Origin: Massilia agilis
Lineage (GTDB): Bacteria > Pseudomonadota > Gammaproteobacteria > Burkholderiales > Burkholderiaceae_D
DNA length: 64,000 nt
Assembly: GCF_024756255.1 (NCBI RefSeq)
Contig: NZ_JANUHB010000003.1
Coordinates: 434,001 to 498,000, forward strand
Direction: 5' to 3'
A program made the translations under genes and the position numbers. Of the stretch, positions 1-64,000 are shown piece by piece. Positions within the stretch are counted from its first letter, which is position 1, and each line of letters begins with the position of its first letter. The notes under the pieces were generated by a model, which saw nothing but the letters and a program-made list of their open reading frames with translations, was not told where the DNA came from and did no database searches.

Positions 1-423
1 TCCGTCGTGCCAGTCGAGGTCGCGCGTGACCCAGGCGGCGCGCCAGCTGCTCGCCCACCACGCCACCACGCCCACCAGCACGGCCAGCATCAGCCAGACC
101 TTCTGCCCCAGGAATTCCATCGCCTCGACCGGGCTGGTCTCGAACATGATGCCCAGGTGGTGGGTCGAGATGCCCTTGCCGTAGAATTTGAACAGGTACA
201 CCTCGACCGGCAGCGCAAGGAAGGCCGGCAGCAGCAGCCAGTGGAAGCGCGCCGGGCGCCCGAACACGGCCCAGGCCGCGACCCAGCAGATGAATTCGAT
301 GCCGAGCACCTGCCCGGGCCGCTCGACCACGCCGCCGAACAGCTTCGGCACGAACGGCACCGCCGACAGCGCCAGGTAGGTGAGCGCGACATAGAGGTTG
401 GCGGGGCGTAGCAAAAATCGCAT
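1..423 (-). CDS. Phosphoethanolamine transferase-like inner-membrane protein, N-terminal part (cut by window edge)
   Basis: Reading the minus strand from the ATG at 423 gives 141 codons without a stop, ending at the window edge, so only the N-terminus is present. The translation starts MRFLLRPANLYV and contains several hydrophobic stretches (residues about 10-30, 42-55, 60-75 and 110-130) separated by short loops, with a GISTHHLG motif near residue 90. This multi-helix N-terminus resembles EptA/CptA-type sulfatase-fold phosphoethanolamine transferases, which decorate lipid A or core LPS. The catalytic periplasmic domain would lie to the left of the window, so the assignment rests on the membrane part only. 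It is divergent from rpsL, where many betaproteobacteria would have rpoC. Confidence 0.6.
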   Translation of the reverse strand, partial: MRFLLRPANLYVALTYLALSAVPFVPKLFGGVVERPGQVLGIEFICWVAAWAVFGRPARFHWLLLPAFLALPVEVYLFKFYGKGISTHHLGIMFETSPVEAMEFLGQKVWLMLAVLVGVVAWWASSWRAAWVTRDLDWHDG

Positions 424-774
424 CGGGCAGGGGCGGGACGGCAAAAAGTCAGCTATTATCCAACCATTGCCGTGAGAAAATCCATGGCGCCGGCGCTCCC
501 TGCCGGCTGTCTCTCGTGCGCCACACCGCGGCCCGGTCAACCCGGCCGGAATGGCCGTCCGGGCCGGTCCGGGCAGCAAATCGGTTGACCGGTCCCTGCT
601 TCGCGTCTATACTCGCGAGTTCTCGAATTTATTCTGCACATCGTATTGCCTTCGCAGCCGCTCCTTCGGAGAGTGGCTTTCGTCGCCTGTGTGCGTCCAA
701 AGTCGGGACTAGGTTTCAGTCCCCGGATTCGCGTCCGGGTCATCAACGCAGTAATTTTGTTGGATTTATTTACG
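424..774. other. Divergent intergenic region upstream of rpsL
   Basis: About 350 bases without a gene separate the minus-strand membrane gene from rpsL. It holds the rpsL promoter (585-613) and a leader of roughly 155 bases. I see no convincing small reading frame; ATG-initiated frames that run into rpsL are extensions with atypical composition. Confidence 0.6.
585..613 (+). promoter_or_regulatory. Sigma-70 promoter of the str operon
   Basis: TTGACC at 585-590 and TATACT at 608-613 are separated by exactly 17 bases. The bases after the -10 (CGCGAG) form a GC-rich discriminator, the feature that makes ribosomal promoters sensitive to ppGpp/DksA. Predicted start near 620. Confidence 0.75.
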
Positions 775-1158
775 ATGCCAACCATCAATCAACTGATTCG
801 CAAGCCGCGCGTTGCCGCGGTTGTGAAGAGCAAGTCGCCGGCACTGGAGAACTGCCCGCAGAAGCGCGGCGTGTGCACCCGTGTCTACACGACGACCCCG
901 AAGAAGCCGAACTCGGCACTGCGTAAGGTCGCCAAAGTTCGCCTGACCAACGGTTTCGAAGTCATTTCGTACATCGGCGGTGAAGGCCACAACCTGCAGG
1001 AACACTCGGTCGTGCTGCTGCGCGGCGGCCGTGTGAAGGACTTGCCGGGTGTGCGTTACCACATGGTTCGCGGCGCACTGGATACCCAGGGCGTGAAAGA
1101 CCGTAAGCAGGCCCGTTCGAAGTACGGTGCCAAGCGCGCTAAAGCTGCCAAGAAGTAA
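775..1158 (+). CDS. rpsL: 30S ribosomal protein S12
   Basis: S12 sits at the decoding centre of the small subunit and controls tRNA selection accuracy. The 127-residue product starts [10 protein letters not shown], and the ATG at 775 is chosen over an in-frame ATG at 646 because family members begin there. The TPKKPNSA loop carries Lys43 and the GRVKDLPG loop Lys88, both the unmutated, streptomycin-sensitive residues; the Asp89 that is methylthiolated in other bacteria is present. First gene of rpsL-rpsG-fusA-tuf. Confidence 0.98.
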
Positions 1159-1282
1159 TCCCAAGCCGCTTTGGCTTTAATCTATTGAGTTGAGCCGGCC
1201 GGAAGGCCGAGTAAGTGAAGGGCTATGATGGCCTTTCGCGAGTGCGGAAAAAGCACTCAACTGAAGACAGGAAGGAATTGAA

Positions 1283-1753
1283 ATGCCACGTCGTCGTGAA
1301 GTCCCCAAGCGCGAGATTCTGCCGGATCCGAAATTCGGCAACACCGATGTCGCCAAGTTCGTCAACGTTCTGATGCTGTCCGGCAAGAAGTCGGTCGCTG
1401 AGAACATCATCTATGGCGCGTTCGAGCACATCCAGCAAAAATCGGGCAAGGACCCGCTGGAAGTGTTCACGGCCGCGATCAACAACTGCAAGCCGATGGT
1501 CGAGGTGAAATCCCGCCGCGTCGGCGGCGCCAACTACCAGGTGCCAGTGGAAGTTCGTCCGGTCCGTCGCATGGCGCTGTCTATGCGTTGGTTGCGCGAA
1601 GCCGCAAACAAGCGCAGCGAAAAATCCATGCCGCAGCGCCTCGGTGGCGAGCTGATGGAAGCCGCGGAAGGCCGTGGCGGCGCAATGAAGCGCCGTGACG
1701 AGGTGCACCGCATGGCTGAAGCGAACAAGGCGTTCTCGCACTTCCGCTTCTAA
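1283..1753 (+). CDS. rpsG: 30S ribosomal protein S7
   Basis: S7 nucleates assembly of the 16S rRNA 3' domain and contacts the E site. The product is 156 residues, the short form typical of most bacteria, starting [22 protein letters not shown] Shine-Dalgarno region lies just before the ATG. The 124-base gap after rpsL is the place where S7 binds its own mRNA in enterobacteria; whether that control exists here cannot be told from the sequence. A perfect GC-rich palindrome follows the gene at 1763-1780. Confidence 0.98.
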
Positions 1754-1760
1754 GGCACGC

Positions 1761-1783
1761 GGCCGCCCCCGCGGGGGCGGTCC
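1761..1783 (+). other. Stem-loop between rpsG and fusA
   Basis: An 18-base perfect palindrome (1763-1780, CCGCCCCCG and its complement) extended by flanking pairs lies directly after the rpsG stop. No T-run follows, so it is not a classical terminator; it could stabilise the rpsG 3' end or mark a processing point. Confidence 0.5.
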
Positions 1784-1868
1784 CAGTAGTATTCGTTGTT
1801 CAAGCCGGGCACATTTTGGCAATCAAAATGCTGCTCGGTTTTGTCCATTCAAAGATTTAGGAAAATTT

Positions 1869-3974
<2,106 letters not shown>

Positions 3975-3985
3975 TCAAATCGGGG

Positions 3986-4005
3986 GGCAGGACTGGCGTC
4001 CTGCC
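3986..4005 (+). other. Stem-loop between fusA and tuf
   Basis: GGCAGGAC (3986-3993) pairs with GTCCTGCC (3998-4005) around a TGGC loop. The following bases are TCCTTTG, a poor T-run, so partial termination or mRNA protection between fusA and the more highly expressed tuf is possible but not shown. Confidence 0.45.
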
Positions 4006-4054
4006 TCCTTTGAAAAACAACACCAAGTACATCGTCTTTTAAAGGAAGATCAAA

Positions 4055-5245
4055 ATGGCAAAGGAAAAATTCGAGCGGACTAAGCCGCACGTCAACGTTG
4101 GCACCATCGGCCACGTCGACCACGGCAAGACCACGCTGACCGCAGCAATCGCAACCGTCCTGTCGAAGAAATTCGGCGGCGAAGCGAAAGCCTACGACCA
4201 GATCGACGCCGCTCCGGAAGAGAAGGCACGCGGCATCACCATCAACACCGCGCACGTCGAGTACGAAACCGCAAACCGTCACTACGCCCACGTTGACTGC
4301 CCGGGCCACGCTGACTACATCAAGAACATGATCACCGGTGCAGCGCAGATGGACGGCGCGATCCTGGTTTGCTCCGCTGCCGACGGCCCGATGCCGCAGA
4401 CCCGCGAGCACATCCTGCTGGCTCGCCAGGTGGGTGTTCCGTACATCATCGTGTTCCTGAACAAGTGCGACCTGGTTGACGACGCAGAACTGCTGGAACT
4501 GGTCGAAATGGAAGTGCGCGAGCTGCTGTCGAAGTACGAGTTCCCGGGCGACGACCTGCCGATCATCAAGGGTTCGGCACGTATGGCGCTGGAAGGCGAC
4601 ACCGGCGAGCTGGGCGAGCAGGCCATCATGAAGCTGGCCGACGCACTGGACAGCTACATCCCGACCCCGGAGCGTGCTGTTGACGGCACCTTCCTGATGC
4701 CGGTGGAAGACGTGTTCTCGATCTCGGGCCGCGGTACCGTGGTCACCGGTCGTGTCGAGCGCGGCATCATCAAAGTCGGCGAAGAGATCGAAATCGTCGG
4801 TATCGTCGACACCGTGAAGACCACCGTGACCGGCGTCGAAATGTTCCGCAAGCTGCTGGACCAGGGCCAAGCTGGCGACAACGTCGGCCTGCTGCTGCGC
4901 GGCACCAAGCGTGAAGAAGTCCAGCGTGGCCAAGTGCTGGCCAAGCCGGGTTCGATCAAGCCGCACACCGAGTTCACCGGCGAAGTGTACGTGCTGTCGA
5001 AGGACGAGGGCGGCCGTCACACCCCGTTCTTCAACAACTACCGTCCGCAGTTCTACTTCCGTACCACTGACGTGACCGGTTCGATCGTGCTGCCGGCCGA
5101 CAAGGAAATGGTCATGCCGGGCGACAACGTGTCGATCACCGTCAAGCTGATCGCTCCGATCGCAATGGAAGAAGGCCTGCGCTTCGCAATCCGCGAAGGT
5201 GGCCGTACCGTCGGCGCAGGTGTGGTCGCCAAGATCATCGCCTAA
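4055..5245 (+). CDS. tuf: Elongation factor Tu
   Basis: EF-Tu carries aminoacyl-tRNA to the ribosomal A site as a GTP complex. The product is 396 residues, full length. [10 protein letters not shown] (P-loop), DCPGHADY (G3) and NKCD (G4) are all present, followed by the beta-barrel domains 2 and 3 with RTVGAGVV at the C-terminus. AAAGGAAG precedes the ATG. Last gene of the str operon, with a strong terminator at 5287-5318. Many betaproteobacteria have a second tuf copy; none is in this window. Confidence 0.98.
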
Positions 5246-5286
5246 GACGATCCTGCACGGGCGGCGCACGCTGCCCGTTCTCTCAG

Positions 5287-5318
5287 CAAATGCCGGGCTT
5301 GCCCGGCATTTGTTTTTT
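5287..5318 (+). terminator. Rho-independent terminator of the str operon
   Basis: CAAATGCCGGGC (5287-5298) pairs perfectly with GCCCGGCATTTG (5301-5312), followed by six T (5313-5318). It lies 41 bases after the tuf stop. Confidence 0.9.
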
Positions 5319-5437
5319 GTGTTCCCCCCACCGGTGGGGCAAGTGTTCTCCCCACGGGCAAACGCCGTTGCCCGGCACAACCAAAAGCCCTATCCTTGGC
5401 GCCGACCTGTAGTTACAGCCGGACAAAGGAGGCTCTC

Positions 5438-6847
5438 TTGGCACACCGCTCGCTGACCCGCAACCGCATCGCCACGCTCGCCCTGGCGGGCGCGCTTGGC
5501 ACGTTCGCCGCCTGTGGCGGACGCATCGCGCCGCCCATTTCGGTCGATGCCGGTGCCGCGGCCGGGCCGGAGATTCCGGTCGTGATCGCGCCAACCGTGT
5601 TGCGCCAGCGCTGGACCCCCTACGTCATTCCCGAGACCCAGGCCGAGCCCGTGCTGTTCGAGGCCCAGGTCAGCGGCAAGACCAGCGCGGCCACGCTGAC
5701 CATCGATGGCAAGGTGTACCCGCTGCGCGACGACGGCGCCGGCGGCGACCTGGCGGCGGACGATGGCATCTGGACCGTGCAGCTGCCGGCCGCGACGGTG
5801 CTGGCGAAGAACAAGCCCGAGTGGGTCAACCGGCCGTATGTGGGCGCGCTGCGCGTGGCCGGGGCCGACGGCACCTACAACGTGTTCGCGGAGGTGTGGA
5901 CCGCCGCGATCGGCAGCGCCCGGTTGTACCCGGTCGATCTGGGCCAGGAAACCGATTACGTGGTCAGCTACCTGGCGCGCGCCGACCAGCTGACCAGCCT
6001 GGACCCCGCGTTCTGGGCCAAGCGCTTCTACACCACCCATCCGGACCAGTTCGATTTCCTGAACATCGTGCTGGTGGACGGCGCGCGCGACAACCGCCAC
6101 CACGGCACGGTCAGGAATGCGGTGTCGGGCATCGGCGCCCAGCGCATGGACGCGGGCGCCACGTTCGGCAGCGCCACCAGGCTGATGGGCTACAACGTGT
6201 TCCCGCTGTCCGCCTTCTTCGACCACGGCGGCGTCGGCTTCCTGCACGAAACCGGGCACCAGTGGATCAATTACCTGCCCATGGCGCCGCTGGCGGGCGG
6301 CACGCCGCACTGGCCGAAGGGCAGCGTGGCGATCAATGTGATGGGTTTCAGCATTCCGCCCAACGCGCAGGGTGGCCAGTACCCGTACAGTTTTGCGCCG
6401 GACAGCAAAGGCGGCTACGTCGTGGGAGAGCAGAACCCGGAGGACCTGACCACCTTCAACATGCTCGAGCTGTACCTGATGGGACTGGCAAGCGCTGCCG
6501 AGGTGCCCGAGTATTTCGCGCTGAAAGACCAGGCCATGGACCTGCGCGCAGGCCAGGTGCTGGGCGCCGCCGACATTGTGCCGGTCCGGGTGGCCGACAT
6601 CGTCGCCGCCGCCGGCCCCAGGTTGCCGGACGCGGCCAGTTCCCAGAAGCAATTCCGCAGCGCGACCATCATCCTCTCGGAACGGCCGCTGGACGGCTAC
6701 GCGATGGCGCTGTACGACTATTTCGCCCGCCGTGGCGAGGCCAGGACCGAGCTCGACTGTTCTGCCGGCATGGTCGCGGGGATGCGCTGCAAGCCGTGGT
6801 ATCTGGCCACCGGCGGCCGTTCGACCATGAGCACCCGCATTCGCTGA
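5438..6847 (+). CDS. Predicted secreted zinc-metalloprotease-like lipoprotein
   Basis: The chosen start is TTG at 5438, five bases after an excellent AAAGGAGG (5425-5432); this gives 469 residues. The N-terminus has basic residues, a hydrophobic stretch and a lipobox ending in FAAC, so it should be a lipoprotein. Residues 270-274 are HETGH, the HExxH zinc signature, followed by QW; Glu344 in a LELYLMG segment is a possible third ligand. The part before the HETGH motif looks like a beta-rich domain with DDGAGGDLAADDGIW, a calcium-binding-like acidic loop. I do not recognise a named family; substrate unknown. It lies between tuf and rpsJ, where most relatives have no gene. Confidence 0.7.
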   Translation: MAHRSLTRNRIATLALAGALGTFAACGGRIAPPISVDAGAAAGPEIPVVIAPTVLRQRWTPYVIPETQAEPVLFEAQVSGKTSAATLTIDGKVYPLRDDGAGGDLAADDGIWTVQLPAATVLAKNKPEWVNRPYVGALRVAGADGTYNVFAEVWTAAIGSARLYPVDLGQETDYVVSYLARADQLTSLDPAFWAKRFYTTHPDQFDFLNIVLVDGARDNRHHGTVRNAVSGIGAQRMDAGATFGSATRLMGYNVFPLSAFFDHGGVGFLHETGHQWINYLPMAPLAGGTPHWPKGSVAINVMGFSIPPNAQGGQYPYSFAPDSKGGYVVGEQNPEDLTTFNMLELYLMGLASAAEVPEYFALKDQAMDLRAGQVLGAADIVPVRVADIVAAAGPRLPDAASSQKQFRSATIILSERPLDGYAMALYDYFARRGEARTELDCSAGMVAGMRCKPWYLATGGRSTMSTRIR

Positions 6848-6904
6848 GGCGGCGACCCGAACGCAACAGGGGCAGCGAGGCGGTATACCTCGGGCACAAA
6901 ACTG

Positions 6905-6913
6905 TGTTACGAT
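6905..6913 (+). promoter_or_regulatory. Possible extended -10 promoter for rpsJ
   Basis: TGTTACGAT fits an extended -10 (TG, one base, TACGAT). No good -35 is visible. It would start transcription about 80 bases before rpsJ, upstream of the hairpin at 6927-6954. Confidence 0.3.
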
Positions 6914-6926
6914 ACTGACCCTGTTG

Positions 6927-6954
6927 CGCATCCGGTCCCCGGCTGCGTTTTTTT
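6927..6954 (+). terminator. Hairpin with T-run upstream of rpsJ
   Basis: CGCA and CCGG (6927-6935) pair with CCGG and TGCG (6939-6947) with one internal mismatch, followed by seven T (6948-6954). It can end transcription of the lipoprotein gene, or act as an attenuator in the rpsJ leader if the promoter at 6905-6913 is real. Confidence 0.55.
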
Positions 6955-7000
6955 ATTGCCGCGAGTCCCTGCTGCGCGGTTCGTTCTTTAAGGAATAGTA

Positions 7001-7318
7001 ATGTCCGCTCCGAATCAAAAAATCCGCATCCGCCTGAAAGCGTTCGACTACAAGCTGATCGACCAGTCCGCCCTGGAAATCGTCGATACCGCCAAGCGCA
7101 CCGGCGCAGTGGTCAAGGGCCCGGTCCCGCTGCCGACCCGCATCCAGCGTTTCGACGTGCTGCGTTCGCCGCACGTGAACAAGACCTCGCGCGACCAGTT
7201 CGAAATCCGTACGCACCAGCGCCTGATGGACATCGTGGACCCGACCGACAAGACCGTTGACGCGCTGATGAAGCTGGACCTGCCGGCTGGCGTGGACGTC
7301 GAAATCAAACTGCAGTAA
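7001..7318 (+). CDS. rpsJ: 30S ribosomal protein S10 (NusE)
   Basis: S10 is a 30S head protein and, as NusE, part of transcription antitermination complexes. The product is 105 residues, starting [10 protein letters not shown], with the conserved PLPTR and SPHVNK motifs. TTAAGGAATAGTA precedes the ATG. In most bacteria rpsJ is the first gene of the S10 operon, cotranscribed with rplC. Here a strong terminator follows it at 7344-7380, and a tRNA and two opposite-strand genes separate it from rplC, so it must be its own transcription unit. Confidence 0.97.
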
Positions 7319-7343
7319 TCCGTCGCGGCCCAGCCGCCGACGC

Positions 7344-7380
7344 AAAAAAGCCGGATGCGCGTGAGCGATCCGGCTTTTTT
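7344..7380 (+). terminator. Rho-independent terminator after rpsJ
   Basis: AAAAAAGCCGGAT (7344-7356) pairs with ATCCGGCTTTTTT (7368-7380) around an 11-base loop. It lies 25 bases after the rpsJ stop. Confidence 0.88.
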
Positions 7381-7434
7381 CATGGTGGCGGGTGATGAGG
7401 CGCGGCCGCATCTGCAATTTCTTTCGTGCGGCAG

Positions 7435-7464
7435 TTGCGCAACCGGGCAATACCTATTTATAAT
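7435..7464 (+). promoter_or_regulatory. Promoter of the tRNA-Val gene
   Basis: TTGCGC (7435-7440) and a perfect TATAAT (7459-7464) with an 18-base spacer lie 10 bases before the tRNA. Confidence 0.65.
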
Positions 7465-7474
7465 GCCGGTCCCC

Positions 7475-7551
7475 GGGCGGTTAGTTCAGCTGGTTAGAAT
7501 ACTTGGTCGACATCCAAGGGGTCGCAGGTTCGAATCCTGCACCGCCCACCA
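7475..7551 (+). tRNA. tRNA-Val (anticodon GAC)
   Basis: A 77-base cloverleaf: acceptor GGGCGGT/ACCGCCC, D arm GTTC/GAAT, anticodon stem CTTGG/CCAAG with loop TCGACAT, five-base variable region, T arm GCAGG-TTCGAAT-CCTGC, and encoded ACCA end. The anticodon at 7509-7511 is GAC, which reads valine codons GUC and GUU. The body resembles tRNA-Asp (GTTAGAATAC, GGGGTCGC), but the anticodon is not GTC. The base before the anticodon (7508) is C rather than the near-universal T33. Confidence 0.9.
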
Positions 7552-7576
7552 GTTTCCTTCCTCATCGAGCACTTGC

Positions 7577-8101
7577 TCAGTTCCCCTGATGTTGTTGGCC
7601 ATTCTTCCAGGCCTCGATCCTCGGTAGCAGCGCGGCCCTGCGCGCCAGGCTCTCGGCAGGCCAGTACTGGTCCCGGTCGTAATACTCGGCCATGACAGGG
7701 GCGCCTTGCGGCAGCACTACCCACGGCTGTTTCGACGCCGTATAGATGTGAATGTCCGGCGGCAGGGCGTCGGGGTTGTCGAGCGTTCCCACGCGCACGA
7801 AGCGCAGCAGCGGGCCGTTGCTCGAGTAATGGCTCCAGAGCGCAATCAGGCAGCGCGGGCAGCGTGAAATCATCTGGCCCTTGCCGCTGGCGGAAGGCGT
7901 GTTGACCTCCTGCGGCTCGCCGTGCAGCAACTCAACATGGTCGGCCTCGATCATGGCGTTGAGCACGAAGGCCGAGCCGGTCTCGCGCTGGCACCACCGG
8001 CAATGGCAGCAATGCACGAACAGTGGGCTTCGATGCATGCGGTAGCGGACATGGCCGCAATCGCAGCCGCCGTCGAGCGGGAAACCGGTATCGGAGCGCA
8101 T
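7577..8101 (-). CDS. GFA/CENP-V family zinc-binding protein
   Basis: The cysteine pattern CDC, CCHCRWC and CPRC matches the GFA (glutathione-dependent formaldehyde-activating enzyme-like) zinc fold. These proteins bind zinc; the true substrates of most members are unknown, and this is not evidence of formaldehyde metabolism. The ATG at 8101 gives 174 residues and lies four bases after the upstream gene's stop; a TTG five codons earlier would overlap that gene. It pairs with the small exported gene at 8106-8429, on the strand opposite to the ribosomal genes. Confidence 0.8.
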   Translation of the reverse strand: MRSDTGFPLDGGCDCGHVRYRMHRSPLFVHCCHCRWCQRETGSAFVLNAMIEADHVELLHGEPQEVNTPSASGKGQMISRCPRCLIALWSHYSSNGPLLRFVRVGTLDNPDALPPDIHIYTASKQPWVVLPQGAPVMAEYYDRDQYWPAESLARRAALLPRIEAWKNGQQHQGN

Positions 8102-8105
8102 GATC

Positions 8106-8429
8106 TTACTTGGCAAGCGGCAGCCCGAGCTTCTGGCGGCAGGCGTTGCGCATTGCCAGGTCGCGTTTGGTGGCCTCGTCGGCGGTGGGCGGCTTGGCTT
8201 TCGGGTCCACCTTCATGACGCCCTCGGCGAACTGGGCGCCGAAGCAGCCGCAGTAGGCATCCAGCTTGGGATTGCCCTTCAGGTCGTACTCGCCGTAGGG
8301 CTTAGGCATGCTGGCCGCCTGCATGCACATGTCCTTGTAGTCTTCGATTGCCTGTTTCTTGTCCTGGGCCTGGGCGGGCGCGGCCAGTGCGGCCGCGATG
8401 GTCAGCAGCGCTACGATGATCGGTTTCAT
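8106..8429 (-). CDS. Small exported protein of unknown function
   Basis: A 107-residue product with a clear Sec signal peptide (MKPIIVALLTIAAALAAPAQA, cut near residue 22). The mature part is short and basic-acidic with four cysteines, including CGC near the middle, which could form disulfides. I do not recognise a family. It is the first gene of a minus-strand pair with the GFA-type gene, whose start is four bases after its stop, so the two are probably cotranslated. No strong ribosome-binding site is visible before the ATG. Confidence 0.65.
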   Translation of the reverse strand: MKPIIVALLTIAAALAAPAQAQDKKQAIEDYKDMCMQAASMPKPYGEYDLKGNPKLDAYCGCFGAQFAEGVMKVDPKAKPPTADEATKRDLAMRNACRQKLGLPLAK

Positions 8430-8735
8430 TGGTGTGCGTGGGTGGTTGTGGGCAGGGGCCCGGGACTGTCAATCTAACACCATGCGTCCCCGCGATGGCG
8501 GACCCGGCCCCCGATTCCCCACCGGGTGGGGGGATTGCCCGGCCCGCTGTCGCCTGGCGCGCACGGCCGCCAGGCATTGCTGCGTTAACCCGACATACCT
8601 CCAAATTACTTGTTGCGTCAAGTCCTTCTGCGGGCTATACTAGCCGGCTTCGGTATGGATTCGTCTTTTTTTGGGTCCGTACGTTTTTAGTAGTTGAACT
8701 AGCCCCGCCCAATCGTAGGTGGGAATGGAGAAAAA
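8430..8735 (+). other. Intergenic region upstream of rplC
   Basis: A 306-base gap between a minus-strand gene and rplC. It holds the S10 operon promoter (8613-8641) and a CCCCAC-CGG-GTGGGG hairpin at 8517-8531. No coding frame is convincing. Confidence 0.6.
8613..8641 (+). promoter_or_regulatory. Promoter of the S10 operon (rplC onward)
   Basis: TTGCGT (8613-8618) and TATACT (8636-8641) with a 17-base spacer. AGCCGG follows, a GC-rich discriminator. Predicted start near 8648, giving a leader of about 90 bases before rplC. Confidence 0.7.
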
Positions 8736-9392
8736 ATGAGCCTGGGCCTCCTCGGTCGCAAGGTTGGCATGATGCGCATCTTCACGGATGACGGGGATTC
8801 GATCCCTGTCACCGTGCTGGACGTGTCGAACAACCGTGTTGCGCAAGTAAAAACTCCTGAAACTGACGGCTACGCCGCTGTTCAGGTCGCATTCGGTCAG
8901 CGTCGCGCCTCGCGCGTGAACAAGGCCGCTGCGGGTCACTACGCCAAAGCTGGCGTCGAAGCCGGCACGATGCTGAAGGAATTCCGCGTCGACGCCGCTA
9001 AAGCTGCCGAACTCAAAACCGGCGACACCATCAACGTTTCGATGTTCGAAGTCGGCCAGAAAATCGACGTGCAAGGCACCTCGATCGGTAAAGGCTACGC
9101 CGGTACCATCAAGCGCTACAACTTCGCCTCCGGCCGTGCTACCCACGGTAACTCGCGTTCGCACAATGTGCCGGGCTCGATCGGTATGGCGCAGGATCCG
9201 GGCCGCGTGTTCCCGGGCAAGCGCATGACCGGTCACCTGGGTGACGTCACTGTCACCACCCAGAACCTGGAAATCGCTCGCATCGACGCCGAACGCCAGC
9301 TGCTGCTGGTCAAAGGCGCGGTCCCTGGCGCAAAGAACGGCCAAGTGGTCGTCAAGCCCGCCGTCAAAGCCAAAGCACAGAAAGGAGCGTAA
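8736..9392 (+). CDS. rplC: 50S ribosomal protein L3
   Basis: L3 binds 23S rRNA near the peptidyl transferase centre and helps start 50S assembly. The product is 218 residues starting [12 protein letters not shown], with the conserved loop [18 protein letters not shown] that reaches toward the catalytic centre; the Gln in MAQDPG is the residue methylated by PrmB in relatives. TGGAG lies before the ATG. Here it is the first gene of the S10 operon because rpsJ is detached. Confidence 0.98.
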
Positions 9393-9395
9393 ACG

Positions 9396-10016
9396 ATGGA
9401 ACTGAAGCTCCTGAATGAGCAAGGCCAGGCTGGCGCCGCCGTCGCCGCCGCCGACACCGTGTTCGGCCGCGACTACAACGAAGCGCTGATCCACCAGATC
9501 GTGGTCGCCTACGCTGCCAACGCACGTAGCGGCAACCGCAAGCAGAAGGATCGCGAAGAAGTCTCGCACACCACCAAGAAGCCGTGGCGCCAAAAGGGCA
9601 CCGGCCGTGCGCGTGCCGGTATGTCGAGCTCGCCGCTGTGGCGCGGCGGTGGCCGTATCTTCCCGAACTCGCCGGAAGAGAACTTCTCGCACAAGGTCAA
9701 CAAGAAGATGTTCCGTGCAGGTATCTGCTCGATCCTCTCCCAGCTGGCCCGCGAAGACCGTCTGTCCGTGATCGAGAACCTGTCCGTGGAAGCCCCGAAG
9801 ACCAAGCTGCTGTCGCAAAAGCTGCAGGGCATGGGCCTGGACTCGGTGCTGGTGATCACCGATAACCTCGACGAGAACCTGCTGCTGGCCTCGCGCAACC
9901 TGCCGAACGTGCTGGTTGTCGAGCCGAAGCACGCCGATCCGATGTCGCTGGTGTTCTACAAGAAAGTCCTGGTCACCAAGGGTGCGCTGGCCAAGATCGA
10001 GGAGATGTACGCATGA
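9396..10016 (+). CDS. rplD: 50S ribosomal protein L4
   Basis: L4 lines the peptide exit tunnel; in E. coli it also represses its own operon through the S10 leader. The product is 206 residues with the conserved [13 protein letters not shown] loop, where macrolide-resistance mutations occur; it is unmutated here. It follows rplC by three bases with AAAGGAG before the ATG. Because the leader that L4 recognises in E. coli precedes rpsJ, autoregulation may be wired differently here. Confidence 0.98.
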
Positions 10017-10330
10017 GCGCCGCAATCAAATTTAGCGAAGAGCGCCTGATGAAGGTGCTGCTGGCTCCGGTCATTTCCGAGAAGGCGACCTTCGTCGCTG
10101 AAAAGGCCGAGCAGATCGTGTTCAAGGTCCTGCCGGACGCGACCAAGCCGGAGATCAAAGCCGCCGTCGAACTGCTGTTCAAGGTGGAAGTGGAATCGGT
10201 GCAGACCGTGAACCGCGAAGGCAAGGTCAAGCGCTCGGGCCGTTTCATCGGCCGTCGCAACCACACCAAGCGTGCGTTCGTGTGCCTGAAGCCGGGCCAG
10301 GAAATCAATTTCGTCGAGGAGGCTAAATAA
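10013..10330 (+). CDS. rplW: 50S ribosomal protein L23
   Basis: L23 sits at the tunnel exit and is the docking site for trigger factor and SRP. The product is 105 residues, with APVISEKAT near the start and [11 protein letters not shown] near the end. Its ATG overlaps the rplD stop (ATGA), so translation is coupled. Confidence 0.97.
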
Positions 10331-11157
10331 TGGCACTCGTTAAGATGAAGCCGACCTCGCCAGGCCGCCGCGGCATGGTCAAGGTGGTCAACGCCGACCT
10401 GTACAAGGGTCGTCCGTTCGCCGCCCTGGTCGAGAAGAAATCGAAAACTGCTGGCCGTAACAACAACGGCCACATCACCACCCGCCACATCGGCGGTGGC
10501 CACAAGCAACACTATCGCGTGGTCGACTTCAAGCGCAACAAGGACGGGATCCCCGCCAAGGTCGAGCGCATCGAGTACGACCCGAACCGCAGCGCCCACA
10601 TCGCGCTGGTGTGCTACGCCGACGGCGATCGCAAGTACATCATCGCCACCAAGGGCATGGCCGTCGGTGACGTGGTCCAGAACGGCTCGGAAGCGCCGAT
10701 CAAGTCGGGCAACTGCCTGCCGATCCGCAACATCCCGGTCGGTACCACGATGCACTGCGTCGAAATGCTGCCTGGCAAGGGCGCGCAGATGGCGCGTACC
10801 GCCGGTGCCGGCGTCGTGCTGATGGCACGTGAAGGGACCTACGCCCAGGTGCGCCTGCGCTCGGGTGAAGTGCGCCGCGTGCACATCGAGTGCCGCGCCA
10901 CGGTTGGCGAAGTCGGCAACGGCGAGCACAACCTGCGCAAGATTGGTAAGGCTGGTGCAATGCGCTGGCGCGGTGTCCGCCCGACCGTTCGCGGTGTGGT
11001 GATGAACCCGATCGACCACCCGCACGGTGGTGGTGAAGGTCGTACGGCTGCCGGTCGTCATCCTGTGTCGCCTTGGGGCCAGCAGACGAAGGGTAAGAAG
11101 ACGCGTTCGAACAAGCGCACGTCTTCGATGATCGTCTCGCGCCGTGGTAAGAAATAA
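10330..11157 (+). CDS. rplB: 50S ribosomal protein L2
   Basis: L2 is needed for subunit joining and peptidyl transferase activity. The product is 275 residues with the conserved C-terminal [13 protein letters not shown] motif containing the functionally important His. The start overlaps the rplW stop (TAATG). Confidence 0.98.
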
Positions 11158-11167
11158 GGGGATCTAG

Positions 11168-11443
11168 ATGACTCGTTCACTGAAAAAAGGGCCGTTCTGC
11201 GACGCCCACCTGATGAAAAAGGTCGAGACCGCTCAGGCTTCGAAAGACAAGAAGCCCATCAAGACCTGGTCGCGCCGTTCGACGATCATGCCGGACTTCA
11301 TCGGCCTGACCATCGCTGTCCACAACGGCAAGGTGCACGTACCGGTGTACGTTTCCGAGAACATGGTTGGTCACAAGCTCGGCGAGTTCGCGCTGACCCG
11401 CACGTTCAAGGGCCACGCCGCTGACAAGAAGGCGAAGAAATAA
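11168..11443 (+). CDS. rpsS: 30S ribosomal protein S19
   Basis: S19 binds the 30S head with S13 near the A-site finger. The product is 91 residues, starting [10 protein letters not shown], with the standard KTWSRRS and GHKLGEF motifs. Ten bases separate it from rplB. Confidence 0.97.
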
Positions 11444-11772
11444 TGGAAACTAAAGCTATCCTCAAGGGCGTGCGCTTGTCGGAACAGAAGGGCCGCCTGG
11501 TTGCAGACCTGATCCGTGGCAAGAAAGTTGACGCTGCGCTCAACATTCTGCAGTTCAGCCCGAAGAAGGGCGCGGCCATCGTCAAGAAAGTGCTGGAGTC
11601 CGCCATCGCGAACGCCGAGCACAACGACGGCGCCGACATCGACGAGCTGAAAGTCACCCAGATCTACGTCGAAAAGGGTCCGATCCTGAAGCGCTTTACG
11701 GCACGTGCCAAAGGCCGCGGTGATCGCATTTCGAAACAATCCTGTCACATCTTCGTGACTGTCGGTAACTAA
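11443..11772 (+). CDS. rplV: 50S ribosomal protein L22
   Basis: L22 contacts all 23S domains and lines the exit tunnel with L4. The product is 109 residues and ends in a [18 protein letters not shown] segment. It starts on the rpsS stop (TAATG). Confidence 0.97.
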
Positions 11773-11783
11773 GGAGTCACACG

Positions 11784-12578
11784 ATGGGACAGAAGATTCA
11801 CCCGACTGGCTTTCGCCTGGCAGTAACCCGTAACTGGGCTTCGCGTTGGTACGCGGGCAACGGCAACTTCGCAGAAATGCTGAAGGAAGACCTGGAAGCC
11901 CGTGCCTTCCTGAAGAAGAAACTGAAGAACGCTTCGGTGGGCCGCATCGTCATCGAGCGTCCGGCCAAGAACGCGCGCTTCACCGTGTTCAGCTCGCGTC
12001 CGGGCGTCGTGATCGGCAAGAAAGGCGAGGACATCGAAGTTCTGAAGTCGTCGCTGACCAAGATCATGGGTGTTCCGGTGCACGTGAACATCGAAGAGAT
12101 CCGCAAGCCGGAAATCGACGCGCAACTGATCGCCGACTCGATCTCGCAGCAGCTCGAGAAGCGCATCATGTTCCGCCGCGCCATGAAACGCGCGATGCAG
12201 AACGCGATGCGCCTGGGCGCCCAGGGCATCAAGATCATGTCGTCGGGCCGCCTGAACGGCATCGAGATCGCCCGTACCGAATGGTACCGCGAAGGCCGTG
12301 TGCCCCTGCACACCCTGCGCGCCGACATCGACTACGGCACCAGCGAAGCCTCGACCACCTACGGCATCATCGGCGTGAAGGTCTGGGTTTACAAGGGCGA
12401 CCGCTCGGCCACCGGTGAAGCACCGGTGATCGAGACCCCGGCCGAAGAGAAGAAGCCGCGCGGCCCGCGCCGCGACGACGGCAAACCGGCTGGCCGTGGC
12501 CGCCCGGGCGCCAAGCCGGCAACCGCACCAGCAGGCCGCCGCGCTGCCAAGCCGGCTGCTGACAAAGCAGGAGAATAA
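11784..12578 (+). CDS. rpsC: 30S ribosomal protein S3, with extended C-terminus
   Basis: S3 forms part of the mRNA entry channel and has helicase activity with S4 and S5. The KH domain is seen in [10 protein letters not shown] near residue 75. The product is 264 residues against about 233 in E. coli; the extra part, roughly residues 215-264, is an Ala/Pro/Lys/Arg-rich low-complexity tail with [10 protein letters not shown]. Such tails occur in other betaproteobacteria. AAGGAG precedes the ATG. Confidence 0.97.
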
Positions 12579-12580
12579 AG

Positions 12581-13000
12581 ATGCTGCAGCCATCCCGCAG
12601 AAAGTATCGTAAAGAGCAGAAAGGCCGTAACACTGGCATTTCGCACGACCGCGGCACCGCGGTCTCGTTCGGCGAGTTCGGCCTGAAGGCGACCGTCCGC
12701 GGCCGTATCACCGCACGCCAGATCGAGGCAGCGCGTCGCGCCATGACCCGTCACATCAAGCGTGGCGGCCGGATCTGGATCCGTATCTTCCCGGACAAGC
12801 CGATTTCGAACAAGCCGGCCGAAGTCCGTATGGGTAACGGTAAAGGTAACCCGGAGTACTACGTCGCCGAGATCCAGCCAGGCAAGGTCCTGTACGAGAT
12901 GGACGGTGTCGCCGAAGAACTGGCGCGCGAAGCGTTCCGCCTGGCCGCTGCCAAACTGCCGCTGGCAACCACCTTCGTGGTGCGCCAGGTCGGCCAATAA
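12581..13000 (+). CDS. rplP: 50S ribosomal protein L16
   Basis: L16 organises the A-site tRNA binding region of the 50S subunit. The product is 139 residues, starting [11 protein letters not shown], with the conserved RIFPDKP and MGNGKGNPE segments. It starts two bases after the rpsC stop, with GGAG in the end of rpsC. Confidence 0.97.
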
Positions 13001-13012
13001 CAGGAGTTGAAT

Positions 13013-13204
13013 ATGAAAGCTAGTGAACTCCGCGGCAAAGGCGCAGACGAGCTGCAGAAAGAACTGAGCGACCTGCTCAAGGCCCAGTTCGGCCTGCGCA
13101 TGCAGATCGCGACGCAGCAGCTGACCAACACCGCGCAGCTCAAGAAAGTCCGCCGCGACATCGCGCGTGTGAAGACTGTGATGAACCAGAAGGAAGCCAA
13201 ATGA
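13013..13204 (+). CDS. rpmC: 50S ribosomal protein L29
   Basis: L29 is a small helical protein near the tunnel exit. The ATG at 13013 gives 63 residues (MKASELRGK). A TTG two codons upstream is unlikely because it abuts the AGGAG at 13002-13006; the ATG has a proper six-base spacing. The stop overlaps the rpsQ start. Confidence 0.96.
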
Positions 13205-13473
13205 ACGACACCACTAAAACGGCGCTGAAGCGCACGCTGGTCGGCAAGGTCGTGTCCGACAAGATGGACAAGACGGTGACCGTACTGGTTGAGCGTCACG
13301 TCAAGCACCCGCTGTACGGCAAGATCATCGTGCGCTCGAACAAGTACCACGCGCACGACGAGACCAACCAGGCCAAGACCGGCGACACGGTCGAGATCTC
13401 GGAAGGTCGCCCGATCTCGAAGACGAAGGCGTGGAGCGTGACCCGTGTTGTGCAGGTAGCACAGGTTATCTAA
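13201..13473 (+). CDS. rpsQ: 30S ribosomal protein S17
   Basis: S17 is a primary 16S rRNA-binding protein of the 30S body. The product is 90 residues with the [17 protein letters not shown]-fold start and the KYHAHDE segment. Start overlaps rpmC stop (ATGA). Last gene before the 235-base gap containing the spc promoter. Confidence 0.97.
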
Positions 13474-13491
13474 GCCGCCCAAAAATTAGTC

Positions 13492-13520
13492 TTGCGGGGC
13501 CCGCTGGTATGTGACATACT
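13492..13520 (+). promoter_or_regulatory. Promoter of the spc operon (rplN onward), overlapped by an inverted repeat
   Basis: TTGCGG (13492-13497) and CATACT (13515-13520) are 17 bases apart, followed by a GC-rich discriminator AGCGGG. The -10 lies inside an imperfect inverted repeat (13499-13525, CCCGCTGGTAT and ATACTAGCGGG). No T-run follows, so this is more likely promoter or operator than terminator. The untranslated leader would be about 180 bases. Confidence 0.55.
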
Positions 13521-13708
13521 AGCGGGCTTCGTTCATGTGTTGCCGCAGTGGTCCCCGCGATCGCCGCGGCCTGCAACGAAGTTATTGGAAAGTCCAATCA
13601 CCCAAACGGACGCGCTTGCAATGAGGGCGGACGGCGGGACCAAGACTGACCGCAGGCCCATGACGCTGTCGTGGGGTTTCTTCGGCTTAAGTTGGGAAAG
13701 AAAATACT

Positions 13709-14077
13709 ATGATTCAAACTGAAAGCCGGCTCGAAGTGGCCGACAACACCGGTGCGAAAGAAGTTCTGTGCATCAAGGTGTTGGGCGGCTCCAAGCGCCG
13801 TTACGCGAGCATTGGCGACGTGATCAAGGTCACCGTGAAGGTGGCCCAGCCGCGCGGCCGTGTGAAAAAAGGTGAAATTTACAACGCCGTGGTTGTGCGT
13901 ACCGCCAAGGGCGTGCGCCGCCAGGACGGCTCCCTGGTCAAGTTCGACGGCAACGCCGCTGTCCTGCTGAACAACAAGCTGGAGCCGATCGGTACCCGTA
14001 TCTTTGGACCGGTCACGCGCGAACTGCGTACCGAGAAGTTCATGAAGATCGTGTCCCTGGCACCGGAAGTTCTGTAA
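13709..14077 (+). CDS. rplN: 50S ribosomal protein L14
   Basis: L14 contacts the 30S subunit and binds the silencing factor RsfS in stationary phase. The product is 122 residues starting [16 protein letters not shown], with the typical RGDGS-like [11 protein letters not shown] segment. First gene of the spc operon in the usual order. Confidence 0.98.
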
Positions 14078-14087
14078 GGGGATCGCA

Positions 14088-14402
14088 ATGGATAAGATTC
14101 GTAAAAACGACGAAGTCGTCGTCCTGGCCGGCAAGGACAAGGGCAAGCGCGGTGTCGTGCAGCAGCGCGTGGACGCCGAGCACGTCATCGTCGAAGGCGT
14201 GAACGTGGCCAAGAAGGCCGTCAAGCCGAACCCGATGACCGGTGTTACTGGTGGTATCGTCGATAAGACCATGCCGATTCACGTGTCGAACGTTGCTCTG
14301 TTCAACGCTGCGACCGGCAAGGCAGACCGCGTGGGCTTCAAGATGGTGGACGGCAAGAAAGTCCGCGTCTTCAAGTCGAACGGCGAAGTAGTGAAAGGGT
14401 AA
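14088..14402 (+). CDS. rplX: 50S ribosomal protein L24
   Basis: L24 is an assembly-initiating protein of the 50S subunit. The product is 104 residues with the KOW motif [15 protein letters not shown] near the N-terminus. A GGGGATC site precedes the ATG. Confidence 0.97.
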
Positions 14403-14408
14403 TAAACA

Positions 14409-14948
14409 ATGGCCCGTCTCCAACAACTGTATAAAGACAAAGTCGTCGGCGAACTGACCGAGAAATTCGGTTACAAGTCGATCATGGAAGTGCCGCGCCT
14501 GACCAAGATCACCCTGAACATGGGTCTGGGCGAAGCGGTGGCCGACAAGAAGGTCATCGAGCACGCCACCGGCGACCTGACCAAGATCGCTGGCCAGAAA
14601 CCGGTCGTGACCAAGGCACGCAAGGCAATCGCCGGCTTCAAGATCCGTGAAGGCTACCCGATCGGTACGATGGTGACCCTGCGCGGCGCCCGTATGTACG
14701 AGTTCCTGGACCGCTTCATCACCGTGGCCCTGCCGCGCGTGCGTGACTTCCGTGGTGTCAACGGCCGTTCGTTCGATGGCCGCGGCAACTACAACATCGG
14801 CGTCAAAGAGCAGATCATCTTCCCGGAAATCGATTACGACAAAATCGATGCGCTGCGTGGCCTGAACATCTCGATCACCACGACCGCTAAGACCGACGAA
14901 GAAGCCAAAGCGCTGCTCGCCGCATTCAAATTCCCGTTCCGGAACTAA
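14409..14948 (+). CDS. rplE: 50S ribosomal protein L5
   Basis: L5 binds 5S rRNA and contacts P-site tRNA and the 30S head. The product is 179 residues with [10 protein letters not shown] and the conserved KIREGYPIG and FDGRGNYN motifs. Confidence 0.98.
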
Positions 14949-14952
14949 GAAC

Positions 14953-15258
14953 ATGGCAAAACTTGCACTGATTAACCGCGAACAGAAGCGTGCAGACCTG
15001 GTGGAGAAATTCGCCGCGAAGCGTGCCGCTCTGAAAGCGATCATCGACGACCAGACCAAGTCGGACGAAGAGCGTTACGAAGCCCGCCTGAAGCTGCAGG
15101 CGCTGCCGCGCAACGCCAACCCGACCCGCCAGCGCAACCGTTGCGCGCTGACCGGCCGTCCCCGTGGCACTTTCCGTAAATTCGGTCTGGCCCGTACCAA
15201 ACTCCGTGAATTCGCTATGCGTGGCGAGATCCCGGGCATGACCAAAGCTAGCTGGTAA
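14953..15258 (+). CDS. rpsN: 30S ribosomal protein S14, zinc-independent form
   Basis: S14 completes the 30S head. The product is 101 residues, the long form without the CxxC pairs of the zinc-binding paralogue; only one cysteine ([12 protein letters not shown]) is present. Four bases after rplE. Confidence 0.97.
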
Positions 15259-15272
15259 TAGGAGAACAAGCA

Positions 15273-15668
15273 ATGAGTATGAGCGATCCTATCGCCGATA
15301 TGCTGACCCGTATCCGCAACGCACAAGGCGTGCAGAAGACCGCCGTGTCGATGCCGTCGTCGAAGCTGAAAGTTGCGATTGCCAACGTCCTGAAAGACGA
15401 GGGTTACATTGAAGATTTCGCCGTGTCCACCGAAGGTGGCAAGTCGGAACTGAAAATCGGTTTGAAATATTACGTTGGCCGTCCGGTCATCGAGCGCCTC
15501 GAGCGCGTGTCGCGTCCTGGCCTGCGCATCTACAAGGGCAAGGATGAGATCCCCTCGGTCATGAACGGCCTGGGCGTGGCAATCGTCTCGACCCCGCGTG
15601 GCGTGATGACCGACCGCAAAGCACGTGCTACCGGCGTCGGTGGCGAAGTGATTTGCTACGTGGCTTAA
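15273..15668 (+). CDS. rpsH: 30S ribosomal protein S8
   Basis: S8 binds the central domain of 16S rRNA and in E. coli represses the spc operon at the rplE region. The product is 131 residues from the ATG at 15273, which has AGGAG eight bases upstream; the second ATG two codons on is too far from it. SxPRG-like STPRGVMTD is present. Confidence 0.97.
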
Positions 15669-15678
15669 GGAGTAGACG

Positions 15679-16212
15679 ATGTCTCGAGTAGCTAAGATGC
15701 CAATCGCCGTGCCGGCCGGTACGGACGTAGCGATCAGCGCCAGCGCGATCACGGTCAAGGGCCCGCTGGGCTCGCTGACCCAGCCGCTGAACGGCCTGGT
15801 CAAGGTGGAAAACAACAACGGCACGCTGACCTTCGACGTGGTCGACGAGTCGCGTGAATCGAACGCGATGAGCGGCACCCTGCGTGCCCTGGTCAGCAAC
15901 ATGGTGACCGGCGTGACCAAGGGCTTCGAGAAGAAGCTGACCCTGGTCGGCGTGGGCTACAAGGCAGCCGTGCAGGGCAACGCCCTGAACCTGTCGCTGG
16001 GCTTCTCGCACCCGGTGCTGCATGCGATGCCGGAAGGCGTGACCGCCGCTACCCCGACCCCGACCGAGATCGTGATCAAGGGTATCGACCGCCAGAAGGT
16101 GGGCCAGGTCGCCGCTGAAGTGCGCGCTTACCGCTCGCCTGAGCCTTACAAGGGCAAGGGTGTCCGCTATGCGGACGAAGTGGTGAAGCTGAAAGAAACC
16201 AAGAAGAAATAA
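15679..16212 (+). CDS. rplF: 50S ribosomal protein L6
   Basis: L6 lies near the sarcin-ricin loop and the factor-binding site. The product is 177 residues with two copies of the L6 fold and the C-terminal [13 protein letters not shown] signature. Confidence 0.98.
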
Positions 16213-16224
16213 TCGGAGCTGACG

Positions 16225-16587
16225 ATGGACAAGAAAGAATCGCGTCTGCGTCGTGGACGCCAAACCCGCATCAAGATTGCGCAGCTGGGCGTGAACCGCC
16301 TGCAGGTGCACCGCACCAACCTGCACATCTATGCGAACCTGATCAGCCCGGAAGCCAAGGTGCTGGTGTCGGCCTCGACGCTGGAAGCCGAAGTGCGTGC
16401 CGAGCTGGCTGGCCAGACCGGCAAGGGCGGCAACGCCGCTGCCGCTGCCCTGGTTGGCAAGCGCGTCGCAGAGAAAGCACTGAAAGCTGGAATCACCGAG
16501 GTAGCGTTCGACCGCTCCGGTTTCCGTTATCACGGCCGTGTCAAGGCGCTGGCGGAAGCCGCCCGTGAAGCCGGTCTGAAGTTCTAA
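16225..16587 (+). CDS. rplR: 50S ribosomal protein L18
   Basis: L18 binds 5S rRNA with L5. The product is 120 residues with a basic N-terminus ([11 protein letters not shown]) and the C-terminal [16 protein letters not shown] signature. CGGAGCTGAC precedes the ATG. Confidence 0.97.
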
Positions 16588-16599
16588 GGAAGAATCGTC

Positions 16600-17118
16600 A
16601 TGGCAAAAATGCAAGCGAAAATGGCAAGCGACAAGCCGGATGATGGCATGCGCGAAAAAATGATCGCGATCAACCGTGTGACCAAAGTGGTCAAGGGCGG
16701 TCGCATCATGGGTTTTGCAGCGCTGACCGTTGTCGGTGACGGCGATGGCCGCATCGGCATGGGCAAGGGCAAGTCGAAGGAAGTTCCGGTCGGCGTGCAG
16801 AAGGCAATGGAAGAAGCCCGCCGCAACCTGATCAAGGTGCCCCTGAAGAACGGCACCCTGCAGCACAGTGTCGAAGGCCGCCACGGCGCCTCGCGCGTGA
16901 TGATGTCGCCGGCCAAGCCGGGTACCGGCGTGATCGCGGGCGGTGCAATGCGCGCGATCTTTGAAGTGATGGGCGTGACCGACGTGGTCGCCAAGTCGAC
17001 CGGTTCGAGCAACCCGTACAACCTGGTGCGCGCAACCCTCGACGGCCTGTCGAAGATGAGCACCCCGGCCGACATCGCCGCCAAGCGTGGCAAGTCGGTC
17101 GAAGAGATCCTGGGCTAA
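16600..17118 (+). CDS. rpsE: 30S ribosomal protein S5
   Basis: S5 helps translational accuracy and forms part of the mRNA entry channel. The product is 172 residues with the [18 protein letters not shown]-binding segment, where spectinomycin-resistance changes occur, unmutated by eye. AAGGAAG precedes the ATG. Confidence 0.98.
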
Positions 17119-17129
17119 GAGGAACCATC

Positions 17130-17309
17130 ATGGCAAACACCGTCAAAGTTAAACTGGTCAAGGGCCTGATCGGCACCCGCCAGGACCACCGCGCTACCGT
17201 GCGTGGCCTGGGCCTGCGTCGCGTGAACTCGGTTTCCGAGCTGCAGGACACCCCGGCCGTGCGCGGCATGATCAACAAGGTCGCCTACCTGGTCAAGGTA
17301 ATCGACTAA
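17130..17309 (+). CDS. rpmD: 50S ribosomal protein L30
   Basis: A short gene of 59 residues ([12 protein letters not shown]...) between rpsE and rplO. It has the family's [10 protein letters not shown] segment and C-terminal [19 protein letters not shown] precedes the ATG at 17130. Position and sequence match rpmD. Confidence 0.96.
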
Positions 17310-17332
17310 GCCGCGCGCATAAGGAGAAATCA

Positions 17333-17764
17333 ATGGAACTGAATACCATTCAACCGGCAGAAGGCGCGAAGCACGCCAAGCGCCGCGTCGGCCGTGGCAT
17401 CGGCTCGGGCCTGGGCAAGACCGCCGGCCGCGGCCACAAGGGCCAGAAGTCGCGTTCGGGCGGCTTCCACAAGGTCGGCTTCGAAGGCGGCCAGATGCCG
17501 CTGCAGCGTCGTCTGCCCAAGCGTGGCTTCAAGTCGCTCAACGCCACCTTCAAGGCCGAAGTGCGCCTGTCCGACCTGAACACCCTGGCCGTCGGCGACG
17601 TCGACATCCTGGTGCTCAAGCAAGCTGGCATCCTGTCGACCCTGGCACGTGACGTGCGCGTCATCCAGTCCGGCGAGATCACCCGTGCGGTGAACCTCAA
17701 GGGCCTGAAAGTGACCGCCGGCGCGAAAGCGGCGATCGAGGCAGCGGGCGGTTCGGTCGCGTAA
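17333..17764 (+). CDS. rplO: 50S ribosomal protein L15
   Basis: L15 is a late-assembly protein of the 50S subunit. The product is 143 residues with the Gly/Arg-rich N-terminal extension ([27 protein letters not shown]) that threads into rRNA. AAGGAG precedes the ATG. Confidence 0.97.
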
Positions 17765-17795
17765 TTGCGACTAACCAGCCTGATCGGAGCACAAA

Positions 17796-19130
17796 TTGGC
17801 GACTAATACACAACTTGGTAAAAGCGCCGCAGCCGGCTTCCCCTGGAACCGGCTGTGGTTCTTGCTTGGCGCGTTGGTCGTGTACCGCATCGGAGCTCAC
17901 ATCCCGGTCCCCGGGATTGACCCGGCAAGGCTTGCCGCTCTGTTCAAGCAGAACGAAGGCGGCCTCCTTGGCATGTTCAACATGTTCTCGGGCGGCGCCA
18001 TGTCGCGCTTTGCCGTGTTCGCTCTTGGCATCACGCCTTACATTTCGGCTTCGATCATCATGCAGCTGGTGTCGATCGTCTCGCCGCAGATGGAAGCGCT
18101 GAAGAAGGAAGGCGAGGCAGGACGCCGGAAGATCACCCAGTACACCCGTTACTTCACGGTGGCACTGGCGCTGTTCCAGGCGTTCGGCATCGCGGTCGCG
18201 CTCGAGGCCCAGCAGGGCCTGGTGCTCGACCCCGGCTTCGGCTTCCGCTTCGTCACCGTCGTGACCCTGCTCACGGGCACGATGTTCCTGATGTGGCTGG
18301 GCGAGCAAATCACCGAGCGTGGCCTTGGAAACGGCATTTCGATCATCATCTTCGCCGGTATCGCGGCAGGTTTGCCGAGCGCCCTGGGTAGCCTGTTTAC
18401 CCTGGTGTCGAACGGTTCGATCAGCTCGATCGCCGCAATCTTCATCGTGGCCCTGGTGGCCGTGGTGACCTACGCGGTGGTGTTTGTCGAGCGTGGCCAG
18501 CGCAAGATCCTCGTGAACTACGCCAAGCGCCAGGTCGGCAACAAGGTGTACGGTGGCCAAACCAGCCACCTGCCCCTGAAGCTGAACATGGCCGGCGTGA
18601 TTCCGCCGATCTTTGCCTCGTCGATCATCCTGTTCCCGGCGACGATCGTCGACTGGTTCACCCGCGGCAAGGACACCACGAACCCGGTGATCGGGTTCCT
18701 GAAGGACCTGGCTGCGTCGCTGAGCCCTGGCGAGCCGATCAACATGCTGCTGTATGTGGTGGCGATCGTGTTTTTCTGCTTCTTCTATACCGCCCTGGTG
18801 TTCAACAGCCGGGAAACCGCGGACAACCTGAAGAAGAGCGGGGCGTTCGTGCCGGGCATCCGTCCGGGCGAGCAGACCGCGCGCTACATCGACAAGATCC
18901 TGATGCGCCTGACCCTAGCGGGTGCGGTGTACATCACCCTGGTGTGCCTGGTGCCGCAGTTCCTGCAAAGCCAGTGGAAAGTGCCTTTCTACTTTGGCGG
19001 CACGTCGCTGCTGATTATCGTGGTGGTGACGATGGACTTCATGGCCCAGGTTCAGAACTATGTGATGTCGCAGCAATATGAATCGCTGCTGCGCAAGGCA
19101 AACTTCAAGGGTGGTCTTCCGACCCGGTGA
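17796..19130 (+). CDS. secY: Protein translocase channel subunit SecY
   Basis: SecY forms the protein-conducting channel in the inner membrane, working with SecE, SecG and SecA. The product is 444 residues with ten hydrophobic helices and motifs such as [19 protein letters not shown], and [12 protein letters not shown]. The start is TTG at 17796 with CGGAGC upstream; the sequence begins [17 protein letters not shown]. It lies in its standard place after rplO in the spc operon. The stop is eight bases before infA. Confidence 0.97.
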
Positions 19131-19138
19131 TAGAGCGA

Positions 19139-19357
19139 ATGGCAAAAGACGACGTCATCCAAATGCAGGGGGAGATTCTGGAGAATCTCCCGAACGCGAC
19201 ATTTCGCGTGAAGCTGGAAAACGGCCACGTGGTGCTGGGACATATCTCGGGTAAAATGCGGATGAACTACATCCGCATCCTCCCGGGCGACAAGGTGACG
19301 GTGGAGTTGACGCCGTACGATTTGTCGCGGGCCCGCATCGTGTTCCGCACCAAGTAA
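19139..19357 (+). CDS. infA: Translation initiation factor IF-1
   Basis: IF-1 binds the 30S A site during initiation. The ATG at 19139 gives the family-standard 72 residues ([11 protein letters not shown]) with OB-fold motifs [14 protein letters not shown] and [10 protein letters not shown]. An earlier in-frame GTG would overlap secY and is rejected. infA between secY and rpmJ is the common betaproteobacterial order. Confidence 0.97.
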
Positions 19358-19392
19358 AACAATCAAGTAATCGAACCGAAAGAGAGTGCAAA

Positions 19393-19506
19393 ATGAAAGT
19401 TAACGCTTCAGTTAAGCGCATCTGCCGCAACTGCAAGATCATCAAGCGCAAGGGTGTGGTCCGCGTCATCTGCGTGGAGCCGCGTCACAAGCAGCGTCAA
19501 GGTTAA
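19393..19506 (+). CDS. rpmJ: 50S ribosomal protein L36, zinc-binding form
   Basis: A 37-residue gene ([15 protein letters not shown]...). It keeps the zinc ligands: CRNC, a later Cys in VICVEP, and His in RHKQ. GAAAGAGAGTG precedes the ATG at 19393. It is the usual link between the spc and alpha operons. Confidence 0.96.
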
Positions 19507-19523
19507 TTTCGAGGAAATAACGA

Positions 19524-19889
19524 ATGGCACGTATTGCAGGGGTCAACATCCCCAACCATAAGCACGCCGTCATCGGCCTGACCGAGATCTACGGCATCGG
19601 CCGTCCGCGTTCGCAGAAGATCTGCGCTGCCGCTGGCGTCGCGACCGACAAGAAGGTCAAGGACCTGGACGACAACGAACTCGAGAAGCTGCGTGACGAA
19701 ATCGCGAAGTTTGTCGTGGAAGGCGACCTGCGCCGCGAACTGTCCATGAACATCAAGCGCCTGATGGACCTGGGCTGCTACCGTGGCATGCGTCACCGCA
19801 AGGGCCTGCCGGTTCGTGGTCAGCGTACCCGTACCAATGCTCGTACCCGCAAGGGCCCGCGCAAGGCAGCACAAGCTCTCAAGAAATAA
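19524..19889 (+). CDS. rpsM: 30S ribosomal protein S13
   Basis: S13 bridges the 30S head to the 50S subunit. The product is 121 residues starting [11 protein letters not shown], with the YGIGRPRSQ helix-hairpin-helix-like motif and the basic [15 protein letters not shown] tail that contacts P-site tRNA. First gene of the alpha operon. Confidence 0.98.
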
Positions 19890-19903
19890 TCTAGGAACCT
19901 GAC

Positions 19904-20308
19904 ATGGCCAAGCAACAAAGCAGCGCAGCAGCAGCTCGCGTACGCAAGAAAGTGAAGAAAAACGTGGCTGAGGGCATCGCCCACGTCCACGCTTCGTTCA
20001 ACAACACCATCATCACCATCACCGACCGCCAGGGCAACGCCCTGTCGTGGGCGACCTCGGGTGGCGCAGGCTTCAAGGGCTCGCGCAAATCGACCCCGTT
20101 CGCCGCGCAGGTCGCTGCTGAAGCTGCCGGCAAGGTGGCCCAGGAGCAGGGCGTGAAGAACCTGGAAGTGCGTATCAAGGGCCCGGGCCCGGGCCGCGAG
20201 TCGGCTGTGCGCGCACTGAACAACCTCGGCATCAAGATCACCGAGATCCAGGACGTGACCCCGGTGCCGCACAACGGCTGCCGTCCGCCGAAGCGTCGCC
20301 GCATCTAA
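19904..20308 (+). CDS. rpsK: 30S ribosomal protein S11
   Basis: S11 forms the platform around the mRNA exit site. The product is 134 residues, with [13 protein letters not shown] and the C-terminal [14 protein letters not shown] signature. Fourteen bases follow rpsM. Confidence 0.98.
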
Positions 20309-20333
20309 GTCGTTGCCGGCGCCCGTGCGCCGC

Positions 20334-20373
20334 GCATCGCCTGCGATGCATCACGGTTTCACAGCGAAACCGT
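20334..20373 (+). other. Two hairpins in the rpsK-rpsD gap
   Basis: GCATCGC (20334-20340) pairs with GCGATGC (20343-20349), and ACGGTTTC (20353-20360) with GAAACCGT (20366-20373). The bases after the second are CTTAATTG, a weak U-tract. They could reduce read-through into rpsD or fold as part of its leader. Confidence 0.45.
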
Positions 20374-20417
20374 CTTAATTGTGAGAGATCGCCGGTGCAG
20401 TGCCCTGCAAAATGGGT

Positions 20418-20423
20418 TATACT
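20418..20423 (+). promoter_or_regulatory. Possible -10 element upstream of rpsD
   Basis: TATACT at 20418-20423 followed by GCCCGG resembles the other ribosomal promoters here, but the -35 position (GTGCAG, 17 bases away) is poor. Confidence 0.35.
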
Positions 20424-20560
20424 GCCCGGCTATTGTCGCCTGCGGGCCAACCGCGGGTGGTATTTTCAGCCACGTCCGGTCTCATCGAAGAACTGGACTA
20501 GCGCCTGTTATGGCTCGGCCATCTCTGGGGCGTGATTTTTAATTTATAAAGGTATCTAAC

Positions 20561-21184
20561 GTGGCACGTTATATCGGACCAAAAGCAAAGCTGGCACGCC
20601 GTGAAGGCACCGACCTGTTCCTGAAGAGCGCACGCCGCTCGCTCGACTCCAAGTGCAAACTGGACGTCAAGCCGGGCCAGCACGGCGTCAAGTCGGGCGC
20701 CCGTACCTCGGACTACGGCAACCAGCTGCGCGAAAAGCAGAAAGTCAAGCGCATCTACGGCGTGCTCGAGCGCCAGTTCCGCCGCTACTTCGCAGAAGCC
20801 GCCCGCCGCAAGGGCAACACCGGTGAGACCCTGCTCAAGCTGCTGGAAGCTCGCCTGGACAACGTCGCCTACCGCATGGGCTTTGGCTCGACCCGCGCCG
20901 AAGCGCGCCAGCTGGTCAGCCACAAGGCCTTCACCGTGAACGGCAACGTCGTGAACATCGCTTCGTACTCGGTCAAGGCTGGCGACGTGGTCGCTGTGCG
21001 CGAAAAGGCCAAGAAGCAAACCCGTATCGTCGAGGCGCTGTCGCTGGCCGAGCAGGTTGGCTTCCCGAGCTGGGTCTCGGTCGATGCCAAGAAGATGGAA
21101 GGCACCTTCAAGTCGTTCCCGGAGCGTAACGAAATCGCTGCCGACGTCAACGAAGCCCTGATCGTCGAACTGTACTCGCGTTAA
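20561..21184 (+). CDS. rpsD: 30S ribosomal protein S4
   Basis: S4 is a primary 16S rRNA-binding protein and in E. coli represses the alpha operon. The product is 207 residues from a GTG start ([16 protein letters not shown]) with AAAGGTATC upstream. The S4 RNA-binding domain around residues 95-155 is clear ([14 protein letters not shown]). The 252-base gap before it, with two hairpins and a possible -10, is longer than in the classic operon. Confidence 0.97.
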
Positions 21185-21199
21185 TAGCTAGCAGTAACA

Positions 21200-21280
21200 C
21201 GTCGTCCCCGCGCAGGCGGGGACCCATAGACAGCTGGCTAAGCCGGCTCAGCATGGGTTCCCGCCTCCGCGGGAACGACG
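21200..21280. repeat. Family 1 palindromic intergenic repeat, copy 1 (inside the alpha operon)
   Basis: An 81-base unit with left arm CGTCGTCCCCGCGCAGGCGG and right arm ending TCCCGCCTCCGCGGGAACGACG. Each arm is itself a small hairpin, and the arms are inverted relative to each other. The same arms occur at 33732, 43679 and 62300. This copy lies between rpsD and rpoA. Confidence 0.85.
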
Positions 21281-21374
21281 GCGGTAGTCATGCCTGCCCC
21301 TGTGGCAGGCTTTATCACTTAATGCCATCAGCCTTATCGGTGTAACGAGCCGAGGGTATTGAAAAGGACATTTC

Positions 21375-22352
21375 ATGCAAAATAGTTTGTTGAAGCCACG
21401 TATCATCGATGTAGAAGCCATCGGCCCCGGCCACGCCAAAGTCGTGATGGAGCCGTTCGAACGTGGTTATGGCCACACGCTGGGCAACGCGCTGCGCCGC
21501 GTGCTGCTGTCGTCGATGATCGGCTACGCGCCGACCGAAGTGACGATCGCCGGCGTCGTGCACGAGTATTCGTCGCTCGACGGCGTGCAGGAAGACGTCG
21601 TTGACCTGCTGCTGAACCTGAAGGGCGTGGTGTTCAAGGTGCACAACCGCGACTCCGTCACCCTGAGCCTGAAGAAGGAAGGCGAAGGCCCGGTGCTGGC
21701 ATCGGACATCGACCTGCCGCATGATGTGGAACTGATCAACCCGGACCACGTGATCGCCCACCTGACCGCCGGTGGCAAGCTCGACATGCAGATCAAGGTC
21801 GAGAAGGGCCGCGGCTATGTGCCGGGCAACGTGCGCCGCCTGTCGGAAGACACCAACAAGACCATCGGCCGCATCATCCTGGACGCCTCGTTCTCGCCGG
21901 TGCGCCGTGTGTCGTACGCCGTGGAATCGGCCCGCGTCGAGCAGCGTACCGACCTGGACAAGCTGATCATCAACATCGAGACCAACGGCGTCATCACCCC
22001 GGAAGAGGCGATCCGCCAGTCGGCCCGCGTGCTGGTGGACCAGCTGAACGTGTTCGCCGCCCTGGAAGGCACCGAAGCGGCTGCGGAAGCCCCGTCGCGC
22101 GCTCCGCTGGTCGATCCGATCCTGCTGCGTCCGGTCGACGACCTGGAACTGACGGTACGTTCGGCCAACTGCCTGAAGGCCGAGAACATCTACTACATCG
22201 GCGACCTGATCCAGCGTTCGGAAAACGAGCTGCTCAAGACCCCGAACCTGGGCCGCAAGTCGCTCAACGAGATCAAGGAAGTGCTCGCTTCGCGCGGCCT
22301 GACCCTTGGCATGAAGCTCGAGAACTGGCCGCCGGCTGGTTTGGAAAAGTAA
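21375..22352 (+). CDS. rpoA: DNA-directed RNA polymerase subunit alpha
   Basis: The alpha subunit dimer starts RNA polymerase assembly; its C-terminal domain binds UP elements and activators. The product is 325 residues with the N-terminal domain ([15 protein letters not shown] near residue 35) and the C-terminal domain after about residue 245 ([23 protein letters not shown]). GAAAAGGACATTTC precedes the ATG. It follows rpsD after a 190-base gap containing a palindromic repeat, instead of the usual short spacer. Confidence 0.98.
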
Positions 22353-22360
22353 GACCGTTC

Positions 22361-22390
22361 ACCCGAAAGTACAACCCTACTTTCGGGTGG
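22361..22390 (+). other. First stem-loop after rpoA
   Basis: CACCCGAAAGTA (22361-22372) pairs perfectly with TACTTTCGGGTG (22379-22390) around a six-base loop. No T-run follows, so it is probably an RNA stability or processing element. Confidence 0.6.
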
Positions 22391-22399
22391 GTACAGCCA

Positions 22400-22429
22400 A
22401 AAAGGACTGGCAGAGCCAGATCCTTTTTG
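22400..22429 (+). terminator. Terminator-like hairpin between rpoA and rplQ
   Basis: AAAAAGGACTGGC (22400-22412) pairs with GCCAG-A-TCCTTTTT (22416-22429), one A bulged, loop AGA. The stem ends in five T, as in a bidirectional rho-independent terminator. Its location inside the alpha operon suggests partial termination before rplQ. Confidence 0.6.
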
Positions 22430-22447
22430 GAGAAGTAAAAGCAGTAA

Positions 22448-22472
22448 CTGCCCGCGCATGGTGCGCGGGCAG
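22448..22472 (+). other. Third stem-loop in the rpoA-rplQ gap
   Basis: CTGCCCGCGC (22448-22457) pairs perfectly with GCGCGGGCAG (22463-22472) around ATGGT. No T-run follows. Confidence 0.55.
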
Positions 22473-22561
22473 CTTCAACCCATAAAACCGGTCCGCGAGC
22501 TTATGCGTCTTGCATAAAATCGATCGAAGAACTGGATTGTAAACACTCGAAAGGAAGTACC

Positions 22562-22957
22562 ATGCGTCACCGTCACGGCCTCCGTAAGCTGAACCGTACC
22601 TCGTCCCACCGTCTGGCCATGCTGCGCAACATGACCGTCTCGCTGCTGCGTCATGAAGCCATCAAGACCACGCTGCCGAAAGCCAAGGAACTGCGCCGCG
22701 TTGTCGAGCCGATCCTGACCCTGGGCAAGACCGACACCCTGGCCAACAAGCGCCTGGCATTCTCGCGCCTGCGCGACCGCGAAATGGTGCAAAAGCTGTT
22801 CGCCGAACTGGGCCCGCGCTACGCGACCCGCAACGGCGGCTACCTGCGCATCCTGAAGATGGGTTTCCGCGTCGGCGACAACGCTCCGATGGCCTTCGTC
22901 GAGCTGGTCGATCGTCCGGAAGTCACCACTGCCGAAGAAGCACCGACCGCTGAGTAA
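22562..22957 (+). CDS. rplQ: 50S ribosomal protein L17
   Basis: L17 lies near the tunnel exit. The product is 131 residues starting [17 protein letters not shown], which is the family signature. GAAAGGAAGTACC precedes the ATG. Last gene of the alpha operon, followed by a strong terminator at 22976-23004. Confidence 0.98.
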
Positions 22958-22975
22958 TTGCTCAACGCTCTAAAG

Positions 22976-23004
22976 AAACCAGGCCTTTGCGCCTGGTTTT
23001 TTTT
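22976..23004 (+). terminator. Rho-independent terminator of the alpha operon
   Basis: AAACCAGGC (22976-22984) pairs with GCCTGG plus T (22991 onward) around CTTTGC, followed by eight T (22997-23004). Confidence 0.92.
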
Positions 23005-23173
23005 CGTGCCGAGCATTTGCTGTCAAAAAAGCAGGCCTTTGTGTGCGTCCCGACGGCCTGGTCCTCATGCTCGCTTAATGTTAATGCTCTACAGTCAGGC
23101 TTTGGGCGACCCTAACCCGGCTTGCCGCCACCGGTGTAAGATTCTATTAGGCAGTACAACCTCCCAGGAAGCC

Positions 23174-25036
23174 ATGTCTCGATCGATGTCCAATTCCGCC
23201 TTCCGCTGGCTTGCCGGCGTGTTCCTGCTGCTTGCCGGGCTGATGCTCGCCGCAGGCGCCCGCGCTGACGACGACTTCCTCGATCCGCAGGTGGCCTTCA
23301 AGTTCTCGGCCCACATGGACGGCCCGAAGACGGCGGTGGTCAGCTACGTTATCGCGGATGGCTACTACATGTACCGCGAGCGCTTCAGCTTCAAGGCGCA
23401 AGGGGCCACGCTGGGTGCGCCGCAGATCCCGGCGGGCAAGGTCCACTTCGACGAGAACTTCGGCAAGGATGTCGAGACCTACCACCAGGGCGTGACGATC
23501 CGCATCCCGGTCGAGGGTAATGGTCCGTTCACCCTGACCGTCACGGGCCAGGGCTGCGCCGACAAGGGGCTGTGCTATCCGCCGCAGGAGGCGAGTGCAC
23601 AACTGGTGGACGGCGGCGGTTCAGGCGGGGCTGCGCTGCAGACCACTCCGACCGCGCCCGGTAGCGCCAATGACAGCGCCGGCGGCGCAGCGCCCGTCTC
23701 GGCCGCGCCCCAGGCAAGCACGCCCGCGCCTTCCGCAGCGCTCGCACAGCCAGCCGCGCCAGCCGCCGCGCCGGCGCAGTCCGAGCTGTCGGGCATCTCG
23801 TCGATCCTGCAGGGCGGGCGCATGCTCGCCATTATCCCGGCCTTCATCCTGCTTGGCCTGGGCCTGGCGTTCACGCCCTGCGTGCTGCCGATGGTGCCGA
23901 TCCTGTCGTCGATCATCGTGGGCGAGGGCGGCCAAATGCGCAAGGCGCGCGGCTTCGTCCTGTCGCTGTCGTATTCGCTGGGCATGGCGATCGTGTACAC
24001 GCTGCTGGGCGTGGCGGCCGGCCTGGTCGGCGAAGGCCTGTCGGCCGCGCTGCAGAACCCGTGGGTGCTGGGTGGCTTTGCGCTGCTGATGGTCGCGATG
24101 GCGATGTCCATGTTCGGCTTTTACGAGCTGCAGATGCCTGCCGCGCTGCAGACCCGGCTGGCGGGCGCTTCCGGCCGCCAGAAGTCCGGCAAGCTGGCCG
24201 GCGTGTTCGCGATGGGCGCCATCTCCGCGCTGATCGTCGGCCCGTGCGTGGCCGCGCCGCTGGCCGGTGCGCTGGTGTACATCAGCCAGACCCGCGACGT
24301 GCTGATCGGCGGCGCCGCGCTGTTCTCGATGGCGATCGGCATGAGTATTCCGCTCATCCTGGTGGGCGTCTCGGCCGGTTCGCTGCTGCCGCGCGCCGGC
24401 ATGTGGATGGAGTCGGTCAAGATCTTCTTTGGCGTGCTGATGCTTGCGATGGCGCTGTGGATGGTGACGCCCTTGCTGCCGGCCGTGGTGCAAATGCTGT
24501 TGTGGGCCGCGCTGCTGCTCGGCTACGGTTCCTGGCTGCTGCGCCGCAAGGGCAACTGGGCCAGCATTGCGGCGGGCCTGGTATTCGCGGTTCCGGGCGC
24601 GATGCAGGTTGTCGGCGTGGCCAGCGGCGGGCGGGATGCCCTCGACCCGCTCGCCGAGTTGCGCGGCAGCCATGTGCAGCGCCTGGTCTTCCAACGGGTT
24701 AAGTCCGTCGACCAGCTCGACACCATCCTCGCCAGCACTGGCGGCAAGACGGTCATGCTGGACTTTTACGCGGACTGGTGCGTGTCCTGCAAGGAAATGG
24801 AGCGCCTGACTTTCCCGGATGGGCGTGTGAAGGAAAAGCTGGCCAACACGATCCTGCTGCAGGCCGACGTGACGGCCAACGACGAGGCCGATAAGGCACT
24901 GCTCAAGCGCTTTGGCCTGTTCGGCCCGCCGGGCATCATCCTGTTCGACCACAACGGCAAGGAAATCGCCGACAGCCGCGTCATCGGCTACCAGGACGCC
25001 AACAAATTCCTGAGGTCGCTGCAAAAACTGAATTAA
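23174..25036 (+). CDS. dsbD: Thiol:disulfide interchange protein DsbD
   Basis: DsbD carries electrons from cytoplasmic thioredoxin across the inner membrane to periplasmic reductases such as DsbC and the cytochrome c maturation thiol proteins. The ATG at 23174, four bases after CCAGGA, gives 620 residues with a signal peptide (about 1-32). The order is the periplasmic alpha domain with CADKGLC, an Ala/Pro linker, eight membrane helices with the redox cysteines in FTPCVLP and GPCVAAP, and a C-terminal thioredoxin domain with CVSC (Cys536 and Cys539). An in-frame extension to 22958 crosses the rplQ terminator and is rejected. Fits with the cytochrome c genes further on. Confidence 0.95.
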   Translation: MSRSMSNSAFRWLAGVFLLLAGLMLAAGARADDDFLDPQVAFKFSAHMDGPKTAVVSYVIADGYYMYRERFSFKAQGATLGAPQIPAGKVHFDENFGKDVETYHQGVTIRIPVEGNGPFTLTVTGQGCADKGLCYPPQEASAQLVDGGGSGGAALQTTPTAPGSANDSAGGAAPVSAAPQASTPAPSAALAQPAAPAAAPAQSELSGISSILQGGRMLAIIPAFILLGLGLAFTPCVLPMVPILSSIIVGEGGQMRKARGFVLSLSYSLGMAIVYTLLGVAAGLVGEGLSAALQNPWVLGGFALLMVAMAMSMFGFYELQMPAALQTRLAGASGRQKSGKLAGVFAMGAISALIVGPCVAAPLAGALVYISQTRDVLIGGAALFSMAIGMSIPLILVGVSAGSLLPRAGMWMESVKIFFGVLMLAMALWMVTPLLPAVVQMLLWAALLLGYGSWLLRRKGNWASIAAGLVFAVPGAMQVVGVASGGRDALDPLAELRGSHVQRLVFQRVKSVDQLDTILASTGGKTVMLDFYADWCVSCKEMERLTFPDGRVKEKLANTILLQADVTANDEADKALLKRFGLFGPPGIILFDHNGKEIADSRVIGYQDANKFLRSLQKLN

Positions 25037-25045
25037 GACGACGAT

Positions 25046-25315
25046 ATGGGCCGTTCGCTTGACACCAACGATGGTCAGCCAGAAGATGGTCGCATGGAAG
25101 AGCGGCTGGACAAGGTTGAGCAACGACTCGCGGTGCTTGAGCGAGATGTGGCGGTTATTCGCTCAAACTACGTGACCCGAGAAGACCTGCATCGAGAAAT
25201 CGGCACAGTACTGCGCGAAATGAACGCGCAGACATGGAAAATTCTTACGTTTGTCGCGGGCTTTGGAACAGTGCTGGTGAGCGCGACATATTTCATCGCC
25301 ACCCACACGAAATAG
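25046..25315 (+). CDS. Small coiled-coil protein with one C-terminal membrane helix
   Basis: An 89-residue product starting nine bases after the dsbD stop. Residues about 17-55 form a heptad-like coiled coil (ERLDKVEQRLAVLERDVAVI) and residues about 68-85 a single hydrophobic helix (ILTFVAGFGTVLVSATYF). The shape is like XhlA/DUF1640-type membrane-anchored coiled coils; no function can be assigned. The composition is less GC-rich than neighbours. A shared terminator follows at 25330-25357, so it is probably cotranscribed with dsbD. Confidence 0.6.
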   Translation: MGRSLDTNDGQPEDGRMEERLDKVEQRLAVLERDVAVIRSNYVTREDLHREIGTVLREMNAQTWKILTFVAGFGTVLVSATYFIATHTK

Positions 25316-25329
25316 GCGAGTTAGCCAGA

Positions 25330-25357
25330 AAAAAGGGACGCCGCAGCGTCCCTTTTT
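25330..25357. terminator. Bidirectional rho-independent terminator
   Basis: AAAAAGGGACGC (25330-25341) pairs with GCGTCCCTTTTT (25346-25357) around CGCA. It lies between convergent genes and can serve both. Confidence 0.88.
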
Positions 25358-25378
25358 CGTTCGCGCAGGCGTTTCCGG

Positions 25379-25897
25379 TCAGCCGCGCATCATGCCCGGC
25401 CGGTGCTGGCCGTGCATGCCGTGGTGCTCGCCCATGGCGCGGCGAGTCTGCTCGTCGAATACCTTCTTCTGCTCCGGATTCAGGGTTGAGTAGAAGGTGT
25501 TCAGGGCCGCCTGGCGCGACTCCATGCGCGCGGTGCGCTGCTTCGAGAACTCGATCATTTTCTGCATGCGTTCCGGCGCCGACAGGTTGGCGAACGCGGC
25601 GCGGTCAGGATGCGCTGCCCGCTCGGCCGGCTTCATCGCAGCCACGAAGGTGTTCCAGGCCTGCTCCTGCGCGCTCGACAGCTTGAGCGCGTCGTGCAGC
25701 TGCTGCTGGCGCTGCGCGCGGTGCTCGGCCATCTTGGCCTGGAACTCGGCGCGCTTGGCCTGGCGCTGTTCCGGGCTCATTTGCTGGTGCTGGTGCGGGC
25801 CCTTGGGCGCCTGCGCCTGCTCTTCGGCAGCGAATGCGGCGCCACCCAGCGTCAGTGCCGCCAGCGCGATCAGGACGTTCTTGCGTACGTTGTTCAT
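25379..25897 (-). CDS. Spy/CpxP-family periplasmic protein
   Basis: The ATG at 25897, after AAAGAGGAAAC, gives 172 residues with a signal peptide ending AAFAA near residue 23. The mature part is helical, rich in Gln, Met and His, with the LTxxQ-like motifs LSSAQEQAW and LNPEQKKVF that define Spy/CpxP proteins, periplasmic chaperones or stress sensors. The His/Met-rich C-terminus (HHGMHGQHRPGMM) could bind metal. It is transcribed away from the two-component system at 26098, which may regulate it; this is inference from position. Confidence 0.8.
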   Translation of the reverse strand: MNNVRKNVLIALAALTLGGAAFAAEEQAQAPKGPHQHQQMSPEQRQAKRAEFQAKMAEHRAQRQQQLHDALKLSSAQEQAWNTFVAAMKPAERAAHPDRAAFANLSAPERMQKMIEFSKQRTARMESRQAALNTFYSTLNPEQKKVFDEQTRRAMGEHHGMHGQHRPGMMRG

Positions 25898-26007
25898 GGT
25901 GTTTCCTCTTTCAGTATGAGAGTCAGGTGGGTGTGCATCCAACAGCTCGCTGCACGGAACCTATGATTACTGAACGCTGTATCCGGGGCATTTCCGGTGT
26001 CCCATAC

Positions 26008-26056
26008 TTTGTATCAATTTGTTTCGACCGCCACAGCATATACAAGCCGATACAAA
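26008..26056. promoter_or_regulatory. Inverted repeat in the divergent spy-like/regulator region
   Basis: TTTGTATC (26008-26015) and GATACAAA (26049-26056) are exact inverted copies 33 bases apart; TATACAAG at 26039-26046 is a related sequence. Candidate operator for the adjacent OmpR-type regulator. Confidence 0.35.
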
Positions 26057-26097
26057 CCCGCTGTTCAGGCCCTTGTTTAATAAGGATAATTGAGGCT

Positions 26098-26826
26098 ATG
26101 GACACTCCCTCTACCATCCTCATTGTCGACGACGACCGCGACATCCGCACGCTCCTGGCCGACTACCTGGAGTCGAACGGCTACCGCGCCCTGGCCGCTG
26201 CCGACGGTGGCGCGATGTGGAAGATCCTCGACGAGTCGCGCCCGGACCTGATCGTGCTCGACCTGAACCTGCCCGGCGACGACGGCCTGACCCTGTGCCG
26301 CAAGCTGCGCGCGCACTCGACCCTGCCGGTCATCATGCTCACCGCCCGTAACGAGCCGCTCGACCGCATCCTTGGCCTGGAAATGGGCGCGGACGACTAC
26401 CTGCCCAAGCCGTTCGAGCCGCGCGAACTGCTGGCGCGCATCCGCAGCGTGTTGCGCCGCTCGCATGCGATGCCGCCCAACGCCGCCGCCGACAACGTGC
26501 AGCAAATGAAGTTTTCCGGCTGGACGCTCGACCTGACCGCGCGCCACCTGGTCAACCCGCAAGGCGTCGTCATCATGCTCTCGGGCGCCGAGTTCCGCCT
26601 GCTGCGTGTATTCCTCGAACATCCCAACCGCGTGCTCAACCGCGATCAATTGCTCAACCTCACCCAGGGCCGCGACGCCGACCCGTTCGACCGCTCGATC
26701 GACATCCAGATCAGCCGCTTGCGGCAGAAGCTGGGCGAAGACGCGCGCATGCCGCAGATTATCAAGACGGTGCGTAACGGCGGCTACGTGCTGGCCGGCC
26801 AGGTGACGGTGGAGCCGTCCGCGTGA
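26098..26826 (+). CDS. OmpR-family response regulator
   Basis: A 242-residue two-domain regulator. The receiver domain has the acidic pair Asp11-Asp12, the phosphoacceptor Asp55 (VLDLNLPG), Thr82 and Lys104 (YLPKPFEPRE). The winged-helix DNA-binding domain follows residue 135, ending in RTVRNGGYVL-type sequence. The ATG at 26098 follows AAGGATAATTGAGG. The kinase gene overlaps its stop (GTGA), and an RND efflux operon follows, so these genes are its likely targets. Confidence 0.93.
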   Translation: MDTPSTILIVDDDRDIRTLLADYLESNGYRALAAADGGAMWKILDESRPDLIVLDLNLPGDDGLTLCRKLRAHSTLPVIMLTARNEPLDRILGLEMGADDYLPKPFEPRELLARIRSVLRRSHAMPPNAAADNVQQMKFSGWTLDLTARHLVNPQGVVIMLSGAEFRLLRVFLEHPNRVLNRDQLLNLTQGRDADPFDRSIDIQISRLRQKLGEDARMPQIIKTVRNGGYVLAGQVTVEPSA

Positions 26827-28187
26827 AGGTGCGCGCGTTCTTCGGCTCGATGACGGGCCGGGTGTTCGCCACCTTGCTGCTGGGCGTGCTCAGTTCGGCC
26901 GCGCTGACCCAGCTCGCCGCCGACGCCGAGCGCCAGCGCGTGCTCGAGCAGCTGCGCTACAACAACCAGCTCGAACGGTCCGAGCAGCTGATCATGGCCA
27001 CCGAGATCGTGCCGGCCTCCGCGCGCCGCGCCTATCTCGCCGTGGCCAACCGGCCCGGCCTGAAGCTGGACGTGGGCGGGCCGCTGCCGGCCGCGCCGCA
27101 CCGCACCGAATTTGCCAGCACGCTCGCTTCGCGCCTGGGCAAGGGCTACCAGGTGGACTCGTCCACGACGCGCCCGCCCATGTGCGACCTGCCGCACCAG
27201 CAGCCGGCGCTGTATGGCCTCTTGAGCCTGGAGTGGCACGGCTCCTGCGAAAACATCAACGTGCGCCTGCGCGACGGCGAACAGCTGCGCCTGGCCGTGC
27301 TGCCGCCGCGCGCCCCGGCCGGGCCGCGCACCGAGTTCGGCTGGATCATCATCCTGTTCCTGGTGTCGATCGGCTTTCTCGCCTACCTCGTCGCGCGCAT
27401 GACCACGCGCCCGCTCAAGCAGCTGGCGCAGGCCGCCAAGGACCTTGGCCAGGACATCAACCACGCTCCGCTCGAGCTAAGCGGCGCCAGCGAGATCCGC
27501 CAGGCCAGCGCCGCCTTCAACGCGATGCAGGCGCGCATTCGCCAGTACATCTTCCAGCGCACCCAGATGCTGGCGGCGATCACGCACGACCTGCAGACGC
27601 CGCTCACGCGCATGCGCCTGCGGCTGGAGAAGGTCGGCGACGCCGAGCTGCAGGAGCGCCTGATCGGCGACCTGTCGGCGATGCAGGAGATGGTGCGCGA
27701 GGGCCTGGTGCTCGCGCGCAGCATGGACACCACCGAGACCATGCAGATGCTCGACCTCGATTCGCTGCTCGATTCGGTGTGCTCGGACGCGGTCGACGCC
27801 AACCAGCGCGTCACCCTGTCCGGCCAGGCCGGCATGGCGCTCTTGGGCCGCCCGCTCGACCTGCGCCGCTGCCTGGTCAACCTGATCGACAACGCGGTCA
27901 AGTACGGCCAACAGGCCACCGTCACGGTCGACCGCGTGAAGGGCGCGGCGCGCATCCGCATCCGCGACAACGGTCCCGGCATCGATGCGGACCAGCTGGC
28001 GCGCGTGTTCGAGCCGTTCTACCGCATCGAAGGCTCGCGCTCGCGCGAGTCGGGCGGCACCGGCCTTGGGCTGACGATCGCCCGCAACATCGCCGAACAG
28101 CACGGCGGCAGCATCGCGCTGGCCAACGCCGCCGGCGGCGGGCTCGAGGCGACCCTCATGCTGCCGGAGTACTACCCCGGCAAATAA
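26823..28187 (+). CDS. Sensor histidine kinase (EnvZ-like)
   Basis: A 454-residue kinase from a GTG start overlapping the regulator stop. It has two membrane helices (about 12-30 and 173-190) around a periplasmic loop of about 140 residues with two cysteines, a HAMP domain, and an H-box with His255 (AAITHDLQTP). The N box (NLIDNAVKYG), G1 (DNGPGID) and G2 (GGTGLGL) ATP-binding motifs are present. The signal is unknown. Its position before the efflux genes suggests it senses envelope or drug stress. Confidence 0.92.
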   Translation: MKVRAFFGSMTGRVFATLLLGVLSSAALTQLAADAERQRVLEQLRYNNQLERSEQLIMATEIVPASARRAYLAVANRPGLKLDVGGPLPAAPHRTEFASTLASRLGKGYQVDSSTTRPPMCDLPHQQPALYGLLSLEWHGSCENINVRLRDGEQLRLAVLPPRAPAGPRTEFGWIIILFLVSIGFLAYLVARMTTRPLKQLAQAAKDLGQDINHAPLELSGASEIRQASAAFNAMQARIRQYIFQRTQMLAAITHDLQTPLTRMRLRLEKVGDAELQERLIGDLSAMQEMVREGLVLARSMDTTETMQMLDLDSLLDSVCSDAVDANQRVTLSGQAGMALLGRPLDLRRCLVNLIDNAVKYGQQATVTVDRVKGAARIRIRDNGPGIDADQLARVFEPFYRIEGSRSRESGGTGLGLTIARNIAEQHGGSIALANAAGGGLEATLMLPEYYPGK

Positions 28188-28306
28188 CCAACAGAGAGAG
28201 CGGTGTGTGACAATGCCGGGCAGGCCCCGGTGTTGGCCGCACTGGACAGAAACATCAGAGAGAGACAAGGCAGGCATCCGCCGGCAGCGGCGGACCAGGG
28301 ACAGGA

Positions 28307-29509
28307 ATGAAAAAGAAAAACCTCGGACTCATCATCGGCGCCGCGTTTGTGGTCGGCTTCACCGGTTGGTACTTCAACCAGGGCTCGGGCGCGCATGCGC
28401 AGGGCGACATCCCGCCCAAAGGGGCGAAGGGCGTGCAGCCGCCGGTGACCGTCAACGTGGTCCCGGCACGGCGCCAGGACGTGGGCGTGGAGGTGGTCTC
28501 GAATGGCACCGTCACGCCGCTGCGCACCGTGGACCTGCACCCGCAGACCACCAGCACCATCCGCACCGTGCACATCAAGGAAGGCCAGTTCGTCAAGGGC
28601 GGCCAGCTGATGTTCTCGCTGGACGACCGCGCCGACCGCGCCAACGTCGACAAGGCGCAGGCCCAGGTCGCGCGCGACCAGGCATCGCTGGCCGACCTCG
28701 AGCGCCAGTACAAGCGCAGCCAGGAACTGTTCGCGCAGAAGTTCATCGCCCAGAGCGCGGTCGATTCGCTACACAGCCAGGTCGACGCGGCGCGCGCGCT
28801 GCTCAAGGCCGACATGGCCGCGGCCAAGGCCAGCCACGTGAGCGCCAGCTACACCGAGATCCGCGCGCCAATGGCCGGCCGCGTGGGCGCCATCAACGTG
28901 TTCCCGGGCAGCCTGGTGCAGCTGTCCACGTCGCTCACCACGGTCACCCAGCTCGACCCGATCACGGTCGCGTTCACGCTGCCGGAATCGAGCCTGGGCG
29001 CGCTGCTGGACGCGCAAAGGAACGGCAAGGTCGAGGTCGAGGCGCGCGCCGGCAGCGACGGCAAGCCGGTCAAGGGCCACCTGTCCTTCATCGACAACAT
29101 GGTGGACCCGACTGCCGGCACGATCCGTGTGAAGGCGGAGTTCAGCAACGCCGACACCCAGCTTTGGCCGGGCCAGTACGTCAACACCCGCGTGACCGTG
29201 CGCACCCTGAAGGATGCGATCGTGGTGCCGCAAAACGCGATCATCACCAACGCCAAGGGCACGTTCGTGTACGTGGTCGAGCAGGACAGCACGGCGAAGA
29301 TGGTCCCGGTGAGCCGCGTGTACGCGTTCGGCGTGAGTGCGGCGGTCACCGGCCTGGCCGGCACCGAGAAGGTCATCACCGAAGGCAAGCAGAACCTGCG
29401 CCCGGGCGGCAAGGTGCGCCTGGCAGGCGGCGCCGAGGGTGACGGCGGCGGCAAGGGCCGCGCGGCCAAACCGGCCGCCGGCAAGGGCGGGAAGGACCAG
29501 CAGGCATGA
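28307..29509 (+). CDS. RND efflux periplasmic adaptor (MdtA-like)
   Basis: A 400-residue membrane fusion protein. An N-terminal membrane anchor or signal (residues 6-25) is followed by the biotinyl-lipoyl halves (HIKEGQFVKGGQLMFSLD and YTEIRAPMAGRVG), a helical hairpin in between (about 110-170), and the beta-barrel. The C-terminus is a Gly/Lys/Ala-rich tail. No lipobox Cys is seen. It bridges the pump at 29506 to an outer-membrane channel; the ATG of the pump overlaps its stop (ATGA). Confidence 0.92.
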   Translation: MKKKNLGLIIGAAFVVGFTGWYFNQGSGAHAQGDIPPKGAKGVQPPVTVNVVPARRQDVGVEVVSNGTVTPLRTVDLHPQTTSTIRTVHIKEGQFVKGGQLMFSLDDRADRANVDKAQAQVARDQASLADLERQYKRSQELFAQKFIAQSAVDSLHSQVDAARALLKADMAAAKASHVSASYTEIRAPMAGRVGAINVFPGSLVQLSTSLTTVTQLDPITVAFTLPESSLGALLDAQRNGKVEVEARAGSDGKPVKGHLSFIDNMVDPTAGTIRVKAEFSNADTQLWPGQYVNTRVTVRTLKDAIVVPQNAIITNAKGTFVYVVEQDSTAKMVPVSRVYAFGVSAAVTGLAGTEKVITEGKQNLRPGGKVRLAGGAEGDGGGKGRAAKPAAGKGGKDQQA

Positions 29510-32500
29510 ACCTGTCCGAACTGTGCATCCGGCGCCCGGTGATGGTGGTGCTGCTGTCGATCAGCCTGATCCTGGTCGGCATCCTGGCCTACGCCCACAT
29601 CCCGGTCGCGGCGCTGCCGAGCTATAACACGCCGGTCATCAACGTCAACGCCAACCTCGCCGGCGCCAGCCCCGAGACCATGGCCTCGTCGGTCGCGCTG
29701 CCGCTGGAGAAGGCGTTTTCGACGATCGCCGGCATCAACATGATCACCTCCACCAGCACCCAGGGGAATACCTCGCTGACGCTGGAGTTCGACACCTCGA
29801 TCGACGTCAACGCCGCCGCGGTGGACGTGCAGGCCGCGCTGCTCGGCGCGCAGCGCCAGCTGCCGCAGGAGATGACGGACGTGCCGTCCTACCGCAAGGT
29901 CAACCCGGCCGATGCGCCGGTGCTGTTCATGACGATGACCTCGCCGTCGATGAACCTGTCGGAGCTGGACGACTATGCCGAGAACCTGGTGGCGCCGGCC
30001 CTGTCCACGCTGCCCGGCGTGGCGCAGGTGTCGGTCAACGGCGGCAAGAAGTTCGCGGTGCGCGTGCGCGCCCGCACCGAGGAGATGAATGCCCGGAACA
30101 TCACGATGGACGAGCTGGCCACCGCCCTGCGCTCGGCCAACTCGAACACGCCGCTGGGCATCCTCGACGGCCCCGAGCAGAGCCTGACCATCCAAGGCAA
30201 CGCCCAGCTGCAGCACGCCGCCGACTTCGCCGACCTGATCATCGCCACCCGCAACGGCCAGCCGGTGCGCCTGAAGGACGTGGCCGACGTGCAGGACAGC
30301 TACCAGTCGGTGAAAGCGGCCGGCATGTACAACGGCGAGCGCTCGATCGTGTTGCTGCTGCAGCGCCAGCCCAACGCCAATACGGTGCAGGTGGTCGATG
30401 CGGTGCGCCAGCTCCTGCCGCGCTTCCAGTCGCAGCTGCCGTCGTCGATCAAGATCAACCTGGTCAACGACCGCTCGGTCTCGATCCGCGAGGCGATCCA
30501 CGACGTGAACATGACGCTGGCGCTGACCGTGGCGCTGGTGGTGCTGGTGATCTTCCTGTTCCTGCACCGCGTGGCCGCGACCTTCATCCCGGCCATCACG
30601 ATGCCGATTTCGCTGCTGGGCGCGCTGTCGCTGCTGTTCTGGCTCGGCTACAGCCTGGATAACATCTCGCTGCTGGGCATTACGCTGGCCGTGGGCCTGG
30701 TGGTGGACGACGCGATCGTGGTGCTGGAGAACATCGTGCGCCACATCGAGATGGGCAAGAAGCCGCTCAAGGCCGCGCTGGAAGGCTCGCGCGAGATGGG
30801 CTTTACCATCATCTCGATCTCGATCTCGCTGGTGGCGGTGTTCATCCCGATCTTCTTCATGCCGGGCGTGATCGGCCTGATGTTCCACGAGTTCGCCGTG
30901 ATCGTCGGCCTGTCGATCCTGGTGTCGGCCGTGGTCTCGCTCACGCTGGTGCCAATGCTGGCCTCGCGCCTGCTGCCGGCGCACAGCGGGCACGAGGAGC
31001 AGCAGCTGTCCGTGGTCGGCCGCTGGTTCGAGGCTGCCTTCAACAAGCTGCGCGACGGCTACGCGCGCACGCTCGACGTGGCGCTCGCACACCGCAACGT
31101 GGTGCTGCTGCTGGCGCTGGGCACCTTTGCGCTGACGGTGGTGCTGTACACGACCATCCCGAAAGGTTTCTTCCCCGAGGAAGACCTTGGCCAGATCCGC
31201 GTGACCACCGAGGCCGCCGAGGATATCTCGTCGCGCGGCCTGCTGGCGCTGCAGGAGAAGGTGGCGGCCATCATCCAGGCCGACCCCGCGGTGCAGGACG
31301 TGACCTCGTTCACGGGCGGCGGCAACGGCGGGCGCATGTTCCTGGTGCTGAAGCCGCGCAGCCAGCGCGACAAGATGCCGCAGGTGCTCGACCGCCTGCG
31401 CAAGCAGACACGCAAGGTGGCCGGCATCTCGGTGTACCTGGCGCCGGTGCAGAACCTGCAGCTGGGCGGGCGCCCGTCCAAGAGCCGCTACCAGTACACG
31501 CTGCAGAGCGTGTCCGGCGGCGAGATCAGCGGCTGGGCCAACCAGTTCATGGAGCGCATGCGCAACAACCCGATCTTCCGCGACGTGACCAGCGACGCCC
31601 AGAACAAGGGCCTGCAGGCCTCGCTCGACATCGACCGCGACAAGGCCAACCTCCTGGGCGTGCAGATGTCCGACGTGCGCTCGGCGCTGTACGCCGCGTT
31701 CGGCGAGCGCCAGGTCTCGACCATCTACTCGACCGCGGCCAGCTACTACGTGATCCTGGAAGCGGCCGACGCCGACCGCCAGTTCGACGACGCGATCGCG
31801 CGCATCTCGGTGCGCTCGAAGAACGGCCAGCTGGTGCAGCTGTCGTCGCTGGCGACGATCAAGCGTACCGTCGGCCCGCTGGCGGTCAACCACCAGGGCC
31901 AGCTGCAGGCGATCACGCTGTCGTTCAACCTGGCGCCGGACGTGCCGCTGGGCGACGCGACGAAAGCGATCGAAGAGATGGGCCGCGACATGAAGCTGCC
32001 GGCCTCGATCATCACCAAGTACGGCGGCGACGCTGCGGTGTTCCAGGATTCGCAGTCGAGCCAGCTGATCCTGATCCTGGCCGCCGTCGGCGTCATCTAC
32101 GTGCTGCTGGGCGTGCTGTACGAAAGCTTCATCCACCCGATCACGATCCTGGCCGGCCTGCCATCGGCCGCGGTGGGCGCGCTGCTTACCCTGCGCCTGT
32201 TCGGGCTGGACCTGACGATGATCGCCATCATCGGCATCCTGATGCTGATCGGGATCGTGAAGAAGAACGCGATCATGATGATCGACTTTGCGCTGGACGC
32301 GCAGCGTAACCAAGGGATGAAGCCGGCCGCGGCGATCCGCGAGGCCTGCGTGCTGCGCTTCAGGCCGATCCTGATGACGACCATGGCCGCGCTGATGGGC
32401 GCGCTGCCGATCGCGCTGGGCCTGGGCGCCGGCGCCGAGCTGCGCCAGCCGCTGGGCCTGGCCGTGTGCGGCGGCCTGATCTTCTCGCAGGTGATCACGC

Positions 32501-32631
32501 TGTACATCACGCCGGTGATCTACCTGTTCCTCGACCGCTACAGCGGGTCCGGCCCGATGACGGATGCGCAACTGGCAAAACTGGAACAGCCGGCGCCGCA
32601 GCCGCAGCCGGTCCTGCACGCGGCCGCGTGA
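29506..32631 (+). CDS. RND efflux transporter (MdtB/MdtC-like)
   Basis: A 1041-residue inner-membrane proton-driven pump. It starts MNLSELCIRRPVM with the first helix at residues 12-30, then two large periplasmic loops and twelve helices in total. The helix-4 segment GLVVDDAIVVLENI contains the paired Asp residues of the proton relay. The sequence style is closest to MdtB/MdtC of the multidrug HAE family. Only one pump gene is present and there is no outer-membrane channel gene beside it. Confidence 0.93.
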   Translation: MNLSELCIRRPVMVVLLSISLILVGILAYAHIPVAALPSYNTPVINVNANLAGASPETMASSVALPLEKAFSTIAGINMITSTSTQGNTSLTLEFDTSIDVNAAAVDVQAALLGAQRQLPQEMTDVPSYRKVNPADAPVLFMTMTSPSMNLSELDDYAENLVAPALSTLPGVAQVSVNGGKKFAVRVRARTEEMNARNITMDELATALRSANSNTPLGILDGPEQSLTIQGNAQLQHAADFADLIIATRNGQPVRLKDVADVQDSYQSVKAAGMYNGERSIVLLLQRQPNANTVQVVDAVRQLLPRFQSQLPSSIKINLVNDRSVSIREAIHDVNMTLALTVALVVLVIFLFLHRVAATFIPAITMPISLLGALSLLFWLGYSLDNISLLGITLAVGLVVDDAIVVLENIVRHIEMGKKPLKAALEGSREMGFTIISISISLVAVFIPIFFMPGVIGLMFHEFAVIVGLSILVSAVVSLTLVPMLASRLLPAHSGHEEQQLSVVGRWFEAAFNKLRDGYARTLDVALAHRNVVLLLALGTFALTVVLYTTIPKGFFPEEDLGQIRVTTEAAEDISSRGLLALQEKVAAIIQADPAVQDVTSFTGGGNGGRMFLVLKPRSQRDKMPQVLDRLRKQTRKVAGISVYLAPVQNLQLGGRPSKSRYQYTLQSVSGGEISGWANQFMERMRNNPIFRDVTSDAQNKGLQASLDIDRDKANLLGVQMSDVRSALYAAFGERQVSTIYSTAASYYVILEAADADRQFDDAIARISVRSKNGQLVQLSSLATIKRTVGPLAVNHQGQLQAITLSFNLAPDVPLGDATKAIEEMGRDMKLPASIITKYGGDAAVFQDSQSSQLILILAAVGVIYVLLGVLYESFIHPITILAGLPSAAVGALLTLRLFGLDLTMIAIIGILMLIGIVKKNAIMMIDFALDAQRNQGMKPAAAIREACVLRFRPILMTTMAALMGALPIALGLGAGAELRQPLGLAVCGGLIFSQVITLYITPVIYLFLDRYSGSGPMTDAQLAKLEQPAPQPQPVLHAAA

Positions 32632-32641
32632 GCCCGTGCCT

Positions 32642-32669
32642 GCCGCCCGTCCTTGTCGCGACGGGCGGC
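32642..32669 (+). other. Stem-loop downstream of the RND pump gene
   Basis: GCCGCCCGTC (32642-32651) pairs perfectly with GACGGGCGGC (32660-32669). No T-run follows. It may protect the mRNA end or support factor-dependent termination. Confidence 0.4.
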
Positions 32670-32795
32670 GCGCCGACACAAAACCGAAACAATCTGTAAC
32701 AGTGGTCAAGACCGACTGCCGGTAAGCTTTGCGCTGCAACACAGCCGTGCACGTACGGTCTAAACCGTATAGACTGCCGCATTGGCCGTGGCACC

Positions 32796-33713
32796 TTGTT
32801 TTCCGGCCCTTTACAGACTGTAACCATTTTGCGCGATCATTCCCATTTCTCCGTCGATAACGGCGATGTCTGCTCGCATTGCGGCCAGCCGCTGCGCCCG
32901 GCGCAGCCCAGCTACGGGGAGCGCCGCACCAGCCGCACGGGCCTGATCGTCACCATCCTGTTGCACCTGCTGCTGGTCGTGATCTACCTGTACCAGCCCA
33001 AGACCTTCCTCAAGCGCGTGGGGTCGGCCGGCCAGCCCGAGATCATGTACATCACCCCGGCCAAGCCCAAGCCGCAAGAACAGGCGCCGCGCAAGACGCC
33101 GAAGGTCACCAAGCCCAAGTCCGCGCCCGAGCGCGTGCAGGTGCAGCGCCTGCCCAACACCATCACGCTGCCGCAGGAAAAGCCGAAGCCGGTGGAGACG
33201 CCCAAGCCCGAGGCCAAGCGCGAGCCGATCCCCGAGAACATGGACATGCAGGCCTTCATCGAAGCGCGCCGCAAGCAGCGCGGGGCGCAGGCGCCGAGCA
33301 ATGCGACCGAGGAGAGCGACGACGCGCGCGGCATGCGCAATGCGCTGGCCAACATTGCCGCGGTCAACGGGCGTGGCTCGGACGACCGCAACGAGACCGG
33401 CGGGGTGTTCTCGGTCACCAACAAGACCTTTGCGAGCGCCACGGTCAAGTTCCGCGGCTGGAACCCCAACTTCAAGCGCCGCTGGCTGACGCAGGTGAAC
33501 GTGGAGCTGGGCAGCGAGCGCGACATCGAGACGGCGATCGTCAAGAAGATGATCGAGCTGATCCGCAAGGAAAAGACCGGCGATTTCGAGTGGGACTCGC
33601 ACCGCCTGAACCGGGTGGTGACGATGAGTGCACGGCCGCAGGATACCGAGGCGCTGATGGCCTTCCTGTACAAGGAAATGTTCCCGGATTACAAGCCGCC
33701 GAAGCAGAACTAG
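32796..33713 (+). CDS. Unknown TonB-like single-pass membrane protein
   Basis: A 305-residue frame without an ATG near its start; TTG at 32796 or TTG at 32829 (294 residues) are the candidates, neither with a good ribosome site. It begins with a short cytoplasmic part holding one CSHC pair (residues 26-29), a single hydrophobic helix (about 49-67), then a Pro/Lys-rich stretch (about 75-145, KPKPQEQAPRK) as in TonB or TolA, and a folded C-terminal domain (about 200-300) with an FRGWNPNFKRRW segment. The layout suggests an inner-membrane anchor spanning the periplasm. I do not recognise the family; no ExbB/ExbD genes are adjacent. Confidence 0.7.
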   Translation: MFSGPLQTVTILRDHSHFSVDNGDVCSHCGQPLRPAQPSYGERRTSRTGLIVTILLHLLLVVIYLYQPKTFLKRVGSAGQPEIMYITPAKPKPQEQAPRKTPKVTKPKSAPERVQVQRLPNTITLPQEKPKPVETPKPEAKREPIPENMDMQAFIEARRKQRGAQAPSNATEESDDARGMRNALANIAAVNGRGSDDRNETGGVFSVTNKTFASATVKFRGWNPNFKRRWLTQVNVELGSERDIETAIVKKMIELIRKEKTGDFEWDSHRLNRVVTMSARPQDTEALMAFLYKEMFPDYKPPKQN

Positions 33714-33731
33714 TACCGCTCACGCTTGATA

Positions 33732-33840
33732 CGTCGTCCCCGCGAAGGCGGGGACCCATAGACCCGTTGAATAATCGCGCCGCATTCTGGGCCGCGGGCA
33801 AGGATAGTCAGCATGGGTTCCCGCCTTCGCGGGAACGACG
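33732..33840. repeat. Family 1 palindromic intergenic repeat, copy 2
   Basis: A 109-base unit with arms CGTCGTCCCCGCGAAGGCGG and TCCCGCCTTCGCGGGAACGACG, same as at 21200 apart from a longer and unrelated middle. It lies between convergent genes. Confidence 0.85.
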
Positions 33841-33858
33841 TTTCGAAGGCTAACAATA

Positions 33859-33886
33859 AAAAAACCGCGCCTTGGCGCGGTTTTTT
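33859..33886. terminator. Bidirectional terminator between the TonB-like gene and hemB
   Basis: AAAAAACCGCGCC (33859-33871) pairs with GGCGCGGTTTTTT (33874-33886), giving T-runs on both strands. Confidence 0.88.
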
Positions 33887-33905
33887 GTTGCATCAAACGG
33901 TCCGA

Positions 33906-35665
<1,760 letters not shown>

Positions 35666-35710
35666 GTGGGGACGAAAGAACAACAAAATGGAGCTACACG
35701 GAAACAAGCT

Positions 35711-35720
35711 ATTGTACAAT
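35711..35720. promoter_or_regulatory. Palindromic -10-like element in the engB/cytochrome c4 divergent region
   Basis: ATTGTACAAT is a perfect palindrome and contains TACAAT on both strands, so it could supply the -10 for either gene. No clear -35 is seen on either side. Confidence 0.3.
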
Positions 35721-35818
35721 AAGGGGTTACTGACTGTTGCGACGCCTCGCGGGACGCCACGGCAAGGCCCATGCGCTGCTCAGGATTGCAGGTTTTTTGA
35801 CTCTATTAGGGTGCTTGA

Positions 35819-36484
35819 ATGAATCGTGTGTCGTTATCGTTTTTGAAATCGTTGGTGGTTGCATCCCTGGCTGTCTCCGGCTTTGCCTGCGCAGCAGACG
35901 CGCAGCATGCCGCCGCAGCCAAGGCCGACCCGGCCAAGGGTGCGACCCTGTTTGACTCGGGCGACGCGGCACGCGGCGTTCCGGCCTGCGCTTCCTGCCA
36001 CGGCGCCGGCGGCAACTCGGCCATCGCCACCAATCCGAAGATCGGCGGCCAGTTCGAGCAGTACGTGTACAAGCAGCTGGTGGACTTCACCACGCCGAAC
36101 CGCAACCAGGCCATCATGACGACCTACGCCAAGGCGCTGTCGGACGACGAGAAGAAAAACATCGCGGCCTACCTGGCAACCCAGAAGCCGACGGCCGGCG
36201 CAGCGCGCAACAAGGATAGCGTCGAGCTGGGCCGCAAGATCTACCGCGGCGGCATCGCCGACAAGGGCGTGGCCGCCTGCGCCAGCTGCCACGGCGCCAC
36301 CGGCAGCGGCATCCCCGCCAAGTACCCGCGCCTGGCTGGCCAGCACCAGGACTACACCGTGGCCCAGCTCGAAGCATTCAAGGCTGGCGCCCGCAACAAC
36401 AGCGTGGAAATGACCGCGCTGTCCAAGCGCCTGACCACCGACGAGATGAAGGCCGTGGCCGACTACGTCGCCGGCCTGAAGTAA
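35819..36484 (+). CDS. Diheme cytochrome c4
   Basis: A 221-residue periplasmic electron carrier with a signal peptide (cut near residue 25) and two c-type heme sites, CASCH at 57-61 and CASCH at 154-158, each in a similar half (PACASCHGAGG and AACASCHGATG). This two-domain layout is that of cytochrome c4, which passes electrons to terminal oxidases. It sits just before the ResB and ResC genes that attach heme to such proteins, and has its own terminator. Confidence 0.93.
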   Translation: MNRVSLSFLKSLVVASLAVSGFACAADAQHAAAAKADPAKGATLFDSGDAARGVPACASCHGAGGNSAIATNPKIGGQFEQYVYKQLVDFTTPNRNQAIMTTYAKALSDDEKKNIAAYLATQKPTAGAARNKDSVELGRKIYRGGIADKGVAACASCHGATGSGIPAKYPRLAGQHQDYTVAQLEAFKAGARNNSVEMTALSKRLTTDEMKAVADYVAGLK

Positions 36485-36505
36485 TAGCAACTCAGCGTAA
36501 ATCGA

Positions 36506-36536
36506 GGGGCAGCAGCGTAAGCTGGCTGCCCTTTTT
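36506..36536 (+). terminator. Terminator after cytochrome c4
   Basis: GGGCAGC (36507-36513) pairs with GCTGCCC (36525-36531), with an inner AGC/GCT pairing, followed by five T (36532-36536). Confidence 0.8.
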
Positions 36537-36583
36537 GCTGTATGCTCGCGTAGTCACGACGGGCAACTTGGATGTTTTAAAGA

Positions 36584-38671
36584 ATGAGTACCACTGGGAT
36601 TGAACTGAAAACGCGGCGCCGCGGCCTTGCCGAGACGGTCGAGCTGGTCTCGTCGATGCGTTTTGCGATCAGCCTGCTCGTGATCATCGCGATCGCGGCG
36701 ATCATCGGCACCGTGATGAAGCAGAACGAGCCGATGCCCAACTACATCAACCAGTTTGGGCCATTCTGGTACGAAATCTTCGGCCGCCTGGGCCTGTACG
36801 CGCTGTACTCGGCCTGGTGGTTCCTGGCGATCATGGCGGTGCTGATCGTCTCGACCGGCCTGTGCGTGTTGCGCAATACGCCCAAGATGCTGCACGACAT
36901 GCGCAGCTGGCGCGACAACGTGCGCGAGCAGTCGCTGCGCAACTTCCACCACAAGCTCGAGTGGAGCGCCGGGCAGGCGCCCGCCGCGCTGGCGCAGCAG
37001 GCGGCCGCGCGCCTGCAGCATGCCGGCTACGGCGTGAAGGTGGTGGAAAAGGATAACGGCCTGCTGGTCGCCGCCAAGAAGGGCGCGGGCAACAAGTTCG
37101 GCTATATCTTCGCGCACACCGCCATCATCATCATTTTGCTGGGCGGCATGCTCGACTCCGAACTGCCGATCCGCTTCCAGGAATGGTTCTTCGGCAAGAC
37201 GCCGTTCAACGGGAGCGGCGTGCTGATCTCCGACGTGCCGGCCAAGCACCGCCTCGGGCTGTCGAACCCCACGTTCCGCGGCAACACCTTGATCGCCGAA
37301 GGGCAGTCGAGCCAGACCGCGATCATCCCGCAGGCGTCCGGCGTGCTGCTGCAGGACCTGCCGTTCACGATCCAGCTGAACAAGTTCATCATCGATTTCT
37401 ACTCGACCGGCATGCCCAAGCTGTTCGCCAGCGAAGTGGTGATCCGCGATAACGAGACCGGCAAGACCTTCCCCGGCACGATCAAGGTCAACCAGCCGCT
37501 GATCTACAAGGGCGTGGCCATTTACCAGTCGAGCTTCGAGGACGGCGGCAGCAAGCTCAAGCTGACCGGCTACCCGATGGCGGGGCCGGATGCCAAGCCG
37601 TTCCAGCTGAACGGCGAAGTGGGCTCGTCCACCGACCTCAAGCGTGGCGACGTGTCGTATGCCGTGGAATGGTCGGGCTTCCGTCCGTTCAACGTCGAAA
37701 ACATGGGCAGCAACGATGCCCGCGCCGTGTCCAAGGGCAAGTCGCTGGAGGAACAGCTCGCCGCCAGCCTGGACAAGCATTCCGGCTCGGCCGGCAAGAA
37801 CGCCAACAACAAGGACCTGAAGAACGTGGGCCCGTCGGTGCAGTACAAGCTGCGCGACGCGACCGGGCAGGCGCGCGAGTTCATGAACTACATGCAGCCG
37901 GTCACGCTCGACGGCGCCGAGGTGTTCCTGTCCGGCGTGCGCGCCAACCCCGACGACAATTTCAGCTTCCTGCGCATCCCGGCCGACGACCAGCACACCG
38001 TGCACGAGTGGATGCTGCTGCGCGCCGCGCTGGCCGATCCGGCCCTGCGCGCCGAGGCAGCCCGGCGCTACGCCGCGCGCGCGATGTCCGGCGCCACGCC
38101 GGCCGGCCTGGCCGCGCAGCTGCAGGAATCGGCGCAGCGCTCGCTTGGCATCTTTGCCGGCGACGGCAGGCAGGGCGGTTTCGTGGCCGTCTCGCGCTTC
38201 CTGGAAAAGATTCCGCCGGCCGAGCAGGAGAAGGCCGCGACGATCTTCATGAAGATGCTCAACGGCACGATGTGGGAACTGTGGCAAGTTGCGCATGAGC
38301 ACAACGGCCTGGCGCCGGTCGAGGCCAGCGAGCAGCACGGCCGCTTCCTGCAACTGGCCACCAATGCGCTGTCGGACAGCTTCTTTTACGGCGCCCCTGT
38401 CTACCTGCAGCTGGACGACTTCGTCGAGGTGAAGGCGTCGGTGCTGCAGGTGACGCGCTCGCCGGGCAAGAAAGTGGTGTACCTCGGCTGCCTGCTGCTG
38501 GTGGCCGGCGTGTTCGCGATGTTCTACATCCGCGAGCGCCGCCTGTGGATCTGGATCCGCGGCGACAATGGCGGCAGCACGGCCCTGATGGCGATGAGCA
38601 CCCAGCGCAAGACGCTCGACTTTGAACGCGAGTTCGACGACCTGAAGACGAAGCTGCCACAATCGGCGTAA
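36584..38671 (+). CDS. resB: Cytochrome c biogenesis protein ResB (Ccs1)
   Basis: ResB with ResC forms the system II heme lyase, which exports heme and attaches it to CxxCH apocytochromes. The product is 695 residues with membrane helices near 28-48, 80-100 and 165-185, a large periplasmic domain, and a last helix around 630-650. Family-typical segments include MRFAISLLVIIAIAAIIGT. Only weak ribosome-binding sequence precedes the ATG. The ResC gene follows 29 bases later. Confidence 0.93.
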   Translation: MSTTGIELKTRRRGLAETVELVSSMRFAISLLVIIAIAAIIGTVMKQNEPMPNYINQFGPFWYEIFGRLGLYALYSAWWFLAIMAVLIVSTGLCVLRNTPKMLHDMRSWRDNVREQSLRNFHHKLEWSAGQAPAALAQQAAARLQHAGYGVKVVEKDNGLLVAAKKGAGNKFGYIFAHTAIIIILLGGMLDSELPIRFQEWFFGKTPFNGSGVLISDVPAKHRLGLSNPTFRGNTLIAEGQSSQTAIIPQASGVLLQDLPFTIQLNKFIIDFYSTGMPKLFASEVVIRDNETGKTFPGTIKVNQPLIYKGVAIYQSSFEDGGSKLKLTGYPMAGPDAKPFQLNGEVGSSTDLKRGDVSYAVEWSGFRPFNVENMGSNDARAVSKGKSLEEQLAASLDKHSGSAGKNANNKDLKNVGPSVQYKLRDATGQAREFMNYMQPVTLDGAEVFLSGVRANPDDNFSFLRIPADDQHTVHEWMLLRAALADPALRAEAARRYAARAMSGATPAGLAAQLQESAQRSLGIFAGDGRQGGFVAVSRFLEKIPPAEQEKAATIFMKMLNGTMWELWQVAHEHNGLAPVEASEQHGRFLQLATNALSDSFFYGAPVYLQLDDFVEVKASVLQVTRSPGKKVVYLGCLLLVAGVFAMFYIRERRLWIWIRGDNGGSTALMAMSTQRKTLDFEREFDDLKTKLPQSA

Positions 38672-38700
38672 GCTGTCGGTCGCGGACCCAGGAGAACAAG

Positions 38701-39858
38701 ATGGAAATTTCGCAAACCCAAGTGAGTACCTATACCCAGGAGCCGGGCTATTTCCGGCGCCTCAACGCCATTGACTGGCTCTACGGCATTGCGCTGCTCG
38801 CGGCGGCCGGCTTCGCGCTGCACCGCTACGGCGCCTACATGGACGTGTACGAGCAGGGCATCCTGCTGGCGGCCGCGCCCACGTTCGCCGCGCTGGGCTG
38901 GCACTGGAAGCCGGTGCGCTGGCTGATCCCGCTGGTGGCCCTGCTGGCGCTGGCCGCAATCGGCCTCTACGGCGGCGCGCTCGACGCTGCCAACCAGAAA
39001 TTCCTCCTCAAGTACATGCTGTCGAGCCAGTCCGCGATCCTGTGGATGAGCGCGCTGTTCGTGTTCTCGACCGGCTTCTACTGGCTGGGCCTGGCCGCCC
39101 GCTCGCCGTTCGGCTTTGCGGTCGGCTCCAAGCTGTGCTGGGCCGCCGTCGTGATCGGCTTTACCGGCATGATGGTGCGCTGGTACGAGTCCTACCTGAT
39201 CGGCAGCGACGTCGGCCACATCCCGGTCTCCAACCTGTACGAGGTGTTCATCCTGTTCTCGATGATCACCGCCATGTTCTACCTCTACTACGAGCAGCGC
39301 TACGGCACCGCCCAGCTCGGCCCGTTCGTGCTGCTGGTGATCGCGGCGGCGGTCGCATTCCTGCTCTGGTACACCGTCTCGCGCGATGCCGCCGAGATCC
39401 AGCCGCTGGTGCCTGCGCTGCAGAGCTGGTGGATGAAGATCCACGTGCCGGCCAACTTCATCGGCTACGGCACCTTTGCCCTGGCCGCCGGCGTGGGCGC
39501 GGCCTACCTGCTCAAGTCGCACGGCATCCTGGCCGACCGCCTGCCGTCGCTGGAGGTGCTGGACGACGTGATGTACAAGGCGATCTCGGTCGGCTTCGCG
39601 TTTTTCACCGTGGCCACCATCCTGGGCGCGCTGTGGGCGGCCGAGGCCTGGGGCGGCTACTGGTCGTGGGACCCGAAGGAGACCTGGGCCCTGATCGTCT
39701 GGCTCAACTACGCGGCCTGGCTGCACATGCGCCTGATGTCCGGGCTGCGCGGGCGCGCCGCGGCGTGGTGGGCGCTGGGCGGGCTGATCGTGACCACCTT
39801 CGCCTTCCTCGGCGTGAACATGTTCCTGTCGGGCCTGCATTCCTACGGCAAGCTCTGA
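38701..39858 (+). CDS. ccsB: Cytochrome c biogenesis protein ResC (CcsA/CcsB family)
   Basis: The channel partner of ResB: a 385-residue membrane protein with about eight helices. It has the tryptophan-rich heme-handling WWD signature (EAWGGYWSWDPKETWALIVWL) near residue 325 and conserved histidines in the flanking helices. CCAGGAGAACAAG precedes the ATG. Together with ResB and DsbD it supplies a complete system II maturation route. Confidence 0.94.
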   Translation: MEISQTQVSTYTQEPGYFRRLNAIDWLYGIALLAAAGFALHRYGAYMDVYEQGILLAAAPTFAALGWHWKPVRWLIPLVALLALAAIGLYGGALDAANQKFLLKYMLSSQSAILWMSALFVFSTGFYWLGLAARSPFGFAVGSKLCWAAVVIGFTGMMVRWYESYLIGSDVGHIPVSNLYEVFILFSMITAMFYLYYEQRYGTAQLGPFVLLVIAAAVAFLLWYTVSRDAAEIQPLVPALQSWWMKIHVPANFIGYGTFALAAGVGAAYLLKSHGILADRLPSLEVLDDVMYKAISVGFAFFTVATILGALWAAEAWGGYWSWDPKETWALIVWLNYAAWLHMRLMSGLRGRAAAWWALGGLIVTTFAFLGVNMFLSGLHSYGKL

Positions 39859-39942
39859 CGGGCCTGGCTGGCTTCCGGCACCACGGGCAAGAGTGGTGTA
39901 AAGTGAGCATTGTCCGTCCTGACAATGTTGCCGGAGCCAGCC

Positions 39943-40917
39943 ATGCTGATCAAACCTAGCCCGGGCGCGAGTGAGCCGCCCGCCTCAAGCATCACGCCGC
40001 GCGAGGTGTACGAAGGCCGGCGCGAATTCATTGCCCGCGTGGCCGCCACCGCCGTGGCCGGGACCTCGATCTGGGAAATGGCCAACCGCCAGGCTTTCGC
40101 GCAAGGCGCTACGGCGCGGCTGGCGGCCAGGGCCAACCCGGCATTCTCGACGTCCGAAAAGCAGACCGCGTTCAAGGACGCGACCAGCTACAACAACTTC
40201 TACGAATTCGGCACCGACAAGGGCGACCCGGCGCAAAACGCGCACACCCTGCGCACCCGGCCATGGACGGTCGCCATCGAAGGCGAGGTCAAGAAACCTT
40301 TGACCATCGATATCGACAGCCTGCTCAAGCTGGCGCCGCTGGAAGAGCGCGTGTACCGGCTGCGCTGCGTGGAAGGCTGGTCGATGGTGATCCCGTGGAT
40401 CGGCTATTCGCTGTCGAACCTTATCAAGCACGTCGAACCGCTGGGCAGCGCCAAGTACGTCGAATTCATCAGCCTGGCCGACCCCAAGCAGATGCCGGGC
40501 GTGCGCAGCGGCGTGCTCGACTGGCCGTACGTCGAGGGCCTGCGCATGGACGAGGCGATGCATCCGCTGGCCTTGCTGACCTTGGGCATGTACGGCCAGG
40601 TGCTGCCGAACCAGAACGGGGCGCCGGTGCGCGTGGTGCTGCCGTGGAAGTATGGCTTCAAGTCGGCCAAGTCGATCGTCAAGATCCGCTTCGTCAAGGA
40701 ACAGCCGCGCACCTCGTGGATGGTGGCCGGGCCGAATGAGTACGGCTTTTATTCCAACGTGAACCCGAATGTGGACCACCCGCGCTGGTCGCAGGCGAGC
40801 GAGCGGCGCATTGGCGAGGATGGATTCTTCAAGCCCAAGCGCAAGACGCTGATGTTCAACGGTTACAACGAAGTCGCCTCGCTGTACACCGGCATGGACC
40901 TGCGCAAGTTCTTCTGA
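39943..40917 (+). CDS. msrP: Methionine sulfoxide reductase catalytic subunit MsrP
   Basis: MsrP (YedY) is a periplasmic molybdopterin enzyme that repairs oxidised methionines in envelope proteins. The ATG at 39943, six bases after GGAG, gives 324 residues; earlier in-frame starts at 39910 and 39925 have no ribosome site. The twin-arginine signal is [10 protein letters not shown] (Arg26-Arg27). Cys142 in [10 protein letters not shown] is the molybdenum ligand position. MsrQ follows two bases later and supplies electrons. Confidence 0.95.
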
Positions 40918-40919
40918 CG

Positions 40920-41534
40920 ATGGCTTTGAACCCCACGCCGAAGCAAACAACGCTGCTCAAGGCCGCCGTCTTCCTGCTGGCGCTGCTGCCCCTGGCGCGT
41001 ATCGTGGTACAGGCAGGTGACCAGACCAATCCGCTGGAATTCATCACCCACGGCACCGGGGACTGGACTTTGTACCTGCTGTGCATCACGCTGGCGGTGA
41101 CGCCGGTGCGACGCCTTACCGGGCTGAACTGGCTGGTAAAGCTGCGTCGCATGCTTGGCCTGTTTGCGTTTTTTTATGCCACGCTGCACTTCGTGACCTT
41201 CATCTGGTTCGACCATTTCTTCGACCTTGCCGCGATCTGGAAGGACGTGCGCAAGCGGCCGTTCATCACGGTCGGCTTTGCGGCCTTCGTGCTGCTGGTG
41301 CCGCTGGCGGCCACCAGCACCAACGCCATGGTGCGCCGGCTCGGCGGCAAGCGCTGGCAGGCGCTGCACCGGCTCATCTACCTGATCGCGCCGCTCGGCG
41401 TGCTGCACTACTGGTGGATGAAGGCGGCCAAGAATAATATCGGCAAGCCGATGCTGTTCGCGGTGATCGTCGCGTTGCTGCTGGCCGTGCGGCTGTACTG
41501 GAATCGCGCAAAAGTGCAGCCCGCGCGCGCTTGA
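40920..41534 (+). CDS. msrQ: Heme-binding membrane subunit MsrQ
   Basis: MsrQ (YedZ) is the six-helix b-heme membrane protein that passes quinone-derived electrons to MsrP. The product is 204 residues with helices from residue 12 on and conserved histidines in ATLHFVTF, LHRLIYL and VLHYWW. It begins two bases after msrP, so translation is coupled. Confidence 0.95.
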   Translation: MALNPTPKQTTLLKAAVFLLALLPLARIVVQAGDQTNPLEFITHGTGDWTLYLLCITLAVTPVRRLTGLNWLVKLRRMLGLFAFFYATLHFVTFIWFDHFFDLAAIWKDVRKRPFITVGFAAFVLLVPLAATSTNAMVRRLGGKRWQALHRLIYLIAPLGVLHYWWMKAAKNNIGKPMLFAVIVALLLAVRLYWNRAKVQPARA

Positions 41535-41540
41535 GGGTTT

Positions 41541-41648
41541 GTAGGGTGGGCAGATTCTGCCCACGCGTTCAGACACACGCGAGGCTGCTGACACCGCGTG
41601 ACAACATACGCCTGTTGAACGCGTGGGCGGGGAACCCGCCCACCCTGC
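41541..41648. repeat. Family 2 palindromic intergenic repeat, copy 1
   Basis: Left arm GTAGGGTGGGCAGATTCTGC and right arm ending GGGAACCCGCCCACCCTGC, with ACGCGTT/AACGCGT pairing inside. First of two copies between the convergent msrQ and lysA genes. Confidence 0.8.
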
Positions 41649-41683
41649 GTCGCGGTCGCTCAACGCGTGTGATTGAGGTTTTT

Positions 41684-41757
41684 TAGGGTGGGCTCTCGAG
41701 CCCACGCGGCCGTTCACGCGGCGCGTGCCATCGCGTGGGCACAAGTGCCCACCCTAC
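41684..41757. repeat. Family 2 palindromic intergenic repeat, copy 2
   Basis: Left arm TAGGGTGGGCTCTCGAGCCC and right arm GTGGGCACAAGTGCCCACCCTAC. The left arm matches the copy at 59467 and the right arm resembles the arms at 56370, so arms are shared between copies. Confidence 0.8.
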
Positions 41758-41765
41758 ACGGCAAG

Positions 41766-43043
41766 CTATCGGATCATGGTCTCGAGCGCGTACAGTTCTT
41801 CCGGCTTCTCGCGGCGGCGCACCAGGTGCACCTTGTCGCCATCAACGATCACTTCGGCCGCGCGGCCGCGGGTGTTGTAGTTCGACGCCATCGACATGCC
41901 GTAGGCGCCGGCCGTCATCATCGCCAGCAGGTCGCCCGGCTGCACCGCCAGTTCGCGGCCGCGCGCCAGCCAGTCGCCGGATTCGCAGATCGGGCCGACC
42001 AGGTCGTAGCACAGCGCCTTGCCTTCGCGCGGGGTGACCGGCTGCACCGCCATCCAAGCTTCGTACAGGGTCGGGCGCATCATGTCGTTCATCGCCGCGT
42101 CCACCACGCAGAAGTTCTTTTCCTCGCCCGGCTTGAGGAACTCGATCGACATCAGCAGCGCGCCGGCGTTGGCCACGATCGAGCGGCCCGGCTCGAAGAT
42201 CACCTTGATCGGCTTGCCGTCGTACTTGGCGGCGCGCCAGGCGTCGATGCGCTGGAACACGCGGCCGATGTACTCGCCCACCGGCACCGGCGGCTCGTCG
42301 CCCGCCGCGCCGTAGTTCACGCCGATGCCCCCGCCAATGTCCAGGTGGTGCAGATGGATGCCCTCGGCGGCGAGCGTGTCGATCAGGTCGATCAGCTTGT
42401 CCAGCGCTTCGAGCAGCGGGGCGTCGTCCAGCAGCTGCGAGCCGATGTGGCAGTCGATGCCCGCCACTTCCAGGTGCGGCAGGCGGGCGGCGGCGCGGTA
42501 GGTGTCCAGCGCATCCGAGAAGGCCACGCCGAACTTGTTCGCTTTCAGACCGGTGGAGATATAGGGGTGCGTCTTGGCGTCCACGTCCGGGTTCACGCGC
42601 AGCGACACCTTGGCGCGCTTGCCCATCTGGCCGGCGACCTCGTTCAGGCGATGCAACTCGGGGATCGACTCGACGTTAAAGCACAGGATGCCCTTGTCGA
42701 GCGCGAGCTTCATTTCCTCGACGGTTTTGCCCACGCCCGAGAAGATCACCTTGGCCGGGTCGGCCCCGGCGGCCAGCGCGCGCAGCAGTTCGCCGCCCGA
42801 CACGATGTCAAAGCCCGCGCCTTCGCGCACCAAGAGGTCCAGCACCGCCAGGTTCGAGTTGGCCTTCATCGCATAGCACACCAGCGCATCGCGGCCACGG
42901 CAGGCGTCGGCGTAGGCGTGGAAGTTCTCCAGCAGCGCGGCCTTGGAGTAGACGTAGGTCGGGGTGCCAAACTGCTCGGCAATTTGGGACAAAGGGACGC
43001 TTTCGGCGTTCAGGACGCCGTTTTGGTACGAAAAGTGCGACAT
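41766..43043 (-). CDS. lysA: Diaminopimelate decarboxylase
   Basis: LysA decarboxylates meso-diaminopimelate to lysine, using PLP. The ATG at 43043 gives 425 residues (MSHFSYQNGV). Lys60 in CYAMKANSN forms the PLP Schiff base; HIGSQ, DIGGGIG, EPGR and CESGDWLA motifs follow. It starts two bases after the lptM stop. An in-frame extension upstream overlaps lptM and is not real. Confidence 0.96.
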   Translation of the reverse strand: MSHFSYQNGVLNAESVPLSQIAEQFGTPTYVYSKAALLENFHAYADACRGRDALVCYAMKANSNLAVLDLLVREGAGFDIVSGGELLRALAAGADPAKVIFSGVGKTVEEMKLALDKGILCFNVESIPELHRLNEVAGQMGKRAKVSLRVNPDVDAKTHPYISTGLKANKFGVAFSDALDTYRAAARLPHLEVAGIDCHIGSQLLDDAPLLEALDKLIDLIDTLAAEGIHLHHLDIGGGIGVNYGAAGDEPPVPVGEYIGRVFQRIDAWRAAKYDGKPIKVIFEPGRSIVANAGALLMSIEFLKPGEEKNFCVVDAAMNDMMRPTLYEAWMAVQPVTPREGKALCYDLVGPICESGDWLARGRELAVQPGDLLAMMTAGAYGMSMASNYNTRGRAAEVIVDGDKVHLVRRREKPEELYALETMIR

Positions 43044-43045
43044 GG

Positions 43046-43282
43046 TTACTGTTGGGTGGGGGCAGGTGTCGAGGAAACAGGGGGCAGGGAACCGGACGGT
43101 GCCTGGCCGGTGGTGGTCACGGTCGCCGGCTGCGCGCTGCCCTGCGGCGCGGCGGTCGCCGGTGCGGTGGCGACGGGCGCGCTCTTGAGCGGCGGCGGCA
43201 TGTACAGCGGACCGGGTTGGCCGCAACCGGCGAGCGCGGCGGCCAGCGCGGCGGCAAATGGGAGCGCAAATGCGGGCTTCAC
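43046..43282 (-). CDS. lptM: LPS-translocon maturation lipoprotein LptM (YifL-like)
   Basis: A 78-residue lipoprotein with signal peptide and lipobox LAGC, followed by the family hallmark GCGQPGPLYMPP and a Pro/Ala/Thr-rich tail. In E. coli LptM helps the LptD-LptE translocon mature. Location directly before lysA and next to cyaY is the standard context of this family. Confidence 0.88.
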   Translation of the reverse strand: MKPAFALPFAAALAAALAGCGQPGPLYMPPPLKSAPVATAPATAAPQGSAQPATVTTTGQAPSGSLPPVSSTPAPTQQ

Positions 43283-43328
43283 GATTGAATTAAAATCACG
43301 GTTTGATTAGCAGATCTTGGAGTGTAGC

Positions 43329-43661
43329 ATGAGCGAAACCGAATTTTTGGACCTGGCCGATTCGACCCTGGATACGATCGAAACCGCGATGGACCGGCTG
43401 AACGACGAGGATGTGCTCGACGTCGAGTGCAAGCGCAGCGGCAATGTGCTTGAGATCGAATTCATCGCCAACGGTTCGAAAATCATCGTCAACAGCCAGG
43501 CGCCGCTGCAAGAGATGTGGGTTGCGGCGCGCGCCGGCGGCTACCACTACAAGCGCGTGGACGGCCAGTGGCGCAATACGCGCGACGATTCCGAGTTCTT
43601 TGCGTCGCTGTCGAAGCTGGCCAGCGAGCAGGGTGGGGCGCAGGTGACGATCGCCGGTTAA
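43329..43661 (+). CDS. cyaY: Frataxin-like iron protein CyaY
   Basis: CyaY binds iron and modulates iron-sulfur cluster assembly by IscS. The ATG at 43329 gives 110 residues with the acidic first helix (DLADSTLDTIETAMDRL) and the beta-sheet core with QAPLQEMWVAA. A TTG four codons upstream is possible but overlaps the GGAG site. It is divergent from lptM-lysA. Confidence 0.94.
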   Translation: MSETEFLDLADSTLDTIETAMDRLNDEDVLDVECKRSGNVLEIEFIANGSKIIVNSQAPLQEMWVAARAGGYHYKRVDGQWRNTRDDSEFFASLSKLASEQGGAQVTIAG

Positions 43662-43678
43662 AACCTGTCGGCATCACA

Positions 43679-43780
43679 CGTCGTCCCGGCGCAGGCGGGG
43701 ACCCATGCTGAGCGAGCCGGACCCAGCCTCTTTGCAGTGATACCGGCTGTCTATGGGTCCCCGCCTGCGCGGGGACGACG
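43679..43780. repeat. Family 1 palindromic intergenic repeat, copy 3
   Basis: Arms CGTCGTCCCGGCGCAGGCGG and TCCCCGCCTGCGCGGGGACGACG, 102 bases in total, between the convergent cyaY and mrcA genes. Confidence 0.85.
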
Positions 43781-43798
43781 TTTGGTGCTGCAGGACGC

Positions 43799-46156
<2,358 letters not shown>

Positions 46157-46445
46157 GCGTGAGGCTCTTTCGGCTTGTTGATGCGCTTCATTATAAGGCA
46201 GGGTTATCGCAGGCGGCGCGGGCTCAGCCGTTCAGGCGGCCGCGCCCGAGTGTTGTCCACAGCCTGCAATCGTAAAGTTCCAGTGAAGAAATTTCTTGTG
46301 CGCATACAACCTTATTGCTACGATCTCATGTAGTGCCTGATAAATGCGCACTAAATATCGGTTTTATAACGAACAAAATCCCGCGCGCGGGCGTTCAAAA
46401 CAAGTCGTTCTGCGAAGAACAGATGTTGCTGGAGGAAATACGCTC
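46157..46445. other. Divergent mrcA-pilM regulatory region
   Basis: 289 bases with no convincing gene. It holds the pilM promoter (46296-46324) and a TATAAT on the minus strand (46195-46190) that may serve mrcA, though no -35 is clear for it. Confidence 0.55.
46296..46324 (+). promoter_or_regulatory. Promoter of the pilMNOPQ operon
   Basis: TTGTGC (46296-46301) and TACGAT (46319-46324) with a 17-base spacer, about 115 bases before the pilM start. Confidence 0.55.
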
Positions 46446-47522
46446 GTGATCAATCTAGGTTCCTTGTTCGGCAAAGCCAACCCGCCGCTGGTCGGGGTGG
46501 ACATCAGCACGTCCGGGGTGCGCCTGGTCGAGCTGGCCGACGCCGGCAAGGGCGAGCTGCGCCTGGAACGCTGCGCCAGCGAACCGCTCCCGCGCGGCGC
46601 CGTGGTTGACGGCAACATCGAGAACATCGAGGCGGTCACCGAGGCGGTGCGCCGCGTCGTCAAGAAGAGCGGCACCAAGGCCAGGAATGTGGCGCTGGGC
46701 ATGCCGCCGGCCGCCGTGATCACCAAGAAAATCGTGCTCCCGGCCGGCATGACCGAAGACCAGCTCGAGGTCCAGGTGGAATCCGAGGCGAGCCAGTATA
46801 TCCCGTTCGCGCTCGATGAGGTGAGCCTGGACTTTGACGTGATCGGCGTGGCGCCCAATGCACCGGACGACATCGAGGTGATGCTGGCCGCCGCGCGCCG
46901 CGAAAAGGTCGAGGACCGCGCTGCGATCGCCGAGGCGGCCGGCCTGGTGCCGACCGTGATGGACATCGAATCGTACGCCGCGCGCGCCGCGCTGGACCGC
47001 ATCGTGGCGCAGATGCCGCAGGCGGGCAAGGACCAGATCGTGGCGCTGTTCCAGATCGGCGCCGGCGCCACCCACATCTCGGTGATGCTCGACGGCGAGA
47101 CGATTTACGAGCGCGAGCAGCCGTTCGGCGGCAACCAGCTGACCCAGGACATCGTGCGCGCCTACGGCCTGTCGTTCGAGGAAGCCGACACCCGCAAGAA
47201 AAACGGCGACCTGCCCGAGAACTACCAGGCCGACCTGCTCGGCCCGTTCCTGGAGAACGCCGCGCTGGAAGTGACGCGCGCGATCCAGTTCTTCTACACC
47301 TCGACCCCGTACACCCGCATCGACCAGCTGTACCTGGCCGGCGGCTGCGCGCAGGTGCCGGGCCTCTTGGACATGATTGCCAGCCGCACCCGGATCGCCA
47401 GCGCGGTGATGTCGCCGTTCAAGGGCATGCAGCTGGGGCCGGAGGTGCGCGAGCAGCAGCTCAAGGCCGAGGCGCCGGCCTACCTGGTCGCGTGCGGGCT
47501 GGCGATGCGGAGGTTTGGCTGA
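46446..47522 (+). CDS. pilM: Type IV pilus assembly protein PilM
   Basis: PilM is an actin-like cytoplasmic protein that binds PilN and links the pilus motor to the inner-membrane alignment complex. The GTG at 46446 follows GGAGGA (46431-46436) and gives 358 residues, the family length; an extension to 46344 is atypical. The FtsA-like motifs GVDISTSGVRLVEL and FQIGAGATHISV are visible. The stop overlaps the pilN start (TGATG). Confidence 0.94.
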   Translation: MINLGSLFGKANPPLVGVDISTSGVRLVELADAGKGELRLERCASEPLPRGAVVDGNIENIEAVTEAVRRVVKKSGTKARNVALGMPPAAVITKKIVLPAGMTEDQLEVQVESEASQYIPFALDEVSLDFDVIGVAPNAPDDIEVMLAAARREKVEDRAAIAEAAGLVPTVMDIESYAARAALDRIVAQMPQAGKDQIVALFQIGAGATHISVMLDGETIYEREQPFGGNQLTQDIVRAYGLSFEEADTRKKNGDLPENYQADLLGPFLENAALEVTRAIQFFYTSTPYTRIDQLYLAGGCAQVPGLLDMIASRTRIASAVMSPFKGMQLGPEVREQQLKAEAPAYLVACGLAMRRFG

Positions 47523-48166
47523 TGATCAGGATTAACCTGCTCCCGCACCGGGAAGCGAAGCGCAAGCAGAAACAGGCCGCGTTCATTGCGATGCTGGCCG
47601 CCGGCGGGGTTGCCGGCGTGGCGCTGGTGCTGCTGGTGGGCGGCTACAACGCCAGCCGCATCTCGATCCAGAACGAGCGCAACCTCGTGCTGGCCACCGC
47701 CAACGGCGAACTGGACAAGAAGATCGCGGCGATCGCCACCCTCAAGCAGGAAATCGAGGCGCTGCAGGCGCGCCAGCAGGCGGTCGAGGACCTGCAGGGC
47801 GACCGCAACCAGCCGGTGTACCTGCTCGACGAGCTGGTCAAGCAGACCCCGGAAGGGGTGTACCTGAAGATGCTCAAGCAGGACGGCCAGAAGGTGACGA
47901 TCAACGGCATCGCCCAGTCGCAGGAGCGGGTGGCCGAGCTGCTGCGCAACCTGGCGTCCGGCTCGCCGTGGCTGGAACGGCCCGACCTGAACGAGGTGAA
48001 GGCGACCACCCTGGCCCAGAGCAAGGTGGGCAAGAAGGTGGTCGAGTTCACGCTGTCGGTCAACATCAAGCGCGCGCGTGACAAGGAAGAAGCCGCCAAG
48101 GCAGGCGGCAAGGGCGGCGCCGCCGGCGCCAAGGGCAACGGCAAAGCGGACGGGAAGATCGGATGA
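47522..48166 (+). CDS. pilN: Type IV pilus assembly protein PilN
   Basis: PilN is an inner-membrane protein with a short cytoplasmic tail that binds PilM. The product is 214 residues starting MIRINLLPHREAKRK, the INLLP motif being the PilM contact. One helix (about 20-43) and a periplasmic coiled coil and ferredoxin-like fold follow; the C-terminus is a Gly/Lys/Ala-rich tail. Confidence 0.94.
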   Translation: MIRINLLPHREAKRKQKQAAFIAMLAAGGVAGVALVLLVGGYNASRISIQNERNLVLATANGELDKKIAAIATLKQEIEALQARQQAVEDLQGDRNQPVYLLDELVKQTPEGVYLKMLKQDGQKVTINGIAQSQERVAELLRNLASGSPWLERPDLNEVKATTLAQSKVGKKVVEFTLSVNIKRARDKEEAAKAGGKGGAAGAKGNGKADGKIG

Positions 48167-48840
48167 AAAGCGTGAATATCGATCTCAAACAACTTTCCGC
48201 CGACCTGTCCGCGCAATTCCAGGGACTGAAGGGGCGCCCGCCTGGCCTGTGGCCGCTGGCGCCGCGGCTCTTGTGCGCGGCCGGCGTCACCGTCGCGGTG
48301 GCGCTTGCCGGCTATTTCCTGTACTGGAGCGGCCAGTTCGAGGAGCAGGACCGCCTGGCCGCCGACGAGGTCCGGCTGCGCGGCGACTACCAGAGCAAGA
48401 TGGCGCAGGCGATCAACCTGGACGCACTCAAGGCGCAGAAGGTGCAGGTGGACCAGTACGTCGAGCGCCTCGAGAAGCAGCTGCCGAGCAAGGCCGAGAT
48501 GGCCGCGCTGCTGTCGGACATCAACCAGGCCGGCCTGGGGCGCGGCCTGCAGTTCGAGCTGTTCAAGCCGGGCCAGGTGGTGGTCAAGGACTACTACGCC
48601 GAACTGCCGATCGCGATCCGCGTCACCGGCAGCTACCACGACATCGGCTCGTTTGCGGCCGACATGGCGCACCTGCCGCGCATCGTCACACTGAACAACC
48701 TGGCGCTGGCAAGCCTGAAGGACAACCTGCTGTCGCTCGACGCGACCGCCAAGACCTTCCGCTACCTCGACCCGGATGAGGCGGCGGCGCAGCGCAAGGC
48801 GCGCGCCGACAAGAAGAAGGGCAAGGAGGACAAGAAATGA
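48163..48840 (+). CDS. pilO: Type IV pilus assembly protein PilO
   Basis: PilO pairs with PilN in the periplasmic alignment ring. The product is 225 residues with one membrane helix (about 38-55), a coiled coil and a ferredoxin-like domain (GLQFELFKPG, ELPIAIRVTGSYHDIG). The start overlaps pilN (ATGA) and the C-terminus is Lys/Asp-rich. Confidence 0.93.
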   Translation: MKSVNIDLKQLSADLSAQFQGLKGRPPGLWPLAPRLLCAAGVTVAVALAGYFLYWSGQFEEQDRLAADEVRLRGDYQSKMAQAINLDALKAQKVQVDQYVERLEKQLPSKAEMAALLSDINQAGLGRGLQFELFKPGQVVVKDYYAELPIAIRVTGSYHDIGSFAADMAHLPRIVTLNNLALASLKDNLLSLDATAKTFRYLDPDEAAAQRKARADKKKGKEDKK

Positions 48841-49358
48841 GCCGCAAACTCGTCCTTGCCTGTGCGCTCCTGCTGTCCGGCTGCGGCGACAGCGACGTGC
48901 GCGAGGTGCGCGACTGGATGGCGCAGGTGCAGAAGGACACCAAGCCGTCGGTCAAGCCGCTTTCGCCGCCCAAGGAATTCGTGCCATTCGCGTACAACGC
49001 GCGTGACGCGGTGGACCCGTTCTCCGCGCAAAAGCTGCTGGTTGAGCTGGCCAAGGCCGCCGAAACCTCGAACAACCCCAACCGGCCCGACATGAACCGG
49101 CCCAAGGAACTGCTCGAGAGCTATCCGCTGGACACCATGAAAATGGTCGGCTCGCTGCAAAAGAGCGGCATCGTGTACGCGCTGCTGCAGATCGACAAGA
49201 ACGTGTACCAGGTGAAGAGCGGCATGCGCGTGGGCCAGAACTTTGGCCTGGTGACCCGCGTGACCGAAAACGCGATCGACATCCGCGAGGTGGTGCAGGA
49301 CGCCGGTGGTGACTGGGTCGAGCGCATGGCGCGGCTGGAACTGCAGGAAAGTAAGTAA
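48837..49358 (+). CDS. pilP: Type IV pilus lipoprotein PilP
   Basis: PilP is an inner-membrane lipoprotein connecting PilNO to the secretin PilQ. The product is 173 residues with lipobox LLSGC near residue 16 and the C-terminal beta domain (DTMKMVGSL, YQVKSGMRVGQNFG). The start overlaps pilO (ATGA). Confidence 0.93.
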   Translation: MSRKLVLACALLLSGCGDSDVREVRDWMAQVQKDTKPSVKPLSPPKEFVPFAYNARDAVDPFSAQKLLVELAKAAETSNNPNRPDMNRPKELLESYPLDTMKMVGSLQKSGIVYALLQIDKNVYQVKSGMRVGQNFGLVTRVTENAIDIREVVQDAGGDWVERMARLELQESK

Positions 49359-49371
49359 GGAGACTGGGAAG

Positions 49372-51555
49372 ATGACCCGAGTTGCAAGGTATGGCCTGCC
49401 CGTGTGGCTGGCACAGTTCGCCGCGGCGCTGCTGCTGGCGCTGGCCGGCCCGGCCGCGCTGGCGCAGGACAACGCGATCGAATCGATCACCGCGAACCAG
49501 CAAGGTTCGAACGTGGTCGTCAACATCGCGATGAAGCATGCGCCGGCCAAGCTCCCGATCGGCTTTTCGATCACCAACCCGGCCCGCATCGCGCTCGACT
49601 TCGGCGCCACCGCCAACGCCACCGGCAAGAGCGCCCAGGACATCAACCTGGGCGACGTGCGCGGGGTGAACGTGGTGCAGGCCGGTGAACGCACCCGCCT
49701 GGTGCTGAACCTGAAACGCGCGCTCAACTACGCCACTGCGATCGACGGCAACTCGGTGATCGTGACGGTCGAAGGCTCGGGCGGGGTGGCGCAGGCGGTC
49801 AACGCTTCCGGCCTGCCGGTCGCCAAGCCGGATGCCGCGCAAGCGCCGCGCCAGGCCCTGCGCGACCTCGACTTTCGCCGTGGCGCCAATGGCGAAGGCC
49901 GCATCGTGGTCGACCTGCCCAACAGCCAGGTCGCAGTGGACGTGCGCCAGGTCGGCAACCAGGTGCTGGTCGACTTCCTGAACACCAGCCTGCCGCCGGC
50001 GCTGCGCCGCCGCCTGGACGTGACCGACTTCGGCACCCCGGTCACCCGCGTGACTACCGCGCCGCAGGGCGGGAACGTGCGCATGACGATCGACGCCCAC
50101 GGCCTGTGGGAGCAGAGCGTGTACCAGAGCGACACCCAGCTGGTGGTGGACGTGCGCCCGGTCAAGGAAGACCCGAACAAGCTGGCCCAGGGCAGCGGCG
50201 GCTACCGCGGCGAGAAGGTGACCTTCAATTTCCAGAACGTCGAAGTGCGCGCGGTGCTGCAGGCGATCGCCGACATCTCCGGGATCAACATCATCACCAG
50301 CGACTCGGTCAGCGGCAACCTGACCCTGCGCCTGAAGGAAGTGCCGTGGGACCAGGCGCTCGACGTGGTGCTGCAGGCCAAGGGCCTGGACATGCGCAAG
50401 AACGGCAATGTGATGTGGATCGCGCCCAAGGATGAGCTGCTCACCAAGGAAAAGCTCGAGCTCGAGCAGCGCGCCCAGATTGCCGAACTGGAGCCGCTGC
50501 GCTCGGAGGTGTTCCAGCTGAACTACCAGAAAGTGGATGCGTTCCGCACCATGCTCGGGCTCGGCGCTGGCGGCGCGGCTGCCAACACCGGTACCGGCGG
50601 CAACAACAGCGTGCTGTCCAAGCGCGGCAGCGTGATCGCCGACGCGCGCACCAACCAGCTGTTCGTGACCGATATCGCGGCCAAGATCGAGGACCTGCGC
50701 AAGCTGATCCTGAAGGTGGACGTGCCGACCAAGCAGGTGCTGATCGAGGCGCGCCTGGTCGAGGCCAACGACGGCTTCTCGCGCACCCTTGGCGCCAAGC
50801 TTGGCTTTAATGACCTGCGCACGCTGCGCGGCGGCGACTCCGGCTACCAGCTCGGCAACACCAACAACCGCCTCGCCGTCGGCGGCAACTACGAGGGCGT
50901 GGGCCAGGTCACCGGCCAGGCCAAGGGCGCCGATTCCAATGGCTACACCAACGGCCAGTTCATCAACCTGCCCGCGGCCGGCATCAACGGCGTGGCCGCG
51001 CCCTCGCTCGCGTTCTCGCTGTTCTCGCCGAGCGCCAACCGGTTCCTGAACCTGGAACTGTCGGCGCTGGAGGCGGACGGCAAGGGCCAGATCATCTCCA
51101 GCCCGCGCGTGCTGACCGAGGACAAGCACGTGGCCACGATCGAGCAGGGCATCGAGCTGCCCTACCAGACCGCCACCAGCAGCGGCGCGACCGCGATCAC
51201 GTTCAAGAAGGCCAACCTGCGGCTGGAAGTGACGCCGCAGATCACGCCTGACGGCAACGTGGTGCTGGACGTGGACGTGAGCAAGGATTCGAAGGGCGAC
51301 CAGACCCCGGCCGGCTTTGCGATCAACAACCAGCACGTGAACACGCGCACCATGATCGAAAACGGCGGCACGGTGGTGCTGGGCGGCATCTACCAGCAGA
51401 CCGACCGCAGTAACACCAACAAGGTGCCGCTGCTGGGCGACGTGCCGCTCCTGGGCTACCTGTTCAAGAACACCGGGCACGAAACGGCCAAAACCGAGCT
51501 GCTGATCTTCATCACGCCGAAGATCGTGGCGGACAAACTGGCGACGGCGCGCTGA
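49372..51555 (+). CDS. pilQ: Type IV pilus secretin PilQ
   Basis: PilQ forms the outer-membrane channel for the pilus. The ATG at 49372, nine bases after AAGGAG, gives 727 residues with a signal peptide (to about residue 32), N-terminal AMIN domains, an STN domain (VTFNFQNVEVRAVLQ), and the secretin core with QVLIEARLVEA and the C-terminal VPLLGDVPLLGYLF signature. Last gene of pilMNOPQ. Confidence 0.95.
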   Translation: MTRVARYGLPVWLAQFAAALLLALAGPAALAQDNAIESITANQQGSNVVVNIAMKHAPAKLPIGFSITNPARIALDFGATANATGKSAQDINLGDVRGVNVVQAGERTRLVLNLKRALNYATAIDGNSVIVTVEGSGGVAQAVNASGLPVAKPDAAQAPRQALRDLDFRRGANGEGRIVVDLPNSQVAVDVRQVGNQVLVDFLNTSLPPALRRRLDVTDFGTPVTRVTTAPQGGNVRMTIDAHGLWEQSVYQSDTQLVVDVRPVKEDPNKLAQGSGGYRGEKVTFNFQNVEVRAVLQAIADISGINIITSDSVSGNLTLRLKEVPWDQALDVVLQAKGLDMRKNGNVMWIAPKDELLTKEKLELEQRAQIAELEPLRSEVFQLNYQKVDAFRTMLGLGAGGAAANTGTGGNNSVLSKRGSVIADARTNQLFVTDIAAKIEDLRKLILKVDVPTKQVLIEARLVEANDGFSRTLGAKLGFNDLRTLRGGDSGYQLGNTNNRLAVGGNYEGVGQVTGQAKGADSNGYTNGQFINLPAAGINGVAAPSLAFSLFSPSANRFLNLELSALEADGKGQIISSPRVLTEDKHVATIEQGIELPYQTATSSGATAITFKKANLRLEVTPQITPDGNVVLDVDVSKDSKGDQTPAGFAINNQHVNTRTMIENGGTVVLGGIYQQTDRSNTNKVPLLGDVPLLGYLFKNTGHETAKTELLIFITPKIVADKLATAR

Positions 51556-51596
51556 ACGGCGCTGTCGGACAAGAACCAACAAGAAACCTGTCAGAC

Positions 51597-53519
51597 ATGA
51601 ATATTCACTTCCAACACAACGGCAAGCGCGCGGCGGTCCTCCTGCTGGCGCTGGTCCTGTCGGCATGCGGCGGCGGCGGCGGCAGCCCCGGCCTCACGGT
51701 CGGCACCGGCAACGGCGGCAGCGGCACCGGCAGCGGTGGCACGACAACCGCAGCGCCGACCGTTTCGGTCGCTTTCGTCAACAGCAGCGGCCAGGCCACC
51801 AACTCCTTGTCCGGCGCCAACCAGCTGACCGTCAATGCCACGGTGCGCGACAAGACCGGAAAGGCGGTGCCCAACGCCATCGTCACTTTCGGCACGGACG
51901 CCAACCTGGCCGTGTTCTCGCCGGCGATGGGGACTGCGCTGACGGATGCGAATGGCGTTGCTACGATCACCATGCGCGCGGCGAGCCTCGCGGCCGGTGG
52001 CGCGGGCACGGTGAAGGCAACCAGCACGGTGGCCGGCACCACGGCGAGCGGGGAAGCCAACTATTCGGTCGGCAGCACGGCCCTGTCGTTCGGCGCCCTG
52101 ACCGCCAGCCCGACCAGCATCCAGGCCTATGGCTCGACCGTGCTGTCGGTCGATGTGCTCGCTGGCAGCAGCAAATACACCGACCAGCAGGTCAACGTCA
52201 GCTTCAGTTCCGCTTGCGTGACCGCGGGCAAGGCCACGCTGGCGTCGGTCGTCGCCACCAACAACGGCACCGCCCAGACCGTGTACCGCGACCAGGGCTG
52301 CGGCAACAACGACATGATCACCGTTTCCGCCGCAGGCGTGGTCAAGCCCGCAACCGTCCAGTTGTCGATCGCGCCGCCAGCCGCAGCGTCGGTGCAGTTC
52401 GTACTGGCGACCCCGACCGACCAGTCGATCGTCATCAAGGGACAGGGCGGCAGCGGGCGTACCGAGACCGCGGGCCTGAAATTCAAGGTGGTCGATATCT
52501 TCAACCACCCGCTCGCCGGCGCCGCCGTCGATTTCACCGCATCGACCGGCTCGGTCACCGTGAACAAGCTCAGCGACACGACCGACCAGAACGGCGAAGT
52601 GCTCACCACGGTCAACTCCGGCGCGGTCGCCACCAGTTTCCGCGTGAAGGCGGCCCTGCACAATAATCCCGCGGTCTATACCTGGTCCGATTCGATCGTG
52701 GTGACCAGCGGCCTGCCGGTCCAGCGCGCATTCTCGCTCAGCGCGGGAAAATACCAGGTCGACTCGACGATCGAAAGCAGCCCCACCGCGCCGGCGACCA
52801 ACCTGAACGTGATGATCGCTGACGCGTTCGGCAACCCGGTCCCGGACGGCACCCCGGTCGTGTTCCAGACCAACATCGGTTCGGTCGGCTCCTCGGCCAA
52901 GGGCGGATGCCTCACGACCAACGGCGGCTGTTCGGTGGATTTCCGCATGCAGGATCCGCGCGTGGCGACCCCCGGCTTGCCGGCCACCCCATGCAATGCG
53001 GCCACACCGGATAACCCCCGCGTTGGCGTGGCGACCGTCTGCGCCAGCACGACCGACGGCACCAACACCGTGTTCTCCAAGATCGAGCTGTTCACCTCGT
53101 CCAGCCAGGTCGGCAATGTCTATCTGGATGGCGGCACCACGCCGCTTTCCGGCACCACCGACCTGGGTGTTGTGGCTTCCGACAAATCGAAAGTGTTCAC
53201 GCTGCAGATCAATGACGTGAACAATAATCCGATGCCGACGGGAACGACCATCGCTGTCGTCAACGCCGTGAACGCAGCACCGGAAGCACCGCTCCCGGCC
53301 AAGGTGAGCAACATCACGCCTGCGGGCGTGACGTCGGCGGCTCCCATGGGCTCCTGGCACACGTTCACCATCGCCGGTAAGCAGGCGACCGGCTGCACCA
53401 AGGCGCAGGAGGCCACATTCAGCGTGGCGGTGACCACGCCGACTGTCACCGTGGGCACGGTCACCTTGGGCGGCCAGACGAGCTACATTCCGTTTAAACT
53501 AACGTTTAGCTGCCCGTAA
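51597..53519 (+). CDS. Ig-like domain surface lipoprotein
   Basis: A 640-residue exported protein with lipobox LVLSAC (Cys24), a Gly-rich linker (to about 58), and repeated beta-sandwich modules resembling bacterial Ig-like group 1 (invasin/intimin) domains, recognised by AVPNAIVTFGTD, LTDANGVATITMRA, and later HPLAGAAVDFTAS and NPVPDGTPVVFQT. Some modules hold cysteine pairs. It lies 41 bases after pilQ on the same strand and before aroKB, with its own terminator, so it may be cotranscribed with the pilus genes. Role unknown; adhesion or a pilus accessory role is inference from position. Confidence 0.8.
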   Translation: MNIHFQHNGKRAAVLLLALVLSACGGGGGSPGLTVGTGNGGSGTGSGGTTTAAPTVSVAFVNSSGQATNSLSGANQLTVNATVRDKTGKAVPNAIVTFGTDANLAVFSPAMGTALTDANGVATITMRAASLAAGGAGTVKATSTVAGTTASGEANYSVGSTALSFGALTASPTSIQAYGSTVLSVDVLAGSSKYTDQQVNVSFSSACVTAGKATLASVVATNNGTAQTVYRDQGCGNNDMITVSAAGVVKPATVQLSIAPPAAASVQFVLATPTDQSIVIKGQGGSGRTETAGLKFKVVDIFNHPLAGAAVDFTASTGSVTVNKLSDTTDQNGEVLTTVNSGAVATSFRVKAALHNNPAVYTWSDSIVVTSGLPVQRAFSLSAGKYQVDSTIESSPTAPATNLNVMIADAFGNPVPDGTPVVFQTNIGSVGSSAKGGCLTTNGGCSVDFRMQDPRVATPGLPATPCNAATPDNPRVGVATVCASTTDGTNTVFSKIELFTSSSQVGNVYLDGGTTPLSGTTDLGVVASDKSKVFTLQINDVNNNPMPTGTTIAVVNAVNAAPEAPLPAKVSNITPAGVTSAAPMGSWHTFTIAGKQATGCTKAQEATFSVAVTTPTVTVGTVTLGGQTSYIPFKLTFSCP

Positions 53520-53543
53520 AGGGTTTTGACGAACGTACAAGGG

Positions 53544-53570
53544 CGGCCAGTGATCGTACTGGCCGTTTTT
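53544..53570 (+). terminator. Terminator after the Ig-like lipoprotein gene
   Basis: CGGCCAGT (53544-53551) pairs with ACTGGCCG (53558-53565), followed by five T (53566-53570). It lies only 26 bases before the aroKB start, so the aroKB promoter may lie within the preceding gene. Confidence 0.85.
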
Positions 53571-53595
53571 CATTTTCAAACGTATCGCGTAACAA

Positions 53596-55236
53596 GTGCC
53601 GGACGCTAAGAACGACAATATTTTCCTGGTTGGCCTGATGGGGGCCGGCAAGACCACCATCGGGCGGCTGCTCGCGCGCAAGCTCGGCAAGCGCTTCGTC
53701 GATTCGGACCACGAGATCGAGGCGCGCACCGGGGCGTCGATCCCGTGGATCTTCGAGATCGAGGGCGAGGCCAGCTTCCGGCGGCGCGAGGCCGACATGA
53801 TCCGCGAGCTCACCGGGCAGCACGGCATCGTGCTGGCCACCGGCGGCGGCGCGGTGCTGGACCCGGCCAACCGCAGGCTGCTGGCCGAGCGCGGCACCGT
53901 GATCTACCTGCGCGCCGGGATCAACAGCATCCTGCAGCGCACCGCCCACGACCGCAACCGGCCGCTGCTGCAGACGTCCGACCCGCGCAAGAAGCTCGAA
54001 GAACTGCTGGCCCAGCGCGAACCGCTGTACCGCGAAGTGGCCGACCTGGTGATCGACACCGGACGGCCTAACGTACAATCGATGGTTGGCACCATCCTCG
54101 AACAGATGGCCGCATGCGTGAAGGAGCGGCCAGGAACAGCAATGAACCAGACAAAACGCATCAACCTCGACGTGGCTCTCGGCAGCCGCAGCTATCCCAT
54201 CGTGATCGGCAGCGCCGTGCTGGACGACGCCGCCCTCGTCGCGCGCCATCTCGGCAGCGGCAAGGCCGCCATCGTCACCAACGCCACCATCGCCCCCCTG
54301 TACCTGGAGCGCGTGGCCGCGCCGATCAGGGCCGCCGGGCACGAGGTGGTCGAGATCGTGCTGCCGGACGGCGAACAGTACAAGACCTGGGACTCGCTCA
54401 ACCTGATCTTCGACGCGCTGCTGGCCAACAAGTGCGACCGCAAGACCACGCTGGTGGCGCTGGGCGGCGGCGTGATCGGCGACATGACCGGCTTTGCCGC
54501 CGCCACCTACATGCGCGGCGTCCCGTTCGTGCAGGTGCCGACCACGCTGCTGGCGCAGGTCGATTCCTCGGTGGGCGGCAAGACCGGCATCAACCACCCG
54601 CTGGGCAAGAACATGATCGGCGCGTTCTACCAGCCGCGCGCCGTGCTGGCCGATATCGGCACGCTGGACACGCTGCCGTCGCGCGAGCTGTCGGCGGGGC
54701 TGGCGGAGGTGATCAAGCATGGCGCGATCCTCGACGCCGGCTTCTTCGACTGGATCGAGCAGAACATCGGCAAGCTGGTCGCGCGCGACCCGGATGCGCT
54801 CGCCCACGCGATCGCGCGCTCGTGCGAGATCAAGGCCGAGGTGGTGCGCAAGGACGAGCGCGAAAGCGGCCTGCGCGCCGTGCTCAATTTCGGCCACACG
54901 TTCGGCCACGCGATCGAGGCTGGCCTTGGCTATGGCAACTGGCTGCACGGCGAGGCGGTGGGCTGCGGCATGGTGATGGCCGCCGATTTGTCGCAGCGCC
55001 TTGGCTACATCGACAGCGCCGCAGTGGAGCGCGTACGCGCGCTGGTCAAGGCCGCCGGGCTGCCGGTGGTCGCGCCCGACCTGGGCGCCGAGCGCTGGAT
55101 CGAGCTCATGGAAGTGGACAAGAAAAACGAGGGCGGCCAGATCAAGTTCATCCTGCTCAAGCCGCTCGGCAGCCCGTGCGTGACCAGCGTGGCGCGCGAG
55201 ACGCTGCTCGAGACGCTGGCCGCCTGCACCGCATGA
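53596..55236 (+). CDS. aroKB: Fused shikimate kinase / 3-dehydroquinate synthase
   Basis: One uninterrupted frame of 546 residues encodes both enzymes of the shikimate pathway. Residues 1 to about 175 are AroK (Walker [22 protein letters not shown]), which phosphorylates shikimate. Residues 183-546 are AroB ([33 protein letters not shown]), which cyclises DAHP to 3-dehydroquinate with NAD. The GTG start at 53596 follows an in-frame stop at 53590. In most relatives the two are separate adjacent genes. An ATG at 54142 with its own AGGA could also start free AroB. dgt overlaps the stop (ATGA). Confidence 0.88.
54132..54144 (+). promoter_or_regulatory. aroB: Internal ribosome-binding site and start for AroB
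   Basis: AGGA (54132-54135) lies six bases before an in-frame ATG (54142-54144) where typical AroB proteins begin ([14 protein letters not shown]). It would give a 364-residue AroB, normal family length. Confidence 0.6.
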
Positions 55237-56372
55237 TCGACTTCGACGCCCACCTTGCGCCATACGCGGCGCATTCGTCCAGGTCGCGCGGGCGCCGTTA
55301 CCAGGAGAGCGCGCCCGGCTCGCGCAGCGAATACCAGCGCGACCGCGACCGCATCATCCACTCGACCGCGTTCCGCCGGCTGGAATACAAGACGCAGGTG
55401 TTCCTCAACCACGAGGGTGACCTGTTCCGTACGCGCCTGACGCACTCGATCGAGGTGGCGCAGATCGGGCGCACGCTGGCGCGCAGCCTGCGCCTGAACG
55501 AAGACCTGGTGGAGGCGACCGCGCTCGCGCACGACCTGGGGCACACGCCGTTCGGCCACGTGGGCCAGGACGTGCTCAACGAGTGCATGAAGGACTACGG
55601 CGGTTTCGAGCACAACCTGCAGAGCCTGCGCGTGGTGGACGAGCTGGAAGAGCACTACGGCGCCTTCGACGGGCTGAACCTGACGTTCGAGACGCGCGAG
55701 GGCATCCTCAAGCACTGCTCGCTCACCAATGCCAGGGTGCTGGGCGAGCTGGGACAGCGCTTCATCGACCGTGCGCAGCCGAGCCTGGAGGCGCAGCTGA
55801 CCAACCTGGCCGACGAGATCGCGTACAACAACCACGATATCGACGACGGCCTGCGTTCGGGCCTGCTGACGATGGCGCAAATGGAGGACGTGGCGTTCTT
55901 CGCGCGCCACCGGCACGAGGTGCGCGCGCAGTATCCGGGGCTGCAGGGACGGCGCGAACTGTACGAGACGATCCGCCTGATGATCACGACCATGACGGCC
56001 GACCTGGTGGAGACATCGGCACGGCTGATCGCGGACGCGGCGCCTGCCGACATTGACGCCGTGCGCAAGGCGCCGCCCTTGATCCGCTTTTCGGACAAGC
56101 TGCGCGCTGAGACGACCGAGCTCAAGAAATTCCTGTACGCGAACCTGTACCGCCACTTCCAGGTGAACCGCACGCGCGTGAAGGCAAGTCGCATCGTGCG
56201 CGAGCTGTTCGGCGCATTCATGGCCGATCCGGTGCTGCTGCCGCCGGACTACCAGGCGCCAGCGGGCGACACGCTCAGGCAGGCGCGCAAGATCGCCGAC
56301 TACATCGCCGGCATGACCGACCGCTATGCGATCCGCGAGCACAAGCGGATCTATTCGATGGACGAGCTGTAG
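55233..56372 (+). CDS. dgt: Deoxyguanosinetriphosphate triphosphohydrolase-like protein
   Basis: Dgt-type HD-domain enzymes cleave dNTPs to nucleoside and triphosphate. The product is 379 residues from the ATG at 55233. The HD-metal motifs are present: His in [10 protein letters not shown], the HD pair in [12 protein letters not shown] and a later Asp in [13 protein letters not shown]. This is the shorter type 2 form. The start overlaps the aroB end; its TAG stop is part of the palindromic repeat at 56370. Confidence 0.92.
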
Positions 56373-56434
56373 GGTGGGCACTTGTGCCCACGCGGTACCG
56401 TGTCTGGCAGCGTGGGCACGAGTGCCCACCCTAC
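56370..56434. repeat. Family 2 palindromic intergenic repeat, copy 3 (overlaps the dgt stop)
   Basis: Arms TAGGGTGGGCACTTGTGCCC and GTGGGCACGAGTGCCCACCCTAC, 65 bases. The first TAG is the dgt stop codon, and the unit ends one base before the mutY stop, so it fills the whole gap between the convergent genes. Confidence 0.85.
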
Positions 56435-56435
56435 G

Positions 56436-57539
56436 TTAAAACAGCTTCGGTGCGGCCAGTTCGGCCAGCAGCTTTTTCACCGGCGCCGGTAGCGGCGCGT
56501 TTTCAATCTCCGACAGCTTCCACCACTGATAACCATCCGGCAGGCCAGCACGCGCCGACAGCGCGATGCGGTAGGGGATGATATGCAGCTTGTAGTGGGT
56601 GAACACATGCACCAGCGGCAGCAGTGCTTCCGTTTCCTCGACGTCGCCGAACGCTTTCGCTGCTGCCGCGACGGCGTCCGGTTGCGGCGCCGCTTCGTCA
56701 ATCGGCAGGTGCCCATCCACCTCGGGCAGCGAACACAGGCCGCCCCAGATGCCGCTGGCCGGCCGCTGTTGCAGCACGACCTGCCCGCCGTCGATCACGG
56801 CCAGCATGACTGCGCGCTTTTCCGGTGTCGCCTTCTTCGGTTTGCGCACCGGGAGTTCGGCCGTGCGCCCGGTGGCAAAGGCTACGCAGCGCTCGCGCAA
56901 GGGGCAGCGCTCGCAGGCGGGACTCGCGCGCGTGCACAGCGTGGCGCCCAGGTCCATCAGCCCCTGCGTGTACGACTCGATGCCTTCGCCTTCCGGCAGC
57001 AGTGCCTGCGCACGCCGCCACAGCGCGTCTTCGGTGCGCTTTTCGCCCGGATAGCTGTCGATGCCGAACACGCGCGCAAAGACACGCTTGACGTTCCCGT
57101 CCAAAATGGCGGCACGCACGCCGCCGGAAAACGCCGCGATCGCCGCCGCGGTGGAGCGGCCGATGCCCGGCAGTTCAGCCAGTAGCAGAGGGTCGGGCGG
57201 GAATGCGCCGCCGTACTGGTCCACCACGCGCCGGGCGCAGGCGTGCAGGTTGCGCGCCCGGGTGTAGTAACCGAGCCCGCTCCAGTGCGCCATCACGTCC
57301 TCGATCGGCGCGGCCGCGAGCGCGTGCACGGTGGGGAAGCGTTCGAGGAAGCGCGCGTAGTAGCCGAGCACCGCCGCAACCTGGGTCTGCTGCAGCATGA
57401 TCTCGGACAGCCACACGCGGTAGGCGTCGCGCGTGTTCTGCCACGGCAGGGCGTGGCGGCCGTGCGCGCGCTGCCACGCGATCACGGCACTGGAAAAGGA
57501 CGGATCGGCAAGCTCGTCGAATTCGGTCAAGCGCTTCAC
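56436..57539 (-). CDS. mutY: Adenine DNA glycosylase MutY
   Basis: MutY removes adenine mispaired with 8-oxoguanine. The product is 367 residues. Catalytic residues are Glu46 (SEIMLQQTQ) and Asp147 (ILDGNVKRV); the helix-hairpin-helix is LPGIGRSTA. The iron-sulfur cluster ligands follow the family pattern at Cys202, 209, 212 and 218. A C-terminal NUDIX-like domain recognises the oxidised guanine. Its ATG overlaps the stop of the dynamin-like gene. Confidence 0.96.
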   Translation of the reverse strand: MKRLTEFDELADPSFSSAVIAWQRAHGRHALPWQNTRDAYRVWLSEIMLQQTQVAAVLGYYARFLERFPTVHALAAAPIEDVMAHWSGLGYYTRARNLHACARRVVDQYGGAFPPDPLLLAELPGIGRSTAAAIAAFSGGVRAAILDGNVKRVFARVFGIDSYPGEKRTEDALWRRAQALLPEGEGIESYTQGLMDLGATLCTRASPACERCPLRERCVAFATGRTAELPVRKPKKATPEKRAVMLAVIDGGQVVLQQRPASGIWGGLCSLPEVDGHLPIDEAAPQPDAVAAAAKAFGDVEETEALLPLVHVFTHYKLHIIPYRIALSARAGLPDGYQWWKLSEIENAPLPAPVKKLLAELAAPKLF

Positions 57540-59449
57540 GCCGCAGGCTCGGCCGACAGTTCGGCGGTCACGCCCTGCGCCAGCGCGACCAGGCGCGCGG
57601 CCAGCTGGTCGAGCTCTTCGCGCAGCGCTTCGAATGCGCGGATCTTCTGCTCCAGCGTGTCGGTGGCGTCGTGGATGCGCTGGATCGACGCCTGGCGGTG
57701 CTTGAGCTGCTCCTTGTGCTGGCGGATCTGCGCTTCCACCGGCGCCATGATCACTTTCAGCCAGGCGTCGGCGTCGGCGTTCGCGGCGCGGAAGGTGCGC
57801 CGCACGCGCGAGGCGATCGAGTCGAAGAAGCGCTGCAGCAGGGTGCCGCGGCTGGTGATGAGCAGGGTGGCGGTGCCGAACTGCTTGAGGTAGATGCCTT
57901 CGATGCGGTCGATCTCGGCCTGGTAGCGGTCGAGCGACAAGCCGATCGGCGGCGCCAGCGACAGGCCGTGTTCGTCCGCGAAGCGCTTGTACATCGTCTC
58001 GATCATCGCGGCGATCTCGGCGATCTTGGCGTTGGACGCGTACAGGTTGCCGCGCGCCTCTTCGAAGAATGCGCGCACCGGGGCGCGCGTGCCGGTGGCA
58101 AAGCGCGCGCTTTCCATCGCCGCGCGCACGGTGTCGATCTGGCGCTGCACCACCTCCATGCCCAGCGTGGTCTGCAGCTCGGCCGACAGGGTCGAGAACA
58201 CGGCGCGCGTGCCCTGCAGCTTTTGCACGCTGGCGTCGAACTCCTTCTTTTCCTGTTCGATGCGCGCCATCATGTGGCCGATCACGCCCTGGTTCTTGCC
58301 GCGCAGGCTCACCAGCTCGTCGAGCTGCTCGACGATGCGGTGGCGGCGGGTGGCAATCGCGGCGTGGCGCGCTTGCCCGAGCGTGTCCAGCTCGGCGCCG
58401 AGCTGGCTGCGGATGATGCCGGTGCGCTGCGGGATCAGTTCGCCGTACAGCGCCGCCTCCAGTGCCGGCATGCGGCTCTTCGCGAGCAGCGCCTGGTTGC
58501 CGGTGACGCGCGCGACCAGCGCCTTCTTGGCCGAGACCGGGAACACCTTGCTCTCTTCCAGCCCGAGGTCGCGCGCCACGCTGGCCTGCTGGCGCGCGAC
58601 GTCGGCGTCGTTGGCGGCGTCGCTCTTGAGCTCATCCCACATCGTGTCGATCTTGTTGAGCACGACCAGGCGTCCGCTGCCGGCGCCGATGTGGTTGCGC
58701 CAGACGTCGATGTCGCTCTTGGTCACGCCGGTCTCGGCGCCCAGCACGAACAGCACCGCGTGCGCGTTCGGGATCAGGTTCAGCGTCAGTTCGGGCTCGG
58801 TGCCGATCGCGTTCAGGCCCGGCGTGTCGAGGATCACGATGCCCTGCTTGAGCAGCGGGTGCGGGAAGTTGATGATCGCGTGGCGCCACAGCGGGATCTC
58901 GATCATCCCGTTTTCGACCGGGGCGCAGGCCAGGTCGGGGTCGTCGGGATCGTACAGGCCGTATGCCTGCGCCTGTTCCACCGGCACCTGGCGCGTCTTG
59001 CTGACCTGGCTGAAGGTCTCGAGCATTTTCTCGGGCGAAGACAGGTCGAGCGGGAACACGGTCCACGCGCCCTGGTCGTCGCGGAAGTCGCTGGTGGACA
59101 GGTGCTGGGCGCGCGTTTCGATCGGCAGCAGGCGGATGCAGGGCGCATAGCTGGCGTCGTACAGCAGCTCGGTCGGGCACATGGTGGTGCGGCCGGCGGA
59201 GGAGGGCAGGATGCGCTGGCCGTAGTCGGAAAAGAAGATCGCGTTGATCAGCTCCGATTTACCGCGCGAGAATTCGGCGACGAAGGCGATCGACAGCCGG
59301 TCGTCGGCCAGCCGCGCGAGCGCGCGCGCGAACTGCTGTTCGCTCGCCGGGTCGAGCAGGTCGGCCTGCCGCAAGCCGTCGCGGTACGCTGCGAGTGCTG
59401 CGGCGACGCGGGTGCGCCAGGCGCCATACTGTTGAAAATCGTGATCCAT
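57536..59449 (-). CDS. Dynamin-like GTPase
   Basis: A 637-residue protein with a dynamin-type GTPase domain: G1 AEFSRGKSE (Lys64, Ser65), G2 threonines in AGRTTMCP, G3 DTPGLNAIG (208-216) and G4 NKID (265-268). The rest, about residues 340-637, is predicted helical with coiled-coil stretches, and a hydrophobic TATLLITSRGTLL segment could be a membrane-contact paddle. Bacterial dynamin-like proteins remodel or protect membranes, but the role of this one is unknown. It overlaps mutY by four bases and follows mutM on the same strand. Confidence 0.85.
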   Translation of the reverse strand: MDHDFQQYGAWRTRVAAALAAYRDGLRQADLLDPASEQQFARALARLADDRLSIAFVAEFSRGKSELINAIFFSDYGQRILPSSAGRTTMCPTELLYDASYAPCIRLLPIETRAQHLSTSDFRDDQGAWTVFPLDLSSPEKMLETFSQVSKTRQVPVEQAQAYGLYDPDDPDLACAPVENGMIEIPLWRHAIINFPHPLLKQGIVILDTPGLNAIGTEPELTLNLIPNAHAVLFVLGAETGVTKSDIDVWRNHIGAGSGRLVVLNKIDTMWDELKSDAANDADVARQQASVARDLGLEESKVFPVSAKKALVARVTGNQALLAKSRMPALEAALYGELIPQRTGIIRSQLGAELDTLGQARHAAIATRRHRIVEQLDELVSLRGKNQGVIGHMMARIEQEKKEFDASVQKLQGTRAVFSTLSAELQTTLGMEVVQRQIDTVRAAMESARFATGTRAPVRAFFEEARGNLYASNAKIAEIAAMIETMYKRFADEHGLSLAPPIGLSLDRYQAEIDRIEGIYLKQFGTATLLITSRGTLLQRFFDSIASRVRRTFRAANADADAWLKVIMAPVEAQIRQHKEQLKHRQASIQRIHDATDTLEQKIRAFEALREELDQLAARLVALAQGVTAELSAEPAA

Positions 59450-59466
59450 GTTTACCTGTGGGTTGC

Positions 59467-59541
59467 GTAGGGTGGGCTCTCGAGCCCACGCTGGTCCTCA
59501 CGCTGCGCGTGCTCACGCGTGGGCTCAAGAGCCCACCCTAC
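59467..59541. repeat. Family 2 palindromic intergenic repeat, copy 4
   Basis: Arms GTAGGGTGGGCTCTCGAGCC and GTGGGCTCAAGAGCCCACCCTAC, 75 bases, between mutM and the dynamin-like gene, which are in tandem on the minus strand. Confidence 0.85.
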
Positions 59542-59558
59542 CTTCTACATTCTGTTCG

Positions 59559-60392
59559 TCACCGCTGGCAGTTCACGCAATAAAACGTGGAGCGCTGGCC
59601 CTGTTTGATCTGGCGAACCGGAGCGCCACAGTTGCGGCAAGGCACTCCTGCACGATCATAGACGAAATATGTCTGCTGGAAATAGCCCGACTGCCCGTTC
59701 ACTGCAAGAAAATCACGCAAAGTGCTGCCTCCTTGCACAATCGCGGCCGCCAGGATCTCGCGGATCGCCGTTGCCAGCTTGTCATAGCGGGCGCGGCTGA
59801 CGCGCGCGGCCGGGGTTTTGGGGTTGATCCCGGCCCGGAACAGGCTCTCGCAGGCGTAGATGTTGCCCACGCCGACCACGATGTCGCCGGCCAGCAGCAC
59901 CTGCTTGATCGGCGCGCTGCGCCTGCGCGTTTCGCGGTGGAGCAGGGCGCCCGAGAAGGCCTCGCCGAGCGGCTCCACGCCGAGCCCGCGCAGCAGGATG
60001 TGCTGTTCCAGGTCGCCGTCGTCCAGGCCGTGCCACAGCACCGCGCCAAACCGGCGCGGGTCGTGCATGCGCAGCACTTGCTGGCCGCCGGGCCCCGCCA
60101 CCACGAGGTCGAAATGGTCGTGCTTCTTCGGCTCGGTGCCGGGCGGCAGCACGCGCAGGTGGCCGGACATGCCCAGGTGGATGATCAGCGTGCCATGCTC
60201 GAAATGGATCAGCAGGTACTTGCCGCGCCGGCCGGTGCGCAGGATGCGGCGCCCGGCCAGCAGTTCGCCCAGCCGTGCGGGAAACGGCCAGCGCAGGCCG
60301 TCGCGGCGCAGCACGACGCCTTCCACCACCCGTCCTTCCAGGTGGGGCGCGACCCCGAGGCGAGTGACTTCGACTTCTGGAAGTTCAGGCAT
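59559..60392 (-). CDS. mutM: Formamidopyrimidine-DNA glycosylase MutM (Fpg)
   Basis: MutM excises 8-oxoguanine and related lesions and cuts the abasic site. The product is 277 residues with the catalytic N-terminus MPELPEVE (Pro2, Glu3), a conserved Lys in GRRGKYLL, the helix-two-turn-helix segment ([12 protein letters not shown]) and the C-terminal zinc finger CRNC...CVNC. It is divergent from the TPR lipoprotein gene. Confidence 0.97.
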
Positions 60393-60489
60393 GAGTATTG
60401 ATAATTTTGTAAATTCGTGTTGCAGTCGCGCACGCGCTCAAGAGCTTGGGCGTAGAATCGGTGCCATCTTCCGAGACCCTGGATTTGCC

Positions 60490-62274
60490 TTGAAAAACGC
60501 TTTCGCCATTGTAACCTTCTCCGGCCTGCTGACGGCGTGCGCCGTGACGCCCGGGCAGCATGCCGAGGCGCCGATGCAGGTCGCCGAACAGCATGCCGCC
60601 GCCGCGCCCGCCAAGGAGGGCGAGGACGCAGCCGCGCCTGCCGCGGAGAACCTGCCCAACGTCAACATGTCGAGCACGATGCTGTACCAGTTGATGAAGG
60701 CGGAGCTGGAGTTTCGCAAGGGCGACTGGCAGGGGCCGTACCTGACCATGCTGAGCCTGGCGCAGCAGACCAAGGACCCGCGCCTGGCGCGGCGTGCGGC
60801 CGAAATGGCGGTCGCGGCCAAGCAGGCCGATGACGCGCTGGCCGCCATCAAGCTGTGGCGCGAGCTCGACCCGAACTCGGAAGAGGCGAGCCAGTATTAC
60901 CTGGGCCTGGTGGTCATGTCGGACAACATCGCGCCGGCCGAGGACATCCTCAAGCGCAAGATCGCCGAGGCCACGCCCGCGACGCGCCCGCTGATGCTGT
61001 TCCAGGCCGAGCAGCTGCTGCTGCGCGCGCCGGACAAGAAGGCCGGGGCCGACATGCTGCAGCGGCTGGTGGCGCCATACAGCAACATGATGGAAGCGCA
61101 CGTGGTGCTGTCGCAGGCCGCCATGGCGCAGGGCGACAAGGCGGGCGCGCTGCGCGAGGCGCACGCCGCGCTGTCGATGAAGCCCGACTCCGAAATCGCC
61201 GCGCTGACGCTGGCCCAGGCGCTGGAAGACGACGACAAGGTGGCCGAGGTGCTGGAGCGCTTCTTGAGGGCGCATCCGGACGCGCGCGACGTGCGCATGG
61301 CGTATGCCCGCGTACTGGTCAACCGCAAGCAGTTCGATGCCGCGCGCGGCCAGTTCCTCACGCTGCTCAAGGCGCAGCCGGACAACCCGGCCACGCTGTA
61401 TGCGCTGGGCATCCTGTCCACCCAGTTGAACGATTCGAAAGCGGCCGAGGGCTATTTCACCCGCTTCGTGGACCTGGTCGGCAACGACCCCGACGAAGAA
61501 CGCGACCCCACGCGCGCGCTCTTGATCCTGTCGCAACTGGCCGAGGAGCGCGGCGACCTCAACGCCGCGCTGGGATGGCTCGACAAAGTGCAGACCGGCG
61601 AGCCGCAGGCGCAGCTGTCGGTGAGCTTGCGCCGCGCGCAGCTGTTGGGCAAGAAGGGCGACGTCGAGGGCGCGCGCAAGCTGCTCGCAACGCTCAAGCC
61701 CGAGGACCCGGCCGCGCAGGCGCAGGTGGTGATGACCGAATCGGAAGTGCTGCGCAACGCGGGCCGCGTGCTCGAGTCGTTCCAGTTGATGCAGGGCGCG
61801 GTGCAGCGCTTCCCGAAGAACACCGACCTGCTGTACGACTTTGCGCTGCTGGCCGAAAAGGTGGGCAAGCTGGACGTGATGGAAAAGTCCTTGCGCGCGG
61901 TGATTGCGCAGGCGCCGGACAACCATCACGCCTACAATGCGCTCGGCTATTCGCTGGCCGAACGCAACGTGCGCCTGCCGGAAGCGTACCAGCTGATCGA
62001 CAAGGCGTTGAAGATGGCGCCAGGCGATCCGTTCATCATGGACAGCATGGGCTGGGTGCAGTATCGCATGGGCAACCTGAAGGAAGCGGAAGCGCAATTG
62101 CGCAAGGCGTATGCGCTGCGCAGTGATCCCGAGATTGCGGTGCACCTGGGCGAAGTGCTGTGGGCGCAGGGACGCAAGGCCGACGCGCAAACGTTGTGGC
62201 GCGAGGCCAAGGGCAAGGATCCGCAGAACGACACGCTCAAAAGCACGCTCGCGCGGCTGCACGTGGCGCTGTGA
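60490..62274 (+). CDS. Tetratricopeptide-repeat lipoprotein
   Basis: A 594-residue exported protein. The TTG at 60490 gives a signal peptide with lipobox LLTAC near residue 17; longer in-frame starts overlap mutM. Most of the protein consists of TPR-like helical pairs (for example AARRAAEMAVAAKQADDAL, ALGYSLAERNVRLPEAYQLI, MGNLKEAEAQLRKAYAL near the C-terminus). Such outer-membrane TPR lipoproteins sit next to lolB in many betaproteobacteria; the function is not established. A family 1 repeat separates it from lolB. Confidence 0.85.
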   Translation: MKNAFAIVTFSGLLTACAVTPGQHAEAPMQVAEQHAAAAPAKEGEDAAAPAAENLPNVNMSSTMLYQLMKAELEFRKGDWQGPYLTMLSLAQQTKDPRLARRAAEMAVAAKQADDALAAIKLWRELDPNSEEASQYYLGLVVMSDNIAPAEDILKRKIAEATPATRPLMLFQAEQLLLRAPDKKAGADMLQRLVAPYSNMMEAHVVLSQAAMAQGDKAGALREAHAALSMKPDSEIAALTLAQALEDDDKVAEVLERFLRAHPDARDVRMAYARVLVNRKQFDAARGQFLTLLKAQPDNPATLYALGILSTQLNDSKAAEGYFTRFVDLVGNDPDEERDPTRALLILSQLAEERGDLNAALGWLDKVQTGEPQAQLSVSLRRAQLLGKKGDVEGARKLLATLKPEDPAAQAQVVMTESEVLRNAGRVLESFQLMQGAVQRFPKNTDLLYDFALLAEKVGKLDVMEKSLRAVIAQAPDNHHAYNALGYSLAERNVRLPEAYQLIDKALKMAPGDPFIMDSMGWVQYRMGNLKEAEAQLRKAYALRSDPEIAVHLGEVLWAQGRKADAQTLWREAKGKDPQNDTLKSTLARLHVAL

Positions 62275-62299
62275 AATAATTCGCGCACTCTCTGCGTGC

Positions 62300-62379
62300 C
62301 GTCGTCCCGGCGAAGGCGGGGACCCATAGGCCGCGTGGGCGCACGCTCAGTATGGGTTCCCGCCTCCGCGGGAACGACG
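62300..62379. repeat. Family 1 palindromic intergenic repeat, copy 4
   Basis: Arms CGTCGTCCCGGCGAAGGCGG and TCCCGCCTCCGCGGGAACGACG, 80 bases, between the TPR lipoprotein gene and lolB. Confidence 0.85.
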
Positions 62380-62427
62380 GTTTAATGCTAACGACTAGCG
62401 GTAACGCCGCATCTCGTGACAAGACCA

Positions 62428-63024
62428 ATGCTACCAACCCGACACCTGACCATCCTCGCCTTCGCCGCCGCATTGAGCGGTTGCGCCACCAGCACCGCCA
62501 ATCTCTCGCACGCGCCGGTCGCGGCTTACCGCGAGAGCATCGACCTGGACGGCCGCCTGTCCGTGAACTACCAGAAGGATGGCCAGCCGCAGTCGCTGAC
62601 CGGCAACTTCAACTGGGTGCAGCGCCCCGGCCGCATCGACGTGAGCCTGGCGTCGCCGCTCGGGCAGACCATTGCGACCATCGCCGTGACACCGGGCGAA
62701 GCCACGCTGACCCAGGCCGGCCACGAGCCTGTGGTGGCCGCCGACATCGACGAGCTGACCGCGCGCACGCTGGGCTGGGAACTGCCGGTTTCCGGCCTGC
62801 GCGACTGGCTGCAGGGCTATGCCACAGATGCGCACGGCAAACGCTTCACCGCGTCGCCCGCCGCGAACACCGTGTTCACCAAGGACGGCTGGCGCCTGCG
62901 CTTTGTGTCGTGGCAGGACGAAAACGCGGCGCATCCGGTGCCCAGCCGCATCGACGCGCAGCGCAGCGCCTCGGCCACCAGCGACGAGCTGGAAATCCGC
63001 ATCGTGATCTCGCCGGTGAGCTGA
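62428..63024 (+). CDS. lolB: Outer-membrane lipoprotein insertion protein LolB
   Basis: LolB accepts lipoproteins from LolA and inserts them into the outer membrane. The ATG at 62428 gives 198 residues; a GTG at 62416 is also possible, and neither has a clear ribosome site. The lipobox is LSGC. The family's half-barrel pattern is seen in LDGRLSVNYQ, LTGNFNWVQRPGRIDVSLASPLGQT and PVSGLRDWLQG. The stop overlaps the ispE start (TGATG). Confidence 0.92.
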   Translation: MLPTRHLTILAFAAALSGCATSTANLSHAPVAAYRESIDLDGRLSVNYQKDGQPQSLTGNFNWVQRPGRIDVSLASPLGQTIATIAVTPGEATLTQAGHEPVVAADIDELTARTLGWELPVSGLRDWLQGYATDAHGKRFTASPAANTVFTKDGWRLRFVSWQDENAAHPVPSRIDAQRSASATSDELEIRIVISPVS

Positions 63025-63929
63025 TGGTCAAGCGTTCGTTGCACAACTGCCCGGCGCCGGCAAAACTGAACCTGTTCCTGCACGTGACCGGCCGCCGGCC
63101 GGACGGCTATCACCTGCTGCAAAGCGTGTTCCAGCTGATCGACCGCGCCGACACGCTGCATTTCGACCTGCGCGACGACGGCCGCATCGTGCGCACCACC
63201 GAGGTGCCGGGCGTGCCGCAGGAGCAGGACCTGATCGTGCGCGCGCTGCACCTGCTGGCCGATGAGTACCGGCGCCGCCACGGCCGCGCCGCGCCCGGCA
63301 TGGACGTGGCGATCGACAAGATCCTGCCGATGGGCGGCGGCCTGGGCGGCGGTTCTTCCGACGCGGCCACGGCGCTGATGGTGGCCAACCACCTGTGGCA
63401 GGCCGGTTTGTCGCGCGACGAGCTGATGGCGCTGGGCCTGCCGCTTGGCGCAGACATTCCATTCTTCATCTTTGGCGAGACCGCATTTGCCGAGGGCGTG
63501 GGCGAGGCTTTGCAGAGCGTGCCGGGGCCGGATTGCTGGTACGTGGTGCTCGAGCCAGGGGTGTCGGTGCCGACCCCGGCGATTTTTGGTGCGGCAGATT
63601 TGACACGCGATTCAAAACCGGTCACAATATCGGACTTTTCCAGATGCCAGTCGGTCCACAACGAGCCCGTTGGTTTCGGAAAAAACGATCTGCAAGCAGT
63701 AGCAGCCCGCTTGTTCCCGCCGGTAGCCGAGGCGGTGGAATGGCTGGGTCGTTACGGGCGAGCCAGGATGACTGGCTCAGGGGCGTGTGTGTTCTGCGCG
63801 CTTTCCAGCGAAAGCAAAGCCGACGACGTGCTGGCGCAAGTGCCGGCAAAGTGGAAGGCATGGAAAGCGAAATCGCTGGCACAGCATCCGCTGAAATCGC
63901 TCTTGCAAGATCGGTGTGTTGTAGAATAA
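63024..63929 (+). CDS. ispE: 4-diphosphocytidyl-2-C-methyl-D-erythritol kinase
   Basis: IspE phosphorylates CDP-methylerythritol in the MEP isoprenoid pathway. The ATG at 63024 gives 301 residues. GHMP-kinase motifs are clear: CPAPAKLNLFLHV at the start, the ATP loop PMGGGLGGGSSDAA around residue 100, and TGSGACVF near the C-terminus. A long upstream extension to 62352 overlaps lolB and is rejected. The lolB-ispE pair is conserved in betaproteobacteria. Confidence 0.96.
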   Translation: MVKRSLHNCPAPAKLNLFLHVTGRRPDGYHLLQSVFQLIDRADTLHFDLRDDGRIVRTTEVPGVPQEQDLIVRALHLLADEYRRRHGRAAPGMDVAIDKILPMGGGLGGGSSDAATALMVANHLWQAGLSRDELMALGLPLGADIPFFIFGETAFAEGVGEALQSVPGPDCWYVVLEPGVSVPTPAIFGAADLTRDSKPVTISDFSRCQSVHNEPVGFGKNDLQAVAARLFPPVAEAVEWLGRYGRARMTGSGACVFCALSSESKADDVLAQVPAKWKAWKAKSLAQHPLKSLLQDRCVVE

Positions 63930-63932
63930 AAT
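63903..63932 (+). promoter_or_regulatory. Promoter at the end of ispE
   Basis: TTGCAA (63903-63908) and TAAAAT (63927-63932) with an 18-base spacer; the -10 begins on the ispE stop codon. It drives whatever lies beyond the window, plausibly a tRNA gene. Confidence 0.45.
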
Positions 63933-64000
63933 TTTGCCTGTCGTTGCAATCGACGAGAAATCTCACCGAAAGTAACGGCAAGCAGTTCAGTTGCGTAGGG

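Follow-up and report, generated by a model that had tools for sequence, protein, structure and literature searches.

The gene lying between mutM and mutY on a Massilia agilis contig encodes a dynamin-like GTPase (DLP), which is on balance likely to be a soluble, GTP-driven dynamin of membrane maintenance or division that is held next to mutM through a conserved gene order. The tie to mutM probably reflects this gene order, with co-transcription in most lineages, rather than providing evidence of oxidised-DNA repair.

The dynamin-like gene and its locus

The window analyzed here is the whole stretch of 64,000 nucleotides, in which the features of the locus were located (Table 1). The DLP open reading frame was unbroken and began with an ATG immediately preceded by an AGG stretch. 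Comparison with Pfam placed the product in the dynamin superfamily, as Dynamin_N (PF00350) matched residues 54-264 with 61.1 bits against a curated cut-off of 27. The nucleotide-binding motifs were AEFSRGKSE (G1), GRTTMCPTE (G2), LDTPGLNA (G3), and LNKID (G4); in G1, which contains the P-loop lysine K64, Ala replaces the first Gly of GxxxxGKS, and all four motifs were near-invariant across the alignment rows of 68 DLP relatives. These data bore out the complete dynamin-type GTPase proposed by a first-pass annotation, which had also counted only one dynamin-like gene. A family-profile search of this genome indeed gave DLP as its single match, and the one further PF00350 match lay in another open reading frame, which we take to be MnmE. 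A second DLP in this genome was therefore rejected. Many relatives carry a second, distant copy.

Table 1. Features of the DLP locus, in window coordinates
Feature	Position	Strand	Evidence
Type A (mutM-linked) dynamin-like GTPase gene, 637 aa	57536..59449	-	Open reading frame; Pfam Dynamin_N; model and fold matches; trees
N-terminal neck helices and GTPase domain with G1-G4, about residues 1-340	58430..59449	-	Model secondary structure; motifs in 68 relatives
Residues 531-580, candidate membrane or partner contact	57710..57859	-	Hydrophobic moment; charge; Ka; W563
mutY, A/G-specific adenine glycosylase gene	56436..57539	-	TIGR01084, 334.7 bits (cut-off 286.5); four-base overlap with DLP
mutM (fpg), conserved neighbour upstream of DLP	59559..60392	-	TIGR00577, 270.1 bits (cut-off 203.3); adjacency in relatives
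REP-like palindromic element in the mutM-DLP gap, 25-nt arms	59467..59541	.	Inverted repeat; RNA fold
Second copy of the REP-like palindromic element, just past mutY	56369..56434	.	Pattern matches at 56369-56379 (+) and 56424-56434 (-)

The mutM gene ends 109 bp upstream of DLP, and the bases GTGA at 57536-57539 are common to the DLP stop and the GTG start of mutY, so that both the position after mutM and the four-base overlap with mutY had been read correctly. A possible in-frame mutY start codon overlapping the DLP stop was likewise present in 37 of 79 related loci that hold mutY. By sequence comparison, this overlap is common among related loci, beyond this strain and genus.

The mutM-DLP gap also holds a large palindrome that is absent from the earlier annotation. 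Its RNA fold reached -66.6 kcal/mol (z -9.9), and its pattern had 235 matches genome-wide, which marks it as a dispersed element. Scans for promoters and terminators gave one promoter-like site (0.3 expected) and one terminator-like site (3.4 expected). Because of the strong hairpin in the gap, co-transcription of mutM and DLP is uncertain in this genome.

Conserved gene order and the two paralogues

Gene neighbourhoods were compared in 80 genomes of the host's taxonomic order, hand-picked from 124 DLP positives to span families. The allowed distances were 1.5 kb for direct adjacency, 3 kb for counts of DLP pieces within the order, and 3.5 kb for gammaproteobacterial genomes. Neighbour counts refer to matched pieces, with split genes in G231, G099, and G476, and contig ends were scored as non-adjacent. 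The arrangement mutM-DLP-mutY was found in 78 of the best 80 related loci, among them loci from Variovorax paradoxus, Duganella, and Janthinobacterium, and this showed that the neighbourhood is not confined to this strain, and mutM stopped 10-262 nt ahead of the DLP match in 78 related loci. Across the 80 genomes, mutM was directly upstream of DLP in 56, representing 26 families, but mutY was directly downstream in only 17, from 5 families. The description of DLP as lying between the two repair genes thus holds deeply for its mutM side and only in part for its mutY side, and mutY was rejected as the main partner of DLP. Judged from these sequence comparisons, the deep part of the neighbourhood is mutM, not mutY, which is joined in some families only.

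The flanks of the mutM-DLP pair varied by family (an fdx block, mutY, pyrC, and others). Housekeeping blocks near the pair were partly conserved, with prs, ispE, and lolB on one side and fdx, coaD, rsmD, and ftsY on the other. A lipid gene behind DLP, comparable to the Neisseria fpg-nlaA arrangement, was sought in 15 loci; acyltransferase-like genes were recognised by eye in one of them (L144), and such a gene was rejected as a pattern. No membrane-protein gene was seen conserved next to the mutM-linked copy in the loci read.

The mutM-linked copy, type A, has an ancient paralogue, type B, which sits behind yggS-proC-yggT(-yggU), and both types were found in beta- and gammaproteobacteria. In the 80 genomes, 59 of the 63 A pieces had mutM upstream at no more than 3 kb and in the same orientation, six weak pieces being left untyped. 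Both A and B were carried, unlinked, by 18 genomes, while 17 carried B only, with no B piece within 3 kb of mutM. Many genomes hold just one of the two, and the Massilia genome has A only. The contrast with tandem pairs drawn in the first-pass annotation therefore applies locally, where DLP is single, but not to the 18 genomes that hold both paralogues, unlinked as these are. Among 71 gammaproteobacterial genomes (the positives outside the order minus four weak ones, G367, G417, G467, and G484), 10 had mutM upstream of DLP on the same strand within 3.5 kb.

A 128-row FastTree tree, which included 80 of 81 gammaproteobacterial pieces (one G476 fragment was omitted), contained one branch with a support of 99 that separated 35 of 35 mutM-linked from 76 of 76 yggT-linked rows. 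The 68-row quick tree showed a single switch between mutM and yggT labels, with two long branches; in both trees the labels were assigned by hand from neighbour data. The A and B profiles failed to type the gammaproteobacterial pieces: for 9 of the 10 mutM-linked ones the B profile gave the better score, by a slight or a clear margin, because nearly all of the A profile came from the order. This profile also contained one row, L055, that turned out to be B-type (L055 and G300 are probably one genome). Typing in the gammaproteobacterial genomes rests on the tree, not on the profiles. The trees and neighbours show an ancient split, with A placed behind mutM and B behind yggT, and each copy seems bound to a chromosomal address of its own.

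Across the phylum, 299 genomes yielded 27 strong DLP matches, all from within the class. No DLP match was detected on plasmids in PLSDB at E 1e-20, and a plasmid origin was rejected on this ground. The Ka/Ks of DLP was 0.09 against its nearest relative and 0.44-0.60 against relatives at 65-70% identity, the latter values not being taken as positive selection because GC3 is very high (0.93) and Ks is low. The best reading of this tree-like pattern is that DLP has been inherited vertically on the chromosome.

Predicted architecture and comparison with known dynamins

The A model (pLDDT 84.2, pTM 0.59) had helices predicted over residues 342-632, which would form a large helical neck and trunk around and after the G domain. 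A Foldseek search with this model returned BDLP (2j69) as the best match (E 2e-19), followed by IniA, Cj-DLP, and mitofusins. The G domain and neck helices of mitofusin-1/2 and Fzo1 superposed well on the A model, with Z 27.4 and an rmsd of 3.5 over 346 residues for mitofusin-1 (5yew). Nostoc BDLP (2j69/2j68) resembled the A and B models in overall architecture, at a structure-alignment identity of about 14-21%. The B model was placed on 2j68 with Z 21.0 and an rmsd of 5.4 over 525 of 680 residues. The A model on BDLP gave an rmsd of 49.5 over 477 residues, with the trunk placed differently; trunk placement in the A model is unsure because of this value and the low pTM. According to the models, DLP is of the BDLP/mitofusin architecture, in which a long helical trunk comes after the neck helices and GTPase domain.

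No transmembrane segment was found in DLP, in which the 19-residue hydropathy maximum was 1.25 and fell within the G domain. In contrast, mitofusins are described as permanently membrane-attached via tip helices (PMC6104087). Streptomyces DynB, which is reported to work with the divisome, has two transmembrane segments (PMC8748795), and the same hydropathy measure gave no such pair in DLP. A classical paddle of the BDLP type was not evident either, and the only candidate was segment 531-580. This segment contains a basic amphipathic helix at about 536-556 and W563 with a hydrophobic turn, carries a charge of +4, and has the top hydrophobic moment past residue 340. Its Ka was the lowest of DLP against relatives L005 and L023, but not against L006, and identity at W563 was 94% or higher across 68 rows.

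The bacterial GTPases Cj-DLP1/Cj-DLP2 and LeoABC are likewise of dynamin type, and their folds match. Like most bacterial DLPs, Cj-DLP1/2 are described as side-by-side pairs (PMC6104087), whereas the DLP studied here is solitary, and in genomes that have its paralogue the two copies are apart. B. subtilis DynA, described as two fused DLPs (PMC6104087), supports membrane integrity according to PMC8844932, and together with Streptomyces DynA/DynB it provides a working model for DLP function, these being bacterial dynamins with roles in division or membrane integrity.

E. coli RdcA/CrfC (YjdA), whose gene adjoins the partner gene rdcB, was compared with the DLP family by hhalign. Its dynamin-type G domain aligned at family-profile positions 50-335, and nothing aligned beyond it. 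CrfC is reported to bind the replication clamp (PMC6374313). The N-terminal beta-clamp motif QL[ASGD]L[PF], present in CrfC at 41, was absent from 29 A and 31 B rows, and CrfC-like clamp binding (QLALP) was rejected because of the missing motif and the alignment restricted to the G domain. RdcA/CrfC is also an example of a dynamin-type GTPase that acts as a soluble regulator (PMC6510439, PMC6374313), which weighs against the membrane reading of DLP.

Function and alternative readings

As a housekeeping dynamin of membrane maintenance or division, DLP would be cytosolic and would dimerise through its G domains. Driven by GTP, its trunk would open and close so as to bind, tether, or stabilise the inner membrane, for which the basic amphipathic segment 531-580 is a candidate contact, and the role would be membrane maintenance or membrane-nucleoid coupling at division. 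YggT, the neighbour of B, belongs to PF02325, the family to which YlmG/SepG, with functions in division and nucleoid organisation, is also assigned (PMC4852450, PMC2923531). However, this hint at division is weakened because functional overlap of YlmG and E. coli YggT is called unlikely in the SepG paper (PMC4852450). An extended scheme has A and B as parallel membrane machines, B acting with YggT at division or nucleoid sites and A coupling oxidative DNA repair by MutM to the membrane or nucleoid state, the two possibly forming, in genomes that have both, a heterotypic complex as in operonic DLP pairs; this we think unlikely.

The same gene order could also be pure inertia, mutM and DLP being neighbours left from an unbroken early arrangement and not even co-expressed. 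The partly conserved housekeeping blocks and the strong hairpin in this genome are consistent with that, but the pair persists while its flanks change between families and the mutM stop lies so close to the DLP match, and we give inertia a minor, though real, chance. A direct partnership of A with MutM, extending to MutY in loci where that gene is linked, appears quite unlikely; it might, for instance, anchor the nucleoid or replication forks on the membrane at oxidatively damaged sites, or restore membranes that have undergone lipid peroxidation. It draws on the position of mutM upstream of A through several flanking contexts, in the order and in gammaproteobacteria, on the overlapping mutY starts, on clamp binding by the dynamin-type CrfC, and on the reported co-transcription of Neisseria fpg with the membrane-lipid gene nlaA (PMC2628661). 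However, mutM was still present in 36 of 40 DLP-less genomes (the no-match genomes listed individually in the two DLP profile surveys), B-only genomes have no B piece near mutM, and CrfC shares with DLP neither its motif nor any alignment outside the G domain. Given the presence of mutM without DLP, a paralogue tied to yggT, and the many genomes with one copy only, a functional tie to 8-oxoguanine repair, and with it the link between membrane integrity and oxidative damage raised in the first-pass annotation, was not supported. A search of open-licence PMC papers turned up none linking bacterial dynamins to mutM and mutY, or to bacterial DNA repair.

DLP might instead be a soluble switch whose docking on a membrane protein, such as YggT for B, controls that protein with no lipid remodelling, as E. 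coli RdcA is described to act on DgcE (PMC6510439). The missing transmembrane segment and the position of B beside yggT, a membrane protein gene, fit this, but RdcA is alignable only in the G domain, it is BDLP that the architecture as a whole resembles, and no conserved membrane-protein gene was seen beside A in the loci read, which makes such a switch improbable. That DLP serves in defence or against phage, like LeoABC or DynA, we regard as very improbable. PADLOC gave DLP 46.1 bits for LeoBC and 43.7 bits for LeoA, and B. subtilis DynA is reported to delay phage lysis (PMC8844932), but the NCBIfam LeoA subfamily score was 21.2 bits (cut-off 325), DLP stands singly between mutM and mutY without a tandem partner, and its inheritance is tree-like with no plasmid match. 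A LeoABC/defence island was rejected on the low subfamily score and the housekeeping context.

Most knowledge of bacterial dynamins concerns operonic pairs in a few organisms. The DLP described here represents a widespread, solitary, chromosomal dynamin type in two large bacterial groups, in which two paralogues keep two different conserved neighbours; no description of such a solitary A/B type was found among the open-licence PMC papers searched. The split A/B pair with its separate partner genes is the most interesting feature, and it makes the role of proteobacterial dynamins directly testable.

The mutM-linked dynamin-like gene and its neighbourhood

By the features tested, the window gene between mutM and mutY encodes a dynamin-like protein (DLP), and its intact reading frame and Dynamin_N domain bore out the complete dynamin-type GTPase described in the first-pass annotation. 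The gene starts 109 bp after the end of mutM, and the GTG start codon of mutY overlaps its stop codon by four bases, in agreement with the coupling and position first proposed. At this locus the nearest named relative was Massilia solisilvae, whose DLP was 98% identical; Ka/Ks against the nearest relative was 0.09. The DLP had evolved faster in the lineage of the window and locus L003 (Ka 0.23-0.28 against loci L004, L005, L023, and L006) than among those other lineages (0.06-0.16), whereas mutM and mutY showed no such speed-up. Two copies of a REP-like palindrome bracketed the DLP-mutY pair. Its pattern had 235 matches genome-wide and the reversed control had 0; among the matches listed, many formed inverted pairs separated by some tens of bases.

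Features in the window and in surveyed genomes (G, genome; C, contig; L, fetched locus)
Feature	Sequence	Position	Strand	Basis
DLP, 637 residues, intact	window	57536-59449	-	ORF; Dynamin_N domain, 61.1 bits
REP-like palindrome GTAGGGTGGGC(N6)GCCCA	window	41541-41757, 56369-56434, 59467-59541		pattern search
Apparent aroK-aroB fusion	window	53596-55236		single open frame with both a shikimate kinase (SKI) and a 3-dehydroquinate synthase domain
DLP behind mutM, broken across two frames	G231 C1	1920751-1922675		
C-terminal-only copy behind yggT	G013 C54	4285-5130		
C-terminal-only copy behind yggT	G225 C1	78689-79519		
Third DLP-family copy (L124), near neither mutM nor yggT	G320 C1	1471790-1473685		

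The best 80 of 195 related loci, by their titles mostly from Oxalobacteraceae and Comamonadaceae, were taken for comparison. The DLP lay between an upstream mutM and a downstream mutY in 78 of these 80, but not in L056, at a contig end, or in L055, where the context was yggS-proC-yggT-yggU. The distance from the mutM stop codon to the DLP match was 10 to 262 nt (78 loci). Among the 79 loci holding mutY, 37 had an in-frame mutY start codon that overlapped the DLP stop codon in a four-base stretch. The family was matched in 124 of 250 sampled genomes of the Burkholderiales, and mutM and mutY were located in 80 of these, hand-chosen to span families. Of these 80 genomes, 56 (26 families) had mutM as the immediate upstream neighbour, on the DLP strand and at most 1.5 kb away; 17 (5 families) had mutY immediately downstream, and 16 had both. 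Thus the neighbourhood extends beyond this strain, but of the two proposed partners only mutM is linked deeply and widely, the mutY link being narrower. The flanks of the mutM-DLP pair differed, with an fdx-coaD-rsmD-ftsY block, mutY, pyrC, a cutC-like gene, and others (many names from by-eye sequence reading).

A paralogue behind yggT

Inspection of 60 fetched loci placed other DLP copies behind yggS-proC-yggT(-yggU), beside pilT. We call this paralogue B and the mutM-linked type A. A four-base yggU/DLP overlap was found in six B loci (longest frames taken; the start used for L126 probably lies too far upstream). In the 80 Burkholderiales genomes, pieces were typed by the better-scoring of an A and a B profile, and partners were sought 3 kb upstream. 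Among 63 A pieces, 59 had mutM and none yggT; among 37 B pieces, 33 had yggT and none mutM; six weak pieces were left untyped. A alone occurred in 39 genomes, both types in 18, B alone in 17, and untyped pieces in 6. The window's genome gave one family-profile match, and a second PF00350 match lay inside another ORF, which we take to be MnmE. The earlier claim of a single DLP gene therefore held for this genome, but not for the 18 carrying both types.

In 71 genomes of the Gammaproteobacteria outside the order (gamma genomes), 58 of 81 pieces were near yggT, 10 near mutM, 13 near neither, and none near both; both homes were occupied in 6 genomes. One gamma genome, G320, had a mutM-linked, a yggT-linked, and a third copy. 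The copies in G013 and G225, both of family f13, matched only the C-terminal helical part of the DLP (frame about 370 aa) and may be remnants or trunk-only proteins.

In a quick maximum-likelihood tree of 68 proteins, one branch had 29/29 mutM-linked rows and 3 others on one side, and 31/31 yggT-linked rows and 5 others on the opposite side. In a FastTree tree of 128 proteins, which took in 80 of the 81 gamma pieces, one branch (support 99) separated 35 mutM-linked rows and 7 others from 76 yggT-linked rows, with one change of mutM/yggT label. The B profile outscored the A profile for 9 of 10 mutM-linked gamma pieces; profile scores thus fail to separate the types in gamma genomes, where the type claim rests on the tree. 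In the 68-protein tree, gamma rows of either type branched apart from the order's main group, as would be expected from duplication before the order/gamma split, followed by losses; early transfer is a possible alternative source. Strong B-profile matches occurred in 27 of 299 Pseudomonadota genomes, all within the same class, with one further weak match, and no plasmid match was found at E 1e-20.

Predicted structure

An AlphaFold model of the window DLP, built with 25 relatives (mean pLDDT 84.2, pTM 0.59), predicted a pair of helices at the N terminus, a GTPase domain reaching about residue 340, and then long helices at 342-428, 451-494, 535-566, and 569-632. Foldseek ranked the Nostoc bacterial dynamin-like protein (BDLP) first (E 2e-19), followed by IniA, Cj-DLP, mitofusins, and LeoA. 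VIA-align matched mitofusin-1 with Z 27.4 and rmsd 3.5 over 346 residues. The B model superposed on BDLP over 525 residues with rmsd 5.4, whereas the A model aligned over 477 residues with rmsd 49.5, its trunk being predicted in a different position; trunk placement in A is therefore unsure. A hydropathy scan of the window DLP found no transmembrane stretch. Segment 531-580, which holds the most amphipathic and most basic helix beyond residue 340, had the lowest Ka in the protein against L005 and L023, but not against L006. W563 was the sole residue after the GTPase domain at least 94% identical among 68 relatives. We infer that this segment is a candidate contact with membrane or a partner.

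Repair or membrane function

None of LeoABC, RdcA/CrfC, and DynB fitted the window DLP by the features tested. Most bacterial DLPs are described as standing side by side in operons (PMC6104087), so a DLP that stands alone, with its paralogue unlinked, is unusual; no description of such a type was found in a search of an open-licence library of papers.

A functional tie of the DLP to DNA repair through mutM and mutY would fit the deep mutM-DLP order, which persists through flank changes, and the tight coupling of mutY where present. A further point in its favour is that Neisseria transcribes fpg together with a phospholipid gene, for reasons the authors call obscure (PMC2628661). However, mutM was present in 36 of 40 DLP-less genomes, no B piece in the 80 Burkholderiales genomes lay beside mutM, and the clamp motif was absent from the DLP, all of which argues against a repair role behind the possible link to oxidative damage first suggested. 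In the window, mutM and the DLP are separated by a strong palindromic hairpin and so may not be transcribed together in this genome.

By family and predicted fold, the DLP is most likely a membrane dynamin driven by GTP. YggT, the B neighbour, is a member of PF02325. Streptomyces SepG/YlmG, which acts in division and nucleoid organisation, is assigned to that family as well (PMC4852450), and YlmG is reported to affect nucleoids of chloroplasts and cyanobacteria (PMC2923531). Against this hint of division, the SepG paper considers it unlikely that YlmG and E. coli YggT overlap in function (PMC4852450). Streptomyces DynB is described as stabilising division rings (PMC8748795), and B. subtilis DynA as supporting membrane integrity and delaying phage lysis (PMC8844932). 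Taking family, fold, YggT/SepG, DynB, and DynA together, we favour with moderate confidence that the DLP would act in membrane maintenance or division rather than in DNA repair.
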